DNA of 64,000 nt. It comes from Erysipelotrichaceae bacterium. GTDB taxonomy: Bacteria > Bacillota_I > Bacilli_A > Erysipelotrichales > Erysipelotrichaceae. Positions within the stretch are counted from its first letter, which is position 1. Every line of letters starts with the position of its first letter. The notes under the pieces are model-generated. The model had not been told where the DNA came from. It searched no databases and saw only the letters and a list, made by a program, of their open reading frames with translations. The position numbers and the translations under genes are program-made. Positions 1 to 64,000 of this stretch are shown one piece after another. The stretch lies in NCBI GenBank assembly GCA_017550145.1, contig JAFZQG010000004.1, forward strand, positions 248,001-312,000. The letters run 5' to 3'.

Positions 1-584
1 CCGCCGTATTTCATCATCAGTCGGCGCTGTACCATCATGCCGTCGAATCCGCCTTTATAAACACCTTTAACAGGAGGACCGACAGTTTCCAGCTTCTTGA
101 CAGCCTCTTCATCACCGACTGCTTTTGCGGCATCATAGGTATACTGATAGCTTATCTGTTCGTTCTTCTCGCCATTCACAAACTGTCCGAATCCGACAAA
201 GGCAGCAATCTGTTCAGGATAGGCATAGGCAAGTCTGATTCCCAGTAAGCTTCCCCAGCTTCCGCCGATCACAAAGATCTTTTCTTTCTTAAATTCCTTA
301 CACAGATAATCGACGACTTCTTTTGCGTCTTCGACAAGCTGATCAATAGTTAAAGTATCTTTACTTACACCCGCATATGATCCGCCTGTACCGCGCTGAT
401 CCCAGGTAACCATCGTAAAGGTATCAAGAAGATCTCTGTCATGAGAAAACAGACTGTGACGGTTTACGACACCCGGTCCGCCATGGAGAAAAAGTAAGAC
501 CGGAAGTGATTCGTCATTACTGACAATATGGATCTTCTGCATCACGCCATTAACAGGTATTCTTTTCTTGATATCAACAGCCAT
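1..584 (-). CDS. alpha/beta hydrolase, proline iminopeptidase-like (3' part missing)
   Basis: The gene runs off the left edge, so only the N-terminal about 194 residues are visible. The protein starts MAVDIKKRIPVNG and carries FLHGGPG (oxyanion loop), TWDQRGTGGS and the nucleophile elbow GGSWGS, the set of motifs typical of the prolyl iminopeptidase (peptidase S33) family. The Asp and His of the triad would lie beyond the edge. The ATG at 582-584 is preceded by GGAGGAC at 591-597, which fixes the start. The enzyme would be cytoplasmic and release N-terminal proline or hydrolyse a related small substrate. It is divergent from the membrane protein gene that begins at 693. Family assignment is firm; substrate is not. 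Confidence 0.85.
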   Translation of the reverse strand, partial: MAVDIKKRIPVNGVMQKIHIVSNDESLPVLLFLHGGPGVVNRHSLFSHDRDLLDTFTMVTWDQRGTGGSYAGVSKDTLTIDQLVEDAKEVVDYLCKEFKKEKIFVIGGSWGSLLGIRLAYAYPEQIAAFVGFGQFVNGEKNEQISYQYTYDAAKAVGDEEAVKKLETVGPPVKGVYKGGFDGMMVQRRLMMKYG

Positions 585-692
585 TATTATGTCCTCCAAT
601 TTGTTACCTTTATCTTACTATTTGTTCAGATAAGTTACATCATCAGATTAACAGAATATATTAAAATATTAGTAACAGAGGAAACAAACAAT

Positions 693-1304
693 ATGGAAAG
701 AATCAAGATGTGTGATGACGGTAAATACCGCTGGGCATATGAACTGGATATGATGAAGAATCCGGTTATTTTCAATCTGATCGTAAAAGTAATGCTTCTG
801 GTCTTCGCTATAGTCTGGGGCATAGTGCTTGTAATAATGCTCTTTGAAGGAGATTTCTCGATAGAGAGTATTACGATGATGGGCAAGGTCCTGTTTTATG
901 TATGTGTGACGATCCTGGTGATCGCTGCCTTAAGCTATTATATTTACACGAAGATGATCGGCGGTTATTACTGTGTGATCTTTGAGATGGATGAGAACGG
1001 TGTTAATCATATGCAGATGGACAAACAGGTCGACATCAATAGAGCAATCGGTTTAATCACCGCCTTGGTCGGTGCTGCCACCAAGAGTATCGGTGCCGCC
1101 TCAGCAGGCCTTGCTTCCTACTACCATCAGGATCTTTATACCGATTTCTCTAAAGTAAGAAATATCATAGTCTTGCGTCAGAATAACACCATCAAGCTCA
1201 ATCAGTTCCTGATTCATAATCAGGTCTATGCGGAAGATGAGGATTTTGATTTTGTCCTGGATTATATTATCGAACACTGTCCAAAAGCCAGAGTATCAGA
1301 ATAA
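693..1304 (+). CDS. hypothetical two-helix membrane protein
   Basis: I do not recognise this 203-residue protein. Two hydrophobic segments (about residues 25-50 and 62-88) suggest a hairpin membrane anchor, followed by a roughly 110-residue soluble C-terminal domain with a Gly/Ala-rich stretch (GLITALVGAATKSIGAAS). An in-frame ATG exists further upstream at 528, but that extension would overlap the divergent hydrolase; the ATG at 693 follows an AGAGGAA sequence at a good distance and is preferred. The stop codon TAA overlaps the start of the next gene by one base, so the two are almost certainly translationally coupled. Confidence 0.7.
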   Translation: MERIKMCDDGKYRWAYELDMMKNPVIFNLIVKVMLLVFAIVWGIVLVIMLFEGDFSIESITMMGKVLFYVCVTILVIAALSYYIYTKMIGGYYCVIFEMDENGVNHMQMDKQVDINRAIGLITALVGAATKSIGAASAGLASYYHQDLYTDFSKVRNIIVLRQNNTIKLNQFLIHNQVYAEDEDFDFVLDYIIEHCPKARVSE

Positions 1305-1795
1305 TGGAAATAAGAATATGCGGGCTGATCTCTGCAGAGAATAACGAAGAGATCATCTCTGTATGCAGAGAAAACAACAAGGAATTAAAACTGTCGGAAG
1401 CCGTATTCAGGCTTCCTTTACACGTATTGGTAAAGGAACCTTTTGAAACAGATGATTATGAAAGAGTAAGGGATACGGTTTCGGCTTTTCTGTATAAAAA
1501 AGAACCTTTAAGATGTGAGATCGCCGAAGTAATAAAAACAGATAATAAGATCTTTCTGAGATTAAAGGGAGAGATCAAAAAGCTAAACAGAGAACTTGAT
1601 GATCTGCTTTATGATTCATTCAAGACAGATAAGCGTGAATTGAAACATAATGTAATCTTATTTGCGGATGACAATGATGAATTAATTAACGAGATGTATC
1701 ACAGACTGTCTTCACAGATAAAATCGAAGGAAATCATTATCGACAGATTTGTGATAAGTTCATCGGGATCTGGAGATTACTATATCGATTTATAA
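1304..1795 (+). CDS. 2H-phosphoesterase (LigT / 2'-5' RNA ligase)-like protein, catalytic motifs degenerate
   Basis: The 163-residue protein shows the duplicated layout of the 2'-5' RNA ligase/LigT fold: an N-terminal half with LPLHVLV followed by PFE, and a C-terminal half with LKHNVILF. In active members both positions read H-x-T/S-x. Here the His residues are kept but the Thr/Ser positions are Leu and Val, so normal phosphoesterase chemistry is doubtful. The start overlaps the previous stop by one base, placing it in an operon with the membrane protein. The fold call is by motif spacing only; an unrelated protein is possible. Confidence 0.5.
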   Translation: MEIRICGLISAENNEEIISVCRENNKELKLSEAVFRLPLHVLVKEPFETDDYERVRDTVSAFLYKKEPLRCEIAEVIKTDNKIFLRLKGEIKKLNRELDDLLYDSFKTDKRELKHNVILFADDNDELINEMYHRLSSQIKSKEIIIDRFVISSSGSGDYYIDL

Positions 1796-1799
1796 TAAA

Positions 1800-1821
1800 A
1801 GCTCTGATTTGTATCAGAGCT
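1800..1821 (-). terminator. intrinsic terminator of the sortase gene, possibly bidirectional
   Basis: A 9-bp perfect stem (AGCTCTGAT / ATCAGAGCT) with a 4-nt loop lies between convergent genes. Read on the minus strand it is followed by TTTTATTATA, a good U-tract; on the plus strand the following bases are not U-rich. Confidence 0.8.
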
Positions 1822-1824
1822 CAT

Positions 1825-2763
1825 TTATGAATTGGTGTATTTTGTTACTGAAGTTTCTTTACAGATGATGATCTGTCTTAATTCCGGCTGGTGCTGGATA
1901 CAGGTGATAAGCGAGAGTATCCTGTCATCTTTGGAAAGGTGTTCACCTGAATCATATTCCGAGATGGAATTCATATATTCAATATACTCCTCGAAGAAAC
2001 CCGGATCGGGATTGCCGTCGAAGTCCACATTCATATCAGTACGAAGCAGTTCCGTGTTGTATTCGTTATTGATATTGATGATGAAGACGTTGGTTACGGT
2101 ATATTCTCTGATCTCGTTATCAAGGATCAGCTTCAGGGATCTGTTTGCTTCATAGTTTTCCTTTTCGAGCAGAAGATCCAGCGGTGTAAACTGCTTGCTT
2201 CCGGAAGGATCCCAGTCTCTGGCAAAGTGGTGACCGTAGATGATGATGTTCTGATCATTAATAGTATTGGCGTAATCCATGAAACATGATCCGCCTTCAT
2301 CGTATTTATCCCACTTACCGGTTTTCCAGTTGGTCCAGATATAGACGTCGTTGCCGTTGTAATTTGTCGGATCGGTAACGAGCTGTCCTTCTTCGGTATA
2401 GAAGACATACATCTCACCATTATCTTTATAGACATCTTTAGCCTGGACAAACGGAACATTTATTAATCCTGAATCAAAGATGATGTTGCCTATATAATCG
2501 GAATTGATTTCTTTGTTTGCGAGCCATTCATTACGCAGTTCTTCCGGCATTGAATCATCTTTAGTTACAGGTTCTTCGATAACATCGGTTCCGGTATTAT
2601 CGATAACATCAGCCGGTTTTTTATCCATTTGTGCAAAATATACCAGCGAAGCAAAAATCAATCCCACAAGGACGATGATTACAGAAATCATCACCTTTCT
2701 GGTTGTGTTTCTTTTGGATATTCTGACAGCGTGTTTCATGGAATGATTCTTCATCGGTTTCAT
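1825..2763 (-). CDS. srtB: class B sortase
   Basis: A 312-residue membrane-anchored transpeptidase. After a basic N-terminus there is one transmembrane helix (about residues 23-45), a spacer, then the sortase domain. The catalytic set is visible: His178 in IIIYGHHFARD, Cys288 in LSLITCIQ and Arg296 in PELRQIIICKE. The spacing and the late Cys fit class B, which usually attaches one or few specialised substrates such as haem-uptake or pilus proteins to peptidoglycan. No LPxTG- or NPxTG-type substrate is encoded in the window. The ATG at 2761-2763 has no Shine-Dalgarno and partly overlaps a TATAAT-like string, so translation may start at Met4 or Met9. Class assignment is strong, substrate unknown. 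Confidence 0.9.
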   Translation of the reverse strand: MKPMKNHSMKHAVRISKRNTTRKVMISVIIVLVGLIFASLVYFAQMDKKPADVIDNTGTDVIEEPVTKDDSMPEELRNEWLANKEINSDYIGNIIFDSGLINVPFVQAKDVYKDNGEMYVFYTEEGQLVTDPTNYNGNDVYIWTNWKTGKWDKYDEGGSCFMDYANTINDQNIIIYGHHFARDWDPSGSKQFTPLDLLLEKENYEANRSLKLILDNEIREYTVTNVFIININNEYNTELLRTDMNVDFDGNPDPGFFEEYIEYMNSISEYDSGEHLSKDDRILSLITCIQHQPELRQIIICKETSVTKYTNS

Positions 2764-2789
2764 TATAAAACAGAATAATATCGTAAATA

Positions 2790-2819
2790 AAAAGACTGTT
2801 TGTAAGTTAACAGTCTTTT
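2790..2819 (-). terminator. intrinsic terminator of the YdbC gene
   Basis: AAAAGACTGTT and AACAGTCTTTT form an 11-bp stem around an 8-nt loop just beyond the YdbC-like stop codon. On the minus strand it is followed by a T-rich run. Confidence 0.85.
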
Positions 2820-2828
2820 GGGAATTGT

Positions 2829-3062
2829 TTATGCCAGTTCGTCGAAGTTAAACTCTTTGAGTGCTTCGAACAGGGCCAGAGCTTCTTCCTTATTCAGGGT
2901 AATGCCTTTCTGCATCTTATCTTCGGCTCTGTTCCATTTACGGATATCGAGTTTAGGTCTGCCGTTTTCACCGTAAGAGATGACATTGGCTTCACAGGTA
3001 TAGTCACCGTTTTCGCTTAAGACAGCGATCTTATTATTGATTTCATATTTGAATTCTGCCAT
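2829..3062 (-). CDS. YdbC-like PC4/p15 family single-stranded nucleic acid-binding protein
   Basis: A complete 77-residue protein. The order FKYEINNKIAVLSE, GRPKLDIRKWN and KMQKGITLNKEEA matches the bacterial YdbC branch of the PC4 transcriptional coactivator fold (curved beta-sheet plus a C-terminal helix), a family known to bind single-stranded DNA or RNA as a dimer. The gene has a clear AGGAGG-type site upstream of its ATG and its own terminator, so it is monocistronic. The family is well supported; the cellular role in this organism is not known. Confidence 0.85.
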   Translation of the reverse strand: MAEFKYEINNKIAVLSENGDYTCEANVISYGENGRPKLDIRKWNRAEDKMQKGITLNKEEALALFEALKEFNFDELA

Positions 3063-3111
3063 TTTATAAAAACCTCCTTTTCAATTATATATTTGTTTGT
3101 CTGAAAGAAGA

Positions 3112-3129
3112 AAGAGGCCAAAGCCTCTT
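3112..3129 (-). terminator. intrinsic terminator of the zinc-ribbon protein gene
   Basis: A 7-bp stem (AAGAGGC / GCCTCTT) with a 4-nt loop, followed on the minus strand by TTTCTTCTTT. Confidence 0.75.
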
Positions 3130-3134
3130 GAAGA

Positions 3135-3977
3135 TTATTTGCCTTTAAAACCGGTATGTCTCTGACCGTGGCTTCCCGAAGGTTTACTGCCGTGGGAAGG
3201 ACCACCCGGTCTAGCACTTGAATGTGATCCGAAACCGGAAGGCTTATTCTGTGACGGCTTGTTTGAGTGTGTGCCGAAACCTGAAGGTTTATTTGAATGA
3301 GTACCGAATGAAGAAGGCTTCTTGTTGTTGAAGATCTGACCGAAAGGATAGAGCTGCTGTCTGACGGTAGGGTGCGGACGATGCTGCTGCATCTGGAAGG
3401 TCATATTACGCGGACGGATAACTCTTCTTACGTGAACCGGAGGTCTTCTTCTGGTGGTAAACAGAGAATGGAAGATCATTTGTAAAAGACTAGGTCTGCG
3501 AGGTTTGATGATGCTTCTCAAACGGTTTGTGGCACCTATCGTTGCCAGAACGATCGCTGCGGAAGACAGGAACGAACCATCGGAGTTGAACAGCGATGAT
3601 GAAGAGGTATGACGGGAAATGTCTTCATATTCATCGTTGTTGGTTACTGCCAGTTCAACGCCGTATTCTTCAAAAGCCTGAGCGACGATAGCGGCCTGTT
3701 TAAGGGAAAGATTGCCTGCAATCTGAACAGGAATATTTCTGATCAGGTTATTGGCGGAAATCTCGGTGTAGCCTAAGACGTCCTGTAAAAGATCAATTAC
3801 TTCCGTTTTGGAAGCAGATCCGATACCGGTGATATAGATCTTGTAGTCGCCGGTGTTGGAGGTGATGGATTCGGATACGGTATAGGATTTTACTTCATTA
3901 CTGATGGCGGCTCCGCATCCCGGACAGAACGACATGTCGGATGAAACTTCTCTGCCGCAATATGGACAATATGACAT
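3135..3977 (-). CDS. zinc-ribbon protein with L7/L12-CTD-like segment and repetitive basic tail
   Basis: This 280-residue protein begins with a zinc ribbon (CPYCG...CPGCG, residues 4-21). Residues about 45-115 (VIDLLQDVLGY, AFEEYGVELAVTN) have the pattern of the ribosomal L7/L12 C-terminal domain, seen in several Firmicute proteins of unknown role. A hydrophobic stretch around residue 140 may be a short membrane segment. The last 70 residues are low complexity, made of imperfect KPSGFGTHSN repeats ending in HGQRHTGFKGK, strongly basic. No enzymatic motif is visible. The gene has its own SD (GGAGGAC just before the ATG) and terminator. Function unknown; a protein- or nucleic-acid-binding scaffold is conceivable. 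Confidence 0.7.
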   Translation of the reverse strand: MSYCPYCGREVSSDMSFCPGCGAAISNEVKSYTVSESITSNTGDYKIYITGIGSASKTEVIDLLQDVLGYTEISANNLIRNIPVQIAGNLSLKQAAIVAQAFEEYGVELAVTNNDEYEDISRHTSSSSLFNSDGSFLSSAAIVLATIGATNRLRSIIKPRRPSLLQMIFHSLFTTRRRPPVHVRRVIRPRNMTFQMQQHRPHPTVRQQLYPFGQIFNNKKPSSFGTHSNKPSGFGTHSNKPSQNKPSGFGSHSSARPGGPSHGSKPSGSHGQRHTGFKGK

Positions 3978-4037
3978 AAGTTGTCCTCCTTTTCTGATTA
4001 TTATTTTATATAAGAAATATGAAAATTATCTGAAATC

Positions 4038-4048
4038 TATAAGATAAT
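4038..4048 (+). promoter_or_regulatory. -10 region placed for a leaderless macro-domain mRNA
   Basis: Overlapping TATAAG/GATAAT boxes end 6 nt before the ATG at 4055, where transcription would be expected to begin. There is no properly spaced Shine-Dalgarno, so the mRNA may start at the initiation codon itself. Confidence 0.45.
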
Positions 4049-4054
4049 TAAGGT

Positions 4055-4915
4055 ATGCAGTCAATAAGAATAAGATTGGAAAGTATCACAAAACTCAAAA
4101 CAGAAATAATCGTCAATGCGGCCAACAGCGAACTGATGATGGGTGGCGGAGTCTGCGGCTATATCTTCAGGGCAGCCGGAGCGGACAGATTACAGAAAGC
4201 CTGCAACGAGATCGGTTACTGTGAAACCGGAAGCGCCGTCATTACTCCGGGTTTTGATCTATGCAGGTATATCGTTCATGCGGTAGGTCCGGTATGGTAT
4301 GGCGGCAAGAATAATGAACCTGAAGCATTATACAGTGCCTATCAGAGTGCCATGAAACTGGCTAAAGAATATAAATGTGCTTCAATCGGTTTTCCATTGA
4401 TCTCAGCGGGAATATACGGTTATCCATTGAATGAGGCCTGGAAGATTGCGATCAGAAGCATCAGCGATTTCTTTAAGAACAACAAGGAATGCGATATCGC
4501 CGTGGAGTTTGCGGTACTGGATGATGATATCTATAAGCGCGGATGCAGAACGCTCGAAGAGATCGCAAAGGAATATCAGTGTGCCGTCAAGAGTGACTGG
4601 AAGACGGTTGAGATGCCTGAAAAGAATGAATGTTTTGAATTGAAGAAACATTTGTCGAAAAAGGATATCGATAAACTGAGACGCGGTCATATTCCCGAAG
4701 CGATGGAAGATAAGTGGTTCTACTATATGGAGGGCAATACCTTATTTGCCCACAGAAGCTGGACAGGTTACTGTATCTATATAGCTGAATTAAATGAAAA
4801 TGGCAGACACAAGGTCATCGTTAACCGTGACAGCGAACAGTATACCTGTACGGATATTAAAGAAGATCAGGAAACCTTAAGTACATTATTGAGTATGTGG
4901 ATCAGATATAACTGA
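4055..4915 (+). CDS. macro-domain (ADP-ribose-processing) protein with an extra C-terminal domain
   Basis: Residues 1-180 form a macro domain: IIVNAANSELMMGGGVCGYIFRAAG holds the Asn-rich ADP-ribose-binding loop, and FPLISAGIYGYP is the phosphate-binding loop. Such domains bind or hydrolyse ADP-ribose, O-acetyl-ADP-ribose or mono-ADP-ribosyl-protein. About 100 further residues follow, with the motifs GHIPEAMEDKWFYYME and HRSWTGYCIYIAE, which resemble a small uncharacterised domain found alone or fused to nucleotide-signalling proteins. The gene is flanked by convergent and divergent neighbours and has its own terminator at its end. The macro call is firm; the partner domain's role is unknown. 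Confidence 0.85.
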   Translation: MQSIRIRLESITKLKTEIIVNAANSELMMGGGVCGYIFRAAGADRLQKACNEIGYCETGSAVITPGFDLCRYIVHAVGPVWYGGKNNEPEALYSAYQSAMKLAKEYKCASIGFPLISAGIYGYPLNEAWKIAIRSISDFFKNNKECDIAVEFAVLDDDIYKRGCRTLEEIAKEYQCAVKSDWKTVEMPEKNECFELKKHLSKKDIDKLRRGHIPEAMEDKWFYYMEGNTLFAHRSWTGYCIYIAELNENGRHKVIVNRDSEQYTCTDIKEDQETLSTLLSMWIRYN

Positions 4916-4926
4916 TCCGCTTTTTA
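4899..4926 (+). terminator. terminator of the macro-domain gene, overlapping its stop
   Basis: GGATCAG and CTGATCC form a 7-bp stem that includes the last codons of the gene, followed by GCTTTTT. Confidence 0.7.
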
Positions 4927-4930
4927 AAAA

Positions 4931-4950
4931 GACAGACTTCAATGTCTGTC
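4931..4950 (-). terminator. terminator of the DUF3089 lipoprotein gene, overlapping its stop
   Basis: GACAGAC / GTCTGTC, 7-bp stem with a 6-nt loop; on the minus strand it is followed by TTTTT. It overlaps the 3' end of the coding sequence (stop TGA at 4939-4941). Confidence 0.75.
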
Positions 4951-6618
4951 TCTGTATGCTTCAATACGGGTAAGAACATTTTCTTCCAGATTACGGTAGA
5001 AGAAATTGAGATTATACAGCTGATAATCACCCTGATGGAACGGAGCATTATTACTGTTATACAGATCATCCTGATTTTCGATCCCATAGACGATCAGTTT
5101 ACCGCTGTTAATGTCGATATAAGCTCCGCAGTATTCCGGGATTTCGGAGGTGATCGATCCGTTAGGATCAGCTGAGGCATAACCCAGATTCTCCTGCTTC
5201 ATAGCGATCTTATCCTCGGTTGTCCAGCTGAGCGGATTGATCGAATAGGAATATGTTTCGGATAATTCGGCTCTCTGGTCAACTGCACTGTAGCTGATTA
5301 TGACACCCAGATCATCTTTACTTTGAGCCATCTGAAGTTCCGGATGGTTTTTAAGTATTTCATCCGTAATGCTTATACCGATCGCATAGACGGCGATCAG
5401 CTTCTTTTTAAAGGAATCATCTTTGGCATATTTTTCCAGAAGACTGATTGCGAGCTGTGCACCTTCACCATAACCGAAGATGATGAAAGGCCTGTTACTG
5501 TTGTAATGTTCAAGATAATACGCAAAGGCATTCTCAATATCGGCTAAAGCCCGTTTATAATACTCATCAGTTTTTTCCGGAACCGTAATGTTCATGGATA
5601 CTAAACCGTCCTGTGAAAGATACGTGCCGATATTGGCCTGCCGGTATAGTGGTGCATAGACGTTGCAGTGTTCAGTGAAAATGCCTTCTTCCATTTTCAA
5701 TACTCTGTTAAAACGGGAAACGGTACGATAGTTATTGACGTCTTCATTATCAGAAACAGTTGATTTGAGGTTGACCCATGGAAGGATAAAGAAAACATCC
5801 GTATCCTTATCATCCGAAGTTTCAAGCCAGTATTTCTCAAAACTGTAGTCTGTAAGAGTATCAAGACGTTTCATATCATAGACATAAACATTATGTCCGT
5901 CAGTAGTCACAAGCTGTCTGTTTTCTTTAATGAAAGTAAGACCCTTAAAGGCTTTATCACTTTCATATTCCTGAACAATATTCCACTCTACGCTGTTCAT
6001 ATTGACCTGATAACGGAAGAGACCTTCCTGAGCAGCCAGATAGATCCAGCCGTCATAATAGGAAATACCATTCACATGTTCAGGCGCATTGTTTAAAGTA
6101 ATGGTATTGTTGTAATTGCCTTCAAGATCATACAGATATAAGGAACCGTTACTGTAGAGCCAGATCAGATAATAATCATCTTCAACAGTCAGACCGGCAC
6201 ATTCTTCAAGTTCGGTCTCATATGTTCTTTCGGCTTTGAGATTGTCAGAGCGGTAGATACTGATTACTATCTTGCCTGTATCTTCGGCTTTTTCTGCAAC
6301 ATAGATCTCGTTCTTATAGACATCTATATCAAAAATCTCGTTTTTTATTTCATTATCGGCAGTAAGTTTATGTTCACTGTCGCAGACTCCCAAAAAAGAA
6401 CCCAGGACGACATATTCAATGGAATCGGAATAGGCAATACTCTGAATACCCGGAAGTTCGTACTGTTTGTTCAGTTTATAATCAAAACCCTTGACCAGGG
6501 CAGGATCATAGTCATCATCACCATAACCGTCAGGCAGGGTATTTTTCTTCTGACAGCCTATTAAAGCAGTCAGCAGTAATATGACAAGTAAAATCTTCGC
6601 TAATTTACTCATAGACAT
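4939..6618 (-). CDS. lipoprotein: WD/NHL-like repeat region fused to a DUF3089 alpha/beta-hydrolase domain lacking the nucleophile Ser
   Basis: A 559-residue secreted lipoprotein with lipobox TALIGC (lipidated Cys22). Residues about 50-260 consist of beta-rich repeats (YDGWIYLAAQEG, NRQLVTTDGHNVYVYD) typical of a small propeller. Residues about 270-559 match the DUF3089 alpha/beta-hydrolase layout: DVFFILPWVNL, then VYAPLYRQA, then AFAYYLEHYNSNRPF. The elbow that should read GHSQGA is GYGEGA at residues 382-387, so the nucleophilic Ser is Gly. The domain is therefore predicted to bind rather than hydrolyse. It is monocistronic and divergent from the orphan antitoxin. Domain identity is inferred from motif order. 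Confidence 0.7.
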   Translation of the reverse strand: MSMSKLAKILLVILLLTALIGCQKKNTLPDGYGDDDYDPALVKGFDYKLNKQYELPGIQSIAYSDSIEYVVLGSFLGVCDSEHKLTADNEIKNEIFDIDVYKNEIYVAEKAEDTGKIVISIYRSDNLKAERTYETELEECAGLTVEDDYYLIWLYSNGSLYLYDLEGNYNNTITLNNAPEHVNGISYYDGWIYLAAQEGLFRYQVNMNSVEWNIVQEYESDKAFKGLTFIKENRQLVTTDGHNVYVYDMKRLDTLTDYSFEKYWLETSDDKDTDVFFILPWVNLKSTVSDNEDVNNYRTVSRFNRVLKMEEGIFTEHCNVYAPLYRQANIGTYLSQDGLVSMNITVPEKTDEYYKRALADIENAFAYYLEHYNSNRPFIIFGYGEGAQLAISLLEKYAKDDSFKKKLIAVYAIGISITDEILKNHPELQMAQSKDDLGVIISYSAVDQRAELSETYSYSINPLSWTTEDKIAMKQENLGYASADPNGSITSEIPEYCGAYIDINSGKLIVYGIENQDDLYNSNNAPFHQGDYQLYNLNFFYRNLEENVLTRIEAYRDRH

Positions 6619-6670
6619 ATATTATACATTACTTCAAATGTAAGACAAATGTAAGGATTCATTTACGTAA

Positions 6671-6710
6671 TAACAATGTTATTGCAAAATAATTACATTG
6701 TTAGTATAAT
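6671..6710 (+). promoter_or_regulatory. promoter and inverted-repeat operator of the RelB-type antitoxin
   Basis: TTGCAA (6682-6687) and TATAAT (6705-6710) are 17 bp apart. A perfect inverted repeat, TAACAATGT (6671-6679) and ACATTGTTA (6695-6703), has centres 24 bp apart and brackets the -35 box. This is the expected geometry for autorepression by a ribbon-helix-helix antitoxin. Confidence 0.75.
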
Positions 6711-6732
6711 TAGAATAGGAGGAAGAATAAGC

Positions 6733-7008
6733 ATGAGCAATTACGATTCTTCATTAACTGTCAGAACCAACAGCGGAATTAAAGATGACGCAAAGAAAAT
6801 CTATTCCGATCTGGGTCTTGATCTTTCGACAGCCATAAATGTCTTTTTAAGAAAATCGATTGAATATGAAGGTTTTCCTTTTGAAGTCAGAAAAGTAAAT
6901 CCGAACAGGATTATAGCTGCGGCTGATGAGGTAGATGTCCAAGATGAAAAAACTTCCACCGATGGGATCGAATCATACGAACAGATGGTGGAAGATTATT
7001 TCGATTAG
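6733..7008 (+). CDS. RelB/DinJ family antitoxin without a neighbouring toxin
   Basis: A 91-residue protein. VRTNSGIKDDAKKIYSDLGLDLSTAINVFLRKSI is the ribbon-helix-helix DNA-binding module of RelB/DinJ antitoxins, and FPFEVRKVNPN follows as in that family; the acidic tail (EQMVEDYFD) would contact a toxin. The ATG at 6733 is chosen over an upstream in-frame ATG because AGGAGG lies at 6717-6722 and the promoter maps just before it. The operator upstream looks intact. No RelE/YafQ-type toxin follows: the next gene is a minus-strand lipoprotein 15 bp away. It is therefore an orphan, perhaps acting in trans or retained as a regulator. Confidence 0.85.
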   Translation: MSNYDSSLTVRTNSGIKDDAKKIYSDLGLDLSTAINVFLRKSIEYEGFPFEVRKVNPNRIIAAADEVDVQDEKTSTDGIESYEQMVEDYFD

Positions 7009-7023
7009 TTTTTAACTGATTAG

Positions 7024-7563
7024 CTATTGAGGACGGGAATCGCCCCAGACAACGTAGATATCGACATTTGCGCCTTCAGTCATTTTCTGATATTCGGACA
7101 TGAAGGTTTCCTGATCGGGATATTCATTATAGCTTAAACCGGCTATTGAATTAAGGAAAGTCACATTGTCTTCAACCGTTTCATAGCGTGTAAAGTACAG
7201 ATAAGGATAATTTTCTTTCTCGATCTGTGGATCATTAGACGCAAAAGCGGAATAAATGATAAAGGAATCTCCGTTATATACCAGCAGTTCATAAAGCAGA
7301 CCGCTGTCGATCGTATAACGCGCAATCGTGATGGAAGTATTCTGACCGTTATCTACTTCGTCCATGAAGGTTTCCCATAGATCATAATTGATGGTTTCGT
7401 CATTGGCGACGATCAGGATCCCATCTTCTTTGACAGGTTTACTTGGCAGAGAGATAAAATACGGCCTGATCGGATCTTCGGAAATCTCTTCGGGTTTTAA
7501 GGTGTCTTTTTTACCGCAGGCGCATAAGAGGACCAGCATTATTATCAGTAATATCTTTTTCAT
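7024..7563 (-). CDS. small lipoprotein of unknown function
   Basis: A 179-residue protein with a lipoprotein signal: MKKILLIIMLVLLCAC, lipidated Cys at about residue 16. The mature part begins GKKDTLKPEEISEDPIRP and has no motif I recognise. Its mix of beta-strand-like stretches (ILIVANDETINYDLWETFMD, DIYVVWGDSRPQ) suggests a compact extracellular domain. The start at 7563 is preferred over a Met five codons upstream because GGAGG sits six bases before it. It is convergent with the RelB gene. A surface-exposed cell-envelope role is inferred only from the signal. Confidence 0.7.
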   Translation of the reverse strand: MKKILLIIMLVLLCACGKKDTLKPEEISEDPIRPYFISLPSKPVKEDGILIVANDETINYDLWETFMDEVDNGQNTSITIARYTIDSGLLYELLVYNGDSFIIYSAFASNDPQIEKENYPYLYFTRYETVEDNVTFLNSIAGLSYNEYPDQETFMSEYQKMTEGANVDIYVVWGDSRPQ

Positions 7564-7646
7564 GTCATCCCTCCTCATCTATCATCTGTATATACAGGGT
7601 TAATCAGTCACAGAATATATATCTATTATAAATAAAGAGGTTTACA

Positions 7647-8123
7647 ATGTTCAGAGAAATGTTGAGAAAGAAACAGGAACTGTCTGTTTCAGATTGTATA
7701 GCAATTTTAAAGAAAGAACCCAGAGGAGTACTGTCGGTTCTGGGTGATGATGACTATCCGTATGGGATGCCATTGAACCATTATTATTGCGAAGAGGATG
7801 GCAAACTCTATTTCCATGGCGGAAAGAGCGGACATAAGATCGATTCACTAAGAAAACATAATAAAGTATCCTATTGTGTCTATGATGAAGGTTTCCGCAA
7901 GGAAGGTGAATGGGCTCTGAATATAAAGAGCGTTATTATTTTCGGTAAAGTGGAGTTTATCGAAGATCAGGAAGAGATAAACCGTATTTCAAGATTATTG
8001 AGTTATAAGTTTACGGATGATGAAGAATATATACAAAAAGAAATCGAAAGATCAGGAAATAATACGCTGATGTTTGCGATAGAGATCGAACATATGACAG
8101 GAAAGATCGTTAAGGAGGCATAA
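7647..8123 (+). CDS. pyridoxamine 5'-phosphate oxidase-like FMN-binding protein
   Basis: A 158-residue split-barrel flavoprotein of the PNPOx-like/NimA group. PRGVLSVLGDDDYPYGMPLNHYY begins the barrel, and LYFHGGKSGHKIDSLRKHNKVSYCVYDEG is the FMN-phosphate-binding region. Proteins of this type bind FMN or F420-like cofactors as homodimers; many are general reductases of uncertain substrate, and some reduce nitroimidazoles. It has an AAAGAGGT site and ends one base before the RidA start codon, so the two are co-transcribed. The family is clear, the substrate is not. Confidence 0.85.
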   Translation: MFREMLRKKQELSVSDCIAILKKEPRGVLSVLGDDDYPYGMPLNHYYCEEDGKLYFHGGKSGHKIDSLRKHNKVSYCVYDEGFRKEGEWALNIKSVIIFGKVEFIEDQEEINRISRLLSYKFTDDEEYIQKEIERSGNNTLMFAIEIEHMTGKIVKEA

Positions 8124-8124
8124 G

Positions 8125-8499
8125 ATGAACGAAAAAATAAACAGCGCTAAAGCACCGGCTGCAGCCGGACCTTATTCTCAGGCTATCAAGGCAGGAGATC
8201 TGCTTTTCTGTTCGGGCATGTTGCCGGTAGATCCCGAAATAAATGAACTTGTGGAAAACGATGTGGTGATTCAGAGCAGACAGATCTTTAAGAATCTGGA
8301 AGGCTTACTTACAGATGCGGGCTACAGTGTCGATGATGTGGTAAAGACGACCTGTTTCTTAACGGATATGAAGGACTTCGCAGCTTTCAATGAAGTATAC
8401 AGTGGTTTCTTTACTTCCAAACCGGCCAGATCCTGTTTTGCAGTCAAAGAACTTCCTAAAGGAGCTTTAGTAGAAGTAGAACTGATCGCTTCAAAATAA
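8125..8499 (+). CDS. ridA: RidA family 2-iminobutanoate/2-iminopropanoate deaminase
   Basis: A full-length 124-residue RidA (YjgF/YER057c/UK114) protein. Family hallmarks include GPYSQAIKAGDLLFCSG near the N-terminus, TTCFLTDMKDFAAFNEVY in the middle and PARSCFAVKELPKGALVEVE near the end; Arg102 is the catalytic arginine. The enzyme hydrolyses reactive enamine/imine intermediates released by PLP-dependent dehydratases and forms cytoplasmic trimers. An AAGGAGG site lies in the 3' end of the preceding gene. Pairing with a PNPOx-like protein suggests linked cofactor or amino-acid damage control, which is inference. Confidence 0.92.
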   Translation: MNEKINSAKAPAAAGPYSQAIKAGDLLFCSGMLPVDPEINELVENDVVIQSRQIFKNLEGLLTDAGYSVDDVVKTTCFLTDMKDFAAFNEVYSGFFTSKPARSCFAVKELPKGALVEVELIASK

Positions 8500-8508
8500 A
8501 ACAAAAGA

Positions 8509-8552
8509 AAAATACATCATTCAGAAATATGAACCTGGTGATGTATTTTTTT
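8509..8552. terminator. bidirectional terminator between ridA and the flavin reductase
   Basis: AAATACATCA pairs with TGATGTATTT across a 19-nt loop. Runs of A before and T after the stem serve the two convergent genes. Confidence 0.75.
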
Positions 8553-8563
8553 GTTTGTTCAGT

Positions 8564-9115
8564 TTATTTAAGTGATTTACCTGCTGAGAAAGCATCAGCT
8601 ACCTTTTCACCGATTCCCATATAGACATTATTGAACGGATCAAAAGTGATAGGTCTCAGTTTATTCATATCGACTTTACCGTCAGTGATTACTCTTTCAT
8701 CGGCACTCACATTGACGATCTCGCCGATCAGGATCCCGTCATCGAAACTCTTGACTTTACATTCAAGGGCTAACGGCAATTCATCGATCAGAGGGGCATT
8801 CACAAATTCACTCTTTGTGGCGTGGAAGCCGGCTCTGACAAACTTGTCGGGAACATTTCTTCCGGATTCGATCCCCACATAGTCACAGGCTGCCACATAC
8901 TCTTCGGTAGCCATGGAGACGGTAAATGCGCCGGTCTTGGCGAAGTTATCGGTTGTCTTGTGTTCGGAGAGACTGATGGATATTTCCTTGAAATCGGTAG
9001 TGATTCCCCAGGCGGCGTTCATGGCGTTGGGAATGCCGTTTTCATCATAAGTCGCAATAATCAGTACAGGCTGCGGATACATAAAAGGTTTGGCTCCAAA
9101 ATTCATTCTGCTCAT
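8564..9115 (-). CDS. flavin reductase-like FMN-binding protein
   Basis: A 183-residue protein of the flavin reductase-like split-barrel family. It starts with FGAKPFMYPQPVLIIATYDENGIPNAMNAAW, the typical opening in which PxPV precedes the FMN-binding strands, and includes ISISLSEHKTTDNF and GAFTVSMATEEYVAACDYVG. These enzymes bind FMN and often supply reduced flavin to a partner, or act as small stand-alone flavoproteins. No partner monooxygenase is nearby. It appears monocistronic, with an AAGGAT-type site before the ATG. Family well supported. Confidence 0.87.
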   Translation of the reverse strand: MSRMNFGAKPFMYPQPVLIIATYDENGIPNAMNAAWGITTDFKEISISLSEHKTTDNFAKTGAFTVSMATEEYVAACDYVGIESGRNVPDKFVRAGFHATKSEFVNAPLIDELPLALECKVKSFDDGILIGEIVNVSADERVITDGKVDMNKLRPITFDPFNNVYMGIGEKVADAFSAGKSLK

Positions 9116-9217
9116 AGTATTATCCTTTCTTTTTGATGTAAGTATCTTCTGTCTAAATCATAGCATGTACCGACATTTATATCTGATTCTTTTTCTATAT
9201 AATATAAGAGTAAAGAA

Positions 9218-11158
9218 ATGAGTATTATCTATTTCGACATCTGTTCAATACCATTATTCCTGATGATTCTGCTCATCTGTTACTCACGTAAGATGACCAA
9301 GGGAGCGGCGAACCAGCTGTTTATCGGACTGGTGTTTTTATCACTGTTCAGTACCATCGCCGACCTGGCAATGGAGATCACCAGTAATAACGCCCCTTTA
9401 TCGCAGACAGGCTATATAATCTGCGTCGTTTCCACATATCTGTACCTATTTGCCAGAAACGCCACCAATGCCGTATTGCTGCTGTTCTTACTGGCTTTAA
9501 CGAGGACGACCTTCCTGATCGAAAAGAAGTGGTCAAGATTCTTCTTCTGTTTACCATATGCCTGTATTCTGGGCATGCTGGCACAGAATCCGTTTACCCA
9601 CAACGCTTTCACCGTTACTGCTGAGGCGGGTTACGCAAGGGCACCGTTAATGACGGCGTTCTATGTGATCGCTCTCTTATACGGTTTAGGCGGTCTGATC
9701 TACTGTATCTATTGCCGGCGTTATCTTCCTTTCTGGAAGTGGTCGGCTTTATTAAGTGTCTATATATTCGGCCATGCGGCTGTCATCATTCAGTTTTTCT
9801 ATCCGGAACTCTTACTGGAAATGTTCTGTACCGCGATAGCGGAAATGCAGATAATGCTGACGATCATGAGACCGGAAGAGCGAATGGATGCCGAAGTCGG
9901 AATGCTGAGCTGGGCTTCTTATCAGACTGATTTACGCAATATTCTTCTTTCGGGTGAGAACGTTCAGATTGCTGTCATCAGGATTCCGAACTCTTTAGAA
10001 CTGAGACATTATCTGGGTGAACATAATTACGTTGAATATATGTCAAAGATCGCTGACGGAATCAGGTCTGTCCACTGGCACAGCCGTCACCGTATCGAAC
10101 TTTACTATGAGCGTCCGGGTATTTTATATCTGGTGTTAAATGCCGATGAAGCTAAAGTGGAAAACATTGAAGAACTCATTCTTTCAGGCACAGCCGAAAG
10201 TATCAGATCTTATACCGAGATGGGTGTGCGTTTTGAACCGCAGATCTGTCTGATCCACTGTCCGGAAGATCTTAATACTGCCGAGGAAATAATCTCTCTG
10301 GGACATATGTTCCATAAGTTAGGAAATTCCCAGAAATCATTATTCAATGCCAGCGAGATCGTTCATTCGCAGACTTTTGCGATTGAAGCAAACATCGAAC
10401 AGATTCTTGATCAGGCTCTCAGAAATGATCATATCGAGATGTATTATCAGCCTGTCTATGATGTACACGCAAAGGCTTTCCGTTCAGCTGAGGCTTTATG
10501 CAGAATAATCGATCCGGTATACGGAATGATCTCTCCGAGTATCTTTATTCCGGCTGCGGAGACCGAAGGTTTTATTATTCCGCTCGGAGACATGGTTCTG
10601 AATAAGGTGTTCCGTTTTGTCTCAGAGAATGATCTTAATACACTGGGACTTGATTTCATTGAGATCAACTTATCGGTAGCTCAGTTAATGGAGAGAAGTC
10701 TGCCTGATAAAGTTTCCAGACTGCAGAAGACTTATGGTGTTGATCCTGAAACCATCAACTTTGAAATAACGGAACTGAGTTTTGAAAACATCAGTGACAT
10801 CATGATCCGGAATGTCAATAAACTGATTGAAATGGGCTACAGTTTTGCGCTGGATGATTATGGAACAGGTTATTCCAATATCCAGAGAATCAACCATATA
10901 CCTCTGGAATTCATTAAAACGGATAAGACGATGCTGGATGAAGTCCAGACCGATAACGGAAGAAAGATCCTGGAATATACGATCAGGATGATGCAGAGTA
11001 TCGGCAAGAAACTCGTAGCAGAAGGCGCAGAGACTGCCGAAGAAGTCGAGATCCTCAAGAAGATGAAATGTGACTATATCCAGGGATTCTATTTCTCCAA
11101 ACCTTTACCGGTATCCGAATTCATCGCTTTCCTTAATCAGAACAATAAACAAAAATGA
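9218..11158 (+). CDS. membrane cyclic-di-GMP phosphodiesterase (EAL) with degenerate GGDEF
   Basis: A 646-residue protein. About six to seven hydrophobic segments fill residues 1-220 and would form a membrane sensor. Residues about 230-385 have the GGDEF fold pattern, but the signature is lost (YERPGIL in the expected place), so no cyclase activity is expected. The EAL domain (about 390-640) looks complete: E425 in SAEALCR, N484 in EINLS, E516 in NFEITE, D546-D547 in ALDDYGTGYSN, K567 in FIKTDK, E602 in AEGAE and Q622 in YIQGF. It should hydrolyse c-di-GMP. A TATAAT box lies 14 nt before the ATG and there is no convincing SD. The next gene overlaps its stop (ATGA). Confidence 0.9.
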   Translation: MSIIYFDICSIPLFLMILLICYSRKMTKGAANQLFIGLVFLSLFSTIADLAMEITSNNAPLSQTGYIICVVSTYLYLFARNATNAVLLLFLLALTRTTFLIEKKWSRFFFCLPYACILGMLAQNPFTHNAFTVTAEAGYARAPLMTAFYVIALLYGLGGLIYCIYCRRYLPFWKWSALLSVYIFGHAAVIIQFFYPELLLEMFCTAIAEMQIMLTIMRPEERMDAEVGMLSWASYQTDLRNILLSGENVQIAVIRIPNSLELRHYLGEHNYVEYMSKIADGIRSVHWHSRHRIELYYERPGILYLVLNADEAKVENIEELILSGTAESIRSYTEMGVRFEPQICLIHCPEDLNTAEEIISLGHMFHKLGNSQKSLFNASEIVHSQTFAIEANIEQILDQALRNDHIEMYYQPVYDVHAKAFRSAEALCRIIDPVYGMISPSIFIPAAETEGFIIPLGDMVLNKVFRFVSENDLNTLGLDFIEINLSVAQLMERSLPDKVSRLQKTYGVDPETINFEITELSFENISDIMIRNVNKLIEMGYSFALDDYGTGYSNIQRINHIPLEFIKTDKTMLDEVQTDNGRKILEYTIRMMQSIGKKLVAEGAETAEEVEILKKMKCDYIQGFYFSKPLPVSEFIAFLNQNNKQK

Positions 11159-11442
11159 AGTTACCGGAACAGAACGGATACAGCGAAAAAGATCTTAAAG
11201 ACGCCGAAGAATTCAGAGCCAACATACATAGAGAAGCTCTTGAAAAAATAAGAAAGATCGACCCGGCAATCGAAGCAGTCATTGATCATAATTCAATCTA
11301 TGATTATTTTTCTTACCGATGGGATTATCCGGGAGAGTGGTATCTGATGGTTTCGATACCTGAGAAATTCAAAAGCCGTGATGAACTTGTTTATTCGATC
11401 ATTACGGATACGATAGACTATTATCACAGAAGGAAAAGATAG
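11155..11442 (+). CDS. small hypothetical protein
   Basis: A 95-residue protein I do not recognise. It is rich in charged residues and predicted helical at both ends, with a central aromatic stretch (YDYFSYRWDYPGEWYLMV). The ATG overlaps the stop of the EAL gene (ATGA), so it is translationally coupled to it, and the PHP gene follows after two bases. Neither a signal peptide nor a membrane segment is present. A helper role for a neighbour is possible but not shown. Confidence 0.6.
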   Translation: MKLPEQNGYSEKDLKDAEEFRANIHREALEKIRKIDPAIEAVIDHNSIYDYFSYRWDYPGEWYLMVSIPEKFKSRDELVYSIITDTIDYYHRRKR

Positions 11443-11444
11443 AA

Positions 11445-12314
11445 ATGTTTGCTGACTACCATGTGCATTGCGAGTTCTCGGATGATTCCAGAGAATCAAT
11501 GGAGAATCAGATCAGAAAAGGTATAGAACTCGGACTTGAGGAGATCTGTTTTACCGATCATGTGGATTACGGGATCGAACTGGACTGGGATGATCCAAGA
11601 GGCATCGAATGGCGAAGCGGAGATGGGATGTCCTACAGTATCGATGAAATGGATCCGCTGGCCAACGTCAATTATCCCGAATACTTTGGCAAGCTTCTAC
11701 GCATGAAGGCAACTTACGGAGATAAGATCACTATCAGAACAGGCCTGGAATTCGGAATCCAGTCTATTACTGTCGAACAGTACGAAAAGCTGTTTGAAAC
11801 ATACAGGAAGGAACTGGACTTTGTTCTGTTTTCCATGCATCAGGTAAACAACCTGGAATTCTGGACGCAGGATTTCCAGAAGGGAAAGACTCAGAAGGAA
11901 TATAACGAAGAATACTATAAAGAGATCCTTAAGACCATGAAACTGTTTAAAAACTATTCTGTACTGGCTCATCTGGATCTGCTGGTACGTTATGACAAGG
12001 CAGGAATCTATCCATTCGAAAAGGTCAAAGATATCATTGCGGAAATTCTTAAACAGGCGATCAGAGATGATAAGGGCATTGAAGTGAATACCTCTTCTTT
12101 CCACTATGGTCTATCTGATACCCAGCCAAGCAGAAACATCCTGAAGCTTTATAAGGATCTCGGCGGAAGGATCATTACCGTAGGATCCGACGCCCACAGA
12201 ACAGAATATCTGGCCGATCATATCAGAGATGTTTATAACATATTGAAAGATGAGATCGGTTTTAAAGAAATTACAACTTATGATCATATGAATCCGGTGT
12301 TTTATCCGCTATAA
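11445..12314 (+). CDS. PHP-domain histidinol-phosphatase family protein (HisK/HisJ type)
   Basis: A 289-residue metal-dependent phosphoesterase. DYHVHCEFSDDS supplies the HxH metal ligands, then ICFTDHVDYG, GLEFG and LAHLDLLVRYD, and near the end ITVGSDAHRTEYL supplies the final Asp-x-His. These match the PHP histidinol phosphatase family, which hydrolyses histidinol-1-phosphate using a trinuclear metal site. No histidine biosynthesis gene is present nearby, so the substrate could be another small phosphate ester. It lies in a long plus-strand run with very short gaps. Fold and mechanism are clear; the physiological substrate is uncertain. Confidence 0.85.
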   Translation: MFADYHVHCEFSDDSRESMENQIRKGIELGLEEICFTDHVDYGIELDWDDPRGIEWRSGDGMSYSIDEMDPLANVNYPEYFGKLLRMKATYGDKITIRTGLEFGIQSITVEQYEKLFETYRKELDFVLFSMHQVNNLEFWTQDFQKGKTQKEYNEEYYKEILKTMKLFKNYSVLAHLDLLVRYDKAGIYPFEKVKDIIAEILKQAIRDDKGIEVNTSSFHYGLSDTQPSRNILKLYKDLGGRIITVGSDAHRTEYLADHIRDVYNILKDEIGFKEITTYDHMNPVFYPL

Positions 12315-12331
12315 AAAAAGGAAATAGAATT

Positions 12332-12895
12332 ATGTTACAGTTCACCGAACAAACAACAGCAGATGGAAAGCATATCCTGGGATGCAGACCTTCAATAATG
12401 GAGGATGTTCCGGTGATTATGGAAGGTGTAGCCTACGCAAAAGAAACATTAAAGAAATGGAACGTCAGACAATGGCAGGGTTCATATCCCGAGAGGGAGG
12501 ATGTTGAAAACGATGTCGTATTAAAGCGCGGTTATACTGTAACCTGTGACGGAGAAGTTGCGGGATACTTTGTTGCGACGATCACAGAAGAACCGATATT
12601 CAATGCGATCTATGACGGAAACTGGTCAGATGATCAGCCTTACTGTACGCTTCATCGTTCGCTGGTTACGGAAAAATTCCGCCATTCCGGTATTGCTGAC
12701 TACATGATGAAGTGTGTTGAAGAGTATGCTGTATCAAACAACGTTTCTTATATACGGTCTGATACGCATGCGGATAATAAACCGATGAATGATCTGTTTG
12801 TCAGATCAGGTTATAAATACTGCGGCAAGGTCATGTATCCTGAAGATTTCAGGGATATTGACCGGGCCAGAATCTGCTACGAAAAGAGACTATAA
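12332..12895 (+). CDS. GNAT family N-acetyltransferase
   Basis: A 187-residue GNAT protein. The acetyl-CoA-binding core is at SLVTEKFRHSGIADYMMKCVEEYA (motif A, a divergent Q/RxxGxG/A), followed by the beta5-alpha4 part IRSDTHADNKPMNDLFVRSGYKYCG, a common form in Firmicute GNATs. The N-terminal part (MEDVPVIMEGVAYAKETLKKW) is the usual alpha1-alpha2 region. Substrate cannot be read from sequence. It belongs to the run of small enzyme genes downstream of the EAL protein. Confidence 0.88.
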   Translation: MLQFTEQTTADGKHILGCRPSIMEDVPVIMEGVAYAKETLKKWNVRQWQGSYPEREDVENDVVLKRGYTVTCDGEVAGYFVATITEEPIFNAIYDGNWSDDQPYCTLHRSLVTEKFRHSGIADYMMKCVEEYAVSNNVSYIRSDTHADNKPMNDLFVRSGYKYCGKVMYPEDFRDIDRARICYEKRL

Positions 12896-12900
12896 GATAT

Positions 12901-13557
12901 ATGAAAATCTCACAGAACATTATCAGCATTTATCTGAAGCTTCCGCGCAAGCCAAAAGCAGTTAAGGGAAAAATCAATGTCGCCTGCATAGGTGACAGCC
13001 TGACCAGAGGAGCCGGTGTCAGAGGTAAAAAGAAACTGACATGGGAGTATTTCCTCAATGAAAAACTGGGCGAAAGATACAATGTCATTAACTGCGGTAT
13101 CAGCGGCTGTACATTACAGAAGGAAGGCGACTGTCCGTATGTAGACAGCACGCTTTTTCCTTACACTCTCGATCTGAAGGCAGACATCTATCTGGTGATG
13201 CTGGGATCAAACGATACAAAACCGCAGAACTGGAACGAAGAAAACTACAGAAGACAGCTGAAGGATTTCTTAAAAGGATACATGTCTCTTGATAATAAGC
13301 CAAGAGTCATCGTCATGATTCCGGTGGAGTGTTATCCCGAAGGAAGCACCGGTAAGGTAGCCTTCAATATCAATAAGGACGTTATCGATAATGTCTTACC
13401 TAAGATTATCAAAGAAACAGCAGAAGAACTGGATATTGAAACGATCGATCTGCTGACTCCTACGATCAATCATGAAGAATGGTACGCTGACGGTGTTCAT
13501 CCAAACGGCGAAGGTAACCGTTATTTAGCTGACTTTATTTTTGAACATCTGAAATAA
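12901..13557 (+). CDS. SGNH/GDSL-type hydrolase
   Basis: A 218-residue hydrolase with the SGNH blocks in order: block I IACIGDSLTRGAG-like (the sequence reads VACIGDSLTRGAG; Ser nucleophile), block II at NCGISGCTL (Gly), block III VMLGSNDTKPQNW (Asn) and block V ADGVHPNGEGN (Asp/His). Such enzymes remove acyl groups from lipids, sugars or peptidoglycan. No signal peptide is seen, so it is probably cytoplasmic. The start follows the GNAT stop by five bases. A second, unrelated-looking SGNH gene lies at 28341-28940. Confidence 0.88.
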   Translation: MKISQNIISIYLKLPRKPKAVKGKINVACIGDSLTRGAGVRGKKKLTWEYFLNEKLGERYNVINCGISGCTLQKEGDCPYVDSTLFPYTLDLKADIYLVMLGSNDTKPQNWNEENYRRQLKDFLKGYMSLDNKPRVIVMIPVECYPEGSTGKVAFNINKDVIDNVLPKIIKETAEELDIETIDLLTPTINHEEWYADGVHPNGEGNRYLADFIFEHLK

Positions 13558-13569
13558 GCGGAGGCAGAT

Positions 13570-14313
13570 ATGCAGTTTCATGATTTTGGCAAGACGACAG
13601 GTAAAACGGTAATGGTCATGCACGGAATGTTATGCGACTGGCAGAAATTTCGTGAGATCTTTAAACCGCTTGAAGAAGAATATCATGTGATCTATCCGGC
13701 TATGAACGGATGTTACGAAAATGCCCCTGATTTTAAGAACTTTGAAAATGAATGTATAGAAATAGAAAAGTATGTCAAAGAAAATCATGACGGGAAACTG
13801 GATGCCGTGATCGGTATTTCGCAAGGCGCAACACTGATGGCTGTTATGCTTTCGCGTAACAATGTCAAAGTCGACAAGGCGATCTTTGACGGAATCTATG
13901 TGGCTCATCAGGGAAAGCTCTGCGCCAGACTGGCTCTTAAGGCTTTTACCAGGATGCAGAAAAACGGCGGTATACCTTCAAAAACATTTATAAAAGCCCT
14001 TCCTCTGATGGGACTAAATGAAAGTGATCTGGATGAATTCAAGCTTATGTATTGGAATTCAAGTTATGAAAGCATGAAGGCCAATCTCTATGAGAACTAT
14101 ACATACAGAGTTCCCGATGATTTTAAGATCGATGATACGAAAGTATATCTGTGGTGCGGAAGCAGAGAACCGTATGCGAAGAAATCGCATAAGATCCTGA
14201 AGAGTCATATTGCAGATTATGAAGAAACGATATTTGAAGGATACGGACACGGACAGAAGATGTTCAGAGATACGGATGATTATTTAGACAGAATCAGAAA
14301 CATCATAGGATAA
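13570..14313 (+). CDS. alpha/beta hydrolase
   Basis: A 247-residue alpha/beta-hydrolase. VMVMHGMLCDWQKF gives the HG oxyanion region, VIGISQGATL is the nucleophile elbow (GISQG, Ser intact), YLWCGSREPY precedes the acid residue and EGYGHGQKMF contains the catalytic His. The substrate is unknown. It has a GCGGAGG-type site and sits between the SGNH hydrolase and the SRPBCC protein with short gaps, consistent with one transcript. Confidence 0.85.
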   Translation: MQFHDFGKTTGKTVMVMHGMLCDWQKFREIFKPLEEEYHVIYPAMNGCYENAPDFKNFENECIEIEKYVKENHDGKLDAVIGISQGATLMAVMLSRNNVKVDKAIFDGIYVAHQGKLCARLALKAFTRMQKNGGIPSKTFIKALPLMGLNESDLDEFKLMYWNSSYESMKANLYENYTYRVPDDFKIDDTKVYLWCGSREPYAKKSHKILKSHIADYEETIFEGYGHGQKMFRDTDDYLDRIRNIIG

Positions 14314-14326
14314 AAGGATAATCAGA

Positions 14327-14767
14327 TTGAAAACACTTTGTAAGACATCGATATTTCCGGCCTCAAGAGACATAGTTTTCGCCAAACTGCAGCAGCTGGA
14401 GACTTTGCAGTATATTGCCGCGCCTTATGAGACATTTACTCCGACAGATCCGGATAATCTTATCTGGACAGTAGGCAGTACTACTTCCTATCGTTTCCGT
14501 CTTTTCGGTTTCATTCCATTTGGAACGCATACGATCCATATCGAACGGTTTGATAAGGACATGGTCAAGAGTAAAGAAGGAAACGAACATGTTCCGGTAT
14601 GGAATCACACCATCTATCTGAAGGAAAACGAAAACGGAACAGAATACACAGATAAAGTTGAAATCGATGCAGGATGGAAGACACCGTTCATCTATCTGTG
14701 GGCCAAAGCCTTCTATGCTCACAGACAGCGGAAATGGATAAAAATATTGAAAGCAACTCAATTATAA
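14327..14767 (+). CDS. SRPBCC (START-like) family protein, TTG start
   Basis: A 146-residue protein with the helix-grip pattern of SRPBCC proteins: an N-terminal strand with SIFPASRDIVFAKLQQLETLQYIAAP, a run of antiparallel strands, and the long C-terminal helix ending FYAHRQRKWIKIL, typical of this family. These proteins bind hydrophobic ligands in a deep cavity. The start codon is TTG, preceded by AAAAGGA at good spacing. No ligand can be inferred from the neighbours. Confidence 0.7.
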   Translation: MKTLCKTSIFPASRDIVFAKLQQLETLQYIAAPYETFTPTDPDNLIWTVGSTTSYRFRLFGFIPFGTHTIHIERFDKDMVKSKEGNEHVPVWNHTIYLKENENGTEYTDKVEIDAGWKTPFIYLWAKAFYAHRQRKWIKILKATQL

Positions 14768-14785
14768 TTAATACGGAGAAATGGT

Positions 14786-15670
14786 ATGAAAAAATTATTC
14801 TTATTACTTATTGTATTGCTGGTGCTGGTCGGATGCGGAAACAAAAACGAAGAACCGACACCATCACCTGAACCTGATCCTCAGCCGGAACCTACTGCTG
14901 CAGCTGAACCAAGAGTGATTCCTGATGATATCTTTGAATGGCTTGATGGTAACTGGCAGCTTTCCACAAGAAGTGAAGACACCAATATGACGGTAACACT
15001 TACTTTTGATGCAGCTTTAAAAACCGTTAAGATCCTAAGAAACGATGGTGAATATATCGTCTGTGATATGGAACTGATCGATTCGTATGAGCCGTTAAAG
15101 AACGATGGATTGCTTTTTAAGTTCAAAGAAGCTTCTGATTTCTTTATTACAACTTACGGTACATCCGAATATATGTATCAGTCATATATGCAGTTCTTTA
15201 CCGGTTATTTTGAAGATCAGGATTTCCTGATTTTAAGAGAAATGGGTAACGGCATGTCGGTCATCGATATGGATGCTCTGGGAAGCTATGAGAAAATGGC
15301 CGGTGATTACGGCTGGATGTTTATAAGAACTGATACAGGCAACAAATTCCCGACCCTGACCGACAACGAAGCATTAAAGATCAAAGACGGAAAATTCTAT
15401 GCCTACTGCTGGGCCAGAGGTGATACCTATCTCTTACAGAAGGTAGAAGTTCTGGAACAGGAAGAAGAGTGGTATGAGGATTTTGTGGTTAAGGCGATCA
15501 GAGTTATTCCTGATGAAACTGAATATAAATACACAGCCTTCCTTTATGGCGGCGAAGCTTTCCCGTATGATATGAGACCGGGTCTTGTGAAGGTCAGTGT
15601 AAGTAATGGCGCAATCTATGATCTAAGAGAAATCGCTTATCTGGGTTATGGCGCCTATGACGGAGAATAA
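14786..15670 (+). CDS. lipoprotein with Pro/Glu-rich linker, unknown function
   Basis: A 294-residue secreted lipoprotein: MKKLFLLLIVLLVLVGC is the signal with lipidated Cys17. A Pro/Glu-rich linker (EPTPSPEPDPQPEPT) tethers a folded domain of about 245 residues that I do not recognise; its alternating polar and aromatic pattern suggests beta structure. It is the last gene of the 9.2-15.7 kb plus-strand run and is followed by a terminator. Surface location is well supported, function is not. Confidence 0.7.
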   Translation: MKKLFLLLIVLLVLVGCGNKNEEPTPSPEPDPQPEPTAAAEPRVIPDDIFEWLDGNWQLSTRSEDTNMTVTLTFDAALKTVKILRNDGEYIVCDMELIDSYEPLKNDGLLFKFKEASDFFITTYGTSEYMYQSYMQFFTGYFEDQDFLILREMGNGMSVIDMDALGSYEKMAGDYGWMFIRTDTGNKFPTLTDNEALKIKDGKFYAYCWARGDTYLLQKVEVLEQEEEWYEDFVVKAIRVIPDETEYKYTAFLYGGEAFPYDMRPGLVKVSVSNGAIYDLREIAYLGYGAYDGE

Positions 15671-15699
15671 AGCCAAAGCATTATAAGAATAGAGAGTAA

Positions 15700-15748
15700 A
15701 AAAGACACCCAAGAAGACAGAGATCAATGTTGCATAAAGGTGTCTTTT
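15700..15748 (+). terminator. terminator closing the 9.2-15.7 kb run
   Basis: AAAAGACACC and GGTGTCTTTT pair across a 29-nt loop, ending in a short T-run followed by AATTATTT. Confidence 0.65.
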
Positions 15749-15768
15749 AATTATTTGAAAAATAAAAA

Positions 15769-15788
15769 TACCATAATTATGGTATAAT
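15769..15788 (+). promoter_or_regulatory. operator palindrome overlapping the -10 box of the Phd/YefM antitoxin
   Basis: TACCATAATTATGGTA is a perfect 16-bp palindrome (15769-15784) whose last two bases are the first two of a TATAAT box at 15783-15788. A CCATA half-site lies just downstream. This is typical of Phd/YefM autorepression. Confidence 0.8.
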
Positions 15789-15808
15789 ATGACCATAGAG
15801 GTAATTAT

Positions 15809-16063
15809 ATGCCACAGATCATTCCAATTAAAGAATTTAAAAATACTAATGGCATATCCGAAATGTGTAACAAAACAGACAAACCTATTTTTGTGACAAA
15901 AAACGGTTATGGAGATTTAGTGATCATGAGTATGAAAACTTATGAAGAAAGAATGGCTAAACTTGAACTTTATGAACAGCTTTCAATATCAGAAGCACAA
16001 TTTGAAAAAGGTGATACTCTTGACGCCAGAAAAGCGCTATCTGATATAAAGGAGAAACAATAA
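15809..16063 (+). CDS. Phd/YefM family antitoxin without an intact toxin
   Basis: An 84-residue protein beginning IIPIKEFKNTNGISEMCNKTDKPIFVTKNGYGDLVIMSMKTYEE, the classic Phd/YefM DNA-binding module. The C-terminal helix (QFEKGDTLDARKALSDIKEK) would wrap a RelE/Txe or Doc-type toxin. Promoter and operator look intact. No complete toxin gene follows: the next gene, a phytase-like lipoprotein, begins 128 bp later. The intervening DNA could encode a very short RelE-like start (from TTG at 16065) that stops after 11 codons. It is therefore an orphan or the survivor of a decayed pair. Confidence 0.85.
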   Translation: MPQIIPIKEFKNTNGISEMCNKTDKPIFVTKNGYGDLVIMSMKTYEERMAKLELYEQLSISEAQFEKGDTLDARKALSDIKEKQ

Positions 16064-16138
16064 TTTGTTTCATATATTTTTCACAAAAAATATGAAATAA
16101 TTAAATCAATCATTAAGGGTATAAAATACGATCGGGGG

Positions 16139-16165
16139 AGAACTGTGTAAATGACAGTTCTTTAT
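16139..16165 (+). terminator. hairpin with T-run between the antitoxin and the phytase-like gene
   Basis: AGAACTGT and ACAGTTCT form an 8-bp stem with a 7-nt loop, followed by TTATTCGTTTT. It lies 27 nt before the next start codon, so it could end the antitoxin transcript or attenuate the lipoprotein gene. Confidence 0.6.
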
Positions 16166-16191
16166 TCGTTTTATGAGAGGAGTATAGCGAA

Positions 16192-17211
16192 ATGAAAAAA
16201 ATACTGTTAACTTTATTTGCCGTGATCTTTGTCTTGTGCGGCTGTACAAGCAAACCGCAGGGTTCAGGCAGCAGTTATAAACCATCAGGTGGAACGGTCA
16301 CAGTTCCAAATAATGATGCATACAAGTTCTCACCGTTCTATAAACTGGATGTGGAAGATGAAAACACCATCACAAACCTGCAGATCATTACGAAAGATAA
16401 ATACGATCTGAGCAGGATCGACAGTATCTACCAGTTTGACACCAAAGCGGAAGTAAATGAAAAAGGTCTGGATGGATTGAATATTTCGACCAGCGGTCAG
16501 TTCTCAGCCAAGCAGTTTGAGCAACTTGCTAAACAGATCAAGGAACTTGCCGGTAAGAAGAAGGTTTATGTACTGGATTTAAGGAAAGAGAGCCATTACT
16601 TTTTAAACGACATCGCAGTAAGCTGGTATGAGTTGCATAATCTGGGCAGCGAGAAAACAGATATTGATGATATTATCGCTGAGGAAGAAGAAAGATTCTC
16701 GGGATTAAAGGGTGAAACGATCACGGCTTATGTCGAGGCAAACGATGATAAGAGCGATAAGTCTTCTGAAATCAAAGTCGAAAGTATTATGAGCGAAAAA
16801 GAACTGGTTGAGAAAGCCGGATTCACCTATGTGAGACTTCCTTTAAGTGACCATAACTGGCCTGATGAAGGACAGATCGAAGAATTCATTGATTTTGTGA
16901 ATTCGATCGATAAGGATAATGCCTGGATCCATATCCACTGTGATGACGGTAAAGACAGAACAGGAACGATCGCAGCTATCTATGACCTGATCAAGAATCC
17001 TGAACTGACGATGGACGAATGGTACTACCGCAGCGCCAGTTTAGGCTATAACTATCTGGGCTATGTACCTAAAGACAAGTCCACTTTTGACTATAAGATG
17101 TATCTGGAGAAAGCGGATATGTCTCCGAAACTCTATGAATACATCGAAGATAACGTCAAGAGTAATTTCAAGAAAGCCTGGGAGGAGTGGCTGGAAGAGA
17201 CCTATAAGTAA
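16192..17211 (+). CDS. PTP-like phytase (inositol phosphatase) lipoprotein
   Basis: A 339-residue secreted lipoprotein (signal MKKILLTLFAVIFVLCGC, lipidated Cys18). The P-loop HCDDGKDRT at residues 249-257 supplies the catalytic Cys250 and Arg256 of the protein tyrosine phosphatase superfamily. The upstream segment VLDLRKESHYFLNDIAVSWY matches the conserved region of PTP-like phytases such as Selenomonas PhyA, which stepwise dephosphorylate inositol hexakisphosphate. The Asp in LPLSDHNWPDEGQIEEF is a candidate general acid. Outer-surface display would fit scavenging of phosphate from phytate in a gut or rumen. The next gene overlaps its stop by one base. Family strong, phytate as substrate likely but unproven. 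Confidence 0.82.
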   Translation: MKKILLTLFAVIFVLCGCTSKPQGSGSSYKPSGGTVTVPNNDAYKFSPFYKLDVEDENTITNLQIITKDKYDLSRIDSIYQFDTKAEVNEKGLDGLNISTSGQFSAKQFEQLAKQIKELAGKKKVYVLDLRKESHYFLNDIAVSWYELHNLGSEKTDIDDIIAEEEERFSGLKGETITAYVEANDDKSDKSSEIKVESIMSEKELVEKAGFTYVRLPLSDHNWPDEGQIEEFIDFVNSIDKDNAWIHIHCDDGKDRTGTIAAIYDLIKNPELTMDEWYYRSASLGYNYLGYVPKDKSTFDYKMYLEKADMSPKLYEYIEDNVKSNFKKAWEEWLEETYK

Positions 17212-17753
17212 TGAAGATCGAGATCAAGGAAAGAGGAAGCAGAGAATACTACGATGAACTTCTCTATGTTTCCGCAAGAAGAAAAGAGATTCAGAAGAAT
17301 CCGCATAAAAAGATCGAAAGCTTTACCGGCTATATGACCAGATATAATCTGCTGGCAGCAGGCAGTATCGTTTTTATGATCGTCTGTGCCTTTGTGTTCA
17401 ATAATGTCATATTTCTGTTTATGGGAATAACGGCATTTATATTACTGATCATCGGACTGATCTCTATGAGAAACGGAAAGAAGGGTATTGAACAGTTTCT
17501 GGAAGAAAAAGGCACCAAGCTCATAACCATTGATGAGAACGGTCTGGAGTTTGTCGATAATGAAAAGAATATCATCATGAAATGGGATGATATTCTTAAC
17601 GTTATCGTGAATAATTATTCGATCTGTTTCTTTCCTCAGATCCTAAGCAATACCATCATATCTCTGACCAAGGATCACCTTGAGGAGATAAAGGAAGCGT
17701 TAAGCTTCTATGGAAAATCAGATCTGCTGATAGACAACAGTTCTTTATATTAA
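17211..17753 (+). CDS. YcxB-like membrane protein
   Basis: A 180-residue protein with two adjacent hydrophobic helices (about residues 45-62 and 66-84) followed by a C-terminal domain with ITIDENGLEFVDNEKNIIMKWDDI and FFPQILSNTIISL, the YcxB-like domain pattern of many Firmicute membrane proteins of unknown role. The start overlaps the phytase stop by one base, so the two are coupled. No enzymatic residue is apparent. Confidence 0.65.
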   Translation: MKIEIKERGSREYYDELLYVSARRKEIQKNPHKKIESFTGYMTRYNLLAAGSIVFMIVCAFVFNNVIFLFMGITAFILLIIGLISMRNGKKGIEQFLEEKGTKLITIDENGLEFVDNEKNIIMKWDDILNVIVNNYSICFFPQILSNTIISLTKDHLEEIKEALSFYGKSDLLIDNSSLY

Positions 17754-17756
17754 AAT

Positions 17757-19436
17757 TTAATGTTTTATATCGTGTACTACTTCAACGATATCTTTGGCGG
17801 CTCCGAGGCCGTCTTTCTTTTCGTGCATTCCGGCATCAGGATCAAGTGCGGTTTTGATCGAATCGACATCATTCACCAGACCGACTACTTTACCGACTTT
17901 ATCAAAGCCCAGGATATAGGCGATATCGGAGATGACGGTTGCGGTCGAGTTGACATTGAGTTCTCCTTCTTCGATGGTCGATTTGATGTCTCTGCCTGAA
18001 ACATAGACATTGATGACTGTGGAAACACCAGGTATGCCTAAAAGATCAGCTATCGTCCCGATGGCGTATAATGCTTCATCGGATTTGAGATCAGGTTTTT
18101 CAATCGGCAAGATCAGTCTGGTGAGAACGGCATATTTATCCTCGCCGCCGAATGGCACATAGTTAAGGATCTCTTTATCTTTTTTAAGCTGTTCGAATCT
18201 TTCTTTATTCTCTTCCAGCATCTCCGGGATAACGCACAATCCGATCGTGCGGTCTTTGAGAGCTTCCTTTTTCTTTTCCAGCACTTCATCTAGAGCCTCA
18301 TCACTTAAGATATCGATGATAATAAGATCAGGTTCGTTTTCTTCAGCTGATTCATCAAGTTCTTCAAAATCACAGGTAACGACCTTCAGATAAGGCCTTG
18401 CCTTCAGCATCTCAATTACTTCTTCATCTTTGCCGGCTATCAGAACGGTCTTGTTTTCAAACTCAAGTTCGATCTTCTCTTTTTCCTGTTCGATTGCTTT
18501 TTCAACGTTTTCCTTACCGAACTTTCTGAACAGGACATAAACGACGGCAGCCAGAGCGACAGCTGCACCGATTCCCATTTCGATCAGAACAGTCGGATCT
18601 TTATGCGGAATTATCTGAGTGATCTTTTCACCGCAGAGGGAACAGACTTTTGATTCTTCACCGTCAATGAAATAACCCGCTTCCTTTACAACAGTCCATT
18701 CTTCGGGATACTGATGACCTTTCTTTTCGATCGTTTCCTTGATGGTTTCTCCGCACACTGTACATGTGGCTTCTTTCAAGCCATCCTCTGTACATGTGGC
18801 TTCCTTGATGGTTTTGAATTCGCCCGGTTTATGACCTTCAGGCGGAAAGACCTTGTTTACTTCCTTGCCGCAGTTCTTGCAGAAGCCTTTCTTGTATCCG
18901 GCTTCAAGGCAGGTCGGCTCTTTCTCTTCGAATTCAAAATCATGGCCTAAGGCTTTGATCTTTTCCGTATAGGTTTTCTTGCATCTTGAGCATTCAAAAA
19001 CTTTTTCGCCCTCTTCCAGACATGTAGCTTCTTTGGTTACCTTGTATTTATAGTCGTGTCCTAAGGCTTTGATGGTTTCTGTATAACTGTCACCGCAGCG
19101 TTTACAGATATATTCGACACGGCCTTCTTCCGTACAGGTTGCTTTCTTGATTTCTTCATCATAATCATGTCCAAGCGGTCCAATTCTGACTTCAAGGTTT
19201 TCCACAGCACCGCAGTTGTAGCAGGAACAGTTAGCGATAGCACCTTCCGTACAGGTAGGCCCATTAGGAGTTTTATAGAAATCAATTGTCAGTTCGTGTC
19301 CACAATTTGGACATGTGCCAGCTGAAATGTCGTCGGAATGAATATGAAAACAATGTTTCTCGGACACAAAAGGAAGTAGCACAATAAAACTGATGGCAAT
19401 CAATAGAACCAGAATGTTGTTTAATATTTTCTTCAT
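17757..19436 (-). CDS. membrane protein with Cys-rich extracellular repeats and a cytoplasmic receiver-like domain
   Basis: A 559-residue protein. An N-terminal signal/anchor (MKKILNNILVLLIAISFIVLLPF) precedes about six repeats of roughly 40 residues built on TC-T/L-E-x-G, C-x2-C-G and I-x-x-x-GH-x-Y, familiar from secreted Firmicute proteins and presumably structured by metal or disulfides. A transmembrane helix lies at about 283-303. Residues about 329-445 follow the receiver alternation: KTVLIAGKDEE, PDLIIIDIL (Asp375 at the phospho-acceptor position), TIGLCVIP and LNYVPFGG, where the usual Lys before Pro is Val. A further 110-residue C-terminal region is unrecognised. The start at 19436 is chosen because a longer frame would extend into the divergent gene. 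Divergent from the GAF-ABC gene. An outside-in sensor is inferred. Confidence 0.7.
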   Translation of the reverse strand: MKKILNNILVLLIAISFIVLLPFVSEKHCFHIHSDDISAGTCPNCGHELTIDFYKTPNGPTCTEGAIANCSCYNCGAVENLEVRIGPLGHDYDEEIKKATCTEEGRVEYICKRCGDSYTETIKALGHDYKYKVTKEATCLEEGEKVFECSRCKKTYTEKIKALGHDFEFEEKEPTCLEAGYKKGFCKNCGKEVNKVFPPEGHKPGEFKTIKEATCTEDGLKEATCTVCGETIKETIEKKGHQYPEEWTVVKEAGYFIDGEESKVCSLCGEKITQIIPHKDPTVLIEMGIGAAVALAAVVYVLFRKFGKENVEKAIEQEKEKIELEFENKTVLIAGKDEEVIEMLKARPYLKVVTCDFEELDESAEENEPDLIIIDILSDEALDEVLEKKKEALKDRTIGLCVIPEMLEENKERFEQLKKDKEILNYVPFGGEDKYAVLTRLILPIEKPDLKSDEALYAIGTIADLLGIPGVSTVINVYVSGRDIKSTIEEGELNVNSTATVISDIAYILGFDKVGKVVGLVNDVDSIKTALDPDAGMHEKKDGLGAAKDIVEVVHDIKH

Positions 19437-19515
19437 TTTCTCTAATTCTATTTTAGCAACTCTATATTTATTAAAAACAACATATTTATATATAATATAT
19501 GGAAAGGGGTATATT

Positions 19516-20721
19516 ATGAGCGCTAATGATACTTTTGTAAAGACCGTCTGGATGATCATGGACGAACTCCAGAATGCCGGTCAGATGGAGAATGCTTTAC
19601 AGTTGATACTGGAAAGACTTTGCGGTGAGTTTAACTGCGCTGAGGCTTCGATCTGGTTAAAGCACGAAGCTGATCAGAAATGTTATATGATTGCCTCCAA
19701 AGGCAATGAAGACAACACCGGTATTTCGATCGGTTTTAATCTGGGTCTGATCGGAAAGGTTTCGATGTCGGGTGAGACCGAATATGTCAAAGACTGTAAG
19801 AATGATAACCGTATCGATCAGAAGAATGCCCATCTCTATGGCGACAACTGTCTGGCTATTCCTTTAAAAACCCCTTACGGTGTCATGGGTTGTGCCTTGC
19901 TGATCAACCGTGACACGGTGTTTACCGATGAAGAAGTAAAATCACTGGAGAACGCATTTGCGGTCATCGCTCTGGATCTGGAAGATAAGGGTTTCTCCTT
20001 TGATGTGAATACGGGCAGAAAACCTCTGGTTTCCTTAAAGGGTGTAATCAAGGAATTCATGTCCGGTGAAGAATTAAACAGAATCCTGAAGGGCATCGAT
20101 CTGGATGTCTATGAAGGCGAACTGCTGGTAGTATTGGGTGAATCGGGTTGTGGTAAATCTACGATGCTTAATATCATCGGTGGTATGGATAAGGCTACCC
20201 AGGGTCAGCTGATCGTAGAGGGTAAGGACTTCTCTGATCCGAGTGAAGCTGAACTGACCGATTACCGCCGTGATTATATCGGTTTCATTTTCCAGTCCTA
20301 TAATCTGATGCCTAACCTGACGGCCTTGGAGAATATCGAATTCATTGCTGAGATCTCCAAGCATCCGATGAGCTCAAAGGAAGCTCTGGAGATGGTCGGT
20401 CTGGCTGATCGTGCAGACCGTTATCCTAGTGCTTTGTCCGGTGGTCAGCAGCAGCGTGTCTGCATTGCGCGTGCCATCGTCAAGGATCCGAAGATCATTC
20501 TGGCCGATGAGCCGACAGCGGCTCTGGACTTTACGACCGGACAGGGTGTATTGAAGGTCATCGAAAAAGTAGTTAAAGAAAAGAAGACGACTGTCATCAT
20601 GGTTACCCACAACGTGGAGATCGCCAAGATGGCCGATCGTGTCATAAAACTGAAGAACGGACTGATATCCAGTATCCGTACCAATTTCCATCCGTTACGT
20701 GCTGAGGATCTGAACTGGTGA
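19516..20721 (+). CDS. ABC transporter ATPase with N-terminal GAF domain (MacB/LolD-type NBD)
   Basis: A 401-residue protein, about 170 residues longer than usual for this ATPase class because of an N-terminal GAF-like domain (about 10-155; ASIWLKHEADQKCYMIA, CLAIPLKTPYGVMGCALLI). The nucleotide-binding domain is complete: Walker A GESGCGKST (208-216), Q-loop Gln260, signature LSGGQQQR (307-314), Walker B IILADEP (327-333) and H-loop His365. The FtsX-type permease starts within its stop codon (GTGA), so the two form one transporter. The GAF domain could couple ATPase activity to a small ligand. The start at 19516 follows GGAAAGGGG. GAF-NBD fusions are unusual, and the ligand is unknown. Confidence 0.9.
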   Translation: MSANDTFVKTVWMIMDELQNAGQMENALQLILERLCGEFNCAEASIWLKHEADQKCYMIASKGNEDNTGISIGFNLGLIGKVSMSGETEYVKDCKNDNRIDQKNAHLYGDNCLAIPLKTPYGVMGCALLINRDTVFTDEEVKSLENAFAVIALDLEDKGFSFDVNTGRKPLVSLKGVIKEFMSGEELNRILKGIDLDVYEGELLVVLGESGCGKSTMLNIIGGMDKATQGQLIVEGKDFSDPSEAELTDYRRDYIGFIFQSYNLMPNLTALENIEFIAEISKHPMSSKEALEMVGLADRADRYPSALSGGQQQRVCIARAIVKDPKIILADEPTAALDFTTGQGVLKVIEKVVKEKKTTVIMVTHNVEIAKMADRVIKLKNGLISSIRTNFHPLRAEDLNW

Positions 20722-23700
20722 GAAGAGTTGCGACTATTGATGCGTTCAGGGGCATACAGAAGCGTTTTGTATCCTTCCTGTCGATTGTGCTGATCGTCAT
20801 GCTGGGAACAGCGGGTTTTTTCATTACGCAGTATCTGAAGCTGGGTATGCAGGAAACCGCAATCGATTATTACGCAGATTATAATTTCAAAGATATGCAG
20901 ATGATTTCTTCACTGGGTATAACGGATGATGATGTGGAAGAAATCAGAAATACACCGGGCGTTGAGGATGCGGAAGGCGTGGTACTTCTTAACGGTAAAT
21001 ATACCTATAAGGGCGATTCCAATAATATCGTGATCATTTCCGAATCGGAAAGAATCAGTATGATAGAGCTCGTTGAGGGCAGAAATGCCTCAGCGGCCAA
21101 CGAATGTACGGTCGGTGCCGATATGGCCAAGCATTTCGGAATGGAGATCGGAGACCGTATCGATTTAAGTGCTTCATTCAATAACAGCGAAGTCCTGCTG
21201 AACAAGACTTTTACGATCGTCGGTCTGCATAATCATCCTGACTACATCAGAACCAACGGAACCTATGCCATCGTATTAAGCAAGAAGGCTTATGATCAGG
21301 ATGTTCTGAATAATCTGTATACCAGAGTATTCATTACGACCGAAAAGGATAAGAGGTATTCGATTTTCTCCAATGAGTATTTTGAAGACCAGGCACAGTT
21401 AAAGAACCGTCTGGAAGTTTTAGCCAGAGATCTGGAGCTTTCTTCGATCAAATATATGCAGAAGCTGGGCAACGATATGATCGATGAGAAGTGGGCAGAG
21501 GCCAAGAAAGAACTTGATAATGCGCAAAGCCAGATCGATGAAGGTACGGAGACGTTAAACAGAGAACTTTCATCGGCTCGTTATCAGATCAATGTCGGTC
21601 AGAACACACTGAATGAAAGCTATGACAAGCTGATCGATGCACAGATCCAGATCGAAGCCGGTCAGAATGAACTGGTAGCAGCCATGGCTTCATATAATAC
21701 GATCAAATCACTGCTTGATGCGACAGGCATTTCGCAGTCAACGATGAGGAATAAACTCAATGAATTAAGAGATAATGCGCAAGCGGCTATCGATGCCTTG
21801 GAAACCGGAGACCGCACTGTCATTACCGAAAAGCTTTTAAATCTGAGAGTAAAGATCCTCGAAATAAACAGAGACTATATCGGTATCCTGACGGTTATCG
21901 ATTACTATACAGGTCTTAATACCCAGAATATCTTCAATGCTTTGGATGCCATTGTTGCGGTAATTCAGAAATTAACTGCTGATGATGTAATTTCTGAGGA
22001 ACAGAAGGCTGAAGCGAAGAATACCGTACAGTCGATCTATGATGCGGCCAATAAGGCGCTCAATGGACTGAATAAATTCGATAATGCGGCCAAGCAGATC
22101 GAAGACGCCAAGGAAAGACTGAATGATGCGAAACAGGAACTGGCTGACGGCTGGAAACAGTATGAAGCCGGCAAGTCCCGTTTAAGTTCAGCTCAGGCAC
22201 AGATGAACAGCGAGAAGGCCAAGGCTGAGGAACAGATCGCAGATGCGAAAACTTTACTTGATGAAAAGACCAAGGAAGCTGAGGTGGCTATTCAGAATGC
22301 CCGTGATCAGCTGGAAGATATCCAGTGTACCTGGGTGGTAACGGACCGTCATGCCGAAGCGGGTTATGTGGAACTGGTAAACAATATCGGTGCTTTCGCC
22401 AATGCGGGAACGGTTTTCGGTATCCTGTTTGCGTTTGTCGGCGGTCTGGTCTGCTTTTCGACTCTGATCATCATTATCGAAGAAGAAAGAAAGTATGTCG
22501 GTACGGCCAAGGCTTTCGGTTTGAAGAATAACGAAGTTTTAGGCAAATATCTGCTGTTTGGTGTGCTGTCAGTCACTTTGGGTTGTATCTTAGGTGTACT
22601 TGTTGCCTACTTTGCGACCGATGTGATCCAGCTGGCGATTGCCAATACAGGCATGTTTAACTTCGGCAGAGCTAAGACCGTCATCAATGTGCCTATTACG
22701 CTGATGGTCTGTGCCGGAATCATCATCATGGCGGCAACCGTTACGGTATTATCTTGTACGGGCCTTTTAAGAAGCCCGGCTTCAGCGCTGATGAAGGGTC
22801 AGGTAATAACCAAGAAGAAGAAAAAGAAAGAAAGCAGGAATGCCAACAGAGGAACGCTGTATTCAAGACTGATCGTCAGAAACGTTCTTAATGATAAAGC
22901 CAGAGTTATTATTTCGATTATTATCGTTGCCGGATCGGTACTGATCGTCGGTTCGGGTATTACGATCAAGGAAGGCTTTGTCCAGATGCAGCAGCGTCAG
23001 ATCAAGGATATCTTCAGATATGATGTCAGAATTGATTTTAATGGTGAACTCTCCGATGAGAAGTTAACGCAGATCGAAAGAGTGCTCAACCGCAAGAATG
23101 TCTTCTATACTTATGCTTCATATTACGGAAACTATTTCCGTAACGGAGATAATCTGGATGGTGTCAATCTGATCGTTGCCAACGCTAAAGAAATCAATAA
23201 CTTCATCAACATCAAGGATCCTGTCACCGGCAAGGCAATGGAACTGCCGGAAAAAGGTTTCCTGGCTCAGAACAAGCTGACCGAGGTCCTCAACCTTAAG
23301 GAAGGTGATACCTGGGTATTGTATGACGGCAGTCTGAATAAACATTACATCAGCTACAGCGACGACTTCCTCAACTATGTCGGAAGAGTCATCATGATGT
23401 CCAATGAAGCCTATGAGAAGGCGTTCAATAAGGAAGCTGTTCCTAACTGCATCTATGTGAACTTAGATGGTGCGGATTATGATGCGCTGACTTCGGAACT
23501 GCTGATGATCGATGAGAATCTGTCGTTTGATCAGCCTTCGGCGATGATCACGAAGTTCAAACCGGTTACCGCATTATATGACATAATTGTCTATGTCATG
23601 ATCGGTATTTCGATCCTGATGTCGTTCATGATCCTGACCAACCTGGCAAACATCTTCATCAACCGCAAGAAGAAGGAACTGATCGTCATGAGAATAAACG

Positions 23701-23969
23701 GTTTCTCAGTCTCCAGAACCAAGAATTATCTGGCCAGAGAGACGATTGCGACGACGATCATGGGCTTAGTACTGGGTGCGGGCATTGGAATCGCGGTCTT
23801 TGCGAAGATGGTTCTCAAAACGATGGAAGGTAAGAATACCCAGTTTGTCAGAGACGTGAATATAAAAGCCTGGCTGATCGCGGTCAGTCTGGAGGCGATC
23901 TTTGCGTTAGTTATCTACATTCTGGCGTTCAAAAAAGTGGAAAAACTCAATTTCCGTGAAGTATCATAA
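20718..23969 (+). CDS. FtsX-like ABC permease with long extracytoplasmic coiled coil
   Basis: A 1083-residue permease with GTG start overlapping the ATPase stop. TM1 is at about residues 15-35 (FLSIVLIVMLGTAGFF), followed by a MacB-like extracytoplasmic domain. About residues 255-545 form a long heptad-rich coiled coil (AKKELDNAQSQIDEG, AKQEL, EKAKAEEQIADAKTL). A first FtsX domain with three helices spans about 555-690, a further helix lies near 735, a second extracytoplasmic domain follows, and the C-terminal FtsX domain occupies about 945-1075. Such systems act as mechanotransducers or exporters rather than importers. No adaptor or secreted substrate is next to it. Downstream STAS and anti-sigma genes suggest a signalling role, which is inference. 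Confidence 0.88.
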   Translation: MRRVATIDAFRGIQKRFVSFLSIVLIVMLGTAGFFITQYLKLGMQETAIDYYADYNFKDMQMISSLGITDDDVEEIRNTPGVEDAEGVVLLNGKYTYKGDSNNIVIISESERISMIELVEGRNASAANECTVGADMAKHFGMEIGDRIDLSASFNNSEVLLNKTFTIVGLHNHPDYIRTNGTYAIVLSKKAYDQDVLNNLYTRVFITTEKDKRYSIFSNEYFEDQAQLKNRLEVLARDLELSSIKYMQKLGNDMIDEKWAEAKKELDNAQSQIDEGTETLNRELSSARYQINVGQNTLNESYDKLIDAQIQIEAGQNELVAAMASYNTIKSLLDATGISQSTMRNKLNELRDNAQAAIDALETGDRTVITEKLLNLRVKILEINRDYIGILTVIDYYTGLNTQNIFNALDAIVAVIQKLTADDVISEEQKAEAKNTVQSIYDAANKALNGLNKFDNAAKQIEDAKERLNDAKQELADGWKQYEAGKSRLSSAQAQMNSEKAKAEEQIADAKTLLDEKTKEAEVAIQNARDQLEDIQCTWVVTDRHAEAGYVELVNNIGAFANAGTVFGILFAFVGGLVCFSTLIIIIEEERKYVGTAKAFGLKNNEVLGKYLLFGVLSVTLGCILGVLVAYFATDVIQLAIANTGMFNFGRAKTVINVPITLMVCAGIIIMAATVTVLSCTGLLRSPASALMKGQVITKKKKKKESRNANRGTLYSRLIVRNVLNDKARVIISIIIVAGSVLIVGSGITIKEGFVQMQQRQIKDIFRYDVRIDFNGELSDEKLTQIERVLNRKNVFYTYASYYGNYFRNGDNLDGVNLIVANAKEINNFINIKDPVTGKAMELPEKGFLAQNKLTEVLNLKEGDTWVLYDGSLNKHYISYSDDFLNYVGRVIMMSNEAYEKAFNKEAVPNCIYVNLDGADYDALTSELLMIDENLSFDQPSAMITKFKPVTALYDIIVYVMIGISILMSFMILTNLANIFINRKKKELIVMRINGFSVSRTKNYLARETIATTIMGLVLGAGIGIAVFAKMVLKTMEGKNTQFVRDVNIKAWLIAVSLEAIFALVIYILAFKKVEKLNFREVS

Positions 23970-24021
23970 TATTAGATACGTATTTGAGTATAAAAATAAT
24001 ATTTATTGAGGAGGTTGTTTA

Positions 24022-24318
24022 ATGGAAATCAATAAAAAATTGGAAGAAGAAGTACTCAGTATCGAGCTGGTAGGCAGACTTGATACGACTACTGCTCCGG
24101 AACTGGAAACAGAACTCAAGAGCAGTCTGGAAGGTGTAAAAGAACTGGTCATCGATCTTAAGGATCTTGATTACATTTCTTCAGCCGGACTCAGAGTCTT
24201 ACTGTTTGCGCAGAAGACCATGAATAATCAGGGCACAATGAAGGTTACGAATGCGAAACCGGAAATCATGGAAGTATTTGAGATTACCGGCTTTACCGAT
24301 ATCCTGACCATCGAATAA
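24022..24318 (+). CDS. STAS-domain anti-sigma factor antagonist (SpoIIAA/RsbV-like)
   Basis: A 98-residue single STAS domain. LVGRLDTTTAPELE and VIDLKDLDYISSAGLRVLL are the standard strands and helix; Ser53 or Ser54 in the SSAG loop corresponds to the Ser phosphorylated by RsbW/SpoIIAB-type kinases. The unphosphorylated form would bind the kinase and release its client. It has a strong GAGGAGG site. It follows the FtsX gene by 52 bp and precedes an RsbW-like ATPase. No sigma factor or PP2C phosphatase is found in the window, so the client is unknown. Confidence 0.9.
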   Translation: MEINKKLEEEVLSIELVGRLDTTTAPELETELKSSLEGVKELVIDLKDLDYISSAGLRVLLFAQKTMNNQGTMKVTNAKPEIMEVFEITGFTDILTIE

Positions 24319-24346
24319 GTCTATTACACAAAACACGAATGCAGAA

Positions 24347-24375
24347 GGAAAACGGTTTGATTAAAACCGTTTTCC
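24347..24375 (+). terminator. strong hairpin between the STAS and RsbW-like genes
   Basis: GGAAAACGGTTT and AAACCGTTTTCC form a perfect 12-bp stem with a 5-nt loop. No T-run follows, so it may be a partial terminator or an RNA-processing/stability element rather than a strong stop. Confidence 0.5.
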
Positions 24376-24392
24376 CCTGTATAAGCATTTAT

Positions 24393-24419
24393 GAAACGAT
24401 CGGAATATCCGATGGTTTC
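24393..24419 (+). other. second intergenic hairpin before the RsbW-like gene
   Basis: GAAAC-G-ATCGGA pairs with TCCGAT-G-GTTTC (one G-G mismatch, 3-nt loop). It ends 17 nt before the ATG at 24437 and could influence translation. Confidence 0.45.
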
Positions 24420-24436
24420 TGCGGGAATTAAACAAT

Positions 24437-24853
24437 ATGCAAGAATTAATGGAAAGAACCTTTGACGCCAAAGACGAACAGCTTCACGAAGTTATCTCTT
24501 TTATCGAAGAAGGCCTTGAGCAGCATGATGCGGGTATGAAAGAAATCATGGCTGTGACGGTTGCGGTAGAAGAGATGTTTGTGAATGTCGCCCATTATGC
24601 CTATGAGGGCGAAGAAGGCTACTGTACAGTCTCCATGCGTTTTACAGATAATGATGTGGAAATAACACTGAAAGATAAGGGTATACCTTTTGATCCTCTG
24701 GCCAAGGAAGATCCGGACATCAACTTAAGTGCCGAAGAAAGAGCGATCGGAGGTTTGGGTATTTATATGGTCAAGAACACCATGGATGACTGTTCTTATG
24801 TCAGAGACGGTGATGAGAACATCTTTACGATGAAAAAGACCATCAGAAAATAA
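24437..24853 (+). CDS. anti-sigma factor / serine kinase ATPase (RsbW/SpoIIAB-like)
   Basis: A 138-residue GHKL ATPase of the HATPase_c_2 type. N-box VAVEEMFVNVAHYAY has Glu46 and Asn50; the G1 box is LKDKGIPFDP (Asp80, Gly82) and the G2 box GGLGIYMVKNT starts at residue 105. Such proteins phosphorylate a STAS antagonist and sequester a sigma factor or another client. Here STAS partners lie on both sides (24022 and the N-terminus of 24876), strongly suggesting a partner switch. The SD is weak and two hairpins precede the gene, so its dose relative to the STAS protein may be set post-transcriptionally. Confidence 0.9.
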   Translation: MQELMERTFDAKDEQLHEVISFIEEGLEQHDAGMKEIMAVTVAVEEMFVNVAHYAYEGEEGYCTVSMRFTDNDVEITLKDKGIPFDPLAKEDPDINLSAEERAIGGLGIYMVKNTMDDCSYVRDGDENIFTMKKTIRK

Positions 24854-24875
24854 TGTTATTGAGGAGAAATAATCT

Positions 24876-26036
24876 ATGAACAGTACTTTTGAAAACAATG
24901 TCCTGACTATCTATCCGGAAGGCAATATCGATACGACCAATGCGGAAGAAGTAGGCAAGGAATTTGAGGAGATCAGAGCTGCCCATCCAGAGGGAGCGGT
25001 CGTTCTGGATATGGATAATCTTAAATACATTTCCAGTGCGGGCTTGAGACAGATCCTGAAGTTCAAGAAGAGAGAAAAAGAGTTTTCGATCATCAACTGT
25101 TCATCGGAAATCTATGAAATCTTTGAGATCACCGGTTTTGCGGAAATGATGGATGTCAGAAAAGGATACCGTCATGTGTCCGTTGATGGCTGTGAAGTAA
25201 TCGGCGAAGGTTCCAACGGTGTCGTTTACCGTCTCAATCCGGATACGATCATCAAGGTCTACAAGAACAACGATGCGTTGGAAGACATCAAGCGTGAAAG
25301 AGAACTGGCCAAGACCGCTCTGGTCTTAGGTGTCAATACAGCTATTCCGTTTGATGTAGTCAAGGTCGGAGATAAATACGGTTCCGTCTTTGAACTGTTA
25401 AGTGCGAAATCACTGACCAAGCTGATCATTCAGGATCCGGAAAACAAGGAAAAGTATGTGAAGGTCTTTGCGGATATGCTGAAGGAGATTCACGGTACGG
25501 AAGTAAAGCCTGGTATCCTGCCTTCAGGTAAACAGACGGCTTTAGGCTGGGCTGAATGGTTAAAAGACTATTTACCGGAAGAGACTTATACAAAGCTTCA
25601 CAAACTGATCGAGGATGTCCCTGAAAGCAATCATATGCTTCACGGTGACTACCATACCAGCAACGTTCACTATGCCAACAACGAAGCTATCCTGATCGAT
25701 ATGGATACTCTGGCTACAGGTAATCCGATCTTCGAATTCGCTTCGATCTATCTGGCATATAAAGGCTATGGTGAACTGGATCACGCTGCCGTCGAAAAAT
25801 TCCTGAAGATCGACTGGGATACAGCTGATTATGTATTGAATAAACTTGTGGATCTCTATTTTGAAGACAAAGATGATGATTATAAGAAAGAGGTTATGGA
25901 GAAAGCCAGAGTCATCGGCTATACCAGAGCTTTAAGACGTACGATCAAGCGTACACCTGATCAGACCGAACTGATCGATTACTATAAGAAGCAGCTGATC
26001 GAGTGCGTAGATAAAGTCGATTCACTCGCTGTCTAA
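24876..26036 (+). CDS. STAS domain fused to an aminoglycoside phosphotransferase-like kinase
   Basis: A 386-residue fusion. Residues 1-98 are a STAS domain with the same spacing as the free one (SSAG at 53-56). Residues about 105-386 are an APH/choline-kinase-like domain: Gly-rich loop GEGSNGVVYRL (110-120), Lys127 in IIKVYK, catalytic HGDYHTSN (256-263) and metal-binding DMD (275-277). The pattern fits the APH family model TIGR02172, whose substrates are unknown. The fusion suggests either a kinase whose activity is gated by the RsbW-like neighbour or a kinase acting on STAS proteins. It is 22 bp downstream of the anti-sigma gene, with GAGGAG upstream, and ends at a terminator. Confidence 0.88.
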   Translation: MNSTFENNVLTIYPEGNIDTTNAEEVGKEFEEIRAAHPEGAVVLDMDNLKYISSAGLRQILKFKKREKEFSIINCSSEIYEIFEITGFAEMMDVRKGYRHVSVDGCEVIGEGSNGVVYRLNPDTIIKVYKNNDALEDIKRERELAKTALVLGVNTAIPFDVVKVGDKYGSVFELLSAKSLTKLIIQDPENKEKYVKVFADMLKEIHGTEVKPGILPSGKQTALGWAEWLKDYLPEETYTKLHKLIEDVPESNHMLHGDYHTSNVHYANNEAILIDMDTLATGNPIFEFASIYLAYKGYGELDHAAVEKFLKIDWDTADYVLNKLVDLYFEDKDDDYKKEVMEKARVIGYTRALRRTIKRTPDQTELIDYYKKQLIECVDKVDSLAV

Positions 26037-26040
26037 AAAC

Positions 26041-26065
26041 AACCGTCAGAAATGACGGTTTTTAT
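26041..26065 (+). terminator. terminator after the STAS-kinase gene
   Basis: AACCGTCA-GAAA-TGACGGTT, an 8-bp stem closed by a GAAA tetraloop, followed by TTTAT. Confidence 0.88.
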
Positions 26066-26124
26066 ATGGTCTATAATAGAAAACGAAAGATGTACATATA
26101 ATCATAAATCCGGGAGGACACAAT

Positions 26125-28323
26125 ATGAGACAGGTATTTCCGTTTAACGACTGGTACTACAAGGATTCTTTTAGTAATGACGATCTGAAAAACGAAAGTT
26201 TTAAAGACTTTAAAAAAGTCACAATACCTCATACCAATAAAGAGATCCCTTTCAACTATTTCGATGAAAAGGAAACCATGTTTATATCATGTTACAGAAA
26301 GAAGATCATATTTAAACCGGAATGGAAAGATAGAAGAATATTTATTAAATTTTATGGTGTTTCCAGTGTTGCGGATGTCTATCTTAACGGAAAACACCTG
26401 GGCTGTCATAAGGGTGCCTACACGGCTTTTGAATACGAACTTACCGGATATCTGCATAAAGATAAGGATAATATCATAACAGTCAAAGTTGATTCAACAG
26501 AAAGAAATGACGTTCCGCCTTTCGGTCATCTGATCGATTATCTGTGCTATGGGGGTATCTACAGAGATGTCGAACTAATCGTGAGTGATGATATCTATAT
26601 CAGGGATATGCATCTTACACCGCTGGATGTCTTAAAAGAGAATAAGAAACTTGCGGTTAAGCTGTATCTGGATTCACTGCAGGCCGTTAAGAATGCACAA
26701 GTAAATATTTTATTCAACAAAGAAAACAGATCTTTTATTGCCGATGTGAAAAAAGGCAAGAATACTGTGGAATTTGAACTGGATGATCTGAAAGCTGATT
26801 TATGGAGTATCGATAATCCGGTTCTGTATGAAGTGGAAGTTGAACTTAACGGAAATATAATTAAAGATAAAACAGGATTCAGGACTGTAAAATTCCTGCC
26901 TGACGGTTTCTATCTGAACGAAGAGAAAATAAAACTCTGCGGTCTTAACCGCCATCAGTCATATCCTTATGTCGGATATGCGATGCCAAAAAGAGCTCAG
27001 GAAAAGGATGCGGAGATCCTAAATGATCTGGGAATTAATATTGTCAGAACCAGTCATTATCCGCAATCCAGATATTTTCTGAACCGCTGTGATGAATTGG
27101 GTTTACTGGTTTTTGAAGAAATACCGGGCTGGCAGTATATCGGTGATGAGAAGTGGAAGAAACTGGCGCTTAAGAATGTGGAAGACATGATCAATGAAGG
27201 CTACAATCATCCTTCGATCATCTTATGGGGTGTCAGAATCAATGAATCGGATAATGATTTTGATTTTTATGAAGAAACAAACAGAATAGCTCATGAGCTG
27301 GATAAGACCAGGCCAACCGGCGGGGTCAAGTATATGGAGAAAGCCGATTTCCAGGAAGATGTCTATGTGATGAATGAATTCGAGTTAGGCAAACGCGAGA
27401 GAAAGCATATCGATCAGAATATGGCAACCGGTCTCGATCATGATGTGCCGTTTCTGATTTCGGAGTTTGTCGGAGCCTGGCATCCGACCAAACGCTATGA
27501 TACTTCTGCCGTCAGGGCGGATCAGGCTTTAAGACATGCGTACGGACATGATGAAAGCATGCTGGATGACAGACTATGCGGGGCCATTGCCTGGTGTGCT
27601 TTTGACTACAATACCCATTATCAGTTCGGTCCGGGTGATCGGGTCTGTTACCATGGTATCTTTGATATGTTCAGAATACCGAAGAAGTATGCGACAGCGG
27701 TCTATGAAAGCCAGCTTGATCCGCATGTAAAACCGGTACTGGAACCGGCAATCGTCTGGTCAAACGGCGATATTGATGAATGCGGCTTCTTGCCGATGTA
27801 TATCTTCTCCAACTGTGACTATGTGGAATTCTATTTCGGAGACAAGATGGGAAGAAGACTCTATCCGTATAAGAGACTCTTTGCCGGACTCAAACATGCC
27901 CCGATGTATCTGGACAGAGTAGACAGAGAAGTATATAACCGCTGGGATTGGCTGGATGCGTCCTTTGTGGGTTATGTGGACGGTAAGGAAGTTATCAGGA
28001 AGAAATATGCCAAGGATCCGATGCCAAAGAAACTGAGGATTACACCTGATGATCTGAAACTTTGCGCAAGAAAAAAAGAAGAAGCCTATGATGTGACCAG
28101 AGTCGTATTTGAAGCACTTGATCAGTATGGGAATGTCCTGGATTACATGTTTGACTGGATTGAGATAAAAGTCGAGGGTGGCGAACTGATTGGTCCTGAT
28201 AAGACAAATCTGCAGGGCGGCTGTCTGGCAGCCTGGGTAAAGGCCGATAAGAAAGGCGTTATAAAAATCAGTGCCAGAACAGCTAAACTGAAATCGGATA
28301 CGGTTAAGATAAAGGTCGAATAA
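26125..28323 (+). CDS. glycoside hydrolase family 2 (beta-galactosidase/beta-glucuronidase-like)
   Basis: A 732-residue GH2 enzyme. The N-terminal sugar-binding domain (FYGVSSVADVYLNGKHLGCHKGAYTAFE), an immunoglobulin-like domain and the TIM barrel are in the standard order. NIVRTSHYPQ is the barrel start motif; Asn373-Glu374 in WGVRINESD is the acid/base and Glu447 in FLISEFVGAW the nucleophile. The acid/base region is atypical (usual form W-S-L-G-N-E). No signal peptide is present, so it acts on imported sugars. The gene has its own GGGAGGA site and terminator. GH2 is secure; galactoside versus glucuronide specificity cannot be decided here. Confidence 0.9.
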   Translation: MRQVFPFNDWYYKDSFSNDDLKNESFKDFKKVTIPHTNKEIPFNYFDEKETMFISCYRKKIIFKPEWKDRRIFIKFYGVSSVADVYLNGKHLGCHKGAYTAFEYELTGYLHKDKDNIITVKVDSTERNDVPPFGHLIDYLCYGGIYRDVELIVSDDIYIRDMHLTPLDVLKENKKLAVKLYLDSLQAVKNAQVNILFNKENRSFIADVKKGKNTVEFELDDLKADLWSIDNPVLYEVEVELNGNIIKDKTGFRTVKFLPDGFYLNEEKIKLCGLNRHQSYPYVGYAMPKRAQEKDAEILNDLGINIVRTSHYPQSRYFLNRCDELGLLVFEEIPGWQYIGDEKWKKLALKNVEDMINEGYNHPSIILWGVRINESDNDFDFYEETNRIAHELDKTRPTGGVKYMEKADFQEDVYVMNEFELGKRERKHIDQNMATGLDHDVPFLISEFVGAWHPTKRYDTSAVRADQALRHAYGHDESMLDDRLCGAIAWCAFDYNTHYQFGPGDRVCYHGIFDMFRIPKKYATAVYESQLDPHVKPVLEPAIVWSNGDIDECGFLPMYIFSNCDYVEFYFGDKMGRRLYPYKRLFAGLKHAPMYLDRVDREVYNRWDWLDASFVGYVDGKEVIRKKYAKDPMPKKLRITPDDLKLCARKKEEAYDVTRVVFEALDQYGNVLDYMFDWIEIKVEGGELIGPDKTNLQGGCLAAWVKADKKGVIKISARTAKLKSDTVKIKVE

Positions 28324-28327
28324 GAAG

Positions 28328-28356
28328 AAAAGATCGTTTCTCAGAAACGATCTTTT
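28328..28356. terminator. bidirectional terminator between GH2 and the SGNH gene
   Basis: AAAAGATCGTTT and AAACGATCTTTT, a 12-bp stem with a short loop, lie between convergent genes and overlap the end of the minus-strand gene. Confidence 0.85.
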
Positions 28357-28940
28357 ATATAATTCAATGCCTTGTCTTTTATTATCCGATGACCTGTGTG
28401 ATCGGGATGAAGTCCGTCATACAGCCCATCTATTTCATCAAATAAAGGAATATAATCAACATTATTCTCTTCAGCAACTTTTCGAAGGATCTCGTCATAT
28501 TTGCGGATCTCTTCGTTACGGTAACTGATTTTACTATCCCATGGGATAGGTGTGACTTTGGTCTCATCTACTTTACTCAGGCCTAAGAAGAGTATTCTGT
28601 CTGTATATGCTCTGGCTTGTTTTATTAATGAGATTATATTGTCTTTAAACTGTTCAACGGGTATGACGTTATGGTCTTCGAATATCTGGGTATCATTGAT
28701 TCCGATACCGAAGATGATGATATTTCTGAAACCTTTATGATGAATATCCATTTCATGCTTGAAACGTCTCAAGAGATCTTCGCTGTTATCTCCGGGAATA
28801 CCCATGGAATAGACGCGGTAGAAATAATCCGTTTCTTTAAACAGATCCACTTTCAGCTGATTCGTCCAGCCGCCTGTTAGATCATCGCCTTCACCATAGA
28901 CGATACTGTCACCTGCTACATAGATATCTATTTCTTCCAT
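28341..28940 (-). CDS. SGNH/GDSL-type hydrolase
   Basis: A 199-residue esterase-type protein with block I IYVAGDSIVYGEG (Ser nucleophile), block III IFGIGINDTQ (Asn) and block V LYDGLHPDHTGHRI (Asp/His). No signal peptide. Its ATG overlaps the TAA of the upstream TudS-like gene by one base, so they form an operon. The natural ester substrate is unknown. It differs from the SGNH protein at 12901 in length and block contexts. Confidence 0.88.
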   Translation of the reverse strand: MEEIDIYVAGDSIVYGEGDDLTGGWTNQLKVDLFKETDYFYRVYSMGIPGDNSEDLLRRFKHEMDIHHKGFRNIIIFGIGINDTQIFEDHNVIPVEQFKDNIISLIKQARAYTDRILFLGLSKVDETKVTPIPWDSKISYRNEEIRKYDEILRKVAEENNVDYIPLFDEIDGLYDGLHPDHTGHRIIKDKALNYIKDRF

Positions 28941-29500
28941 TACTTAATGTTGTCTAAAAGAGACATGCATTTATCCGGTTCGTTCGCATAGAGTTCAACG
29001 ACCGGAATATCGATGCCGTTTTCTTTTAATAATGTCTTTAGTTCATCGATAAAGATGCCAGGTTTATTGGCCAAGGAGATACCATTGAGAGTTTCTTCAA
29101 GGTCCTGCCTGCCGCCGAAGGAACCGAAGCAGTTACCGATACAGGTATGATCGACACCGCAGCTTGGGGAACCGCCGATACCAAGATAGCCTAAAACATT
29201 GTATCTGTCGGGATGAGCCTGGTATTCTTTGATTTCCATAACGATCGGATTGAGGATCTCCTTACATCTCTTTCTGAAGAAAGGATTATCAAACTGATTG
29301 GAGACATGACCCCAGCGGTTGGCACCGTATAAAGTAAATTCAGGACATGGCAACTGGACCAGCTGAACACCTTTATTGATGGCGGCGTTGAGGAATTTGA
29401 GTCTCAGATCTTCTTCGGCATTGATCTCTTCTTCATCATAAAGAATGACTTTGGATGCAACATTAAGGATACAGTGGGATACAAAGAGAATAATTTTCAA
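28940..29500 (-). CDS. TudS-related putative desulfidase (CD3072-type), TTG start
   Basis: A 186-residue protein with conserved cysteines: FVSHCILN near the N-terminus, QLPCPEFTLYGANRWGH, and PSCGVDHTCIGNCFG. This set resembles the TudS (thiouracil desulfidase) branch of DUF523-like proteins, where three Cys coordinate a [4Fe-4S] cluster that removes sulfur from thionucleobases or related compounds. The start codon is TTG at 29498-29500, preceded by GGAGGTC. It is divergent from the DeoR regulator. Proximity to nucleoside catabolism makes a modified-base salvage role attractive, but this is inference. Confidence 0.8.
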   Translation of the reverse strand: MKIILFVSHCILNVASKVILYDEEEINAEEDLRLKFLNAAINKGVQLVQLPCPEFTLYGANRWGHVSNQFDNPFFRKRCKEILNPIVMEIKEYQAHPDRYNVLGYLGIGGSPSCGVDHTCIGNCFGSFGGRQDLEETLNGISLANKPGIFIDELKTLLKENGIDIPVVELYANEPDKCMSLLDNIK

Positions 29501-29557
29501 AATTATGACCTCCGTTAATTGACTTTCCTACAATATCATTCTACTATATAAGTAAGG

Positions 29558-29581
29558 TATAATTTTAACAAAAAGTTAAAA
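29558..29581 (+). promoter_or_regulatory. promoter -10 and candidate autoregulatory operator of the DeoR gene
   Basis: TATAAT (29558-29563) runs directly into the inverted repeat TTTTAAC-AAAAA-GTTAAAA (29563-29581), which would cover the start of transcription. A related TTTAACAAAAA sequence lies upstream of the uridine phosphorylase gene at 31089. Confidence 0.65.
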
Positions 29582-29594
29582 AATACACATTATA

Positions 29595-30359
29595 ATGAAC
29601 GACGAGAGAATCAACAGAATCATTGACATTCTGGAAAAGAACGAAGGCATAGCGGTAAAAGAGCTGGCCGATTTTCTGCAGGTCTCGCAGATGACCATCA
29701 GAAGAGATATTGAAATGCTCAAGAGCAAGAATATCGTGAAGAACGTTTCCGGAGCGATCATGCTGAACAGGGATAACAATAACGCTTCGGCTTCCTATTC
29801 GCTCTTGCAGCATCTTAACGAATATTCAACCGAAAAAGAGATTATCTGCAAGAAAGCGGCATCGTTTGTGGAAGACGGAGATATCGTGTATATCGATATC
29901 GGTTCGACTGTCGCATCGATCATCGATTACTTCAACAAGAATCTCAAGATCACGGCGGTGTGCTGTACCCTGAATGCGATGACCAAACTCTACAAGAACA
30001 ATATCAACAATGTCTATATGCTTGGAGGGAAGTATCAGAGCGGCTTACAGATGTTCTATAACGAGAATAACAGGGACGATCTGAAACATATCCGGCTGAC
30101 CAAAGCCTTCATCTCGGCAGCCGGGGTTGAAGGAGACAGCGTGACCTGTGTCAATGACATCGAGGTTTCAACCAAACAGACGGCAATAAGGAACGCCGCG
30201 GAGAAATATCTGCTGGTAGACTCTTCGAAATTCGATGTGATCAAACCTTATCAGTTTGCGAAACTGGAGGACTTCGATTACATCGTTACCGATAACAAGA
30301 TATCTAAAGCGTGGCGTAAAAAGATAAAAGACTCGGGAATAAAACTGATCATAGCCTAG
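29595..30359 (+). CDS. DeoR/GlpR family transcriptional repressor
   Basis: A 254-residue regulator. The N-terminal winged helix-turn-helix is classic (RINRIIDILEKNEGIAVKELADFLQVSQMTIRRDIEML), followed by the sugar-phosphate-sensing domain (YIDIGSTVASI, MLGGKYQSG, LVDSSKFDVIKPY). DeoR-type proteins sense phosphorylated sugars; deoxyribose-5-phosphate or ribose-1-phosphate is the likely inducer given deoC and two uridine phosphorylases downstream. There is no clear SD before the ATG. deoC follows 11 bp later in the same transcript. Confidence 0.9.
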   Translation: MNDERINRIIDILEKNEGIAVKELADFLQVSQMTIRRDIEMLKSKNIVKNVSGAIMLNRDNNNASASYSLLQHLNEYSTEKEIICKKAASFVEDGDIVYIDIGSTVASIIDYFNKNLKITAVCCTLNAMTKLYKNNINNVYMLGGKYQSGLQMFYNENNRDDLKHIRLTKAFISAAGVEGDSVTCVNDIEVSTKQTAIRNAAEKYLLVDSSKFDVIKPYQFAKLEDFDYIVTDNKISKAWRKKIKDSGIKLIIA

Positions 30360-30370
30360 GAGGATAGAAA

Positions 30371-31030
30371 ATGTTTAATAAATTATTTGATCACACATTA
30401 TTGAAAGCTGAAGCGACCAGATCGCAGATCGAAAAACTGTGCAAGGAAGCCAGAGAATATGATTTCGCAACCGTCTGCGTCAATTCCTGCTATGCGGCAT
30501 ATGCCAAAGAGCTGTTGGAGGGAACTGATGTCGGAGTATGCTGTGTCGTTGGTTTCCCTCTGGGTGCCATGATCAGTGAAGCCAAGGCTTATGAAGCCAC
30601 TAAGGCAATCGAGGCCGGAGCAAGAGAGATCGATATGGTCATCAATATCGGCGCTTTAAAGGATAATGATCTGGATTATGTAACGGAAGATATCCGTAAG
30701 GTCAAGGAAGCCTGTGGTGATAATACGTTAAAAGTTATCATTGAGTGCTGTCTGCTGACTGAAGAAGAAATAGTCAAAGCCTGCGAATGTTCACTCAAGG
30801 CCAATGCGGATTTTGTCAAGACTTCGACCGGTTTCTCAAAATACGGAGCCCGCAAGGAAGATGTCGCTCTGATGAGAAAGACCGTCGGCGATAAGTGCAA
30901 GGTCAAGGCTGCCGGAGGCATCCATTCCTTAGCAGAAGTAGAGGAAATGGTTGAGGCCGGAGCTGATCGAATCGGCGCCAGCGCTTCCGTTCCTATCTAT
31001 GAGGAATATCAGGCTAAAAACAAGAGTTAA
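30371..31030 (+). CDS. deoC: deoxyribose-phosphate aldolase
   Basis: A full-length 219-residue class I aldolase. HTLLKAEAT at the start, the [12 protein letters not shown] strand (Asp88), Lys150 in DFVKTSTGF as the Schiff-base lysine, and Lys179 in KVKAAGGI are the DeoC hallmarks. It splits 2-deoxyribose-5-phosphate into glyceraldehyde-3-phosphate and acetaldehyde, the last step in using deoxynucleosides as carbon. It has an AGGAGG site and lies between the DeoR regulator and the nucleoside phosphorylases. No phosphopentomutase gene is in the window. Confidence 0.95.
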
Positions 31031-31070
31031 ATATATAAAAGAATGTTATAATAGGGTTAATGATTAAATA

Positions 31071-31107
31071 ATTACAAAATGTGATTAGTTTAACAAAAAT
31101 TTGTGAC
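31071..31107 (+). promoter_or_regulatory. candidate operator region upstream of the nucleoside operon
   Basis: Two similar sequences, TTACAAAATGTGA and TTTAACAAAAATTTGTGA, sit in tandem in the 118-bp gap after deoC. The second shares TTTAACAAAAA with the DeoR-gene operator. A TATAAT lies upstream at 31047-31052. Confidence 0.4.
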
Positions 31108-31148
31108 AATATTATCATTTATAAACAGGCCAAGTGAAGGAGAAAATC

Positions 31149-31865
31149 ATGAGTGAAGTCATGTATCACACCAAGCTGAAAGAAGGAGATATAGGCAGGT
31201 ATGTCATTCTGCCGGGCGATCCGTTTCGTACTGATCTGATCGCATCCTATCTTGATGATGCCCAGAAAATAGCGGAGAACAGAGAACACCGTTCCTGGAC
31301 CGGTTACCTTGATGGTGAAAAGGTTTCGGTCGTTTCAACAGGTATGGGCTGTCCGTCAACGGCGATCTGTGTCGAAGAACTGATGAAAATCGGTGCCGAT
31401 ACTTTTATCAGACTGGGAACAGCCGGCAGAGTCTGCGATGATGCGTTTGATCAGGAACTGATCGGTGTCATCAATACCGCAGCTGTCAGAGATGAAGGAA
31501 CTTCGGTACAGTATATCCCGATCGAGTATCCGGCGATTGCGGACAGACATGTTGTCGATGCATTGTCGGCAGCCGCTAAGAAACTCGGCTACAAGTTCGG
31601 TGAAGGCATTACCCAGTCCAAGGATTCCTTCTTCGGTCAGCATGAACCGGAGAATATGCCTGCCGAGGCAAGACTTAAAGAGAGATGGGAAGCCTGGAGA
31701 AGAGGCAATGTCATGACTTCCGAAATGGAGGCATCCACACTGTTTGTCTTGTCTTCGATCAGAGGCAAGAGAGCCGGTGCGATCATGAACTTCATCGATA
31801 TGGATAAGACTATCGAAGTAACCAGAGAAGCAATCAGGATCCTGATTGCACAGGACAAAATGTAG
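31149..31865 (+). CDS. udp: uridine phosphorylase (first of two tandem copies)
   Basis: A 238-residue nucleoside phosphorylase. ILPGDPFRTDLIA holds the phosphate-binding Gly/Asp/Arg, EHRSWTGYLDG and STGMGCPSTAICVEELM match uridine phosphorylases, and TSEMEASTLF contacts ribose. It would convert uridine or deoxyuridine to uracil and (deoxy)ribose-1-phosphate. A GTG lies in frame 15 bases upstream, but AAGGAG is between them, so the ATG at 31149 is the start. The neighbouring paralogue is very similar through most of its length, a tandem duplication that has diverged mainly after the GTAG motif. Confidence 0.9.
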   Translation: MSEVMYHTKLKEGDIGRYVILPGDPFRTDLIASYLDDAQKIAENREHRSWTGYLDGEKVSVVSTGMGCPSTAICVEELMKIGADTFIRLGTAGRVCDDAFDQELIGVINTAAVRDEGTSVQYIPIEYPAIADRHVVDALSAAAKKLGYKFGEGITQSKDSFFGQHEPENMPAEARLKERWEAWRRGNVMTSEMEASTLFVLSSIRGKRAGAIMNFIDMDKTIEVTREAIRILIAQDKM

Positions 31866-31873
31866 GAGGAAAC

Positions 31874-32611
31874 ATGCCGATCTTAACACCTGATGGTAAA
31901 CAGTACCATACTCAATTAAAAGAAGGCGATATCGGTCGCTATGTGTTTTTACCGGGTGATCCGTTCCGTACGGATCTGATCGCTTCCTTCCTGGATGATG
32001 CCAAGCTGATGGCTCATCACCGTGAACACCGTTCCTGGACCGGTTATCTGGATGGTGAAAAAGTGTCTGTTGTCTCAACCGGCATGGGCTGTCCTTCAAC
32101 GGCGATATGTCTGGAAGAACTGATCAAAATCGGCGGTGATACCTTCATCCGTATCGGCACGGCCGGTCCGGTCAAGGATCCCGATGACTGCAATAAATAT
32201 GACGGCGTTATCTGTACGGGTGCTGTCAGAGATGAGGGAACGACGATCCATTACATTCCGATCGAATATCCGGCGGTAGCGGATCGATACGTTGTCGACT
32301 GTCTGGCCAGAGCAGCCAAGGCTCATGGCCGCAACTATCTTGAAGGCTTTACCCATTCCAAGGATTCCTTCTTCTGTGAAGTCGATCCGGATTGCGCTCC
32401 ACTTGGAGACTTATGGAAGATCAGATGGAAGGCCTGGCAGAAAGGTAATGTCGCCTGTTCCGAAATGGAGGCTGCAGCACTGTTTGTCATCTCCAGTATC
32501 AGAAAGAAGAGAGCCAGCGCCATCATGAACTGGGGCGATATGGATGAAACGATCCGGATTGCCTGCGATGCCGTAAGAATAATGATTAAAGAAGACAAGG
32601 AGAAAAGATGA
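31874..32611 (+). CDS. uridine phosphorylase paralogue (second tandem copy)
   Basis: A 245-residue paralogue of the preceding gene with the same key motifs (FLPGDPFRTDLIASF, STGMGCPSTAIC, CSEMEAAALFV). Differences cluster in the segment after GTAG (PVKDPDDCNKYDGV) and in the loop around SFFCEVDPDCAPLG, which lies near the base-binding region in this family, so the two may prefer different nucleosides, for example uridine and deoxyuridine or thymidine. Its stop overlaps the start of the ECF ATPase gene (ATGA), tying catabolism to uptake. Confidence 0.88.
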   Translation: MPILTPDGKQYHTQLKEGDIGRYVFLPGDPFRTDLIASFLDDAKLMAHHREHRSWTGYLDGEKVSVVSTGMGCPSTAICLEELIKIGGDTFIRIGTAGPVKDPDDCNKYDGVICTGAVRDEGTTIHYIPIEYPAVADRYVVDCLARAAKAHGRNYLEGFTHSKDSFFCEVDPDCAPLGDLWKIRWKAWQKGNVACSEMEAAALFVISSIRKKRASAIMNWGDMDETIRIACDAVRIMIKEDKEKR

Positions 32612-33462
32612 GTAAGCCAATTATTGAATTAAAGAATTTCAGCTATCGTTATACTCATGACAGCCCGATCGTGCTGAAGAACATTACTTTCACGATCAAC
32701 GAAGGGGACTTTGTCGGTATCATCGGCTGCAACAAAGCCGGAAAATCCACACTGTGCAAATCCATCGTCGGTATTCTGCCTTTCGTTGCCGGAGGCGAAT
32801 GGGACGGTGAAGTTATAGTTGACGGCAAGAGCCTGAATGAAACAAAGGGTGAAGGAGTTACCGATGTTATCGGTATCGTCTTCCAGGATGCGGAAAGCCA
32901 GTTCACTCAGTCGACTGTCGAAGATGAGATCGCCTTTGCAATGTGCAACTTCGGCTATGATCGCGAACTGATGAGAGAAAGAGTAAGATTCGCCGCTACC
33001 GAGTGTGATATCTATGATCTGCTCGGCCGTTCGCCATATGATCTTTCCGGTGGACAGCAGCAGCGTCTGGCCGTTGCCTGTATCCTTGCCTTACAGCCGC
33101 GCGTCGTCATCCTTGATGAATCGACCAGCCAGCTGGACCCGTTAGGCAGAGACAATATCTTCAAGCTGGTTTCCAAGCTTCATGAGATGGGCAAGACCGT
33201 CATCATGGTCGACCATAATATCGAAAAGATTGCGGACTCTGCGGATAAGGTTCTCGTCTTGCACGATGGCGAAGTTGTCATGTTTGATGAGAAGCATAAA
33301 GTCTTCTCCAACAAGCAGCTGCTCAACGAACACTTCGTCAGACTTCCTCAGGTTGCGGATGCGGCCATTGATCTGAGCAAGAGTTTCAAGGGCAAGGGTG
33401 ATATTCCTATTACCCTGGAAGAAGCCGAAAAATACTTCGGTGCATTGAAGAGAGGTGCTTAA
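32608..33462 (+). CDS. ECF transporter ATPase, first subunit (EcfA-type)
   Basis: A 284-residue ATPase of an energy-coupling factor transporter. Walker A is IIGCNKAGKST (slightly atypical for the usual GxNGxGKST), the Q-loop is FQDAESQF, the signature LSGGQQQRLAVACILALQP, and Walker B VVILDESTSQLDP. ECF ATPases work as a heterodimer; the second subunit follows with no gap. Its start overlaps the second uridine phosphorylase stop. Placement in a nucleoside operon with its own S and T genes points to a dedicated (group I) ECF system. Confidence 0.92.
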   Translation: MSKPIIELKNFSYRYTHDSPIVLKNITFTINEGDFVGIIGCNKAGKSTLCKSIVGILPFVAGGEWDGEVIVDGKSLNETKGEGVTDVIGIVFQDAESQFTQSTVEDEIAFAMCNFGYDRELMRERVRFAATECDIYDLLGRSPYDLSGGQQQRLAVACILALQPRVVILDESTSQLDPLGRDNIFKLVSKLHEMGKTVIMVDHNIEKIADSADKVLVLHDGEVVMFDEKHKVFSNKQLLNEHFVRLPQVADAAIDLSKSFKGKGDIPITLEEAEKYFGALKRGA

Positions 33463-34278
33463 ATGGCTAGAGAAGTAATCAGAACAGAGAACTTGGTTCA
33501 TGTTTATCCAAACGGTAATGTTAGGGCACTTCGCGGCGTTAACATGACGATCTATGAGGGTGAAATAGTTTCCATCATCGGTCAGAACGGTTCCGGCAAG
33601 ACCACTATCGTCAGACATTTCAACGGTCTGCTCAGACCGACCGAAGGCAAGGTATATCTCTTCGGTGAAGATACAGCTAATAAGACGGTTGCGCAGATGT
33701 CACAGCGCTGCGGCTATGTCTTCCAGAACCCGAATCACCAGATCTTCTGTACGACGGTCAGAGAAGAACTGGAGATTGCCGCAAAGTATTTCAATTTTAC
33801 AGAAGAAGAGACCAGAAAGAACTGTGATGAGGTCATCGAAATGATGAATCTGAAAGACATCATCGATGCCCATCCGATGACTCTGGACTATACAACGAAG
33901 AAAGTACTGACGATCGCTTCAGTACTGGTCTTCAAGCCTGAAGTGCTTATTCTGGATGAGCCGACAGGCGGTCTGGACGAAGTCGGCAGAAGAATGCTGA
34001 CGAACGTCCTGAAGATGATGCATGACAACGGTCATACCGTTATCATCATCTCGCATGATATGGATTATGTGGCGGAGAACTCTACACGCGTCATTATGAT
34101 GGCTCAGGGGCAGGTTCAGGATGATGCAACGCCAAGAGAAATATTCAAAGATCAAGAGAAACTGAAATTCTCACAAATCGATCCACCACAGATCACGAAT
34201 CTTGATTTCTATCTCACCGATAGAAAAGAGGATTCAATATTGTCAGTTTCTGAATTCGTAAGAAAGTACGAAAAGTAA
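33463..34278 (+). CDS. ECF transporter ATPase, second subunit (EcfA'-type)
   Basis: A 271-residue ATPase starting directly after the previous stop. Walker A IIGQNGSGKTTIV, Q-loop FQNPNHQIF, Walker B VLILDEPTGGLDEVG and H-loop ISHDMDY are intact. The signature region reads LDYTTKKVLTIASVL in place of the usual LSGG, so one of the two composite ATP sites may be degenerate, as in several asymmetric ABC heterodimers. It would pair with the 32608 product on the cytoplasmic side of the transporter. Confidence 0.9.
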   Translation: MAREVIRTENLVHVYPNGNVRALRGVNMTIYEGEIVSIIGQNGSGKTTIVRHFNGLLRPTEGKVYLFGEDTANKTVAQMSQRCGYVFQNPNHQIFCTTVREELEIAAKYFNFTEEETRKNCDEVIEMMNLKDIIDAHPMTLDYTTKKVLTIASVLVFKPEVLILDEPTGGLDEVGRRMLTNVLKMMHDNGHTVIIISHDMDYVAENSTRVIMMAQGQVQDDATPREIFKDQEKLKFSQIDPPQITNLDFYLTDRKEDSILSVSEFVRKYEK

Positions 34279-34294
34279 AAAGGAGGAGAAATTT

Positions 34295-34897
34295 ATGACA
34301 ATGAAAAGTGTTGATTCTTCGAAAGGAAGACTGCGTTCAACTTACATCGCAATCATGATTCCGTTAGGAGTTGCGATCAACTACATCGGCGGTCAGTTAG
34401 CCAGTAGTTTAAGTTTACCGATCTACATGGATTCCATCGGTACAGCTATCGTTGCTGCAATCATGGGCCCATGGGTTGGTGCTGCTTCAGGTGTCCTGTT
34501 CAATATTATCTCTGCTTTAGTCGGCGGTAATATCATGGCCTCATTATTCGGTATCTGCAACATCGGTACTGGTCTGATCGTTGGTTACATGGCACGTATG
34601 GGTAAATTCAAGAAGTTATGGCCGGATGTAGTAATCGCTTCGATCCTGGTTGCTGTATGGAATGCTGCTACAGGTGCTCCTATTGCTATGGCTGTTTATG
34701 GTGGTATCGACGGCAACGCCGGCACAAACATCATGATCGCTGCTATGCAGAACATGGGCAGAGACTTATTCAGCTCAGCTTTCCTGGCTCGTATTCCTAC
34801 CAACTTACTCGATAAGGGTATCGCATGTGTTGTTGCTTGGCTGATCTTAAGCAAGCTTCCTGAAAACATGCAGAACCTGAACGGTAAAAAAGCTTAA
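34295..34897 (+). CDS. ECF transporter substrate-binding (S) component
   Basis: A 200-residue integral membrane protein with about six helices. After a basic N-terminus it reads LASSLSLPIYMDSIGT, then an Ala/Gly-rich helix pair (GPWVGAASGVLFNIISALVGG) and DKGIACVVAWLILSKL at the end. Small S proteins of this kind bind the vitamin or nucleoside substrate and topple in the membrane during transport. Gene context (two uridine phosphorylases, deoC, DeoR) suggests a pyrimidine nucleoside or deoxynucleoside. It is clearly similar to the N-terminal domain of the HD-GYP protein at 60465. Preceded by AAGGAGGAG. Confidence 0.87.
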   Translation: MTMKSVDSSKGRLRSTYIAIMIPLGVAINYIGGQLASSLSLPIYMDSIGTAIVAAIMGPWVGAASGVLFNIISALVGGNIMASLFGICNIGTGLIVGYMARMGKFKKLWPDVVIASILVAVWNAATGAPIAMAVYGGIDGNAGTNIMIAAMQNMGRDLFSSAFLARIPTNLLDKGIACVVAWLILSKLPENMQNLNGKKA

Positions 34898-34937
34898 TTA
34901 AATAATTATTTAAAAATAATAAGAAAGGGTTAGACTT

Positions 34938-35747
34938 ATGTTACAGACTCGTAAACAAGATACAATACTGCAAAAACTGCTGCCTTCAACGAAACTGTGG
35001 GTAGCGCTGGCATTGATTCTGGCCGTTATGCTGATAAGAAATTATGCCTTATCTTTCATTGTGATCGGAATCAGTATTGCATTGATATTTTACGAGAAAA
35101 AGACCGACCTGTTTAAGCTTATTGTCGTAACGATGGTGGTAATGTTCTTTTCGATGTACGGTATCCACGGTGCCATTGCCCCTAACATCGATAAAGCCAA
35201 TGATCCGGTATTGTTTTCGATCTTTGGAATCGACTATTATCTGAATGGTTTCAAATACGCATCCCACTACTATCTGTGCGTTATCCCTCTGATGTGTTCG
35301 CTGTTCCTGCTGTTCACTTCAATGGATATGGCGGATCTGGGTGCCACGATGTGTCAAATGGGACTGCCATACAAAGGTGTCTTCACCTTTATCGATTCCT
35401 TCCAGGTAATGAAGCTGTTAGGCAAGGAAATGAATCAGATCCGTGATGCCCAGAGGGCAAGAGGTCTGGAAACCGAGGGTAATCTGCTTGCGAGATTCAA
35501 GGCATTTATCCCGATCATGGTACCGGTTGTTGCCAGTTCCATCGTCAAGGTTCAGGACCAGGCTATTGCCATGGACACCAAAGGCTTCAACTCCCTGAAT
35601 AAAAAGACCATCTACCGCGAGCTTATTCCATCAGCTCTGGATAAACTGATCAAAGTTATATCCATACTGGTTTGTGTTGGAACACTTGCGTATGTGATCC
35701 TTTCCAAGATGGGAATAATCAGCCCGTTTATGACAAACATTATTTAA
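34938..35747 (+). CDS. ECF transporter transmembrane (T) component
   Basis: A 269-residue membrane protein with about five to six helices and the coupling helices typical of EcfT: IRDAQRARGLE (the A-R-G motif) and AIAMDTKGFNS. It connects the S component to the ATPase pair. It has a GAAAGGG site and closes the nucleoside operon with a strong terminator. With the genes at 32608, 33463 and 34295 it makes a complete four-gene transporter. Confidence 0.9.
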   Translation: MLQTRKQDTILQKLLPSTKLWVALALILAVMLIRNYALSFIVIGISIALIFYEKKTDLFKLIVVTMVVMFFSMYGIHGAIAPNIDKANDPVLFSIFGIDYYLNGFKYASHYYLCVIPLMCSLFLLFTSMDMADLGATMCQMGLPYKGVFTFIDSFQVMKLLGKEMNQIRDAQRARGLETEGNLLARFKAFIPIMVPVVASSIVKVQDQAIAMDTKGFNSLNKKTIYRELIPSALDKLIKVISILVCVGTLAYVILSKMGIISPFMTNII

Positions 35748-35776
35748 ACGTTGCGATAAACATTATCAGTTCTATG

Positions 35777-35812
35777 AGATTTACCACACATAACATGTGT
35801 GGTAAATCTTTA
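35777..35812 (+). terminator. terminator of the nucleoside/ECF operon
   Basis: AGATTTACCACACA and TGTGTGGTAAATCT, a perfect 14-bp stem with a 5-nt loop, then TTTAT. Confidence 0.9.
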
Positions 35813-35837
35813 TAAGGTTAATCGATCGGTCTTTTTC

Positions 35838-35884
35838 TGATCATCAATAAGAAAGAATCACAGATTCTTGTTTATTCATGATCA
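35838..35884 (+). promoter_or_regulatory. 47-bp near-perfect palindrome upstream of the ketose operon
   Basis: Arms of 22 bp (from TGATCATCAATAAG at 35838 and ending TTATTCATGATCA at 35884) match at 19 of 22 positions around a 3-bp centre (ACA). It lies 40 bp before the first gene. No T-run follows, so it looks more like an operator pair or a 5'-UTR hairpin than a terminator. Confidence 0.6.
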
Positions 35885-35924
35885 AAGCAAACAGAAAAAG
35901 AATTAATAAAAGGAGAACGACGGT

Positions 35925-36611
35925 ATGAAACAGATACCGGTCTTTGCGGTGCAGCCATCCGTTATCTGCTGTGATCTGTGCAATCTTGAATCAGAGATCA
36001 GACGTCTGGAGGATGGCGGAGTAAAAGCCTTACATATCGATGTGTTGGACGGAGCCTTTGCGCCAAGTCTGCCGGTGGGTATTGATACCTTTTTACAGCT
36101 GTCAAAGAAAACAGATCTGCCTTTTGATGTGCACATCATGTCTTTAAATAACGAATGGTTTATCGAACAGTGTATGAAGATGAATCCGGCCAGGATCTGT
36201 TTCCAGATCGAAAAGGAGAATGATCCAAAAGAAAGACTTGATCAGATAAAGGAAGCCGGTGTCAAAGCAGGCATCGCCTTAAGTCCGTCTACTGATCTGG
36301 ATACAGTTAAGGATCTGATGAATGAAGTGGATTTTGTTTTACTGATGAGGATCAAACCTGGCTATGCGGGCTTTGCGGACGAGACGATCAGCGTCGACAT
36401 GAACAAGAGGATAAAAGAAGTAAGAGACATGCTGGATGAAACCGGAAAGGGCAAGGATATCGTGATCGATGGCAGAGTGACTTTCGATGATTTCCGTGAT
36501 CTGCAGAAGATCGGTGCGACCTGTTTTGTGGGTGGAAGCAGAAGTCTGTTCTCTTCGAAAGATTATGCCGGGAATTACCGGAAAGCCTGTGAGAAATATA
36601 CGGAGGAATAA
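35925..36611 (+). CDS. ribulose-phosphate 3-epimerase family protein (ketose-phosphate epimerase)
   Basis: A 228-residue TIM-barrel enzyme. QPSVICCDLCNLESEI opens the barrel, LHIDVLDGAFAPS and FDVHIMSL supply metal ligands (His/Asp and His), and VIDGRVTFDD the catalytic Asp. In common ribulose-5-phosphate epimerases the second motif reads DGHF; here it is DGAF, and the C-terminal DGGI is DGRV, differences that place it nearer to allulose-6-phosphate or other ketose-phosphate epimerases. It is followed directly by an SIS isomerase, GH32 and fructokinase, so a hexulose-phosphate substrate is plausible. Confidence 0.82.
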   Translation: MKQIPVFAVQPSVICCDLCNLESEIRRLEDGGVKALHIDVLDGAFAPSLPVGIDTFLQLSKKTDLPFDVHIMSLNNEWFIEQCMKMNPARICFQIEKENDPKERLDQIKEAGVKAGIALSPSTDLDTVKDLMNEVDFVLLMRIKPGYAGFADETISVDMNKRIKEVRDMLDETGKGKDIVIDGRVTFDDFRDLQKIGATCFVGGSRSLFSSKDYAGNYRKACEKYTEE

Positions 36612-37186
36612 TGGTGGAAGAACTGAAGAAACAGTATGACGAATCAATAGATCTTATCTTGTCAGAATGTAAGGAAATACTTTCCAAAGTCGATCCGAAA
36701 GAGACCGAAGAACTGATCGAATTACTATGTAGTTCAAGAAGAGTGTTTTTTGTTGGTGTAGGCAGAGTATTGCTGTCGCTTGAAGCGATGGCTAAAAGAC
36801 TGGCTCATCTGGGAATTGAAACTCATGTGGTCGGCGACATCAATGAACCGGCTATGAATGAGGAAGATCTTCTGATCGTCGGATCGGGAAGCGGTGAATC
36901 CATAATTCCGGTAGCGATTGCCAAGAAAGCAAAAGAGATCGGCGGCAAGATCGTCCATATCGGATCCAATCCTGACAGCACGATTGCGAAACTCGCTGAT
37001 CTGCAGGTCAGAATTCCTGCTGCCACCAAACTTCATCTTCCTGATGAATATATTTCCAAGCAGCCGTTAACGAGTCTTTTCGAACAGTGTCTGATGATAT
37101 ATGGCGATGCCTTAGCTGCTTTAATAATCAGGAAAAAAGGAATTGACGTGAAATCTTTATGGGATACCCACGCCAATCTGGAATAG
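36611..37186 (+). CDS. SIS-domain 6-phospho-3-hexuloisomerase-like protein
   Basis: A 191-residue SIS-domain protein of the HxlB type: VFFVGVGRVLLSLEAMAKRLAHLG binds the phosphosugar, and LIVGSGSGES, ISKQPLTSLFEQCLMIYGD and the C-terminal LWDTHANLE are characteristic of 6-phospho-3-hexuloisomerases. HxlB interconverts 3-hexulose-6-phosphate and fructose-6-phosphate. Its ATG overlaps the epimerase stop by one base. The usual partner HxlA (hexulose-phosphate synthase) is not here; an RPE-like barrel takes its place, suggesting conversion of an unusual ketose phosphate to fructose-6-phosphate. Confidence 0.87.
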   Translation: MVEELKKQYDESIDLILSECKEILSKVDPKETEELIELLCSSRRVFFVGVGRVLLSLEAMAKRLAHLGIETHVVGDINEPAMNEEDLLIVGSGSGESIIPVAIAKKAKEIGGKIVHIGSNPDSTIAKLADLQVRIPAATKLHLPDEYISKQPLTSLFEQCLMIYGDALAALIIRKKGIDVKSLWDTHANLE

Positions 37187-37195
37187 GGAGAAACT

Positions 37196-38632
37196 ATGTT
37201 GTACAAGGAATTATACCGTCCTCAGTATCATTTCACTGCTCCGCAGGGCTGGCTTAACGATCCTAACGGTTTAGTCTGGTACAAAGGTGAATACCATCTC
37301 TTTTACCAGCATTATCCCGATGATGTCTTCTGGGGTCCGATGCACTGGGGACATGCGGTCAGTAAGGATCTGATCCATTGGGAAAATCTGCCGATCGCCT
37401 TATATCCCGATGACAACGGAACGATCTTTTCCGGAAGTATCATCGTTGATAAGAATAATGATTCGGGATTATTTGAAAGCGGGGAAGGATTGATTGCCTT
37501 CTATACCGGTCATATCGACAGACCTAATCAGCATCCGATCGAACATCAGTGTGTAGCTTACAGCGAAGACTGCGGCCGTAGCTGGAAGATGTATAAAGGC
37601 AATCCCGTAATCACGCCTCCTGATACACCTGATGCATATGACTTCCGCGATCCGAAAGTCTTCTGGCATGAAGAGTCATCAAAATGGATCATGTTTCTGG
37701 GAGGAGGATTCTACAGAGTCTATTCTTCAAGTAATCTCTTAGACTGGAAACTCGAGAGTGAATCACTGATCTTCGAAGAGTTCCCGGATATTGCCCAGAT
37801 CAAGGTTGAAAACAGCAATGAATCCAAATGGGTCTTAAACCTTGCGGGTTTCACTTACTATGTCGGTTCCTTTGATGGTAAACAATTCATCAGAGAAGAA
37901 GGACCGTATGTTGCGGATTATGCCCAGGGCTGTCAGGCAACCCAGACCTTCTCTAATCTTCCTGATGATCGGGTAATCATGATCTCCTGGATGAGAGATG
38001 GATCAAGAGGTCCGACTTCCCCATGGCGAAATTCCATGACAGTCGCCAGAGAATTGACTTTAAGAAAGATGGAAGATGGAACTCATCGGCTGATCCAGAG
38101 ACCGGTCAGAGAAATAAGTGTTATCGAAAAGAAACGTCTTTCAAAGAAAGATGTTGTACTGAAACCGCATGAGAATATTCTTGAAGGAGTTCATGGCACA
38201 ACAGTTGAGATCGATGCTGTCATGATTCCGGAAAAAACCGGCAAGGTTACTTTCCGTTTCCTGATGAATGAGAATCAGTATACACAACTGGTGGCTGATC
38301 TTGATAACGGATTATATTTCCTGGATTATACGGCGGGCAATACCCCAAAGTGGAGACATACCCAGACATCTTTCGATAATGCTTACTTTCTTTCGCCGGA
38401 ACCGATCAAGATGCGCGGCAAATGTTTTACTGCTCCGATAAGCAATAAAAACGAGATCCGTATGAAAGCTCTGATTGACCGTACTTCGGTAGAGATCTTC
38501 CTGGAAGACGGACTGGTAAGTTTCACTTTCTGTGTCTTCCCTGATGATGAAGCCGATGAACTGTCTTTAACAGCTGATTGCGGTATGAAGATAAAAGAAT
38601 TAACAGTAACTGATATGGAGGGAATCTGGTAG
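37196..38632 (+). CDS. glycoside hydrolase family 32 (sucrose-6-phosphate hydrolase / beta-fructosidase)
   Basis: A 478-residue intracellular GH32 enzyme. WLNDPNG gives the nucleophile Asp22, FSGS, then YDFRDPKV (Asp152 as transition-state stabiliser) and EEFPD, where Glu195 occupies the acid/base position although the usual Cys of the EC motif is Phe. A C-terminal beta-sandwich follows (DRTSVEIFLEDG). It would release fructose or fructose derivatives from sucrose, sucrose-6-phosphate or short fructans; the fructokinase starts directly after its stop. No signal peptide, so substrates are imported. Confidence 0.92.
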   Translation: MLYKELYRPQYHFTAPQGWLNDPNGLVWYKGEYHLFYQHYPDDVFWGPMHWGHAVSKDLIHWENLPIALYPDDNGTIFSGSIIVDKNNDSGLFESGEGLIAFYTGHIDRPNQHPIEHQCVAYSEDCGRSWKMYKGNPVITPPDTPDAYDFRDPKVFWHEESSKWIMFLGGGFYRVYSSSNLLDWKLESESLIFEEFPDIAQIKVENSNESKWVLNLAGFTYYVGSFDGKQFIREEGPYVADYAQGCQATQTFSNLPDDRVIMISWMRDGSRGPTSPWRNSMTVARELTLRKMEDGTHRLIQRPVREISVIEKKRLSKKDVVLKPHENILEGVHGTTVEIDAVMIPEKTGKVTFRFLMNENQYTQLVADLDNGLYFLDYTAGNTPKWRHTQTSFDNAYFLSPEPIKMRGKCFTAPISNKNEIRMKALIDRTSVEIFLEDGLVSFTFCVFPDDEADELSLTADCGMKIKELTVTDMEGIW

Positions 38633-39580
38633 ATGGCAAAATTATGTGTACTTGGTGAATATCTGATTGATTTTACCCCTCAGGGTCTTACGGAAAGAGG
38701 AATTCCTCTTTATGCCCAGAATCCGGGTGGTGCACCGGCCAATGTTGCCTGCGCGGCAGCTAAACTCGGTACGCCTGCGGCAGTCATTACAAAAGTCTCA
38801 AATGACCAGTTAGGTGAATTCCTTTACGGTTATCTCAAAGATCTGAAAGTAGTCGATCTGCGCGGTGTAGTCAGAGGTGATGAACATACCGGTCTGGCGT
38901 TTGTCGTCTTAAAAGAAGACGGTGATAGAGACTTCGTATTTTTCCGTGATAAATGTGCGGATGCGATGTTAAGCAAGGATGAAGTTAATACCGAACTGCT
39001 GGATGAATGCAATATCTTCCACTTCAGTTCCGTTTCACTGGTAAGTGAAGTATCGGGCGAAGCAACCCGTTATGCGGCTGAATATGCCAAAGCGAAAGGT
39101 AAGATCATTTCTTTCGATATCAACTACCGCGGCTTACTCTGGGACAGTGAAGAAAGAGCCAAGAAGGAAGTCGACAGTATGTTACCACTGGCTGATATCG
39201 TCAAGGTCTCAGAAGAAGAAGCAGTTCTCTTCGGTGGCAGTCTTGAAGGTGCAGCCGAAAGGTTCCGTTCCTTCGGTATCAAACTGGTTCTGATCACTTT
39301 AGGTGCAGACGGTTCGATCTATGACAACGGAACGGCAAGAAACACGATCCCTTCCTTCAAAGTCAAGGCGATCGATGCGACCGGAGCCGGAGATAACTTT
39401 ATGGGTGCTTTCCTGTCCTGGCTGGATAAGTGCGGAAAGAAGATCGAAGAACTGAGCAAGGAAGATCTTGATGAAGCATTACGCTATGCCAATGCGGCAG
39501 GCGGTATCTGTGCTTCAAGATACGGAGCGATCGACGGGCAGGCTACACCTGAAGATATCGCTGCTTTCTTAAAAGAATAA
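38633..39580 (+). CDS. fructokinase (PfkB/ribokinase family)
   Basis: A 315-residue PfkB-family kinase. NPGGAPANVACAAAKLG is the N-terminal substrate signature and IDATGAGDNFMGAF the C-terminal one with the catalytic Asp. The overall pattern, including ALSFDINYR-like ISFDINYRGLLW, is typical of bacterial fructokinases. It phosphorylates fructose freed by the GH32 enzyme, whose stop codon it abuts. Substrate inferred from context and family. Confidence 0.92.
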   Translation: MAKLCVLGEYLIDFTPQGLTERGIPLYAQNPGGAPANVACAAAKLGTPAAVITKVSNDQLGEFLYGYLKDLKVVDLRGVVRGDEHTGLAFVVLKEDGDRDFVFFRDKCADAMLSKDEVNTELLDECNIFHFSSVSLVSEVSGEATRYAAEYAKAKGKIISFDINYRGLLWDSEERAKKEVDSMLPLADIVKVSEEEAVLFGGSLEGAAERFRSFGIKLVLITLGADGSIYDNGTARNTIPSFKVKAIDATGAGDNFMGAFLSWLDKCGKKIEELSKEDLDEALRYANAAGGICASRYGAIDGQATPEDIAAFLKE

Positions 39581-39606
39581 ATTAAAAACTAAAGAATTAT
39601 AATCAG

Positions 39607-39632
39607 ACAGCCACATCATTGATGTGTGCTGT
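39607..39632 (+). terminator. hairpin after the fructokinase gene
   Basis: ACAGC-CACATC pairs with GATGTG-T-GCTGT (one bulged T, 3-nt loop), followed by TTATC. It may partly terminate transcription before the MFS gene or shape its 5' end. Confidence 0.45.
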
Positions 39633-39649
39633 TTATCTGTGCGAATCAT

Positions 39650-40900
39650 ATGAACAAGGAAGAATTAAACAGTTTAAAGGAAAGATACTATCACAGAAAT
39701 TTCATATCTCTGCTACTGGAAGCTTTCACGTTTCAGTTTGCGGTAACGACTTTTTCTGTGGAAACAGTCTTACCTGTTTATCTTTCTGAAATAAGCAGCA
39801 ATCCTTTCTATATCAGTCTGGCTTCCCTGATCTACTACAGCCTGCACTATGTCTGTGCCTTCTTTGCATGCGTGATCGGTGCTAATGCAAAATCACCTAA
39901 GTGGGTTTCGGTTAAAGTCTGCTTCTTACAGCGTATTGCCTTCCTGTTCTTCTTTATCTCGACCTTCTTTACGAAAAACATCTCAACTGCCTTACTGATG
40001 TTTTATATATCGCTGGTAATAAGTTCTATAACATCAGGTATGTCGAATCCATTGTGGACAGAGATGGTGGCAAACGTCATAAACAGGAACTTCGGTACTT
40101 TCTTCGGTGCCTATAATATGGTCGGTTCGATCTCGGGAGTTTTTGCTTCACTGGTTTTCTCGAGTTTACTTAAATCCAATGTCTTTCCGTATAACTACCG
40201 TTATCTGTTTCTGATCGGTGTCATTACAGCCTGTATTGCGACAATGGTTATCTCTTTCGGTGTCAAGGAAGTACCAGATCCCGAAAGACTGAACAATCTG
40301 AACAAGCCCGACATCAGATCCGTCATAAATAAAATCAAAGAGATCATTACAGAAAACAGAAAATTCCAGAAGTATCTTATTGTCAGAGTTGTCCTGACCT
40401 CACTGGAATTTACGATACCTTACTATATTGTTCAGGCCAAGAATACGCCCGGTGCACCATTGGCTTTTGCGGGTATTCTGACGACCGCTTATCTGATGTC
40501 GAAGATCATCGGTTCATTTATTCTGGGCAAAGTTTCTGACCGTTTCGGACTGTATTCATTGCTTAAGTTGACTGCATTTGGCGGACTTATCGCTTCGATC
40601 ATGGCGCTTGTCGTTAAGGACTACAGATTAGCTTTGCTTATGTATTTCATCGTCGGCTTTACAGCTGAAGGCATCTATGTTTCCAACAGCGTCGGTGTCG
40701 TAAACTGTTCCGGCGGCAGGGATACAACATACTATTCCGCAGCTTCAGGTCTGATCAGTGCTCCGGTAAGTCTGATCATGCCGATAATCGGATCATTTAT
40801 AATCAGTAAAACTTCACTTCTGACTGTCTTCATCATGGCAGGATCGATCTTTGCGATCGCATTATTCCTGTCTTTCCGTTTTGAAGCAGATAAGAGCTAG
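39650..40900 (+). CDS. MFS transporter
   Basis: A 416-residue protein with about twelve hydrophobic helices and MFS-type loop motifs (ILGKVSDRFGLYSLLK between mid helices). The ATG at 39650 begins MNKEELNSLKER; a longer in-frame start is possible but puts hydrophobic residues ahead of a charged N-terminus. No good SD is seen. With a ROK kinase and a GH1 enzyme directly downstream, a beta-glucoside or disaccharide is the likely cargo, making this an unphosphorylated uptake route. Substrate is inference. Confidence 0.82.
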   Translation: MNKEELNSLKERYYHRNFISLLLEAFTFQFAVTTFSVETVLPVYLSEISSNPFYISLASLIYYSLHYVCAFFACVIGANAKSPKWVSVKVCFLQRIAFLFFFISTFFTKNISTALLMFYISLVISSITSGMSNPLWTEMVANVINRNFGTFFGAYNMVGSISGVFASLVFSSLLKSNVFPYNYRYLFLIGVITACIATMVISFGVKEVPDPERLNNLNKPDIRSVINKIKEIITENRKFQKYLIVRVVLTSLEFTIPYYIVQAKNTPGAPLAFAGILTTAYLMSKIIGSFILGKVSDRFGLYSLLKLTAFGGLIASIMALVVKDYRLALLMYFIVGFTAEGIYVSNSVGVVNCSGGRDTTYYSAASGLISAPVSLIMPIIGSFIISKTSLLTVFIMAGSIFAIALFLSFRFEADKS

Positions 40901-40921
40901 GATTAATCGGAGGAAATTCAT

Positions 40922-43242
<2,321 letters not shown>

Positions 43243-43296
43243 AAAAGATTACAATATATAAAAAAAGAAAATTCTATTAAATTAAGGAAACTAACT

Positions 43297-43464
43297 ATGA
43301 ATGAACCCATCACGCCATCATTAATGTATAACGAGCTGAATGATGAACTCCAGCTTTATAGAGATCTGGTTGAAGCCGAAGCCGATGTAAGAGAAGGAAG
43401 AGTTTCTCTATCATCTGATACTTACGATTCCATCCGCAGAAAAATCAAATCGCTTGAGCTTTAA
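43297..43464 (+). CDS. small helical protein, possibly antitoxin-like
   Basis: A 55-residue reading frame that starts MNEPITPSLMYNELNDELQ and ends RRKIKSLEL. AAGGAAA lies eight bases before its ATG. It is highly charged and predicted helical; EAEADVREGRVSLSS resembles the C-terminal helices of several small antitoxins, but no toxin is adjacent. It is followed by about 200 bp without another gene. I do not recognise it. Confidence 0.5.
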   Translation: MNEPITPSLMYNELNDELQLYRDLVEAEADVREGRVSLSSDTYDSIRRKIKSLEL

Positions 43465-43579
43465 AACGAAAAAAAAGAAGTGATGCTTTATCATCTTGTT
43501 GATACAAGAAGGAACTATATTAAACTTATTAAATAAACAACTCTAATATTGAATCTGTTTAAACATCTAATATAATATT

Positions 43580-43612
43580 ATCTGACCGGAAAACATTACC
43601 GGTCAGATTTTA
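43580..43612 (+). terminator. intrinsic terminator
   Basis: TCTGACCGG and CCGGTCAGA form a 9-bp stem with a 9-nt loop and are followed by TTTTAAAA. It ends about 60 bp before the basic small protein gene and could terminate the 55-residue gene's transcript. Confidence 0.8.
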
Positions 43613-43649
43613 AAAGAAAGAGAAAAGAAATGGTGGTATTAGACGGAAT

Positions 43650-43674
43650 GTAAGTACAAGGAGGTACTTACATG
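43650..43674 (+). promoter_or_regulatory. hairpin presenting the Shine-Dalgarno in its loop
   Basis: GTAAGTAC (43650-43657) and GTACTTAC (43664-43671) are perfect 8-bp inverted repeats enclosing AAGGAG; the ATG begins at the next base. The SD and spacing are thus built into a stem-loop that must open for initiation. Confidence 0.75.
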
Positions 43675-44031
43675 GACAACAGAAAATATGCTGATCCTTT
43701 CACCGGTAAGGTGAAATCGAATCGTCATGCCCGTTTCTGCTCTCAGAGAAAAAGGGATATCCTTCTGATCAGTGATGCTCAGTGGCCACCGGTATGCGGA
43801 TGGTCAAAGAGTCATAAGGAATATCTTCTTCCTGATGCAACATTCTGGACAAAAGAATGCGGAAAGGAATATCCTGCAGAAAAGGCTTATCCTAAAAGAT
43901 ACTGGCGTTCAAAGGCCGGTGTCGAACTCAGAAGGTACTGCAACAGAAGATTCCGTAAACAGAAAAGGGAATTCTCCGGCAAATCAAATGATTACAGACG
44001 CTGTACCGAATTCTGGTGGGAACTGTATTAG
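43672..44031 (+). CDS. basic Trp/Cys-containing protein of unknown function
   Basis: A 119-residue protein rich in Arg/Lys and aromatic residues, with HARFCSQRKRD, WPPVCGWSKSHKEYLLP, WTKECGKEYP, ELRRYCNRRFRKQKREF and YRRCTEFWWELY. Spaced Cys/His residues hint at a small metal-binding or RNA-binding fold, but no known motif is complete. AAGGAGG precedes the ATG within a perfect hairpin. Another frame is open across part of the region but lacks an SD. It is flanked by terminators on both sides, so it is a single-gene unit. I do not recognise the family. Confidence 0.6.
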   Translation: MDNRKYADPFTGKVKSNRHARFCSQRKRDILLISDAQWPPVCGWSKSHKEYLLPDATFWTKECGKEYPAEKAYPKRYWRSKAGVELRRYCNRRFRKQKREFSGKSNDYRRCTEFWWELY

Positions 44032-44058
44032 AAAACATAGCTGTCGCTATGTTTTTAC
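44032..44058. terminator. bidirectional terminator
   Basis: AAAACATAGC-TGTC-GCTATGTTTT, a 10-bp stem with a 4-nt loop, lies between convergent genes and is followed by TTACTTTTT. Confidence 0.85.
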
Positions 44059-44072
44059 TTTTTAAAGATTTT

Positions 44073-44576
44073 TTATAAACTGTCGATATTGCGGTCGTTG
44101 ACGCGGATGACATCGGCACGCCATTTATCAAGATCACCGACTTCGCTTAATGCAGTCTTAAGCAGTTCGGATAAAGGAATATCACACTTGTAATTATCAC
44201 TTACCGAATTCAGTAATCCCGGCAGAACCAGGAAGAGGTTTTTACCTGACAGTGATTTCAGTATCCCTTCAAGCACATCATCCAGTCTGCCTTCTCTGGC
44301 AACAGCTACAGCTTCCTTGCCTTTGATCTTCTTGCCATCGACTTTAACGTTGCCTAACTGATCAACGATCTTTTCCAGCGCATCGCTTTTGACCGTCAGT
44401 GAATAATTGGGTTTGTTGTTAAGGCGCTCAATGAGTCTGTCATAAAGATTCTTATCTTCCAGATAATAGATATCGGCCTTATTGGCGATCGTATCGATCA
44501 TGAAATAATAAGTGTACTGTTTATTGTCATCACCGGCATCGATGATTAATCCGTTTACCGAGAATATTTTTTCCAT
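44073..44576 (-). CDS. hypothetical protein
   Basis: A 167-residue soluble protein I do not recognise. It begins MEKIFSVNGLIIDAGDDNKQYTYYFMID, with beta-strand character, and continues with helical segments (DALEKIVDQLGNVKVDGKKIKGKEAVAVAREGRLDDVLEGIL). Only one Cys and no catalytic signature are seen. GGAGGATT precedes the ATG. It is divergent from the TIGR00300-type gene and monocistronic. Confidence 0.65.
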   Translation of the reverse strand: MEKIFSVNGLIIDAGDDNKQYTYYFMIDTIANKADIYYLEDKNLYDRLIERLNNKPNYSLTVKSDALEKIVDQLGNVKVDGKKIKGKEAVAVAREGRLDDVLEGILKSLSGKNLFLVLPGLLNSVSDNYKCDIPLSELLKTALSEVGDLDKWRADVIRVNDRNIDSL

Positions 44577-44695
44577 AAAGAATCCTCCGGTATTATTTTA
44601 TCTTATTATTCTCGTATACAGAATACCTTCAAAAATGTCATAATAACAGCAGGATATTATTAATAATAAGGATAAATATAGGGAGGTAGAGGAAG

Positions 44696-45787
44696 ATGAG
44701 TTTTGAACTGAAACCATACAGGAAACCGGATTTCAATGAAAAGAAGTTTATTGAAGCTCCGGATGTGAAAATCGTGTGTGTTGAAAAAGACGGTGTGGTT
44801 CCCGATGATTTCCATGCGACTTCCATCTTCCCGGAATACTTCAAAGTTAATGGCGAATGGCTGTGTGCCACACAAAGCCGAATGGATTGTGTGCCTGTAT
44901 TGGAAGAAGGAAAGATCTTATCCAAGGAAGCACGCAGTGTTAAAAAGGGAGATAAGGTCATTATCGGCAGAAGCGAAGACTGTGAAGATGGCATCTATGT
45001 CCACAATAACGGTTTTGCGGATAACACCAGTGCAGTTGACCCGTTCGCTTTCCGCAAGAACCGCTCCAGAGAGACTTCCTTCTCCAAAGAATATGATGAG
45101 ATCTGTGAACTTCTAAAATATGAAAGAGACAACGGCAATATCCTTTGGGTTTTAGGCCCGGCTTTATCTTTTGACCGCAATGCCAGAGATGCCTTTGCGG
45201 CTTTGGTGAATAACGGTTATGTGGACGGTGTCTGTGCCGGCAACGCCCTGGCAACCCATGACCTGGAGGCTGCTTATCTGCATACAGCTTTAGGTCAGAA
45301 TATCTATACTCAGGAGAACGTTCATAACGGACATTACCATCATCTGGAAACCATCAATAAAGTCAGAGGTGACGGTTCGATAAAGGAGTTCATAAAGAAT
45401 AAGAATATCGATAATGGCATCATGTGGGCTTTAGAGAAGAACGATATTCCATATGTCCTGGCCGGTTCGATCAGAGATGACGGACCGCTGCCGGAAGTAA
45501 CGGGTAACGTCTATGAAGCACAGGACAGGATGAGAAAACTGACGGATCAGGCTACGACGGTCATCTGTCTGGCTACGATGTTGCATACGATCGCGATCGG
45601 CAACATGACTCCTTCATACAGAGTAATGAAAGACGGTAATATTAGGCAGATCTACTTCTATGTCGTAGACATTTCCGAATTCATGGTCAATAAACTGGCC
45701 GACCGCGGCAGTCTTTCATCCCGCAGCATCATCACCAACGTCCAGGATTTTGTCGCCAAAGTTGGCAAAGGACTAGAGGTCTATTGA
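44696..45787 (+). CDS. TIGR00300/LOR-SDH-type protein, candidate ornithine cyclodeaminase
   Basis: A 363-residue protein of the LOR/SDH-domain family known as TIGR00300. Key stretches are ILWVLGPALSFDRNARDAFAALVNNGYVDGVCAGNALATHDLEAAY and GSIRDDGPLPEV, which form the nucleotide-binding and catalytic core. Related proteins in archaea and in the cyanobacterial AgrE/ArgZ enzymes have been linked to NAD-dependent ornithine cyclodeaminase activity, converting ornithine to proline and ammonia. The arginine dihydrolase domain of ArgZ/AgrE is absent here. Preceded by GGGAGGTAGAGG. Family strong, activity inferred. Confidence 0.78.
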   Translation: MSFELKPYRKPDFNEKKFIEAPDVKIVCVEKDGVVPDDFHATSIFPEYFKVNGEWLCATQSRMDCVPVLEEGKILSKEARSVKKGDKVIIGRSEDCEDGIYVHNNGFADNTSAVDPFAFRKNRSRETSFSKEYDEICELLKYERDNGNILWVLGPALSFDRNARDAFAALVNNGYVDGVCAGNALATHDLEAAYLHTALGQNIYTQENVHNGHYHHLETINKVRGDGSIKEFIKNKNIDNGIMWALEKNDIPYVLAGSIRDDGPLPEVTGNVYEAQDRMRKLTDQATTVICLATMLHTIAIGNMTPSYRVMKDGNIRQIYFYVVDISEFMVNKLADRGSLSSRSIITNVQDFVAKVGKGLEVY

Positions 45788-45838
45788 GTTTATAATTATA
45801 GATAGAGGATATCTTAAAAATAATAACAGGAGGATGAG

Positions 45839-47425
45839 ATGGCAAAACTGTATACCGAAATAAAAAGCGTAAAAGTATTTCTTAACGGTGCGGAAGTAAC
45901 CCGCAGAGGCAAGTGCGAACTAGCCGAAGGCAAACAGACACTTTATGCCTACGGTCTGAGCAGAGGTGTCGTATATGATACTGTCAGACTGTTTGGTGAA
46001 GAAGGTCTTCACTGCGGCAATCTGCGTTATGAAACACCGGAGAACGATGAGTACGAAGACAACGAACTGAACAGACTGCAGAGACAGCTTGAAGATCTGC
46101 GTAAGACGATCGAAGTAAAACAGCTGCAGATAAATCTGTGGCAGGCCAACGGTGATTTCACTAACCGTACTGCACAGAATGCAGAAGAAGTAAAAGACTA
46201 TATCGAAAAACTTCCGGAAAGACTCAAAGGATTAAACGATGAGATTCTGGATTGTGAAAAGAAGGCCAGAGAATTAAACAAGAAACTGGAAGAAGAGAAA
46301 AAGAAGGAAGCCTTACCGGTAATCGTTGTAGAAGTTGAAGCACCAAAGGCCGGAGAATATTCCTTTGAACTCCGTTACCATGAAAACAACGCCGGCTGGA
46401 GACCGACTTATGAAGTTCATTCCGATGCGAAGGAAGATCTGGAAATCAGAATGAAGGCTTCCATTTATGAGAATACCTATGAAGACTGGAAGAATATCGA
46501 TCTGAGTCTGTATTCAGGCAATCCTGCTTCCGGAACTGTTTTACCGGAACTCGATACGATCAGACTGGATATCCAGGAAAAGGTAGCTGCACCAAGAGGC
46601 AGAGCCAACGGTATGATGATGATGTCGATGGCAGCTGCAGGCAAATCCATGGCTATGGAAGAAATGGATATTGTTGAAGATGAAACTGTACCGATGGTCA
46701 GAATGGAAACACAGGAAGCTGAAGTCAATACCGATGAAACCATGACCGAATATGTCTTAAGCGGCAAGAGAGATATCTTCAAGGATGGTGACGGTACGGC
46801 TGCTGATCTGCAGAAGTTTACAGTTAAGGCTGACTACGAAATCGCGGCTGTCGCCAAGGCTGATCCGAATGCGTATCTGATCGCCAGAATCAAGACTGCC
46901 GATTTACCGATCAATGACGGTGTCAATGCGGGTATCTATCTCAATGAAGTCTATACCGGCAGCGTCTATCTTGATCCGGATATGACCAAGGAAGAACTGG
47001 AGATCACCTTAGGTCGTGAGGAACAGGTCCATGTCTCTCACAAGACCATCTCCAAGAAGACTTCATCTGTACTGCTGAAGGCTCAGAAGGTTACGGAATA
47101 TGTCTATGAGACCAAGGTAAGCAACACTTCACCTAAGGCTGTGGAAGTTATTCTTAAGGATCAGATCCCTGTTTCCGACAATAAGGATATCAGTGTCGAT
47201 GTGATCGATCTCAATGGTGCTGAGTTAGATAAGGAAACAGGCTTTATAAAGAAAAAGCTCACCGTTGAAGCCGGACAGAGCGAAACCTTCCGACTCTCAT
47301 ATAAGGTGGCCTGGCCAAAGGACAAACGCATCTCTGAGACAAAAGGAAACTTCAAATACTGTCCTGAATGCGGAACGAGAACGAATCTGAAGTTCTGTCC
47401 GAACTGCGGATCACCGGTCAGATAA
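45839..47425 (+). CDS. DUF4139/DUF4140 (mucoidy inhibitor-like) protein with C-terminal zinc ribbon
   Basis: A 528-residue protein. The N-terminal DUF4140-like domain (VKVFLNGAEVTRRGKCEL) is followed by a coiled coil at about residues 75-165, then the large beta-rich DUF4139 domain (FELRYHENNAGWRPTYEVHS) and a Met-rich linker near residue 260. A zinc ribbon, CPECG...CPNCG, ends the protein. Proteins of this family occur widely with unknown biochemical function. No signal peptide, so it is cytosolic. AGGAGG precedes the ATG, and a strong terminator follows. Confidence 0.82.
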   Translation: MAKLYTEIKSVKVFLNGAEVTRRGKCELAEGKQTLYAYGLSRGVVYDTVRLFGEEGLHCGNLRYETPENDEYEDNELNRLQRQLEDLRKTIEVKQLQINLWQANGDFTNRTAQNAEEVKDYIEKLPERLKGLNDEILDCEKKARELNKKLEEEKKKEALPVIVVEVEAPKAGEYSFELRYHENNAGWRPTYEVHSDAKEDLEIRMKASIYENTYEDWKNIDLSLYSGNPASGTVLPELDTIRLDIQEKVAAPRGRANGMMMMSMAAAGKSMAMEEMDIVEDETVPMVRMETQEAEVNTDETMTEYVLSGKRDIFKDGDGTAADLQKFTVKADYEIAAVAKADPNAYLIARIKTADLPINDGVNAGIYLNEVYTGSVYLDPDMTKEELEITLGREEQVHVSHKTISKKTSSVLLKAQKVTEYVYETKVSNTSPKAVEVILKDQIPVSDNKDISVDVIDLNGAELDKETGFIKKKLTVEAGQSETFRLSYKVAWPKDKRISETKGNFKYCPECGTRTNLKFCPNCGSPVR

Positions 47426-47434
47426 TATATACAC

Positions 47435-47468
47435 AAGGCTGATACTTAACCAGAACATCAGCCTTTTA
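47435..47468 (+). terminator. terminator after the DUF4139 gene
   Basis: AAGGCTGAT and ATCAGCCTT, a 9-bp stem with a 13-nt loop, followed by TTATTTT. Confidence 0.85.
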
Positions 47469-47501
47469 TTTTAATAATAATGTTATGATTGAAGAAACGT
47501 T

Positions 47502-48239
47502 ATGAAAAACTATAAGGCCTATATCTTCGATCTGTATGGAACACTGATCGATATTCATACTGATGAATACAGAACTTCTTTCTGGAAGAAGATGAAAGAA
47601 GTGTTCTTTGAATACGACGCCTTATATGAATATCCTGAACTGAAGAAAGAGTACTTTGACTGCATAAAGAGACTGGAAAAAAGAGATTATCAGAAAGGCC
47701 ATGATACTGAGATCGATATAGCTGAAGTATTTGAATATCTGCTTAAGAATAAAAAAGTTCAATGTGATGAGAAGATAATCAGGGAACTGGCCTCAGTATT
47801 CAGACAGTATTCAACGACTCATATCAGGGTCTATGCAGGAGTAAAGGATCTGCTTAGTGAATTAAGAAAAGAAGGAAAGAAGGTCTTTCTCTTAAGCAAC
47901 GCCCAGTATCTGTTTACGATGAGAGAACTCAAAGAACTGGATCTGGAAATATTTTTTAATGAGATCTTCATATCGTCACAATATGGATATAAGAAACCGG
48001 ATAAGAAATTTTTTGAAGTGTTACTGAAAAAATATAAGCTGAAACCTGAGGAATGTCTGATGATAGGTAACGATCCGATCAGCGATATCAAGGGAGGAGA
48101 GAATTGCGGAATGGATACATATTATATTCATTCAGGTCTTTCTCCAAAAGAAAAACATAAAATAAAAGCTACATATTCACAGCCATCTATGAATATAAAA
48201 CTTTTATCGAATAGAATAAACTTTAGAAAACAGCATTGA
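47502..48239 (+). CDS. HAD-superfamily hydrolase
   Basis: A 245-residue HAD protein. Motif I is IFDLYGTLID (nucleophile Asp; the second position is Tyr, as in dehalogenase/YjjG-like members), motif II VFLLSNAQ, motif III Lys in KKPDKKFF, and motif IV MIGNDPISDIKGGENCG. These enzymes dephosphorylate small metabolites or house-clean nucleotides. A TATGAT box lies 12 nt before the ATG and only GAAGAAA precedes it, so the transcript leader is very short. Substrate unknown. Confidence 0.88.
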   Translation: MKNYKAYIFDLYGTLIDIHTDEYRTSFWKKMKEVFFEYDALYEYPELKKEYFDCIKRLEKRDYQKGHDTEIDIAEVFEYLLKNKKVQCDEKIIRELASVFRQYSTTHIRVYAGVKDLLSELRKEGKKVFLLSNAQYLFTMRELKELDLEIFFNEIFISSQYGYKKPDKKFFEVLLKKYKLKPEECLMIGNDPISDIKGGENCGMDTYYIHSGLSPKEKHKIKATYSQPSMNIKLLSNRINFRKQH

Positions 48240-48258
48240 ATGAAGATAGTAAGTTTAT

Positions 48259-48282
48259 TATAATATGAGTGGGATATCCCAC
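48259..48282 (+). promoter_or_regulatory. promoter and palindromic operator of the toxin-antitoxin pair
   Basis: TATAAT at 48259-48264 is followed by GTGGGATATCCCAC (48269-48282), a perfect 14-bp palindrome at the expected transcription start, with a further ATCCCA half-site downstream. Confidence 0.75.
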
Positions 48283-48317
48283 AAAGAACAAATCCCAATA
48301 CTGGAGACGAAAGCAAC

Positions 48318-48572
48318 ATGAGCGAAATATCGATAAGGGAATATGATGCGAAACTCGATTCTAAAAAAAGAATCACTTTGCGTAATGCAGTTTTTGATTA
48401 CTTCCATGTTTCAGAAATGGATGATGGAAGAATAGTGTTAGAACCTAGAGAATTGGTAAAGCCTTTTAGTGTATCCGCCAATACATTGGCAATGATGGAT
48501 TCGGCTGTTGAAAATCTGAAAAAAGGGAAAGTATCGAAAACATTAGATCTTTCTGATTTTGAGGAGGAATAA
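48318..48572 (+). CDS. type II antitoxin (AbrB/SpoVT-like N-terminus)
   Basis: An 84-residue antitoxin whose N-terminal half (YDAKLDSKKRITLRNAVFDYFHVSEMDDGRIVLEPREL) has the strand pattern of a swapped-hairpin DNA-binding domain common in clostridial small antitoxins. The tail (SANTLAMMDSAVENLKKGKVSKTLDLSDFEEE) would bind the toxin. GGAGACG precedes the ATG, and the stop overlaps the toxin start by one base, the standard arrangement. The palindromic operator upstream supports autorepression. Confidence 0.82.
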   Translation: MSEISIREYDAKLDSKKRITLRNAVFDYFHVSEMDDGRIVLEPRELVKPFSVSANTLAMMDSAVENLKKGKVSKTLDLSDFEEE

Positions 48573-48949
48573 TGTTCAATATCAAATTAGGTATTCCGGA
48601 AATGGAAGAATTGTGGAGCTCACTGACGAAAAAAGTCAAAAATGGTTCCGCAAAAAAGAACGAAGTAAAGTTATATAAGCAGATGGGTAAAACTATGAAG
48701 CTTCTCAGTAATAATCCTAAATATCCGGGGCTTAATTCACACGATATAGAACAATTGTCAGCAAGATACGGACAAAAAGTGTTTGAATCGTATCTTGAAA
48801 ATAATACACCTGGAGCCGGAAGAATATTTTGGATCTATGGTCCGAATAAAAAAGACATAACAATTATTGGTCTTGAACCACATCCAAACGACAAATCTAA
48901 TGCATATAAAAAGATTACTTTGTCTTCATCTGGTAAACAAATTGGATAA
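48572..48949 (+). CDS. RelE/ParE-like type II toxin
   Basis: A 125-residue toxin with MFNIKLGIPEMEELW at the start and the conserved core LNSHDIEQLSARYGQKVFESYLENNTPGAGRIFWIYGP...ITIIGLEPHP, matching a RelE-like group that often follows antitoxins of the preceding type. RelE-fold toxins cleave mRNA at the ribosome. It is the only complete toxin-antitoxin pair in the window, in contrast to two antitoxin-only loci. Mechanism is by family inference. Confidence 0.8.
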   Translation: MFNIKLGIPEMEELWSSLTKKVKNGSAKKNEVKLYKQMGKTMKLLSNNPKYPGLNSHDIEQLSARYGQKVFESYLENNTPGAGRIFWIYGPNKKDITIIGLEPHPNDKSNAYKKITLSSSGKQIG

Positions 48950-48952
48950 ATG

Positions 48953-49003
48953 AAAAAGGAGCTTTATTCCTTAAACAATCGGTTTTCGGATAGCTCCTTT
49001 TTT
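48953..49003. terminator. bidirectional terminator after the toxin gene
   Basis: AAAAAGGAGCT and AGCTCCTTTTT pair across a loop of about 28 nt between convergent genes; T-runs lie on both sides. Confidence 0.78.
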
Positions 49004-49008
49004 GTGTT

Positions 49009-49434
49009 TTACAGGATTGTTTCAGAACCGTCTTCTTTGACGATGACGAAGCGGTATTCCAGACCGAAACGGGCAACCAGCGCTGAGATCGCAATCAATG
49101 GTGCTCCGCCTGCCAGTAAGGCAAAGGTTCCGACTGCTGCGCCGACGTTGACGGAGATGGAAGTTAATGTCTTACCATCGCGGTCACGGACTTCGATACG
49201 GGTAACGTCACCTTTTCTTATAGCTTCTTTGATTGTTTCCATGATCGAATCAGCAGTTCTGCCGCTGTCTTCGATGAAGTCTCTGAAGAAAGTGCCGGCG
49301 GAATCTCTGTTTTCCAGATAAATGATCGCATCGATCACATCACCGTTAGTTTCCATCAATGCTTCTTTGGCTTCTTTGTAGCTGCAGTTGGTTCTTTCAA
49401 TAACCTGATCAACATCATTAATAGTGAAATCCAT
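49009..49434 (-). CDS. UBA-like/DUF4342 protein under heat-shock control
   Basis: A 141-residue protein. Residues 1-42 form a UBA-like helical module (VIERTNCSYKEAKEALMETNGDVIDAIIYLE), as found in bacterial Ts-like proteins. Residues about 70-140 match DUF4342, with strands GDVTRIEVRDRDGKTLTSISVN and a hydrophobic helix (VGTFALLAGGAPLIAISALVARFG). A near-consensus CIRCE operator lies between its promoter and AGGAGG site, so it should be repressed by HrcA and induced on heat or misfolding stress. Its role may be in protein quality control; this is inference from regulation. Confidence 0.82.
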   Translation of the reverse strand: MDFTINDVDQVIERTNCSYKEAKEALMETNGDVIDAIIYLENRDSAGTFFRDFIEDSGRTADSIMETIKEAIRKGDVTRIEVRDRDGKTLTSISVNVGAAVGTFALLAGGAPLIAISALVARFGLEYRFVIVKEDGSETIL

Positions 49435-49446
49435 TTTATACCTCCT

Positions 49447-49473
49447 TTAGCACTCTAGTGCTTAGACTGCTAA
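49447..49473 (-). promoter_or_regulatory. CIRCE element (HrcA operator)
   Basis: Read on the minus strand: TTAGCAGTC, nine bases, GAGTGCTAA. The consensus is TTAGCACTC-N9-GAGTGCTAA, so only one base differs. It sits between the -10 box and the ribosome binding site. Confidence 0.88.
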
Positions 49474-49474
49474 A

Positions 49475-49504
49475 ATTATACTATATTCTTAATTTCAACG
49501 TCAA
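49475..49504 (-). promoter_or_regulatory. sigma-A promoter of the DUF4342 gene
   Basis: On the minus strand TTGACG (49504-49499) and TATAAT (49480-49475) are 18 bp apart and directly precede the CIRCE element. Confidence 0.8.
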
Positions 49505-49508
49505 TAAT

Positions 49509-51455
49509 CTATTTTGTGTGTTTATTGAACCAGTCTGTGATCTCAGTTAATCTGCGGATTCTGTGAGAAGGTTTGCCGCTTCTGGATAACTCGTGATTTT
49601 CTCCATGGAAGACGACCAGTCTTGTTTCGACGTTTCGGTGAGCCAAAGCCTGCATCATCTGCATTCCTTCCGGTAGAGGACAGCGATAGTCCTGATCGGA
49701 GTGAATGAATAAGGTAGGTGTTTTAGCGTTATCAACATATTTTAATGGTGAATGATCCCAGAGCTTATCGTAATCTTTTATCGGTTCATCTGTACCGTTC
49801 TGATCTGGACAGAAGTTATATCCGATATCACTCAGATAAGTAAAGCCGGTCCAGTTGGCGATACTGCGTTGTGAAGCAGTACAACAGAAACGGTCGGTAT
49901 GGCCGATGATCCAGTTGGTCATGAAACCGCCGTAGGATCCGCCTGTTTCACACAGCTTTGTTTTATCGATGGCTCTGTATTTCTTTAGGACGGCATCAGT
50001 GAAATCCATCAGATTGATGTAATCGATATCACCATATTTACCGCGGATATCCGCAAATTCGTCACCTCTTCCATCTGAGCCCCTGATATTCGTAAATAAT
50101 ACGAAGTATCCCTGTGATGCCCATACCTGCATCTCATGGAAGAAGCCTTTCGAATAAATAGCTCTTGGTCCGCCATGGATATCAAGTACAGCCGGATACT
50201 TTTTCTTAGGATCATAGTCTTTCGGATATAAGACCCAGCCATTGAGATTAAGTCCTTCAGAAGTGTAATTTATTTCTTCAGGTCTTGCGACATACTTGTC
50301 TTTTAAGACACCCTTATTGAAGGAAGTAAGAACTTTTACTTTCTTATCTTTGAAGGAGTATTCATAGAGTTCCGGTAAGGAAACATCATCACAGCCGCAG
50401 AAGATGATCCTGTCTTTGGAAACATCAAAGAAAGTGATCAGCGGCATTTTCAGTAGCTTCTTATATCTGATCTTTGAATCAAACTGCCAGAGTTCCACAT
50501 GGTCAGTTTCGGTAACTAAGGTATAAAGATAACCGTTTTTAACGACCATTCCTTTACCTGAACCCAGGATGGTATCGGTAGCTACCGCATCATATAAGGA
50601 TCTGTCAGGCGAAGGAAGCTCTATCAGTTCTTTATCTTTGAGGATATGGAATTTTGAACTTTCGTTTAATCCGTATTTTCTGCCATCACTCGCCAAAACG
50701 TAGAGATCGTTATTCAGACAATAGATAGCAGAAATGATCTGGTCATCTTTATCATAGAGACATTCGGTTTTATCAGTGTCCAGATCATATTTATATATGC
50801 GGTCATACTTCGGTGCGAAGCGGTCATAATCTTTTCCTGTAAAGTAGACCGTTCTTTCGCTAACTTTAGCATTATATGCCGATAAAGTCGGAGCTGTGAT
50901 CCTTCTGATCCTGAATGGTTTGAGTTCGCAGATAAATAACGCCGTTCTGAGTTTATTAATGAAACCGGAACCGTTGAACCAGTAAGGGATCTCATCGAGA
51001 ACTTCATAGTCGGCTTCTTTCTTTTTCTTTTCCTTTATTTTCTCCAGTTCTTTCTTATCGGCTTTATAGAGATCAGGAAGATTGACGGAGATGTATGCCG
51101 ATAATAATAAAGTATTCTTATCGATTACCTCAATTGAAGTGACCTTTAAAGGCGTGGAGAAGAATATTTTTCTTTTACCGTCTCTGGTATTCAGCAGGTA
51201 ATATTTATTGATTAAAGGTTCCTTCTTTTCTTTTTCCGTAACGATCAGATTTGTGTCATCATACCAGTTTATTATAGTGGTATCTTTAGCGGAAACATAT
51301 GCTTTCTTGTTCACATAAACCGTATTGAAGTAGTTGTCTTTTTCCTTATCGACATTAGCCAGCTGATAGGCATAAGCTGTGCCTGATGGATTGAAGGAAA
51401 GATTACTAAGAAAGCGGAATTTGAGAAGATCTTCGATTTTAATTGGTTTTGTCAT
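49509..51455 (-). CDS. S9 family peptidase (prolyl oligopeptidase / acylaminoacyl peptidase-like)
   Basis: A 648-residue serine peptidase. The N-terminal two-thirds are beta-propeller repeats (LSAYNAKVSERTVYFTGKDYD, DRIIFCGCDDVSLPELYEYS). The C-terminal alpha/beta-hydrolase domain has ILDIHGGPRAIYSKG-like VLDIHGGPRAIYS, Ser507 in GGSYGGFM, Asp589 in HSDQDYRCP and His621 in ENHELS. Such enzymes cleave short peptides after Pro or remove acylated residues; no signal peptide is present. It has an AAGGGG site. Family clear, substrate range not. Confidence 0.92.
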   Translation of the reverse strand: MTKPIKIEDLLKFRFLSNLSFNPSGTAYAYQLANVDKEKDNYFNTVYVNKKAYVSAKDTTIINWYDDTNLIVTEKEKKEPLINKYYLLNTRDGKRKIFFSTPLKVTSIEVIDKNTLLLSAYISVNLPDLYKADKKELEKIKEKKKKEADYEVLDEIPYWFNGSGFINKLRTALFICELKPFRIRRITAPTLSAYNAKVSERTVYFTGKDYDRFAPKYDRIYKYDLDTDKTECLYDKDDQIISAIYCLNNDLYVLASDGRKYGLNESSKFHILKDKELIELPSPDRSLYDAVATDTILGSGKGMVVKNGYLYTLVTETDHVELWQFDSKIRYKKLLKMPLITFFDVSKDRIIFCGCDDVSLPELYEYSFKDKKVKVLTSFNKGVLKDKYVARPEEINYTSEGLNLNGWVLYPKDYDPKKKYPAVLDIHGGPRAIYSKGFFHEMQVWASQGYFVLFTNIRGSDGRGDEFADIRGKYGDIDYINLMDFTDAVLKKYRAIDKTKLCETGGSYGGFMTNWIIGHTDRFCCTASQRSIANWTGFTYLSDIGYNFCPDQNGTDEPIKDYDKLWDHSPLKYVDNAKTPTLFIHSDQDYRCPLPEGMQMMQALAHRNVETRLVVFHGENHELSRSGKPSHRIRRLTEITDWFNKHTK

Positions 51456-51470
51456 AATAATCAGCCCCTT

Positions 51471-51500
51471 TTGAAATTATTATAAGATAGGACATATAAA
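51471..51500 (+). promoter_or_regulatory. promoter of the leader peptide / Mg2+ ATPase transcript
   Basis: TTGAAA (51471-51476) and TATAAA (51495-51500) with an 18-bp spacer; transcription near 51507 would give a leader of about 155 nt before the ATPase start. Confidence 0.6.
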
Positions 51501-51534
51501 ATGAGTGTAAAATAAGTACGAAGGAGGGTGTCGG

Positions 51535-51597
51535 ATGGAAGATCCTTTAAGTAGAAAAAACATGAAAAGTCTTTTGTCCGGGCACCACAGCGGATAA
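51535..51597 (+). CDS. 20-codon leader peptide upstream of the Mg2+ ATPase
   Basis: A 20-residue reading frame beginning MEDP and ending SGHHSG, with a strong GAAGGAGGG site seven bases before its ATG. Too short to be an enzyme, it has the hallmarks of a regulatory upstream ORF. The codons for His-His-Ser (CACCACAG, 51583-51590) are perfectly complementary to CTGTGGTG at 51641-51648, just before the ATPase ribosome binding site, so ribosome progress through the peptide would alter that structure. The acidic-Pro N-terminus recalls enterobacterial MgtL (MEPDP), where low Mg2+ destabilises the translating ribosome. Control of the ATPase by Mg2+ through this peptide is inference. Confidence 0.65.
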   Translation: MEDPLSRKNMKSLLSGHHSG

Positions 51598-51648
51598 CAG
51601 ATAATTTCATCATCTTTATGATTATATAAAACCTTTTTTACTGTGGTG
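51583..51648 (+). promoter_or_regulatory. long-range hairpin in the Mg2+ ATPase leader
   Basis: CACCACAG (51583-51590) pairs perfectly with CTGTGGTG (51641-51648); the loop contains a small ATCAT/ATGAT hairpin and a T6 run (51634-51639). The right arm ends two bases before AAGGAGG. Confidence 0.6.
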
Positions 51649-51661
51649 GTAAGGAGGAAAA

Positions 51662-54292
51662 ATGAAAAAGAAAAAAGATCTGGAAAAGACCGCCAAGATT
51701 CAGAAGAAACTGGAACAGAATCTGATCAAGGATTCCTATCTGAGTGTCGATCAGCTTTTTAACAAGTACAAGACTTCATACAACGGCCTTGATAACGAGG
51801 AAGTTGAAGAACGTATTGATAATTACGGTAAAAATACCATTGAGATAAGAGAAAATCATCCGATCTTAAACAGATTGAAGGACGCCGTCATCAATCCTTT
51901 TAATATCGTGCTCATCATCGTGGCTATGATCACGCTGGCGACAGATGTTATCTTTGCCTCAAGTAAAGACTATTCAACGTTTATCCTGATCATGTCGACG
52001 ATCATCATTTCGGCGGTCATTTCTTTCTCACAGTCAACCAAATCAGACAACGCCGCCAAACAGCTCAAGAGCATGATCTCCAATAAGATGGATATCATCA
52101 GAGACGGTGTCGTAACAAGTGTACCGGTTGAGGAAGTCGTACCGGGTGATATCGTCAAACTTTCTTCCGGTGATATGATTCCGGCTGATATCAGATTCCT
52201 TGAAGCGAAGGACCTGTTTATCGATCAGGCGGCTCTGACCGGTGAATCTGCAGCAGTTGAGAAGTTTGCGGAATGGAAAAAGGAAAGCGAGATCACCGAT
52301 CTCAACAATATCGGTTTCATGGGTACGGACGTCGTTTCCGGTACGGCTACAGCATTAGTATTGACGACCGGTGAGAATACCTACTTCGGCAATATGGCCA
52401 AGTCATTGGAGAGCGTCTATCAGCAGAACTCTTTTGAAAAGGGTGTCAATGATATTTCGATGGTGCTGATCAGAATGATGTGCATCATGCTTCCGATCAT
52501 ACTGGCTATCAATATCTTCACCAAAAATGATATCTGGGATTCGATCATTTTTGCGATTACGATCGCTGTCGGTCTGACACCGGAGATGCTTCCGGTAATC
52601 ATGACTTCGACGCTGGCTAAAGGTGCGGTCATGATGAGTAAGGAGAAGACGATCGTCAAGAGACTGAATTCGATTCAGACTTTCGGTCAGATGGATATCC
52701 TGTGTACCGATAAGACCGGTACATTGACCGAGGATAAGGTAATACTGGAAAAATACATGGACTGTTATGGCAATGAGAGCAAGAGGATCCTTAAGCATTC
52801 CTTCCTGAACTCTTATTTCCAGACCGGTTTAAAGAACCTGATCGACCAGGCAGTAATTGCCAGAGCCGAAAAAGACGGCCTAGGTTATCTCAAGGAAGAC
52901 TATGAAAGAATCGACGAGATCCCGTTTGATTTCGTCAGAAGAAGAATGTCGGTCCTCTTAAGAGATGAGACCGGTAAGGAACAGCTGATCACCAAGGGTG
53001 CAGTCGATGAGATCATGTCCATCTGCAAGTATGCGGATGTGGATGGTGAGGTCTTAAGACTTGATGAGGAACTGAAGGAAAAGATCTATAAGGTCTATGA
53101 GAAACATAATGCGGATGGTTTGAGGATCGTCGCTGTTGCCCAAAAGCGCAGTAAAAAGGGCAGAGGTGAACTCTCCATCAATGATGAAACCAAGATGGTC
53201 TTACTGGGCTTCATCGGTTTCCTGGATCCTCCTAAGGCTTCGGCTAAAGAAGCCATCAAGGCTTTACAGGAACATGGTGTCAGAACAGTCGTTTTGACCG
53301 GTGACTCGGAAGGTGTGGCCATCAAAGTCTGCAAGCAGGTCGGAATCGATGTGAATAACTGTTTATCAGGCAAGGATATCGATGCGATGGAAGACAGCGA
53401 ACTGATGGAGAAACTGAAGGACTGCCACCTCTTAAGCAAGCTTTCGCCGATCCAGAAACAGCGTGTCGTCAGACTCTTCCAGGAGAGCGGCAGCACGGTC
53501 GGTTATATGGGTGACGGTATCAATGACTCTCCGGCTCTGAAACAGTCAGACGTCGGTATTTCCGTTGATACGGCAGTTGATATCGCAAAAGAAACTGCGG
53601 ATATCATCCTGCTGGAAAAGGATCTTAACGTTCTGGAGAAAGGCGTCGTCAACGGCCGTAAGACTTTCACTAACGTTCTTAAATATATCAAGATGGCTAC
53701 CAGTGGTAACTTCGGTAATACGATGTCGGTCATTATCGCTTCGATCTTCTTACCTTTCTTACCGTTATTGCCTATCCATATCCTGATTCAGAACCTGCTG
53801 AATGATTTAGCACAGATCGGTATGCCTTTTGACAACGTGGATAACGATTACATCATGCATCCGAAGAAATGGGACAGCAAGGATATCCAGAGATTCATGT
53901 TTATCTTCGGCCCGATTTCAACTTTACTGGATGTATGCTGCTTCGGTGTTCTGTGGTACATCATGAAATACAACTGTGTTGAAAGATCGTTGCTGTTCCA
54001 GACCGGCTGGTTTACTTTCGGTATCATTTCCCAGACGATCATCATTCATATGATCAGGACCGATAAGATCCCGTTTGTTACCAGTAAGTCATCAACTGAA
54101 CTGCTGATTTCAACGATGTCGGTTGTCTTGCTGACGATCATAATTTCATTTACGGATATTGCGCCGGTTCTTAATCTGGCTAAACTGCCGCTGTCTTATC
54201 TCAAATGGATCGGTTTACTGATCGTTCTGTATATTGTGGTAATCGAGATATTTATCCGTATCTACGTCAGAGTAAAGAAAGAGTGGCTGTAG
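51662..54292 (+). CDS. mgtA: Mg2+-transporting P-type ATPase (MgtA-type)
   Basis: An 876-residue P-type ATPase of the P3B (MgtA) class. TGES (193-196) is the actuator motif, Asp350 in CTDKTGTLTEDK is phosphorylated, and GDGINDSPALKQSDVGISVD is the hinge. AVGLTPEMLPVIMTSTLAKGA and FGQMDILCTDKTGT are characteristic of Mg2+ importers of the MgtA/MgtB group rather than Ca2+ pumps. About ten membrane helices are present. It follows a 20-codon leader peptide with a long-range hairpin. It would bring Mg2+ in when external levels are low. Confidence 0.92.
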   Translation: MKKKKDLEKTAKIQKKLEQNLIKDSYLSVDQLFNKYKTSYNGLDNEEVEERIDNYGKNTIEIRENHPILNRLKDAVINPFNIVLIIVAMITLATDVIFASSKDYSTFILIMSTIIISAVISFSQSTKSDNAAKQLKSMISNKMDIIRDGVVTSVPVEEVVPGDIVKLSSGDMIPADIRFLEAKDLFIDQAALTGESAAVEKFAEWKKESEITDLNNIGFMGTDVVSGTATALVLTTGENTYFGNMAKSLESVYQQNSFEKGVNDISMVLIRMMCIMLPIILAINIFTKNDIWDSIIFAITIAVGLTPEMLPVIMTSTLAKGAVMMSKEKTIVKRLNSIQTFGQMDILCTDKTGTLTEDKVILEKYMDCYGNESKRILKHSFLNSYFQTGLKNLIDQAVIARAEKDGLGYLKEDYERIDEIPFDFVRRRMSVLLRDETGKEQLITKGAVDEIMSICKYADVDGEVLRLDEELKEKIYKVYEKHNADGLRIVAVAQKRSKKGRGELSINDETKMVLLGFIGFLDPPKASAKEAIKALQEHGVRTVVLTGDSEGVAIKVCKQVGIDVNNCLSGKDIDAMEDSELMEKLKDCHLLSKLSPIQKQRVVRLFQESGSTVGYMGDGINDSPALKQSDVGISVDTAVDIAKETADIILLEKDLNVLEKGVVNGRKTFTNVLKYIKMATSGNFGNTMSVIIASIFLPFLPLLPIHILIQNLLNDLAQIGMPFDNVDNDYIMHPKKWDSKDIQRFMFIFGPISTLLDVCCFGVLWYIMKYNCVERSLLFQTGWFTFGIISQTIIIHMIRTDKIPFVTSKSSTELLISTMSVVLLTIIISFTDIAPVLNLAKLPLSYLKWIGLLIVLYIVVIEIFIRIYVRVKKEWL

Positions 54293-54294
54293 TA

Positions 54295-54300
54295 TATAAT
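54295..54300 (+). promoter_or_regulatory. -10 box giving a near-leaderless mRNA
   Basis: TATAAT ends nine bases before the ATG at 54310, and no Shine-Dalgarno is present between them. Transcription would start about three bases before the coding sequence. Confidence 0.45.
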
Positions 54301-54309
54301 TAAGTTGTT

Positions 54310-57300
54310 ATGAAAAGAAACGGAAAGATAAAGATAATCCTGTCATTACTCGTAGTTTTTGTTATGAGTATGAGTTTCATCAGACCTCTTGAAGCTCATG
54401 AAGTAACCGAAGAAGACTTCACTGACAACCACACCAGTGTTGAAGCGGTTCTTTATGACAATACCAACGGTCTGCCTACTTCCGAGGCTAATGCGATTAC
54501 GCAGACTTCGGAGGGTTTCATCTGGATCGGCGGTTACAGCGGTCTGGTCAGATATGACGGCAATTCTTTCTATCTTTATCCGTCGAGCCTTGGTATTGCG
54601 AGCGTTTTGACTTTATATGTCGACTCAAGAGACAGACTGCTGATCGGTACCAATGAAAACGGCGTTTCGATCCTCGACAACAACACTTTTATTCATGTGA
54701 CCAGAGAAGACGGACTCAGATCTTCTTCGATCAGAAATTTCGTTGAAGACTCTGAGGGCAATATCCTTTTAGGTATGGGCCAGGGTCTGGATTATCTGGA
54801 TAAAGACAATAATCTGCATCAGATCCTCGATTCCCGTACCGACACCAAGACGATCACGCGTCTGGAGAAGACTGACAGCGGTATGATCTGGGGTCTGACC
54901 GGAGATGGCGACGTCTTTACGGTTGAAAATTTAAAAGTCAAAGAATTTTACAGTGTTTCTTCCATCGGTTTGGGAACAATCTTTTCGATCCGTCCAGATG
55001 ACATTAATGAAGGTTATGTCTATCTGGGTTTAGAGGATAACAGAGTTGTCTATGCGGATCTGAAGAATATGGAAGAGGCTATAACTTATGAGACCGGTGA
55101 ACAGAGCAAGATCAACTCTATCCATATTATTAATAAAGATATCTGGCTCTGTGCCAATAACGGCATCGGTTTCATCAAAGATGGTGTCTACCATGAGTAT
55201 AAAGATGTACCTCTGAACAACTGTATCGATCATATGATGGTCGATATGGAAGGAAACCTCTGGTTCACTTCTTCAAGACAGGGTGTCATGAAACTGGTCG
55301 AGAACCGTTTCACGGATATTTCCGCTATGGCGGATCTTGATGCACTGGTAGTAAACAGCACTCATATCTATGACAACGATCTGTATATCGCCTGTGAGAC
55401 AGGTCTGGTCGTTCTGGATAAGAACAGTTACGAAATAAAAGAGAATGCGGTTTCGGAATTATTGAAGACCGACCGTATCAGAAGTATATATGAAGACAGT
55501 AAAGGTCAGCTGTGGTTCAACTCCAACGGTGATAACGGATTAGTCTGTTATGATCCTAAGAGTGATGAATATGTGAAGTATACAGTCGATGACGGATTGG
55601 CTTCCAATAAGCCGCGTCTGTGTATCGAATTAAGAGACGGCAGTATGGCAGTCGCGACCAATAATGGTCTCAATATCATCAAAGACGGTGTTATCACTAA
55701 AACCTATGACGAAAAAGACGGTATAAGCAACGTCAAGCTGCTTTCCCTGATTGAAGGAGAAAACGGTGAGATCATAACCGGCAGCGACGGTGACGGTATC
55801 TATATCATCGAAAACGGTTCGGTAAGCAAGGTATCGCTTGATGAAGGTCTGGCTTCGGAAGTCATCATGAGGATCAAGAAAGATCCAATTGACAGTTCGC
55901 TTTACTGGATCGTTACAAGTAACTCGCTGGCTTATATGAAAGACCGTCAGGTCACGACCATTACGAAGTTCCCGTATTCGAATAACTTCGACCTCTATTT
56001 CTCCAAGAATAATGAGATGTGGGTCTTAAGCGGAAACGGTATCTATGTGGTCGACAGAGAAGCGATGCTGAAGAATGAGGAAATTAGATATTCCTTCTAT
56101 GATGCTTCATGCGGTTTACCATACATAACCACTGCCAACTCCTATTCCTATCTGGCCAAGGATGGCACGCTTTATATTTCCGGTACCTCCGGTGTTGCCA
56201 GTATGAATATCAATGATGATTCAACGGATAAGACCAAGCTGAAGATCTGTATTCCGTATGTATACTGTGATGATACCTATATCGGCACGCTCAACAGTGA
56301 TACTGTCACGATCCCGGCAGATTGCCAGAGACTGACGATCGGAGCCTTTGCGTTTACCTATTCATTAAGTAATCCGTATCTTAGTTATCAGCTGGAAGGT
56401 TTCGATAAGGATGCCAAGATCATCACCAGAAAAGAACTCGGTGACATCAGCTATACCAACCTGGATGGCGGAACCTACAAGTTCAGGATGTCACAGATCG
56501 ATAATGTCACCGGACAGGTCTACAGGGAATTCGTGCTGACGATCATCAAAGAGAAAGCCATCTATGAACAGCCATGGTTCTGGGTACTGATGGTATTGCT
56601 GGGCATAGGAATCGTTGCAGGATCATTAGTGATCTACTACCGCCGTAAGACCAAACTGCTGGAAAAGAAAGCGGAAGAAAACAGAAAAATGATTTCCGAG
56701 ATGTGCGATGTCTTTGCGAAGTGTATCGATATGAAAGACCGCTATACCAACGGTCACTCTTCAAGAGTTGCGAAGTATACCTGCATGATTGCGGAAAGAA
56801 TGGGTAAGACAAAAGAAGAGCTTGAGGATATCCATAACATTGCACTGTTACACGATATCGGCAAGATCTCGATCCCAGACAACATTCTGAATAAGCCTGG
56901 TAAGCTTGATGACAACGAATTCGTCGTCATGAAGAACCATGCGAAGCGCGGCTTTGAGATCCTTAAGGAAGTCAGCATCGCTCCGGATCTGGCTATCGGT
57001 GCCGGTTATCACCATGAGCGTCTCGATGGTAAAGGTTATCCGTTCGGTCTCAAGAAAGAAGAGATCCCGGAGATTGCCCAGATCATTGCAGTCGCGGATA
57101 TGTTCGATGCGATGTATTCGACCAGACCTTACCGTAAAGGCATGGAATTAAGCAGGATTGCGGAAGAGATGGAAAAAGTCAAAGGTACGCAGCTTAATGA
57201 AGAAGTCGTCAACATCATGGAAGAACTGATCAAGGAAGGCAAGTTCGATAACGAATGGCCGGAAAACAAGCCGGAAAATAAAGAAGAAAAATCAGAATAA
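54310..57300 (+). CDS. membrane sensor HD-GYP protein with extracytoplasmic beta-propellers
   Basis: A 996-residue protein. A signal/anchor helix (residues about 8-25) leads to two sets of regulator-propeller repeats (GLPTSEANAITQTSEGFIWIG, GLASNKPRLCIELRDG), then a Y_Y_Y-type beta-sandwich (LSNPYLSYQLEGFDKDA) and a TM helix near residue 760. The cytoplasmic HD-GYP domain is intact: His848-Asp849 in LLHDIGK and HHERLDGKGYP from residue 901. This layout parallels hybrid two-component sensors but outputs c-di-GMP hydrolysis. The propellers may sense polysaccharide or oligosaccharide; ligand unknown. No SD is visible. Confidence 0.9.
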   Translation: MKRNGKIKIILSLLVVFVMSMSFIRPLEAHEVTEEDFTDNHTSVEAVLYDNTNGLPTSEANAITQTSEGFIWIGGYSGLVRYDGNSFYLYPSSLGIASVLTLYVDSRDRLLIGTNENGVSILDNNTFIHVTREDGLRSSSIRNFVEDSEGNILLGMGQGLDYLDKDNNLHQILDSRTDTKTITRLEKTDSGMIWGLTGDGDVFTVENLKVKEFYSVSSIGLGTIFSIRPDDINEGYVYLGLEDNRVVYADLKNMEEAITYETGEQSKINSIHIINKDIWLCANNGIGFIKDGVYHEYKDVPLNNCIDHMMVDMEGNLWFTSSRQGVMKLVENRFTDISAMADLDALVVNSTHIYDNDLYIACETGLVVLDKNSYEIKENAVSELLKTDRIRSIYEDSKGQLWFNSNGDNGLVCYDPKSDEYVKYTVDDGLASNKPRLCIELRDGSMAVATNNGLNIIKDGVITKTYDEKDGISNVKLLSLIEGENGEIITGSDGDGIYIIENGSVSKVSLDEGLASEVIMRIKKDPIDSSLYWIVTSNSLAYMKDRQVTTITKFPYSNNFDLYFSKNNEMWVLSGNGIYVVDREAMLKNEEIRYSFYDASCGLPYITTANSYSYLAKDGTLYISGTSGVASMNINDDSTDKTKLKICIPYVYCDDTYIGTLNSDTVTIPADCQRLTIGAFAFTYSLSNPYLSYQLEGFDKDAKIITRKELGDISYTNLDGGTYKFRMSQIDNVTGQVYREFVLTIIKEKAIYEQPWFWVLMVLLGIGIVAGSLVIYYRRKTKLLEKKAEENRKMISEMCDVFAKCIDMKDRYTNGHSSRVAKYTCMIAERMGKTKEELEDIHNIALLHDIGKISIPDNILNKPGKLDDNEFVVMKNHAKRGFEILKEVSIAPDLAIGAGYHHERLDGKGYPFGLKKEEIPEIAQIIAVADMFDAMYSTRPYRKGMELSRIAEEMEKVKGTQLNEEVVNIMEELIKEGKFDNEWPENKPENKEEKSE

Positions 57301-57327
57301 AGAAAAGAAGCTTATTGCTTCTTTTCT
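57301..57327. terminator. bidirectional terminator
   Basis: AGAAAAGAAGC and GCTTCTTTTCT, an 11-bp stem with a 5-nt loop, between convergent genes and overlapping the end of the PIN-like gene. Confidence 0.82.
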
Positions 57328-58115
57328 TCTGACAGACGGTAATAATTGGCCAGTTCTTTTTTGATCTGGGTATATATCTCCAGACCTTTTTCTCTCTTGA
57401 ACTTACGGACCAGTCCGCGATAGATATAATTCTTATCTTCACGTTTCTCTTCAGGAACCTTATCCAGATATGTTTTGATCTTTTCGATCTCATTATCCTC
57501 AAGATCCTTCAGTACTCTTTTCAGCAGTTCCTGATGACCTTCGCTTTTGACGGCGGCAGGGGCAGAAACGGTCTTCTTCTTTACGGATTTCACCTTCGGG
57601 GAAGACACGGATTTTTGCGGAAAAGACTGTTTTTCGTCTTCCTTGATTTCTTTCTTCTTGATTACTCTGATTTCGGAATCAGGTTTCGCAACAGGTTTTT
57701 CTTCAGCCTGTTTCTTTACCGTTTTAATTCTGCGGTGTTTCTTTTCTTTTTCCGGTTTGGTGTTGATCCTTTGGACATCATAGCCCTGGCTCTTCCAGTA
57801 TTCGATGACGTGATCATAACCGGTATCCTGCGAAACGATCGTATAGGATGAATGTCTGTTCTTGCCGATCAGATAACCCAGATAGGAAGAAAGATAGAAA
57901 TCAAGGGAGTTTTTACCTGGTTCACATTCGATGATGTTGATCTTGTGACGACGCTCTTCAGTCAGTTCTCTTAACAGTGAGAAATTCAGACTCTTCGCAT
58001 TTTCGGTAACACAGATATAAAGTTCGAACTTTTCGTCACCTTTTAGCAGATAGGTCCAGGTTGAACCGACGTTTTCACTGTCTATCAGATAAGCGGGTAC
58101 TTTGGTAAATAACAT
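57312..58115 (-). CDS. PIN-like (NYN-type) nuclease domain protein
   Basis: A 267-residue protein. Residues 1-120 resemble a PIN-like fold: YLIDSENVGSTW (Asp12, Glu14), GKNSLDFYLSSYLGYLIG (Asp72) and IVSQDTGYDHVIEYW (Asp97, Asp101) are the acidic residues expected to hold a metal. A Lys/Pro-rich flexible region (about 120-195) follows, then a small helical C-terminal domain (HQELLKRVLKDLEDNEIEKI). RNA cleavage is typical of this superfamily. AAGGGGG lies before the ATG. Partner or target is unknown. Confidence 0.75.
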   Translation of the reverse strand: MLFTKVPAYLIDSENVGSTWTYLLKGDEKFELYICVTENAKSLNFSLLRELTEERRHKINIIECEPGKNSLDFYLSSYLGYLIGKNRHSSYTIVSQDTGYDHVIEYWKSQGYDVQRINTKPEKEKKHRRIKTVKKQAEEKPVAKPDSEIRVIKKKEIKEDEKQSFPQKSVSSPKVKSVKKKTVSAPAAVKSEGHQELLKRVLKDLEDNEIEKIKTYLDKVPEEKREDKNYIYRGLVRKFKREKGLEIYTQIKKELANYYRLSEEKKQ

Positions 58116-58160
58116 ATAAAACCCCCTTTAAACAATACCACATCTTTTATGGAAAACAAA

Positions 58161-58184
58161 AAAAGATCGGAACGAATCCCGATC
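58161..58184 (-). terminator. terminator of the AEC transporter gene
   Basis: GATCGG and CCGATC (58165-58170 and 58179-58184) form the stem, closed by a TTCG loop when read on the minus strand, then TTTTTTTG. Confidence 0.85.
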
Positions 58185-58187
58185 AGT

Positions 58188-59102
58188 TTACCATAGCATT
58201 TCTGCCAGAAGCATTATTATCGGCATGCTTATAGCGCTTAGCAGTGTACTCAGACAGACGGTCTGGGCAGCGTAAGCAGTATCTTCGTTATACATGGCCG
58301 CAAAGACCGGAGACAGGGCACCGATCGGCGCAGCAGCGGCAATCAGAAGAATCAGTTTTATTTCGTGCCATCTCTGCGGAACAAAATACAGCAGAAGCAG
58401 AATGATAAGCGGAGCAATTACAAGTCTCCAGAAACTGACCTTATAGTTTTTCGGATCGGTAAACAGTTTTTTCAGATCGCTGCGGGCGATATGGGCTCCC
58501 AGAACGATCATAGCCAATGGCGTATTGAGTCCGGCAAAAGCTGAAAGCGAACCACTGATCGGTGAGGGAAGATCGATCCGTAAAAGATATATCAGGACGC
58601 CGATCAATACCGAGAAGACAGCCGGATTTTTAATGACCTTTATTACTGATACTTCCTTGGGGTCTTTCGACATGATATATACCCCGTAAGTCCAGACAAA
58701 GATATTAAACATGGCGATATAAGGTGCCAGATAGAAAACGGCTTCTGTTCCGTATACTCCACTTACCAGAGGGATCCCGATAAAACCGGCATTGGAGAAA
58801 ACGATCCCGAATTTTTCGATACTGCTTCCCTTTCTTTTAAAGATCTCTGCCGTGATGATCAATACGACATAGATCAGAAAAGACAGAACAAACGCAAAGA
58901 TCAGACCGGGAACTTCTTCACTCTTATATTCGCGCAGAAAAGAATTCACGAGCAGTGTCGGTGTTGCCACATATAACAAAATATTGGATAGACCTGTTAT
59001 GAGCTGATCGTCCGTGATTTTTCTGCGATACAGATAATAGCCTACAAGGATCATCAGGAACATCTTGATGATCTGTAAGAGAATAGTGTAAGCCGTATTC
59101 AT
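58188..59102 (-). CDS. AEC family transporter
   Basis: A 304-residue protein with about ten helices of the auxin efflux carrier family, which in Firmicutes includes malate and other organic-acid carriers. Typical stretches are NILLYVATPTLLVNSFL, SNAGFIGIPLVSGVYG and LNTPLAMIVLGAHIA. The ATG at 59100-59102 is chosen because it lies just past the upstream stop (8-bp gap); a longer frame would start inside the diguanylate cyclase gene. It is thus in an operon with the cyclase. Substrate unknown. Confidence 0.85.
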   Translation of the reverse strand: MNTAYTILLQIIKMFLMILVGYYLYRRKITDDQLITGLSNILLYVATPTLLVNSFLREYKSEEVPGLIFAFVLSFLIYVVLIITAEIFKRKGSSIEKFGIVFSNAGFIGIPLVSGVYGTEAVFYLAPYIAMFNIFVWTYGVYIMSKDPKEVSVIKVIKNPAVFSVLIGVLIYLLRIDLPSPISGSLSAFAGLNTPLAMIVLGAHIARSDLKKLFTDPKNYKVSFWRLVIAPLIILLLLYFVPQRWHEIKLILLIAAAAPIGALSPVFAAMYNEDTAYAAQTVCLSTLLSAISMPIIMLLAEMLW

Positions 59103-59110
59103 TTGTGTTA

Positions 59111-60373
59111 TCAGAGATCCGGTGTATAGAACTTGTAGTTGGCTTTGCCACACGCCTTGGCATGGTACAGAGCCTTATCAGCTGATTTGTATAATTCTTC
59201 GAAGGTCTTGCCGTCTTCCGGGAAGCGGGCAATACCGATAGATAAGGATACATAGCCTTTTAAGATATCGTTGTCGAAGACATGCATAGCCTGATTCTCA
59301 ATATGTTCGGCCATCGTACAGATATCTTCGTTACTGTCGATATCTTTGAGATAAACGACGAATTCATCTCCGCCGATCCTTCCTGTAACATCCATGCCTT
59401 TGGTGTTGGAGTGTAAGATCTGTCCGATCGTAATCAAGACATTATCACCGGAGGCATGACCGAAAGTATCATTTATCTCCTTGAAACGGTCACAGTCTAC
59501 CATCATTAAAGCGCCGTGGCTTCCTTCTTCGCGCAGGATATCTTTGATGGCTTCTTCGGTAGCAGAACGATTCAGGATGCCGGTCAAGGCGTCACTGCGT
59601 GATCTTTTTTCCAGTTCCTGTTTCAGCATCTGCATTTCCGTAACGTCGTTGATTAGCGCGATGATACCGTTGACATTTCCTTCGGCGTCATGGGTTGGAC
59701 GCTTGATCAGTTCCAGATATTCTTTGACTCCGTCTTCGTTCTCTTCAATGATATAGGATGTGCCTTTACCGGTTCTGATGATTTCCTTATCGGACTCCAT
59801 AGCCTTCATGGCATTCTGTTTATCTTTACGGATATCGATATCGGATTTGCCACGGATAGTCCAGTTCGGGTCACTAGACATATCCAGATGATGCCAGTAA
59901 TGAGTTGAAAAGACATAACGGCAGTCTTTGTCCTTGAGATAGATCAGAGATGGTAATTCCTGAAGCATTCTTTCGATTTCAAAGAAGGTTGCGGAGTCTT
60001 TGGAGCGGATCGCATTATTGACTCTGAGTAAGACGATATCTTTGTTGAAAGGCGGGACCATATATTCATTGACGTTATGTTCGATCAGTGTTTTACATTC
60101 TGTTTCATCCGGTTCAGCTGAAACCGCGATGGCGGAAATATCGGCGAAGCGTTTGTCTTCTTCGAGTTTGTTCAGGATCGAAAAGTCTTCACTTATTTCT
60201 CTTTTTCCATCAAAAAGAACTGCCGCAATTTCTAATGAAGAATCGTTCAGTTTCTTCAGTACTTCTTCTTTCGTGTCATATTTCAGTAAGGAATAATCAG
60301 ACGAAAGGATGGACGGCAGTTCAATATATTCTTCTCTATCAGGTAAGTAAATGATCAGATCTTTTTTGGCCAT
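59111..60373 (-). CDS. diguanylate cyclase with receiver-like and PAS domains
   Basis: A 420-residue cytoplasmic protein. Residues 1-130 follow a receiver-like fold (VLFDGK where the phospho-acceptor Asp would be, VSAEPDE and MVPPF), residues about 135-255 form a PAS domain, and the GGDEF domain (about 258-420) is active-looking with RIGGDEF at 332-338. The feedback I-site RxxD is KGMD (325-328), so classic product inhibition may be lost. A TATAAT ends 11 nt before the ATG with no SD. It would make c-di-GMP in the same neighbourhood as three phosphodiesterases. Confidence 0.9.
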   Translation of the reverse strand: MAKKDLIIYLPDREEYIELPSILSSDYSLLKYDTKEEVLKKLNDSSLEIAAVLFDGKREISEDFSILNKLEEDKRFADISAIAVSAEPDETECKTLIEHNVNEYMVPPFNKDIVLLRVNNAIRSKDSATFFEIERMLQELPSLIYLKDKDCRYVFSTHYWHHLDMSSDPNWTIRGKSDIDIRKDKQNAMKAMESDKEIIRTGKGTSYIIEENEDGVKEYLELIKRPTHDAEGNVNGIIALINDVTEMQMLKQELEKRSRSDALTGILNRSATEEAIKDILREEGSHGALMMVDCDRFKEINDTFGHASGDNVLITIGQILHSNTKGMDVTGRIGGDEFVVYLKDIDSNEDICTMAEHIENQAMHVFDNDILKGYVSLSIGIARFPEDGKTFEELYKSADKALYHAKACGKANYKFYTPDL

Positions 60374-60384
60374 ATGTTAATTTA

Positions 60385-60390
60385 ATTATA
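60385..60390 (-). promoter_or_regulatory. -10 box of the diguanylate cyclase gene
   Basis: TATAAT on the minus strand, 11 nt before the ATG, implies a transcript leader of roughly five bases without an SD. Confidence 0.45.
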
Positions 60391-60464
60391 TGTCAAAAAA
60401 ATAATTAATTCGCTTTTATGGCGTATTTAAATTAGAATAAATATATAAACAGGACAAACAAAAT

Positions 60465-62621
60465 ATGAATAAGAAGGTAAGAAGATACAGTTTTTCAACC
60501 GGTTTCGCATTCGGGACACTTTTTATATTTTCCGGAATCGTTCTTAACCTGCTCGGTTCAAAGATTGCGGTCAGTCTGAACTTACCGCTTTTCCTTGACA
60601 GTATCGGAACAATACTGGTTTCGGCGATGAGCGGTATCATGCCGGGTGTCGTTGTCGGTTTCCTGTCCAACATGATCAACGGACTGGTCAGTGCAGACAA
60701 TGTCTACTATGGTGTGCTGAATGTTCTGATAGCGGTGGTAACGGGTTATTATGCCAGCCGCGGCTATTTTCAGAAACTGCCTAAAGCCTTGCTGCTGGTC
60801 TTCCCTTATTCACTGATCGGCGGAGCACTTGGTTCAGTCATCACTTCACTGATTTACGGTTTCGGTTTCGGTGAAGGTATTTCTGCTCCTTTGGCTCATA
60901 AGATCTATGAAGCAGGCGGTGCCGGTATTTTTATTTCACAGCTGATTGCAGATATGCTGATAGACATCGCAGACAAGTTTGTCACGATCATCATTGTCTA
61001 TTTTGTCTTAAAGCTGCTTACTAAATATTTCGGTGACACTCTGGAATATCATCCATGGCACCAGAAGCCTTTGTCTAAAGAAGATCAGGAAGAATCGTCT
61101 TCGGATGTCTCTTTCATGATGTCCTTACGTTCCAAGATCTTACTAATCATTACCGCCGCAGTTGTCTTCATTGCACTTGTTACAGCGGGCATAAGCTTTA
61201 TGCTCTATCACAATGCGACGGTTGAAGAACACACCCAGCTGGGTGTCGGTGTTTCCAAACTGATCGCTTCAGTTGTCGATGGTGATAAAGTCAATGACTA
61301 TATCAAGCACGGCGAAGCTATCTATGACTATAAACTTACGGAAGATCGTCTGGAAAAGATCAGAGGTACTTCCGATGATATCCTTTATGTCTACGTCTAT
61401 CAGATCAAAGAAGACGGCTGTCATGTCGTATTCGATCTAGATACCGAAGATACACCGGGTGGTGAGCCTGGCGATTTAGTAGAATTTGATGAGGCTTTCA
61501 TGCCTTACTATGACGATCTGATCAATGGCCGTCCGATCTCTCCGATCGTTTCCGATGAAACTTTCGGTTGGCTTCTGACGATGTATGAGCCGGTCATCGA
61601 CTCTTTCGGAGTAACGCAGGCCTATGCTTGTGTTGATATCTCCATGAGCAGAGTGACTCTGAATGAGATCAGCTTCCTGACCAAAGTCGTTTCACTGTTC
61701 TTCGGCTTCTTTATCGTTATCGTCACAATCGGATTATGGCTTTCGGAATACAATCTGGTATTACCAATCAACACGATGGCTATGGCTGCCCGCCGTTTTG
61801 CGAATAAGATCGGCGGTGACCGTCAGGAAAGCGTCAGAAACTTCAAGGAACTGCAGATCAATACCGGTGATGAGATCGAGAACCTGTATGAATCGTTCTC
61901 GATGACTATCGAAGAAACTGTTAAATATATTGCGGATGTGCAGAAACAGGCTCTGGTCATCAATAAGATGCAGAATGGCCTGATCCTCGTACTGGCCGAT
62001 ATGGTCGAAAGCCGTGACCAGTGTACCGGCGACCATGTCCGTAAGACCGCGGCGTATTGCCGTCTGATCATGAACCAGTTACGCAAAGACGGTGAGTTCT
62101 CGGATGTTCTGAGTGACGAATATATTGAAGATGTCGTCAACTCCGCACCTTTACATGATATCGGCAAGATCAAGGTTCCGGATGCGATCCTCAACAAGCC
62201 TGGTCGTCTGACCGACGAAGAATTCGAAGAGATCAAGAAACATACCTTAGCCGGTAATGAAATCATCCAGCAGGCTATGGAGCTTGTATCTTCAGACTCA
62301 AGTTATCTGAAGGAAGCCAAGAATCTGGCAACCTACCACCACGAGAAGTGGAACGGCAAGGGTTATCCGATGGGTATTTCCGGTGATGATATTCCGCTTT
62401 CCGCCCGTATCATGGCGGTTGCGGATGTCTTTGATGCTCTGGTCTCACGTCGAAGCTATAAGGAGCCTTACAGTTTCGAAAAGGCAATGGAAATTATTGA
62501 GGAAGGATCAGGAAACCATTTCGATCCGCGAATCGTTAAAGCCTTCAAAGAATCCTCAGAAGAAGCCCGCAAGATTTCCGAAACCTTCATGGGCGTAGGA
62601 AGCGAAGAGAACAAAGCATAA
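60465..62621 (+). CDS. HD-GYP phosphodiesterase with ECF S-component-like membrane domain
   Basis: A 718-residue protein. Residues 1-200 are a six-helix membrane domain resembling the nucleoside-operon S component: SLNLPLFLDSIGT here against SLSLPIYMDSIGT there, with further matching positions through both domains. Residues about 222-425 hold two TM helices around a Cache-like extracytoplasmic domain (VGVSKLIASVVDGDKVNDYI), then a HAMP-like linker (430-500). The HD-GYP domain has His564-Asp565 in LHDIGK and HHEKWNGKGYP (from 625), where the usual Asp is Asn. It should cleave c-di-GMP in response to one or two ligands. AGGAC precedes the ATG. Confidence 0.88.
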   Translation: MNKKVRRYSFSTGFAFGTLFIFSGIVLNLLGSKIAVSLNLPLFLDSIGTILVSAMSGIMPGVVVGFLSNMINGLVSADNVYYGVLNVLIAVVTGYYASRGYFQKLPKALLLVFPYSLIGGALGSVITSLIYGFGFGEGISAPLAHKIYEAGGAGIFISQLIADMLIDIADKFVTIIIVYFVLKLLTKYFGDTLEYHPWHQKPLSKEDQEESSSDVSFMMSLRSKILLIITAAVVFIALVTAGISFMLYHNATVEEHTQLGVGVSKLIASVVDGDKVNDYIKHGEAIYDYKLTEDRLEKIRGTSDDILYVYVYQIKEDGCHVVFDLDTEDTPGGEPGDLVEFDEAFMPYYDDLINGRPISPIVSDETFGWLLTMYEPVIDSFGVTQAYACVDISMSRVTLNEISFLTKVVSLFFGFFIVIVTIGLWLSEYNLVLPINTMAMAARRFANKIGGDRQESVRNFKELQINTGDEIENLYESFSMTIEETVKYIADVQKQALVINKMQNGLILVLADMVESRDQCTGDHVRKTAAYCRLIMNQLRKDGEFSDVLSDEYIEDVVNSAPLHDIGKIKVPDAILNKPGRLTDEEFEEIKKHTLAGNEIIQQAMELVSSDSSYLKEAKNLATYHHEKWNGKGYPMGISGDDIPLSARIMAVADVFDALVSRRSYKEPYSFEKAMEIIEEGSGNHFDPRIVKAFKESSEEARKISETFMGVGSEENKA

Positions 62622-62697
62622 AAATTGCCACGACACGGATTATTATCGTATAAACATACAGAAAGATTTATAGAATTAATCCAAAGGGGAGTCAGTA

Positions 62698-63003
62698 ATG
62701 TTAGAGAATAAGAAAGTAAACAAGCTTAATGAAGATGAACTTGAAGAAGTCAGCGGCGGGTTTTCTAGAGGCCCACAGTATTTAATGACAAAGAGAGGCT
62801 ATGGTGAAATTGCTTTACTCTCTAAGAACGAATGGTCATTAAACAACATAATAAGACTGATACCGGGAGGAAAACAGGTATTTACAAGCGGCATTGATGC
62901 TCCTGGAAAGGACATCAACGGAAATACTATTACCTTTTTAAATTGCAGTTATGATGGTGAATGGGGATTTATAAACAGCAATATGCTTGAGGAGTGCGAA
63001 TAG
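62698..63003 (+). CDS. double-glycine leader peptide with SH3-like mature domain
   Basis: A 101-residue protein starting with NKLNEDELEEVSGG, a textbook double-glycine leader recognised by C39-peptidase ABC exporters. Cleavage would release an 80-residue product, FSRGPQYLMTK onward, whose strands end with DGEWGFINSNML, as in bacterial SH3 domains, rather than a short cationic bacteriocin. GGGGAG precedes the ATG. No C39 transporter, immunity or modification gene is nearby, so the exporter must be elsewhere. Role (bacteriocin-like, signalling or wall-binding) is open. Confidence 0.72.
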   Translation: MLENKKVNKLNEDELEEVSGGFSRGPQYLMTKRGYGEIALLSKNEWSLNNIIRLIPGGKQVFTSGIDAPGKDINGNTITFLNCSYDGEWGFINSNMLEECE

Positions 63004-63067
63004 TAAAACTGATTTTGTGTCTTTCAAATCAAGCTGCATAAAATCACAAAAACGTAATTTAAAACAG

Positions 63068-63091
63068 AAGGAATCGTGCAGATTCCTTTTT
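63068..63091 (+). terminator. terminator after the double-glycine peptide gene
   Basis: AAGGAATC-GTGCA-GATTCCTT, an 8-bp stem with a 5-nt loop, then TTTC. Confidence 0.8.
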
Positions 63092-63097
63092 CAATAC

Positions 63098-63763
63098 TTA
63101 TTTTTTCAAAAGATCAGGACGGTTTTTCTCTGTTAGTTCCTGAGCTTTTTCTTTACGCCATTCCGCAATCTTTTCTCTGTTACCTGAAAGAAGTATTTCC
63201 GGAACTTTCATACCGTTATAATCGGCAGGTCTGGTGTATTGCGGATATTCGAGTAAACCGTCTTCAAATGATTCTTCGATCGTGCTTTCTTTCTTCATCG
63301 ATCCTTCGATAAGTCTCATGAGTGAATCACATACGACCATGGCCGGAAGTTCTCCGCCGGTCAGAATATAATCACCGATCGAAATGATATCATCTGCTGC
63401 TTCATATACTCTTTCATCGATTCCTTCATAATGTCCGCAGATAATGATCAGATGTTTATATTCTGCAAGTAAATGAGCTGTTTCCTGTTTATAAGGTGTA
63501 CCGCGTGGCGCCATGATTATCACATGAGAATCAGCTGTTCTGATTTCCTTTAAGGCATCATAGATCGGCTGACAGCGCATGATCATACCCGGCCCGCCAC
63601 CGTAAGGTGAATCGTCTACTTTGCGGAAACTTCCCGGAGCAAAATCTCTGATATCGATGACCTCCAGCTGCAAAAGACCGGAAGAGATATTCCGGGAAAT
63701 TAATGGTGTTTTGATAAATGAGTCAAACTGTTCGGGACAGATCGTAAGAAGCGATATTTTCAT
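63098..63763 (-). CDS. trmD: tRNA (guanine37-N1)-methyltransferase TrmD
   Basis: A 221-residue SPOUT methyltransferase, slightly shorter than most TrmD. SPYGGGPGMIMR, IIICGHYEGIDERVYE and SIGDYILTGGELPAMVV form the deep trefoil knot that binds S-adenosylmethionine, and the C-terminal domain contributes the catalytic Asp. It methylates G37 of tRNAs to prevent +1 frameshifting. The usual neighbours rpsP, rimM and rplS are absent; it lies alone, divergent from a MATE transporter. A TATTAT lies eight bases before the ATG and no SD is evident. Identity secure; whether it is the only trmD copy is unknown. Confidence 0.93.
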   Translation of the reverse strand: MKISLLTICPEQFDSFIKTPLISRNISSGLLQLEVIDIRDFAPGSFRKVDDSPYGGGPGMIMRCQPIYDALKEIRTADSHVIIMAPRGTPYKQETAHLLAEYKHLIIICGHYEGIDERVYEAADDIISIGDYILTGGELPAMVVCDSLMRLIEGSMKKESTIEESFEDGLLEYPQYTRPADYNGMKVPEILLSGNREKIAEWRKEKAQELTEKNRPDLLKK

Positions 63764-63828
63764 CTACTGTAATAATATGCGAACCTTCATTTTCTGTGCA
63801 AGAAAAAATGATATGATGTTGGATGTAT

Positions 63829-64000
63829 ATGTCTGAAGAAAGAAACACAGAAACAAATGATATCCTGACCGGTTCGATGCTTAAGAACATCCTGTTTTTT
63901 GTCTGGCCGATCATGCTGGCAAACATCCTGCAGATCAGTTTTCATTTTGCGGATACGATCGTTATCGGTAATTACGCAAGCCAGCAAGGTCTGGCAGCTG
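63829..64000 (+). CDS. MATE family efflux transporter (5' part only)
   Basis: The gene runs off the right edge; 57 residues are visible. After a polar start (MSEERNTETNDILTGSM) the first helix reads ILFFVWPIMLANILQISFHFADTIVIGNYA, the standard opening of DinF/NorM-like MATE exporters. The ATG at 63829 is preferred because TATGAT (63812-63817) lies 11 bases before it; no clear SD. Divergent from trmD. Confidence 0.85.
   Translation, partial: MSEERNTETNDILTGSMLKNILFFVWPIMLANILQISFHFADTIVIGNYASQQGLAA

Follow-up and report, generated by a model that had tools for sequence, protein, structure and literature searches.

S components are the membrane subunits that capture nutrients for ECF import pumps. 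Receptors with the S-component fold are grouped as 5TMR-LYT (PF07694; YpdA/PyrS, BtsS and LytS). The evolutionary origin of S components and receptors has been called elusive, with no conclusive trees buildable, and the two were linked in 2024 through predicted structure (PMC11109136). True S components carry an AXXXA motif in helix 1, with which they dock on EcfT (PMC11109136). No paper was found on an S component fused to HD-GYP, nor one naming CD3073 together with an ECF transporter, and a 2022 review of c-di-GMP sensing makes no mention of ECF, S components or 5TMR.

We analyzed a stretch of DNA of 64,000 nucleotides, designated the “window”, in which one open reading frame encodes a 718-residue protein designated the “receptor” (Table 1). 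It resembles 5TMR-LYT proteins in using an S-component fold as a membrane receptor, in having no AXXXA motif, and in the modular outputs and cytoplasmic signaling output. It differs from them in that its N-terminal domain does not match PF07694 up to E 10 and has neither H0 before H1 (the first helix, residues 10–37, is H1) nor an NXR motif in residues 1–60; for these reasons membership of 5TMR-LYT was rejected. The domain is instead related by sequence directly to a named S family, and HD-GYP is absent from the outputs named in the main text of PMC11109136, although its supplementary tables may list one.

With that named family, the CD3073 S components (NF045596), the receptor shares its best match (residues 24–187), the six-helix fold and N28, D45, G48, N69, D170 and K171, but it falls below the curated cut-off, is fused to sCache and HD-GYP, has lost the docking positions and has no adjacent ECF module. 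FolT, ThiT and RibU have the fold in common with the receptor S domain at about 13–15% identity, but are transport subunits. Cache-sensor HD-GYP phosphodiesterases correspond to the other half of the protein (TM-sCache-TM-HAMP-like-HD-GYP, with intact motifs), in front of which the receptor adds an S component. Judged from sequence, the receptor appears to work like 5TMR-LYT proteins but to be a new, sequence-level variant of S-fold receptors.

Domain composition of the receptor

Table 1. Coordinates of the receptor, its parts and the window genes discussed in the text.
Feature	Window positions	Strand	Basis
718-aa receptor: S-component domain - TM - sCache - TM - HAMP-like linker - HD-GYP	60465..62621	+	ORF and domain searches, models
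S-component domain, residues 10-193 (helices 10-37, 47-56, 58-75, 83-98, 112-131, 155-193)	60492..61043	+	NF045596, AlphaFold, Foldseek
Lost EcfT-docking (AXXXA) positions, helix-1 residues 22 and 26 (F, V)	60528..60542	+	Mapped to FolT AMVIA via PDB alignment
Receptor-specific linker WxQxP[LM] (W198-L203), after helix 6	61056..61073	+	Motif counts
Transmembrane helix 7, residues 215-251	61107..61217	+	Hydropathy; helix also in model
Predicted extracytoplasmic single-Cache (sCache/PAS-like) sensor, residues about 252-394	61218..61646	+	AlphaFold, Foldseek
Transmembrane helix 8, residues 399-435	61659..61769	+	Hydropathy
HAMP-like linker, residues 430-478	61752..61898	+	PF00672, sub-threshold
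HD-GYP phosphodiesterase domain, residues 509-690	61989..62534	+	PF13487 5.6e-35; motifs
Stand-alone S component, nucleoside-type ECF transporter	34295..34897	+	NF045596 3.6e-40; ecfA/ecfT neighbors
PAS-GGDEF diguanylate cyclase, divergent, 91 bp from receptor gene	59111..60373	-	TIGR00254 GGDEF 2e-39
Reg_prop propeller - Y_Y_Y - HD-GYP with signal-type N-terminus; S-less counterpart of the ~1200-aa receptor class	54310..57300	+	Domain search

The initial annotation had likened the first ~200 residues of the receptor to the stand-alone S component at 34295–34897. BLASTP aligned the two with 50/169 identities (52% positives, 76.6 bits, E 1e-20), so that the likeness extends beyond the 42 residues of that annotation to the entire domain, which ends near residue 193; the proposed match between the closing helices (DK...VLKLL) is also real. 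For both proteins the best S-type match in NCBIfam was NF045596 (ECF_S_CD3073), at 80–84 bits (1.2e-22 to 1.3e-23) for the receptor and 137 bits for the stand-alone S component. Note that both miss the equivalog cut-off of 180 bits; at only 83.6 bits, the receptor is no CD3073 orthologue.

To exclude membrane-protein bias, we based an HMM solely on 12 stand-alone S components. Among 1501 ORFs, the window ORF scored 116.5 bits (9e-35) under this HMM, compared with a maximum of 15.4 bits for 2000 local shuffles (12-residue blocks) and about 11 bits for E. coli YpdA/PyrS, a 5TMR-LYT protein. Profile-profile alignment of receptor and transporter S domains with hhalign gave a probability of 99.9 and an E-value of 1.5e-36, and a profile of 27 S domains matched FolT chains in the PDB (1.9e-5 and 8.8e-5). 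Chance similarity was thus ruled out by the shuffles, the solo-only HMM and hhalign. Pfam has no family for the N-terminal domain, so a reading based on Pfam only would miss it, and no other family in Pfam or NCBIfam outscored the S-type match on these residues. The comparison with ECF S families that had been proposed as a check therefore returned an S family as best match and no unrelated sensor family. The N-terminus is a genuine S-component-derived domain.

The S domain was modeled with AlphaFold from five sequences only (that of the window and those of related loci), yielding six helices with a pTM of 0.73. All of the top 12 Foldseek matches in the PDB were S components (ThiT, RibU, BioY and the S chain of an ECF complex), with probabilities of 0.87–1.00, TM-scores by target of up to 0.67 and weak E-values of 0.08–0.43. 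The six-helix S-component topology, on which the initial annotation had let its assignment depend, is present in the predicted fold.

Hydropathy revealed two further strong transmembrane helices flanking a region that precedes HD-GYP. This region was predicted by AlphaFold to form a PAS-like domain (pTM 0.65), for which Foldseek returned the KinD sensor, the formate-binding sCache 8py0, CitA and DcuS. Its identity came from the fold search: Pfam Cache had no match anywhere in the whole receptor, and a PDB sequence search with the region gave poor, irrelevant matches only. The earlier view of the S domain as sensor stood in part, in that this domain is there but the separate TM-sCache-TM sensor (residues about 220–435) had been overlooked. 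Due to this second, extracytoplasmic sensor, the S domain can be no more than one of two inputs.

The HAMP match (PF00672) is sub-threshold both in the window receptor (E 0.13) and in its orthologue L101 (E 0.0075). At the C-terminus, where Pfam names HD_5 (PF13487) and HD, with HAMP weak, the HD-GYP signatures HDIGK and HHEKWNGKGYP are intact. From hydropathy, the full-length topology closes: the six S helices start and end inside, TM7 leads out, sCache lies outside, TM8 leads back in, and the HAMP-like segment and HD-GYP are inside.

Two small genes lie close by. Directly 3′ of the receptor gene, 62698–63003 (+) encodes a 101-residue protein with a double-glycine type leader (ELEEVSGGF) and a sub-threshold Bacteriocin_IIc match (E 0.11). 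Adjoining the c-di-GMP genes, 57312–58115 (−) encodes a 267-residue protein with a low-complexity middle rich in Lys, Glu and Pro. At gathering scores, the window has no Rfam match.

Relatives, outputs and phylogeny

Among the S domains sampled, 78 of 175 sit in long proteins. The receptor architecture recurs in L056, L057, L058, L060, L101, L104 and others; a scan of GTDB contigs placed the first three of these in Clostridia, at 41–46% identity. Profile searches of genomes, with match lists read, found long frames with a strong S match in about 52/250, 33/200 and 15/198 genomes of three families. In the window's own family, 146 genomes yielded just one GGDEF fusion besides the window protein. 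In the family of L056, all strong matches were receptors and the profile search found no strong stand-alone S component of CD3073 type, so receptors do not need a CD3073-type transporter. Note that conservation in a broad S-domain alignment was too low for search patterns.

Pfam scans were performed on 28 long proteins, other long frames being judged by length only. HD-GYP was found in 18 of the 28, either with sCache, without an extracytoplasmic domain or with a Reg_prop beta-propeller, and three of the 18 also had a receiver domain. Six others were hybrid histidine kinases; a seventh kinase, L105, has a weak S match (5e-7) and was left out of trees. The remaining three had a GGDEF domain (L059), an ion channel (L218) and no in-frame output domain (L212). 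Neither Cache nor propeller accompanies the S domain in L102, L059 and L219. The proposed search for other HD-GYP or GGDEF proteins with this N-terminus thus turned up many, including both kinds: S-domain receptors are common, with mostly HD-GYP, GGDEF or hybrid kinase outputs among the 28 scanned. Eight candidate fusions were discarded: L106, L088, L083, L094, L081 and L082 are stand-alone S components with an extra upstream frame, L063 is FtsW/RodA-like and L064 is another S-type protein.

Several of these proteins deserve description in their own right. L059:2577-4154 (+), in genome G134, fuses an S component to a GGDEF diguanylate cyclase, the opposite c-di-GMP output, directly after a MurQ/GKRP-like SIS gene. 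The hybrid histidine kinases L207, L211, L214, L215, L216 and L226 have 900–1630 residues and carry their CD3073-type S domain close to the N-terminus; in some it is accompanied by sCache-like or beta-propeller sensors. L218:122-1453 (+), in genome G974, combines an ion channel (PF00520, 8.8e-26; potassium-type selectivity filter TTVGYGD) with a C-terminal S domain (NF045596, 1.6e-8); it is possibly an unusually built ligand-gated channel, known from a single locus on a long branch.

In trees of 81 and 175 rows, stand-alone S components divide the receptors into two clades, and in both trees the starred branches force two state changes. In the 81-row tree, the sCache/HD-GYP/GGDEF group is one branch (100/98) adjoining the stand-alone L002 (of this genome) and L038 (together 100/99). 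The propeller group forms its own branch (100/99), with ten other stand-alone S components (99/98). When other S families serve as the outgroup, each receptor clade falls within stand-alone S components, although the outgroup branches are long and the root is tentative. An ecfT gene is adjacent in sisters L002, L038, L083, L088, L119, L132 and L183, and none is shown for L194. Because both clades nest among mostly ecfT-linked stand-alone S components, the simplest reading is a change from transporter to receptor, made twice; recruitment of an S component as a receptor by gut bacteria probably happened two times.

Docking positions, transporter operons and ligand

The docking motif was located by placing FolT AMVIA on the window protein through a PDB alignment. 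The receptor has F22 and V26 at the AXXXA positions, and the motif is therefore lost. Among stand-alone S components, 67/95 combine Pro or a small residue at 22 with a small one at 26, versus 5/44 and 3/34 members of the two clades of receptors (8/78 receptors), counts that are phylogenetically non-independent and amount to two events. The family's polar membrane residues N28, D45, N69, D170 and K171 are retained in the window receptor; all 78 receptors have D45, D170 and K171, while N28 is found in 75/78 and N69 in 74/78. From their conservation and position, these five residues would line the predicted binding pocket. Loss of docking positions with retention of polar residues is the pattern expected if binding was kept and transport given up.

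The fetched locus contains ecfT for 66/97 stand-alone S components versus 1/78 receptors, most receptor loci ending before the sequence downstream of the long ORF. No ecfT or ecfA was found in the 20-kb stretch around the receptor gene (L062). The description of the domain as S-like but without its transporter is thus supported by the neighborhood and by helix 1. The linker WxQxP[LM] following helix 6, found in 27/44 clade-A and 0/34 clade-B receptors, is a candidate signal-transmission element.

Two ECF modules with related S components are present in this genome. In the window, the S component lies between ecfA-ecfA (32608–34278) and ecfT (34938–35747), with udp and deoC upstream and a second udp-like copy at 31874–32611. 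The receptor's closest transporter in this genome is not this operon but the second one, on contig C36: the tree joins the receptor with that operon (PfkB kinases, BtpA and M24; 100/99) and places the 34295 S component elsewhere. In the receptor's sister group, PfkB-type kinases, BtpA and M24 are encoded in L061, L112 and L231, and BtpA in L227. Due to these neighbors, the receptor may bind a different, though related, nucleoside or sugar. The gene order S-T-A-A with two PfkB kinases, BtpA/SgcQ and M24 (L061, 7861–13771; L112, 3280–9716) is a second type of ECF operon, conserved between two genera.

ECF operons of the CD3073 family (L114, L228, L237, L238, L239 and window 29595–35747) are repeatedly found with uridine phosphorylase, deoC or inosine-uridine nucleoside hydrolases: two such hydrolases in L114, udp in L228, L237, L238 and L239, and deoC also in L238. 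These neighbors suggest that the CD3073 S family imports nucleosides, and from transporter gene neighbors we infer a nucleoside-like ligand for the receptor. The claim that the ligand is of the same type as that of the nucleoside operon accordingly fared unevenly. It is plausible in that the wider CD3073 family looks nucleoside-related, but the tree places the receptor with the PfkB/BtpA/M24 operon and not with the Udp/DeoC operon.

Proposed mechanism and alternatives

The protein is likely to be a two-input membrane receptor controlling c-di-GMP breakdown, consisting of a CD3073-type S component turned receptor and an sCache sensor. The S domain would probably capture a small extracellular solute, most likely nucleoside-like; capture is probably maintained because the polar membrane residues are retained. 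Without the EcfT-docking surface of helix 1, no transport would follow. Helix 6 would continue through the short cytoplasmic linker W198-x-Q-x-P-L into TM7, and the sCache domain outside, which would bind probably a small carboxylate, would be followed by TM8, the HAMP-like segment and HD-GYP. Ligand binding would change the conformation of the S domain and, together with sCache, set the activity of an HD-GYP dimer. Of the elements of this model, the domain identities, the fold, the lost docking positions, the retained polar residues, the intact catalytic motifs and the division into clades are what the analysis shows; dimerization, the ligand class, and the fact and direction of HD-GYP control are those that we infer.

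If instead the S domain were a fold-keeping membrane anchor or dimerization module, the signal would pass via sCache alone. A complete second sensor is indeed present, and the S-less propeller HD-GYP protein of the same window indicates that one extracytoplasmic sensor suffices for the output. An anchor would not need the polar membrane residues, however, and these are near-invariant in 78 receptors of two clades; moreover, since L102, L059 and L219 have no Cache or propeller, the S domain is their only candidate outside sensor. We consider an anchor improbable. Less probable still is continued docking of the fused S domain on an ECF module, shared or dedicated, with the transport state reported to HD-GYP. 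Two ECF modules with related S components in the genome, and a sequence similarity to true S components that is high for this class, are in its favor, but it is difficult to reconcile with the lost docking positions, the near absence of ecfT from receptor loci relative to stand-alone S components, and a bacterial family with many receptors but no strong stand-alone S component of CD3073 type. The TM7-sCache-TM8 segment would also be expected to hinder toppling.

The propeller class bears on whether the receptor is merely a divergent 5TMR-LYT member, which we regard as very improbable. The fold is common to both (PMC11109136), and propeller-class L103 and L223 pass the PF07694 threshold (1.5e-5 and 3.8e-8), but these domains match NF045596 far better (6e-23 and 2.6e-24), YpdA has no match to NF045596, and the window domain lacks the three 5TMR-LYT features listed at the outset. 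At the sequence level, these propeller-class relatives bridge the 5TMR-LYT and CD3073-type S families. As to what is bound, the receptor might sense the very nucleoside imported by the udp/deoC operon at 34295. The common family profile and polar residues, and the recurrence of udp, deoC or nucleoside hydrolases in CD3073-type operons, lend this some plausibility, but with the receptor grouped by the tree with the other operon it is unlikely.

For the two-input receptor, several consequences follow. The link between S components and receptors now becomes direct in sequence, both being in one tree with two conversions and living sister pairs, and these pairs make the change from transporter subunit to receptor testable by chimeras and point mutants. 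A ligand class is suggested for the many c-di-GMP phosphodiesterases and hybrid kinases that have lacked an explanation in Clostridia and in relatives of the window genome, and nucleosides are suggested for the CD3073 transporters, whose substrate is left open by NCBI. More tentatively, and with slightly less than even confidence, Bacillota may have converted nucleoside-binding S components from transport subunits to receptors on two or more occasions, giving rise to a widespread family of dual-input sensors in which S domains, paired with sCache or beta-propellers, would couple nucleosides outside the cell to c-di-GMP breakdown and to phosphorelays, the loss of the docking motif and the retention of the binding site being traceable in sequence.
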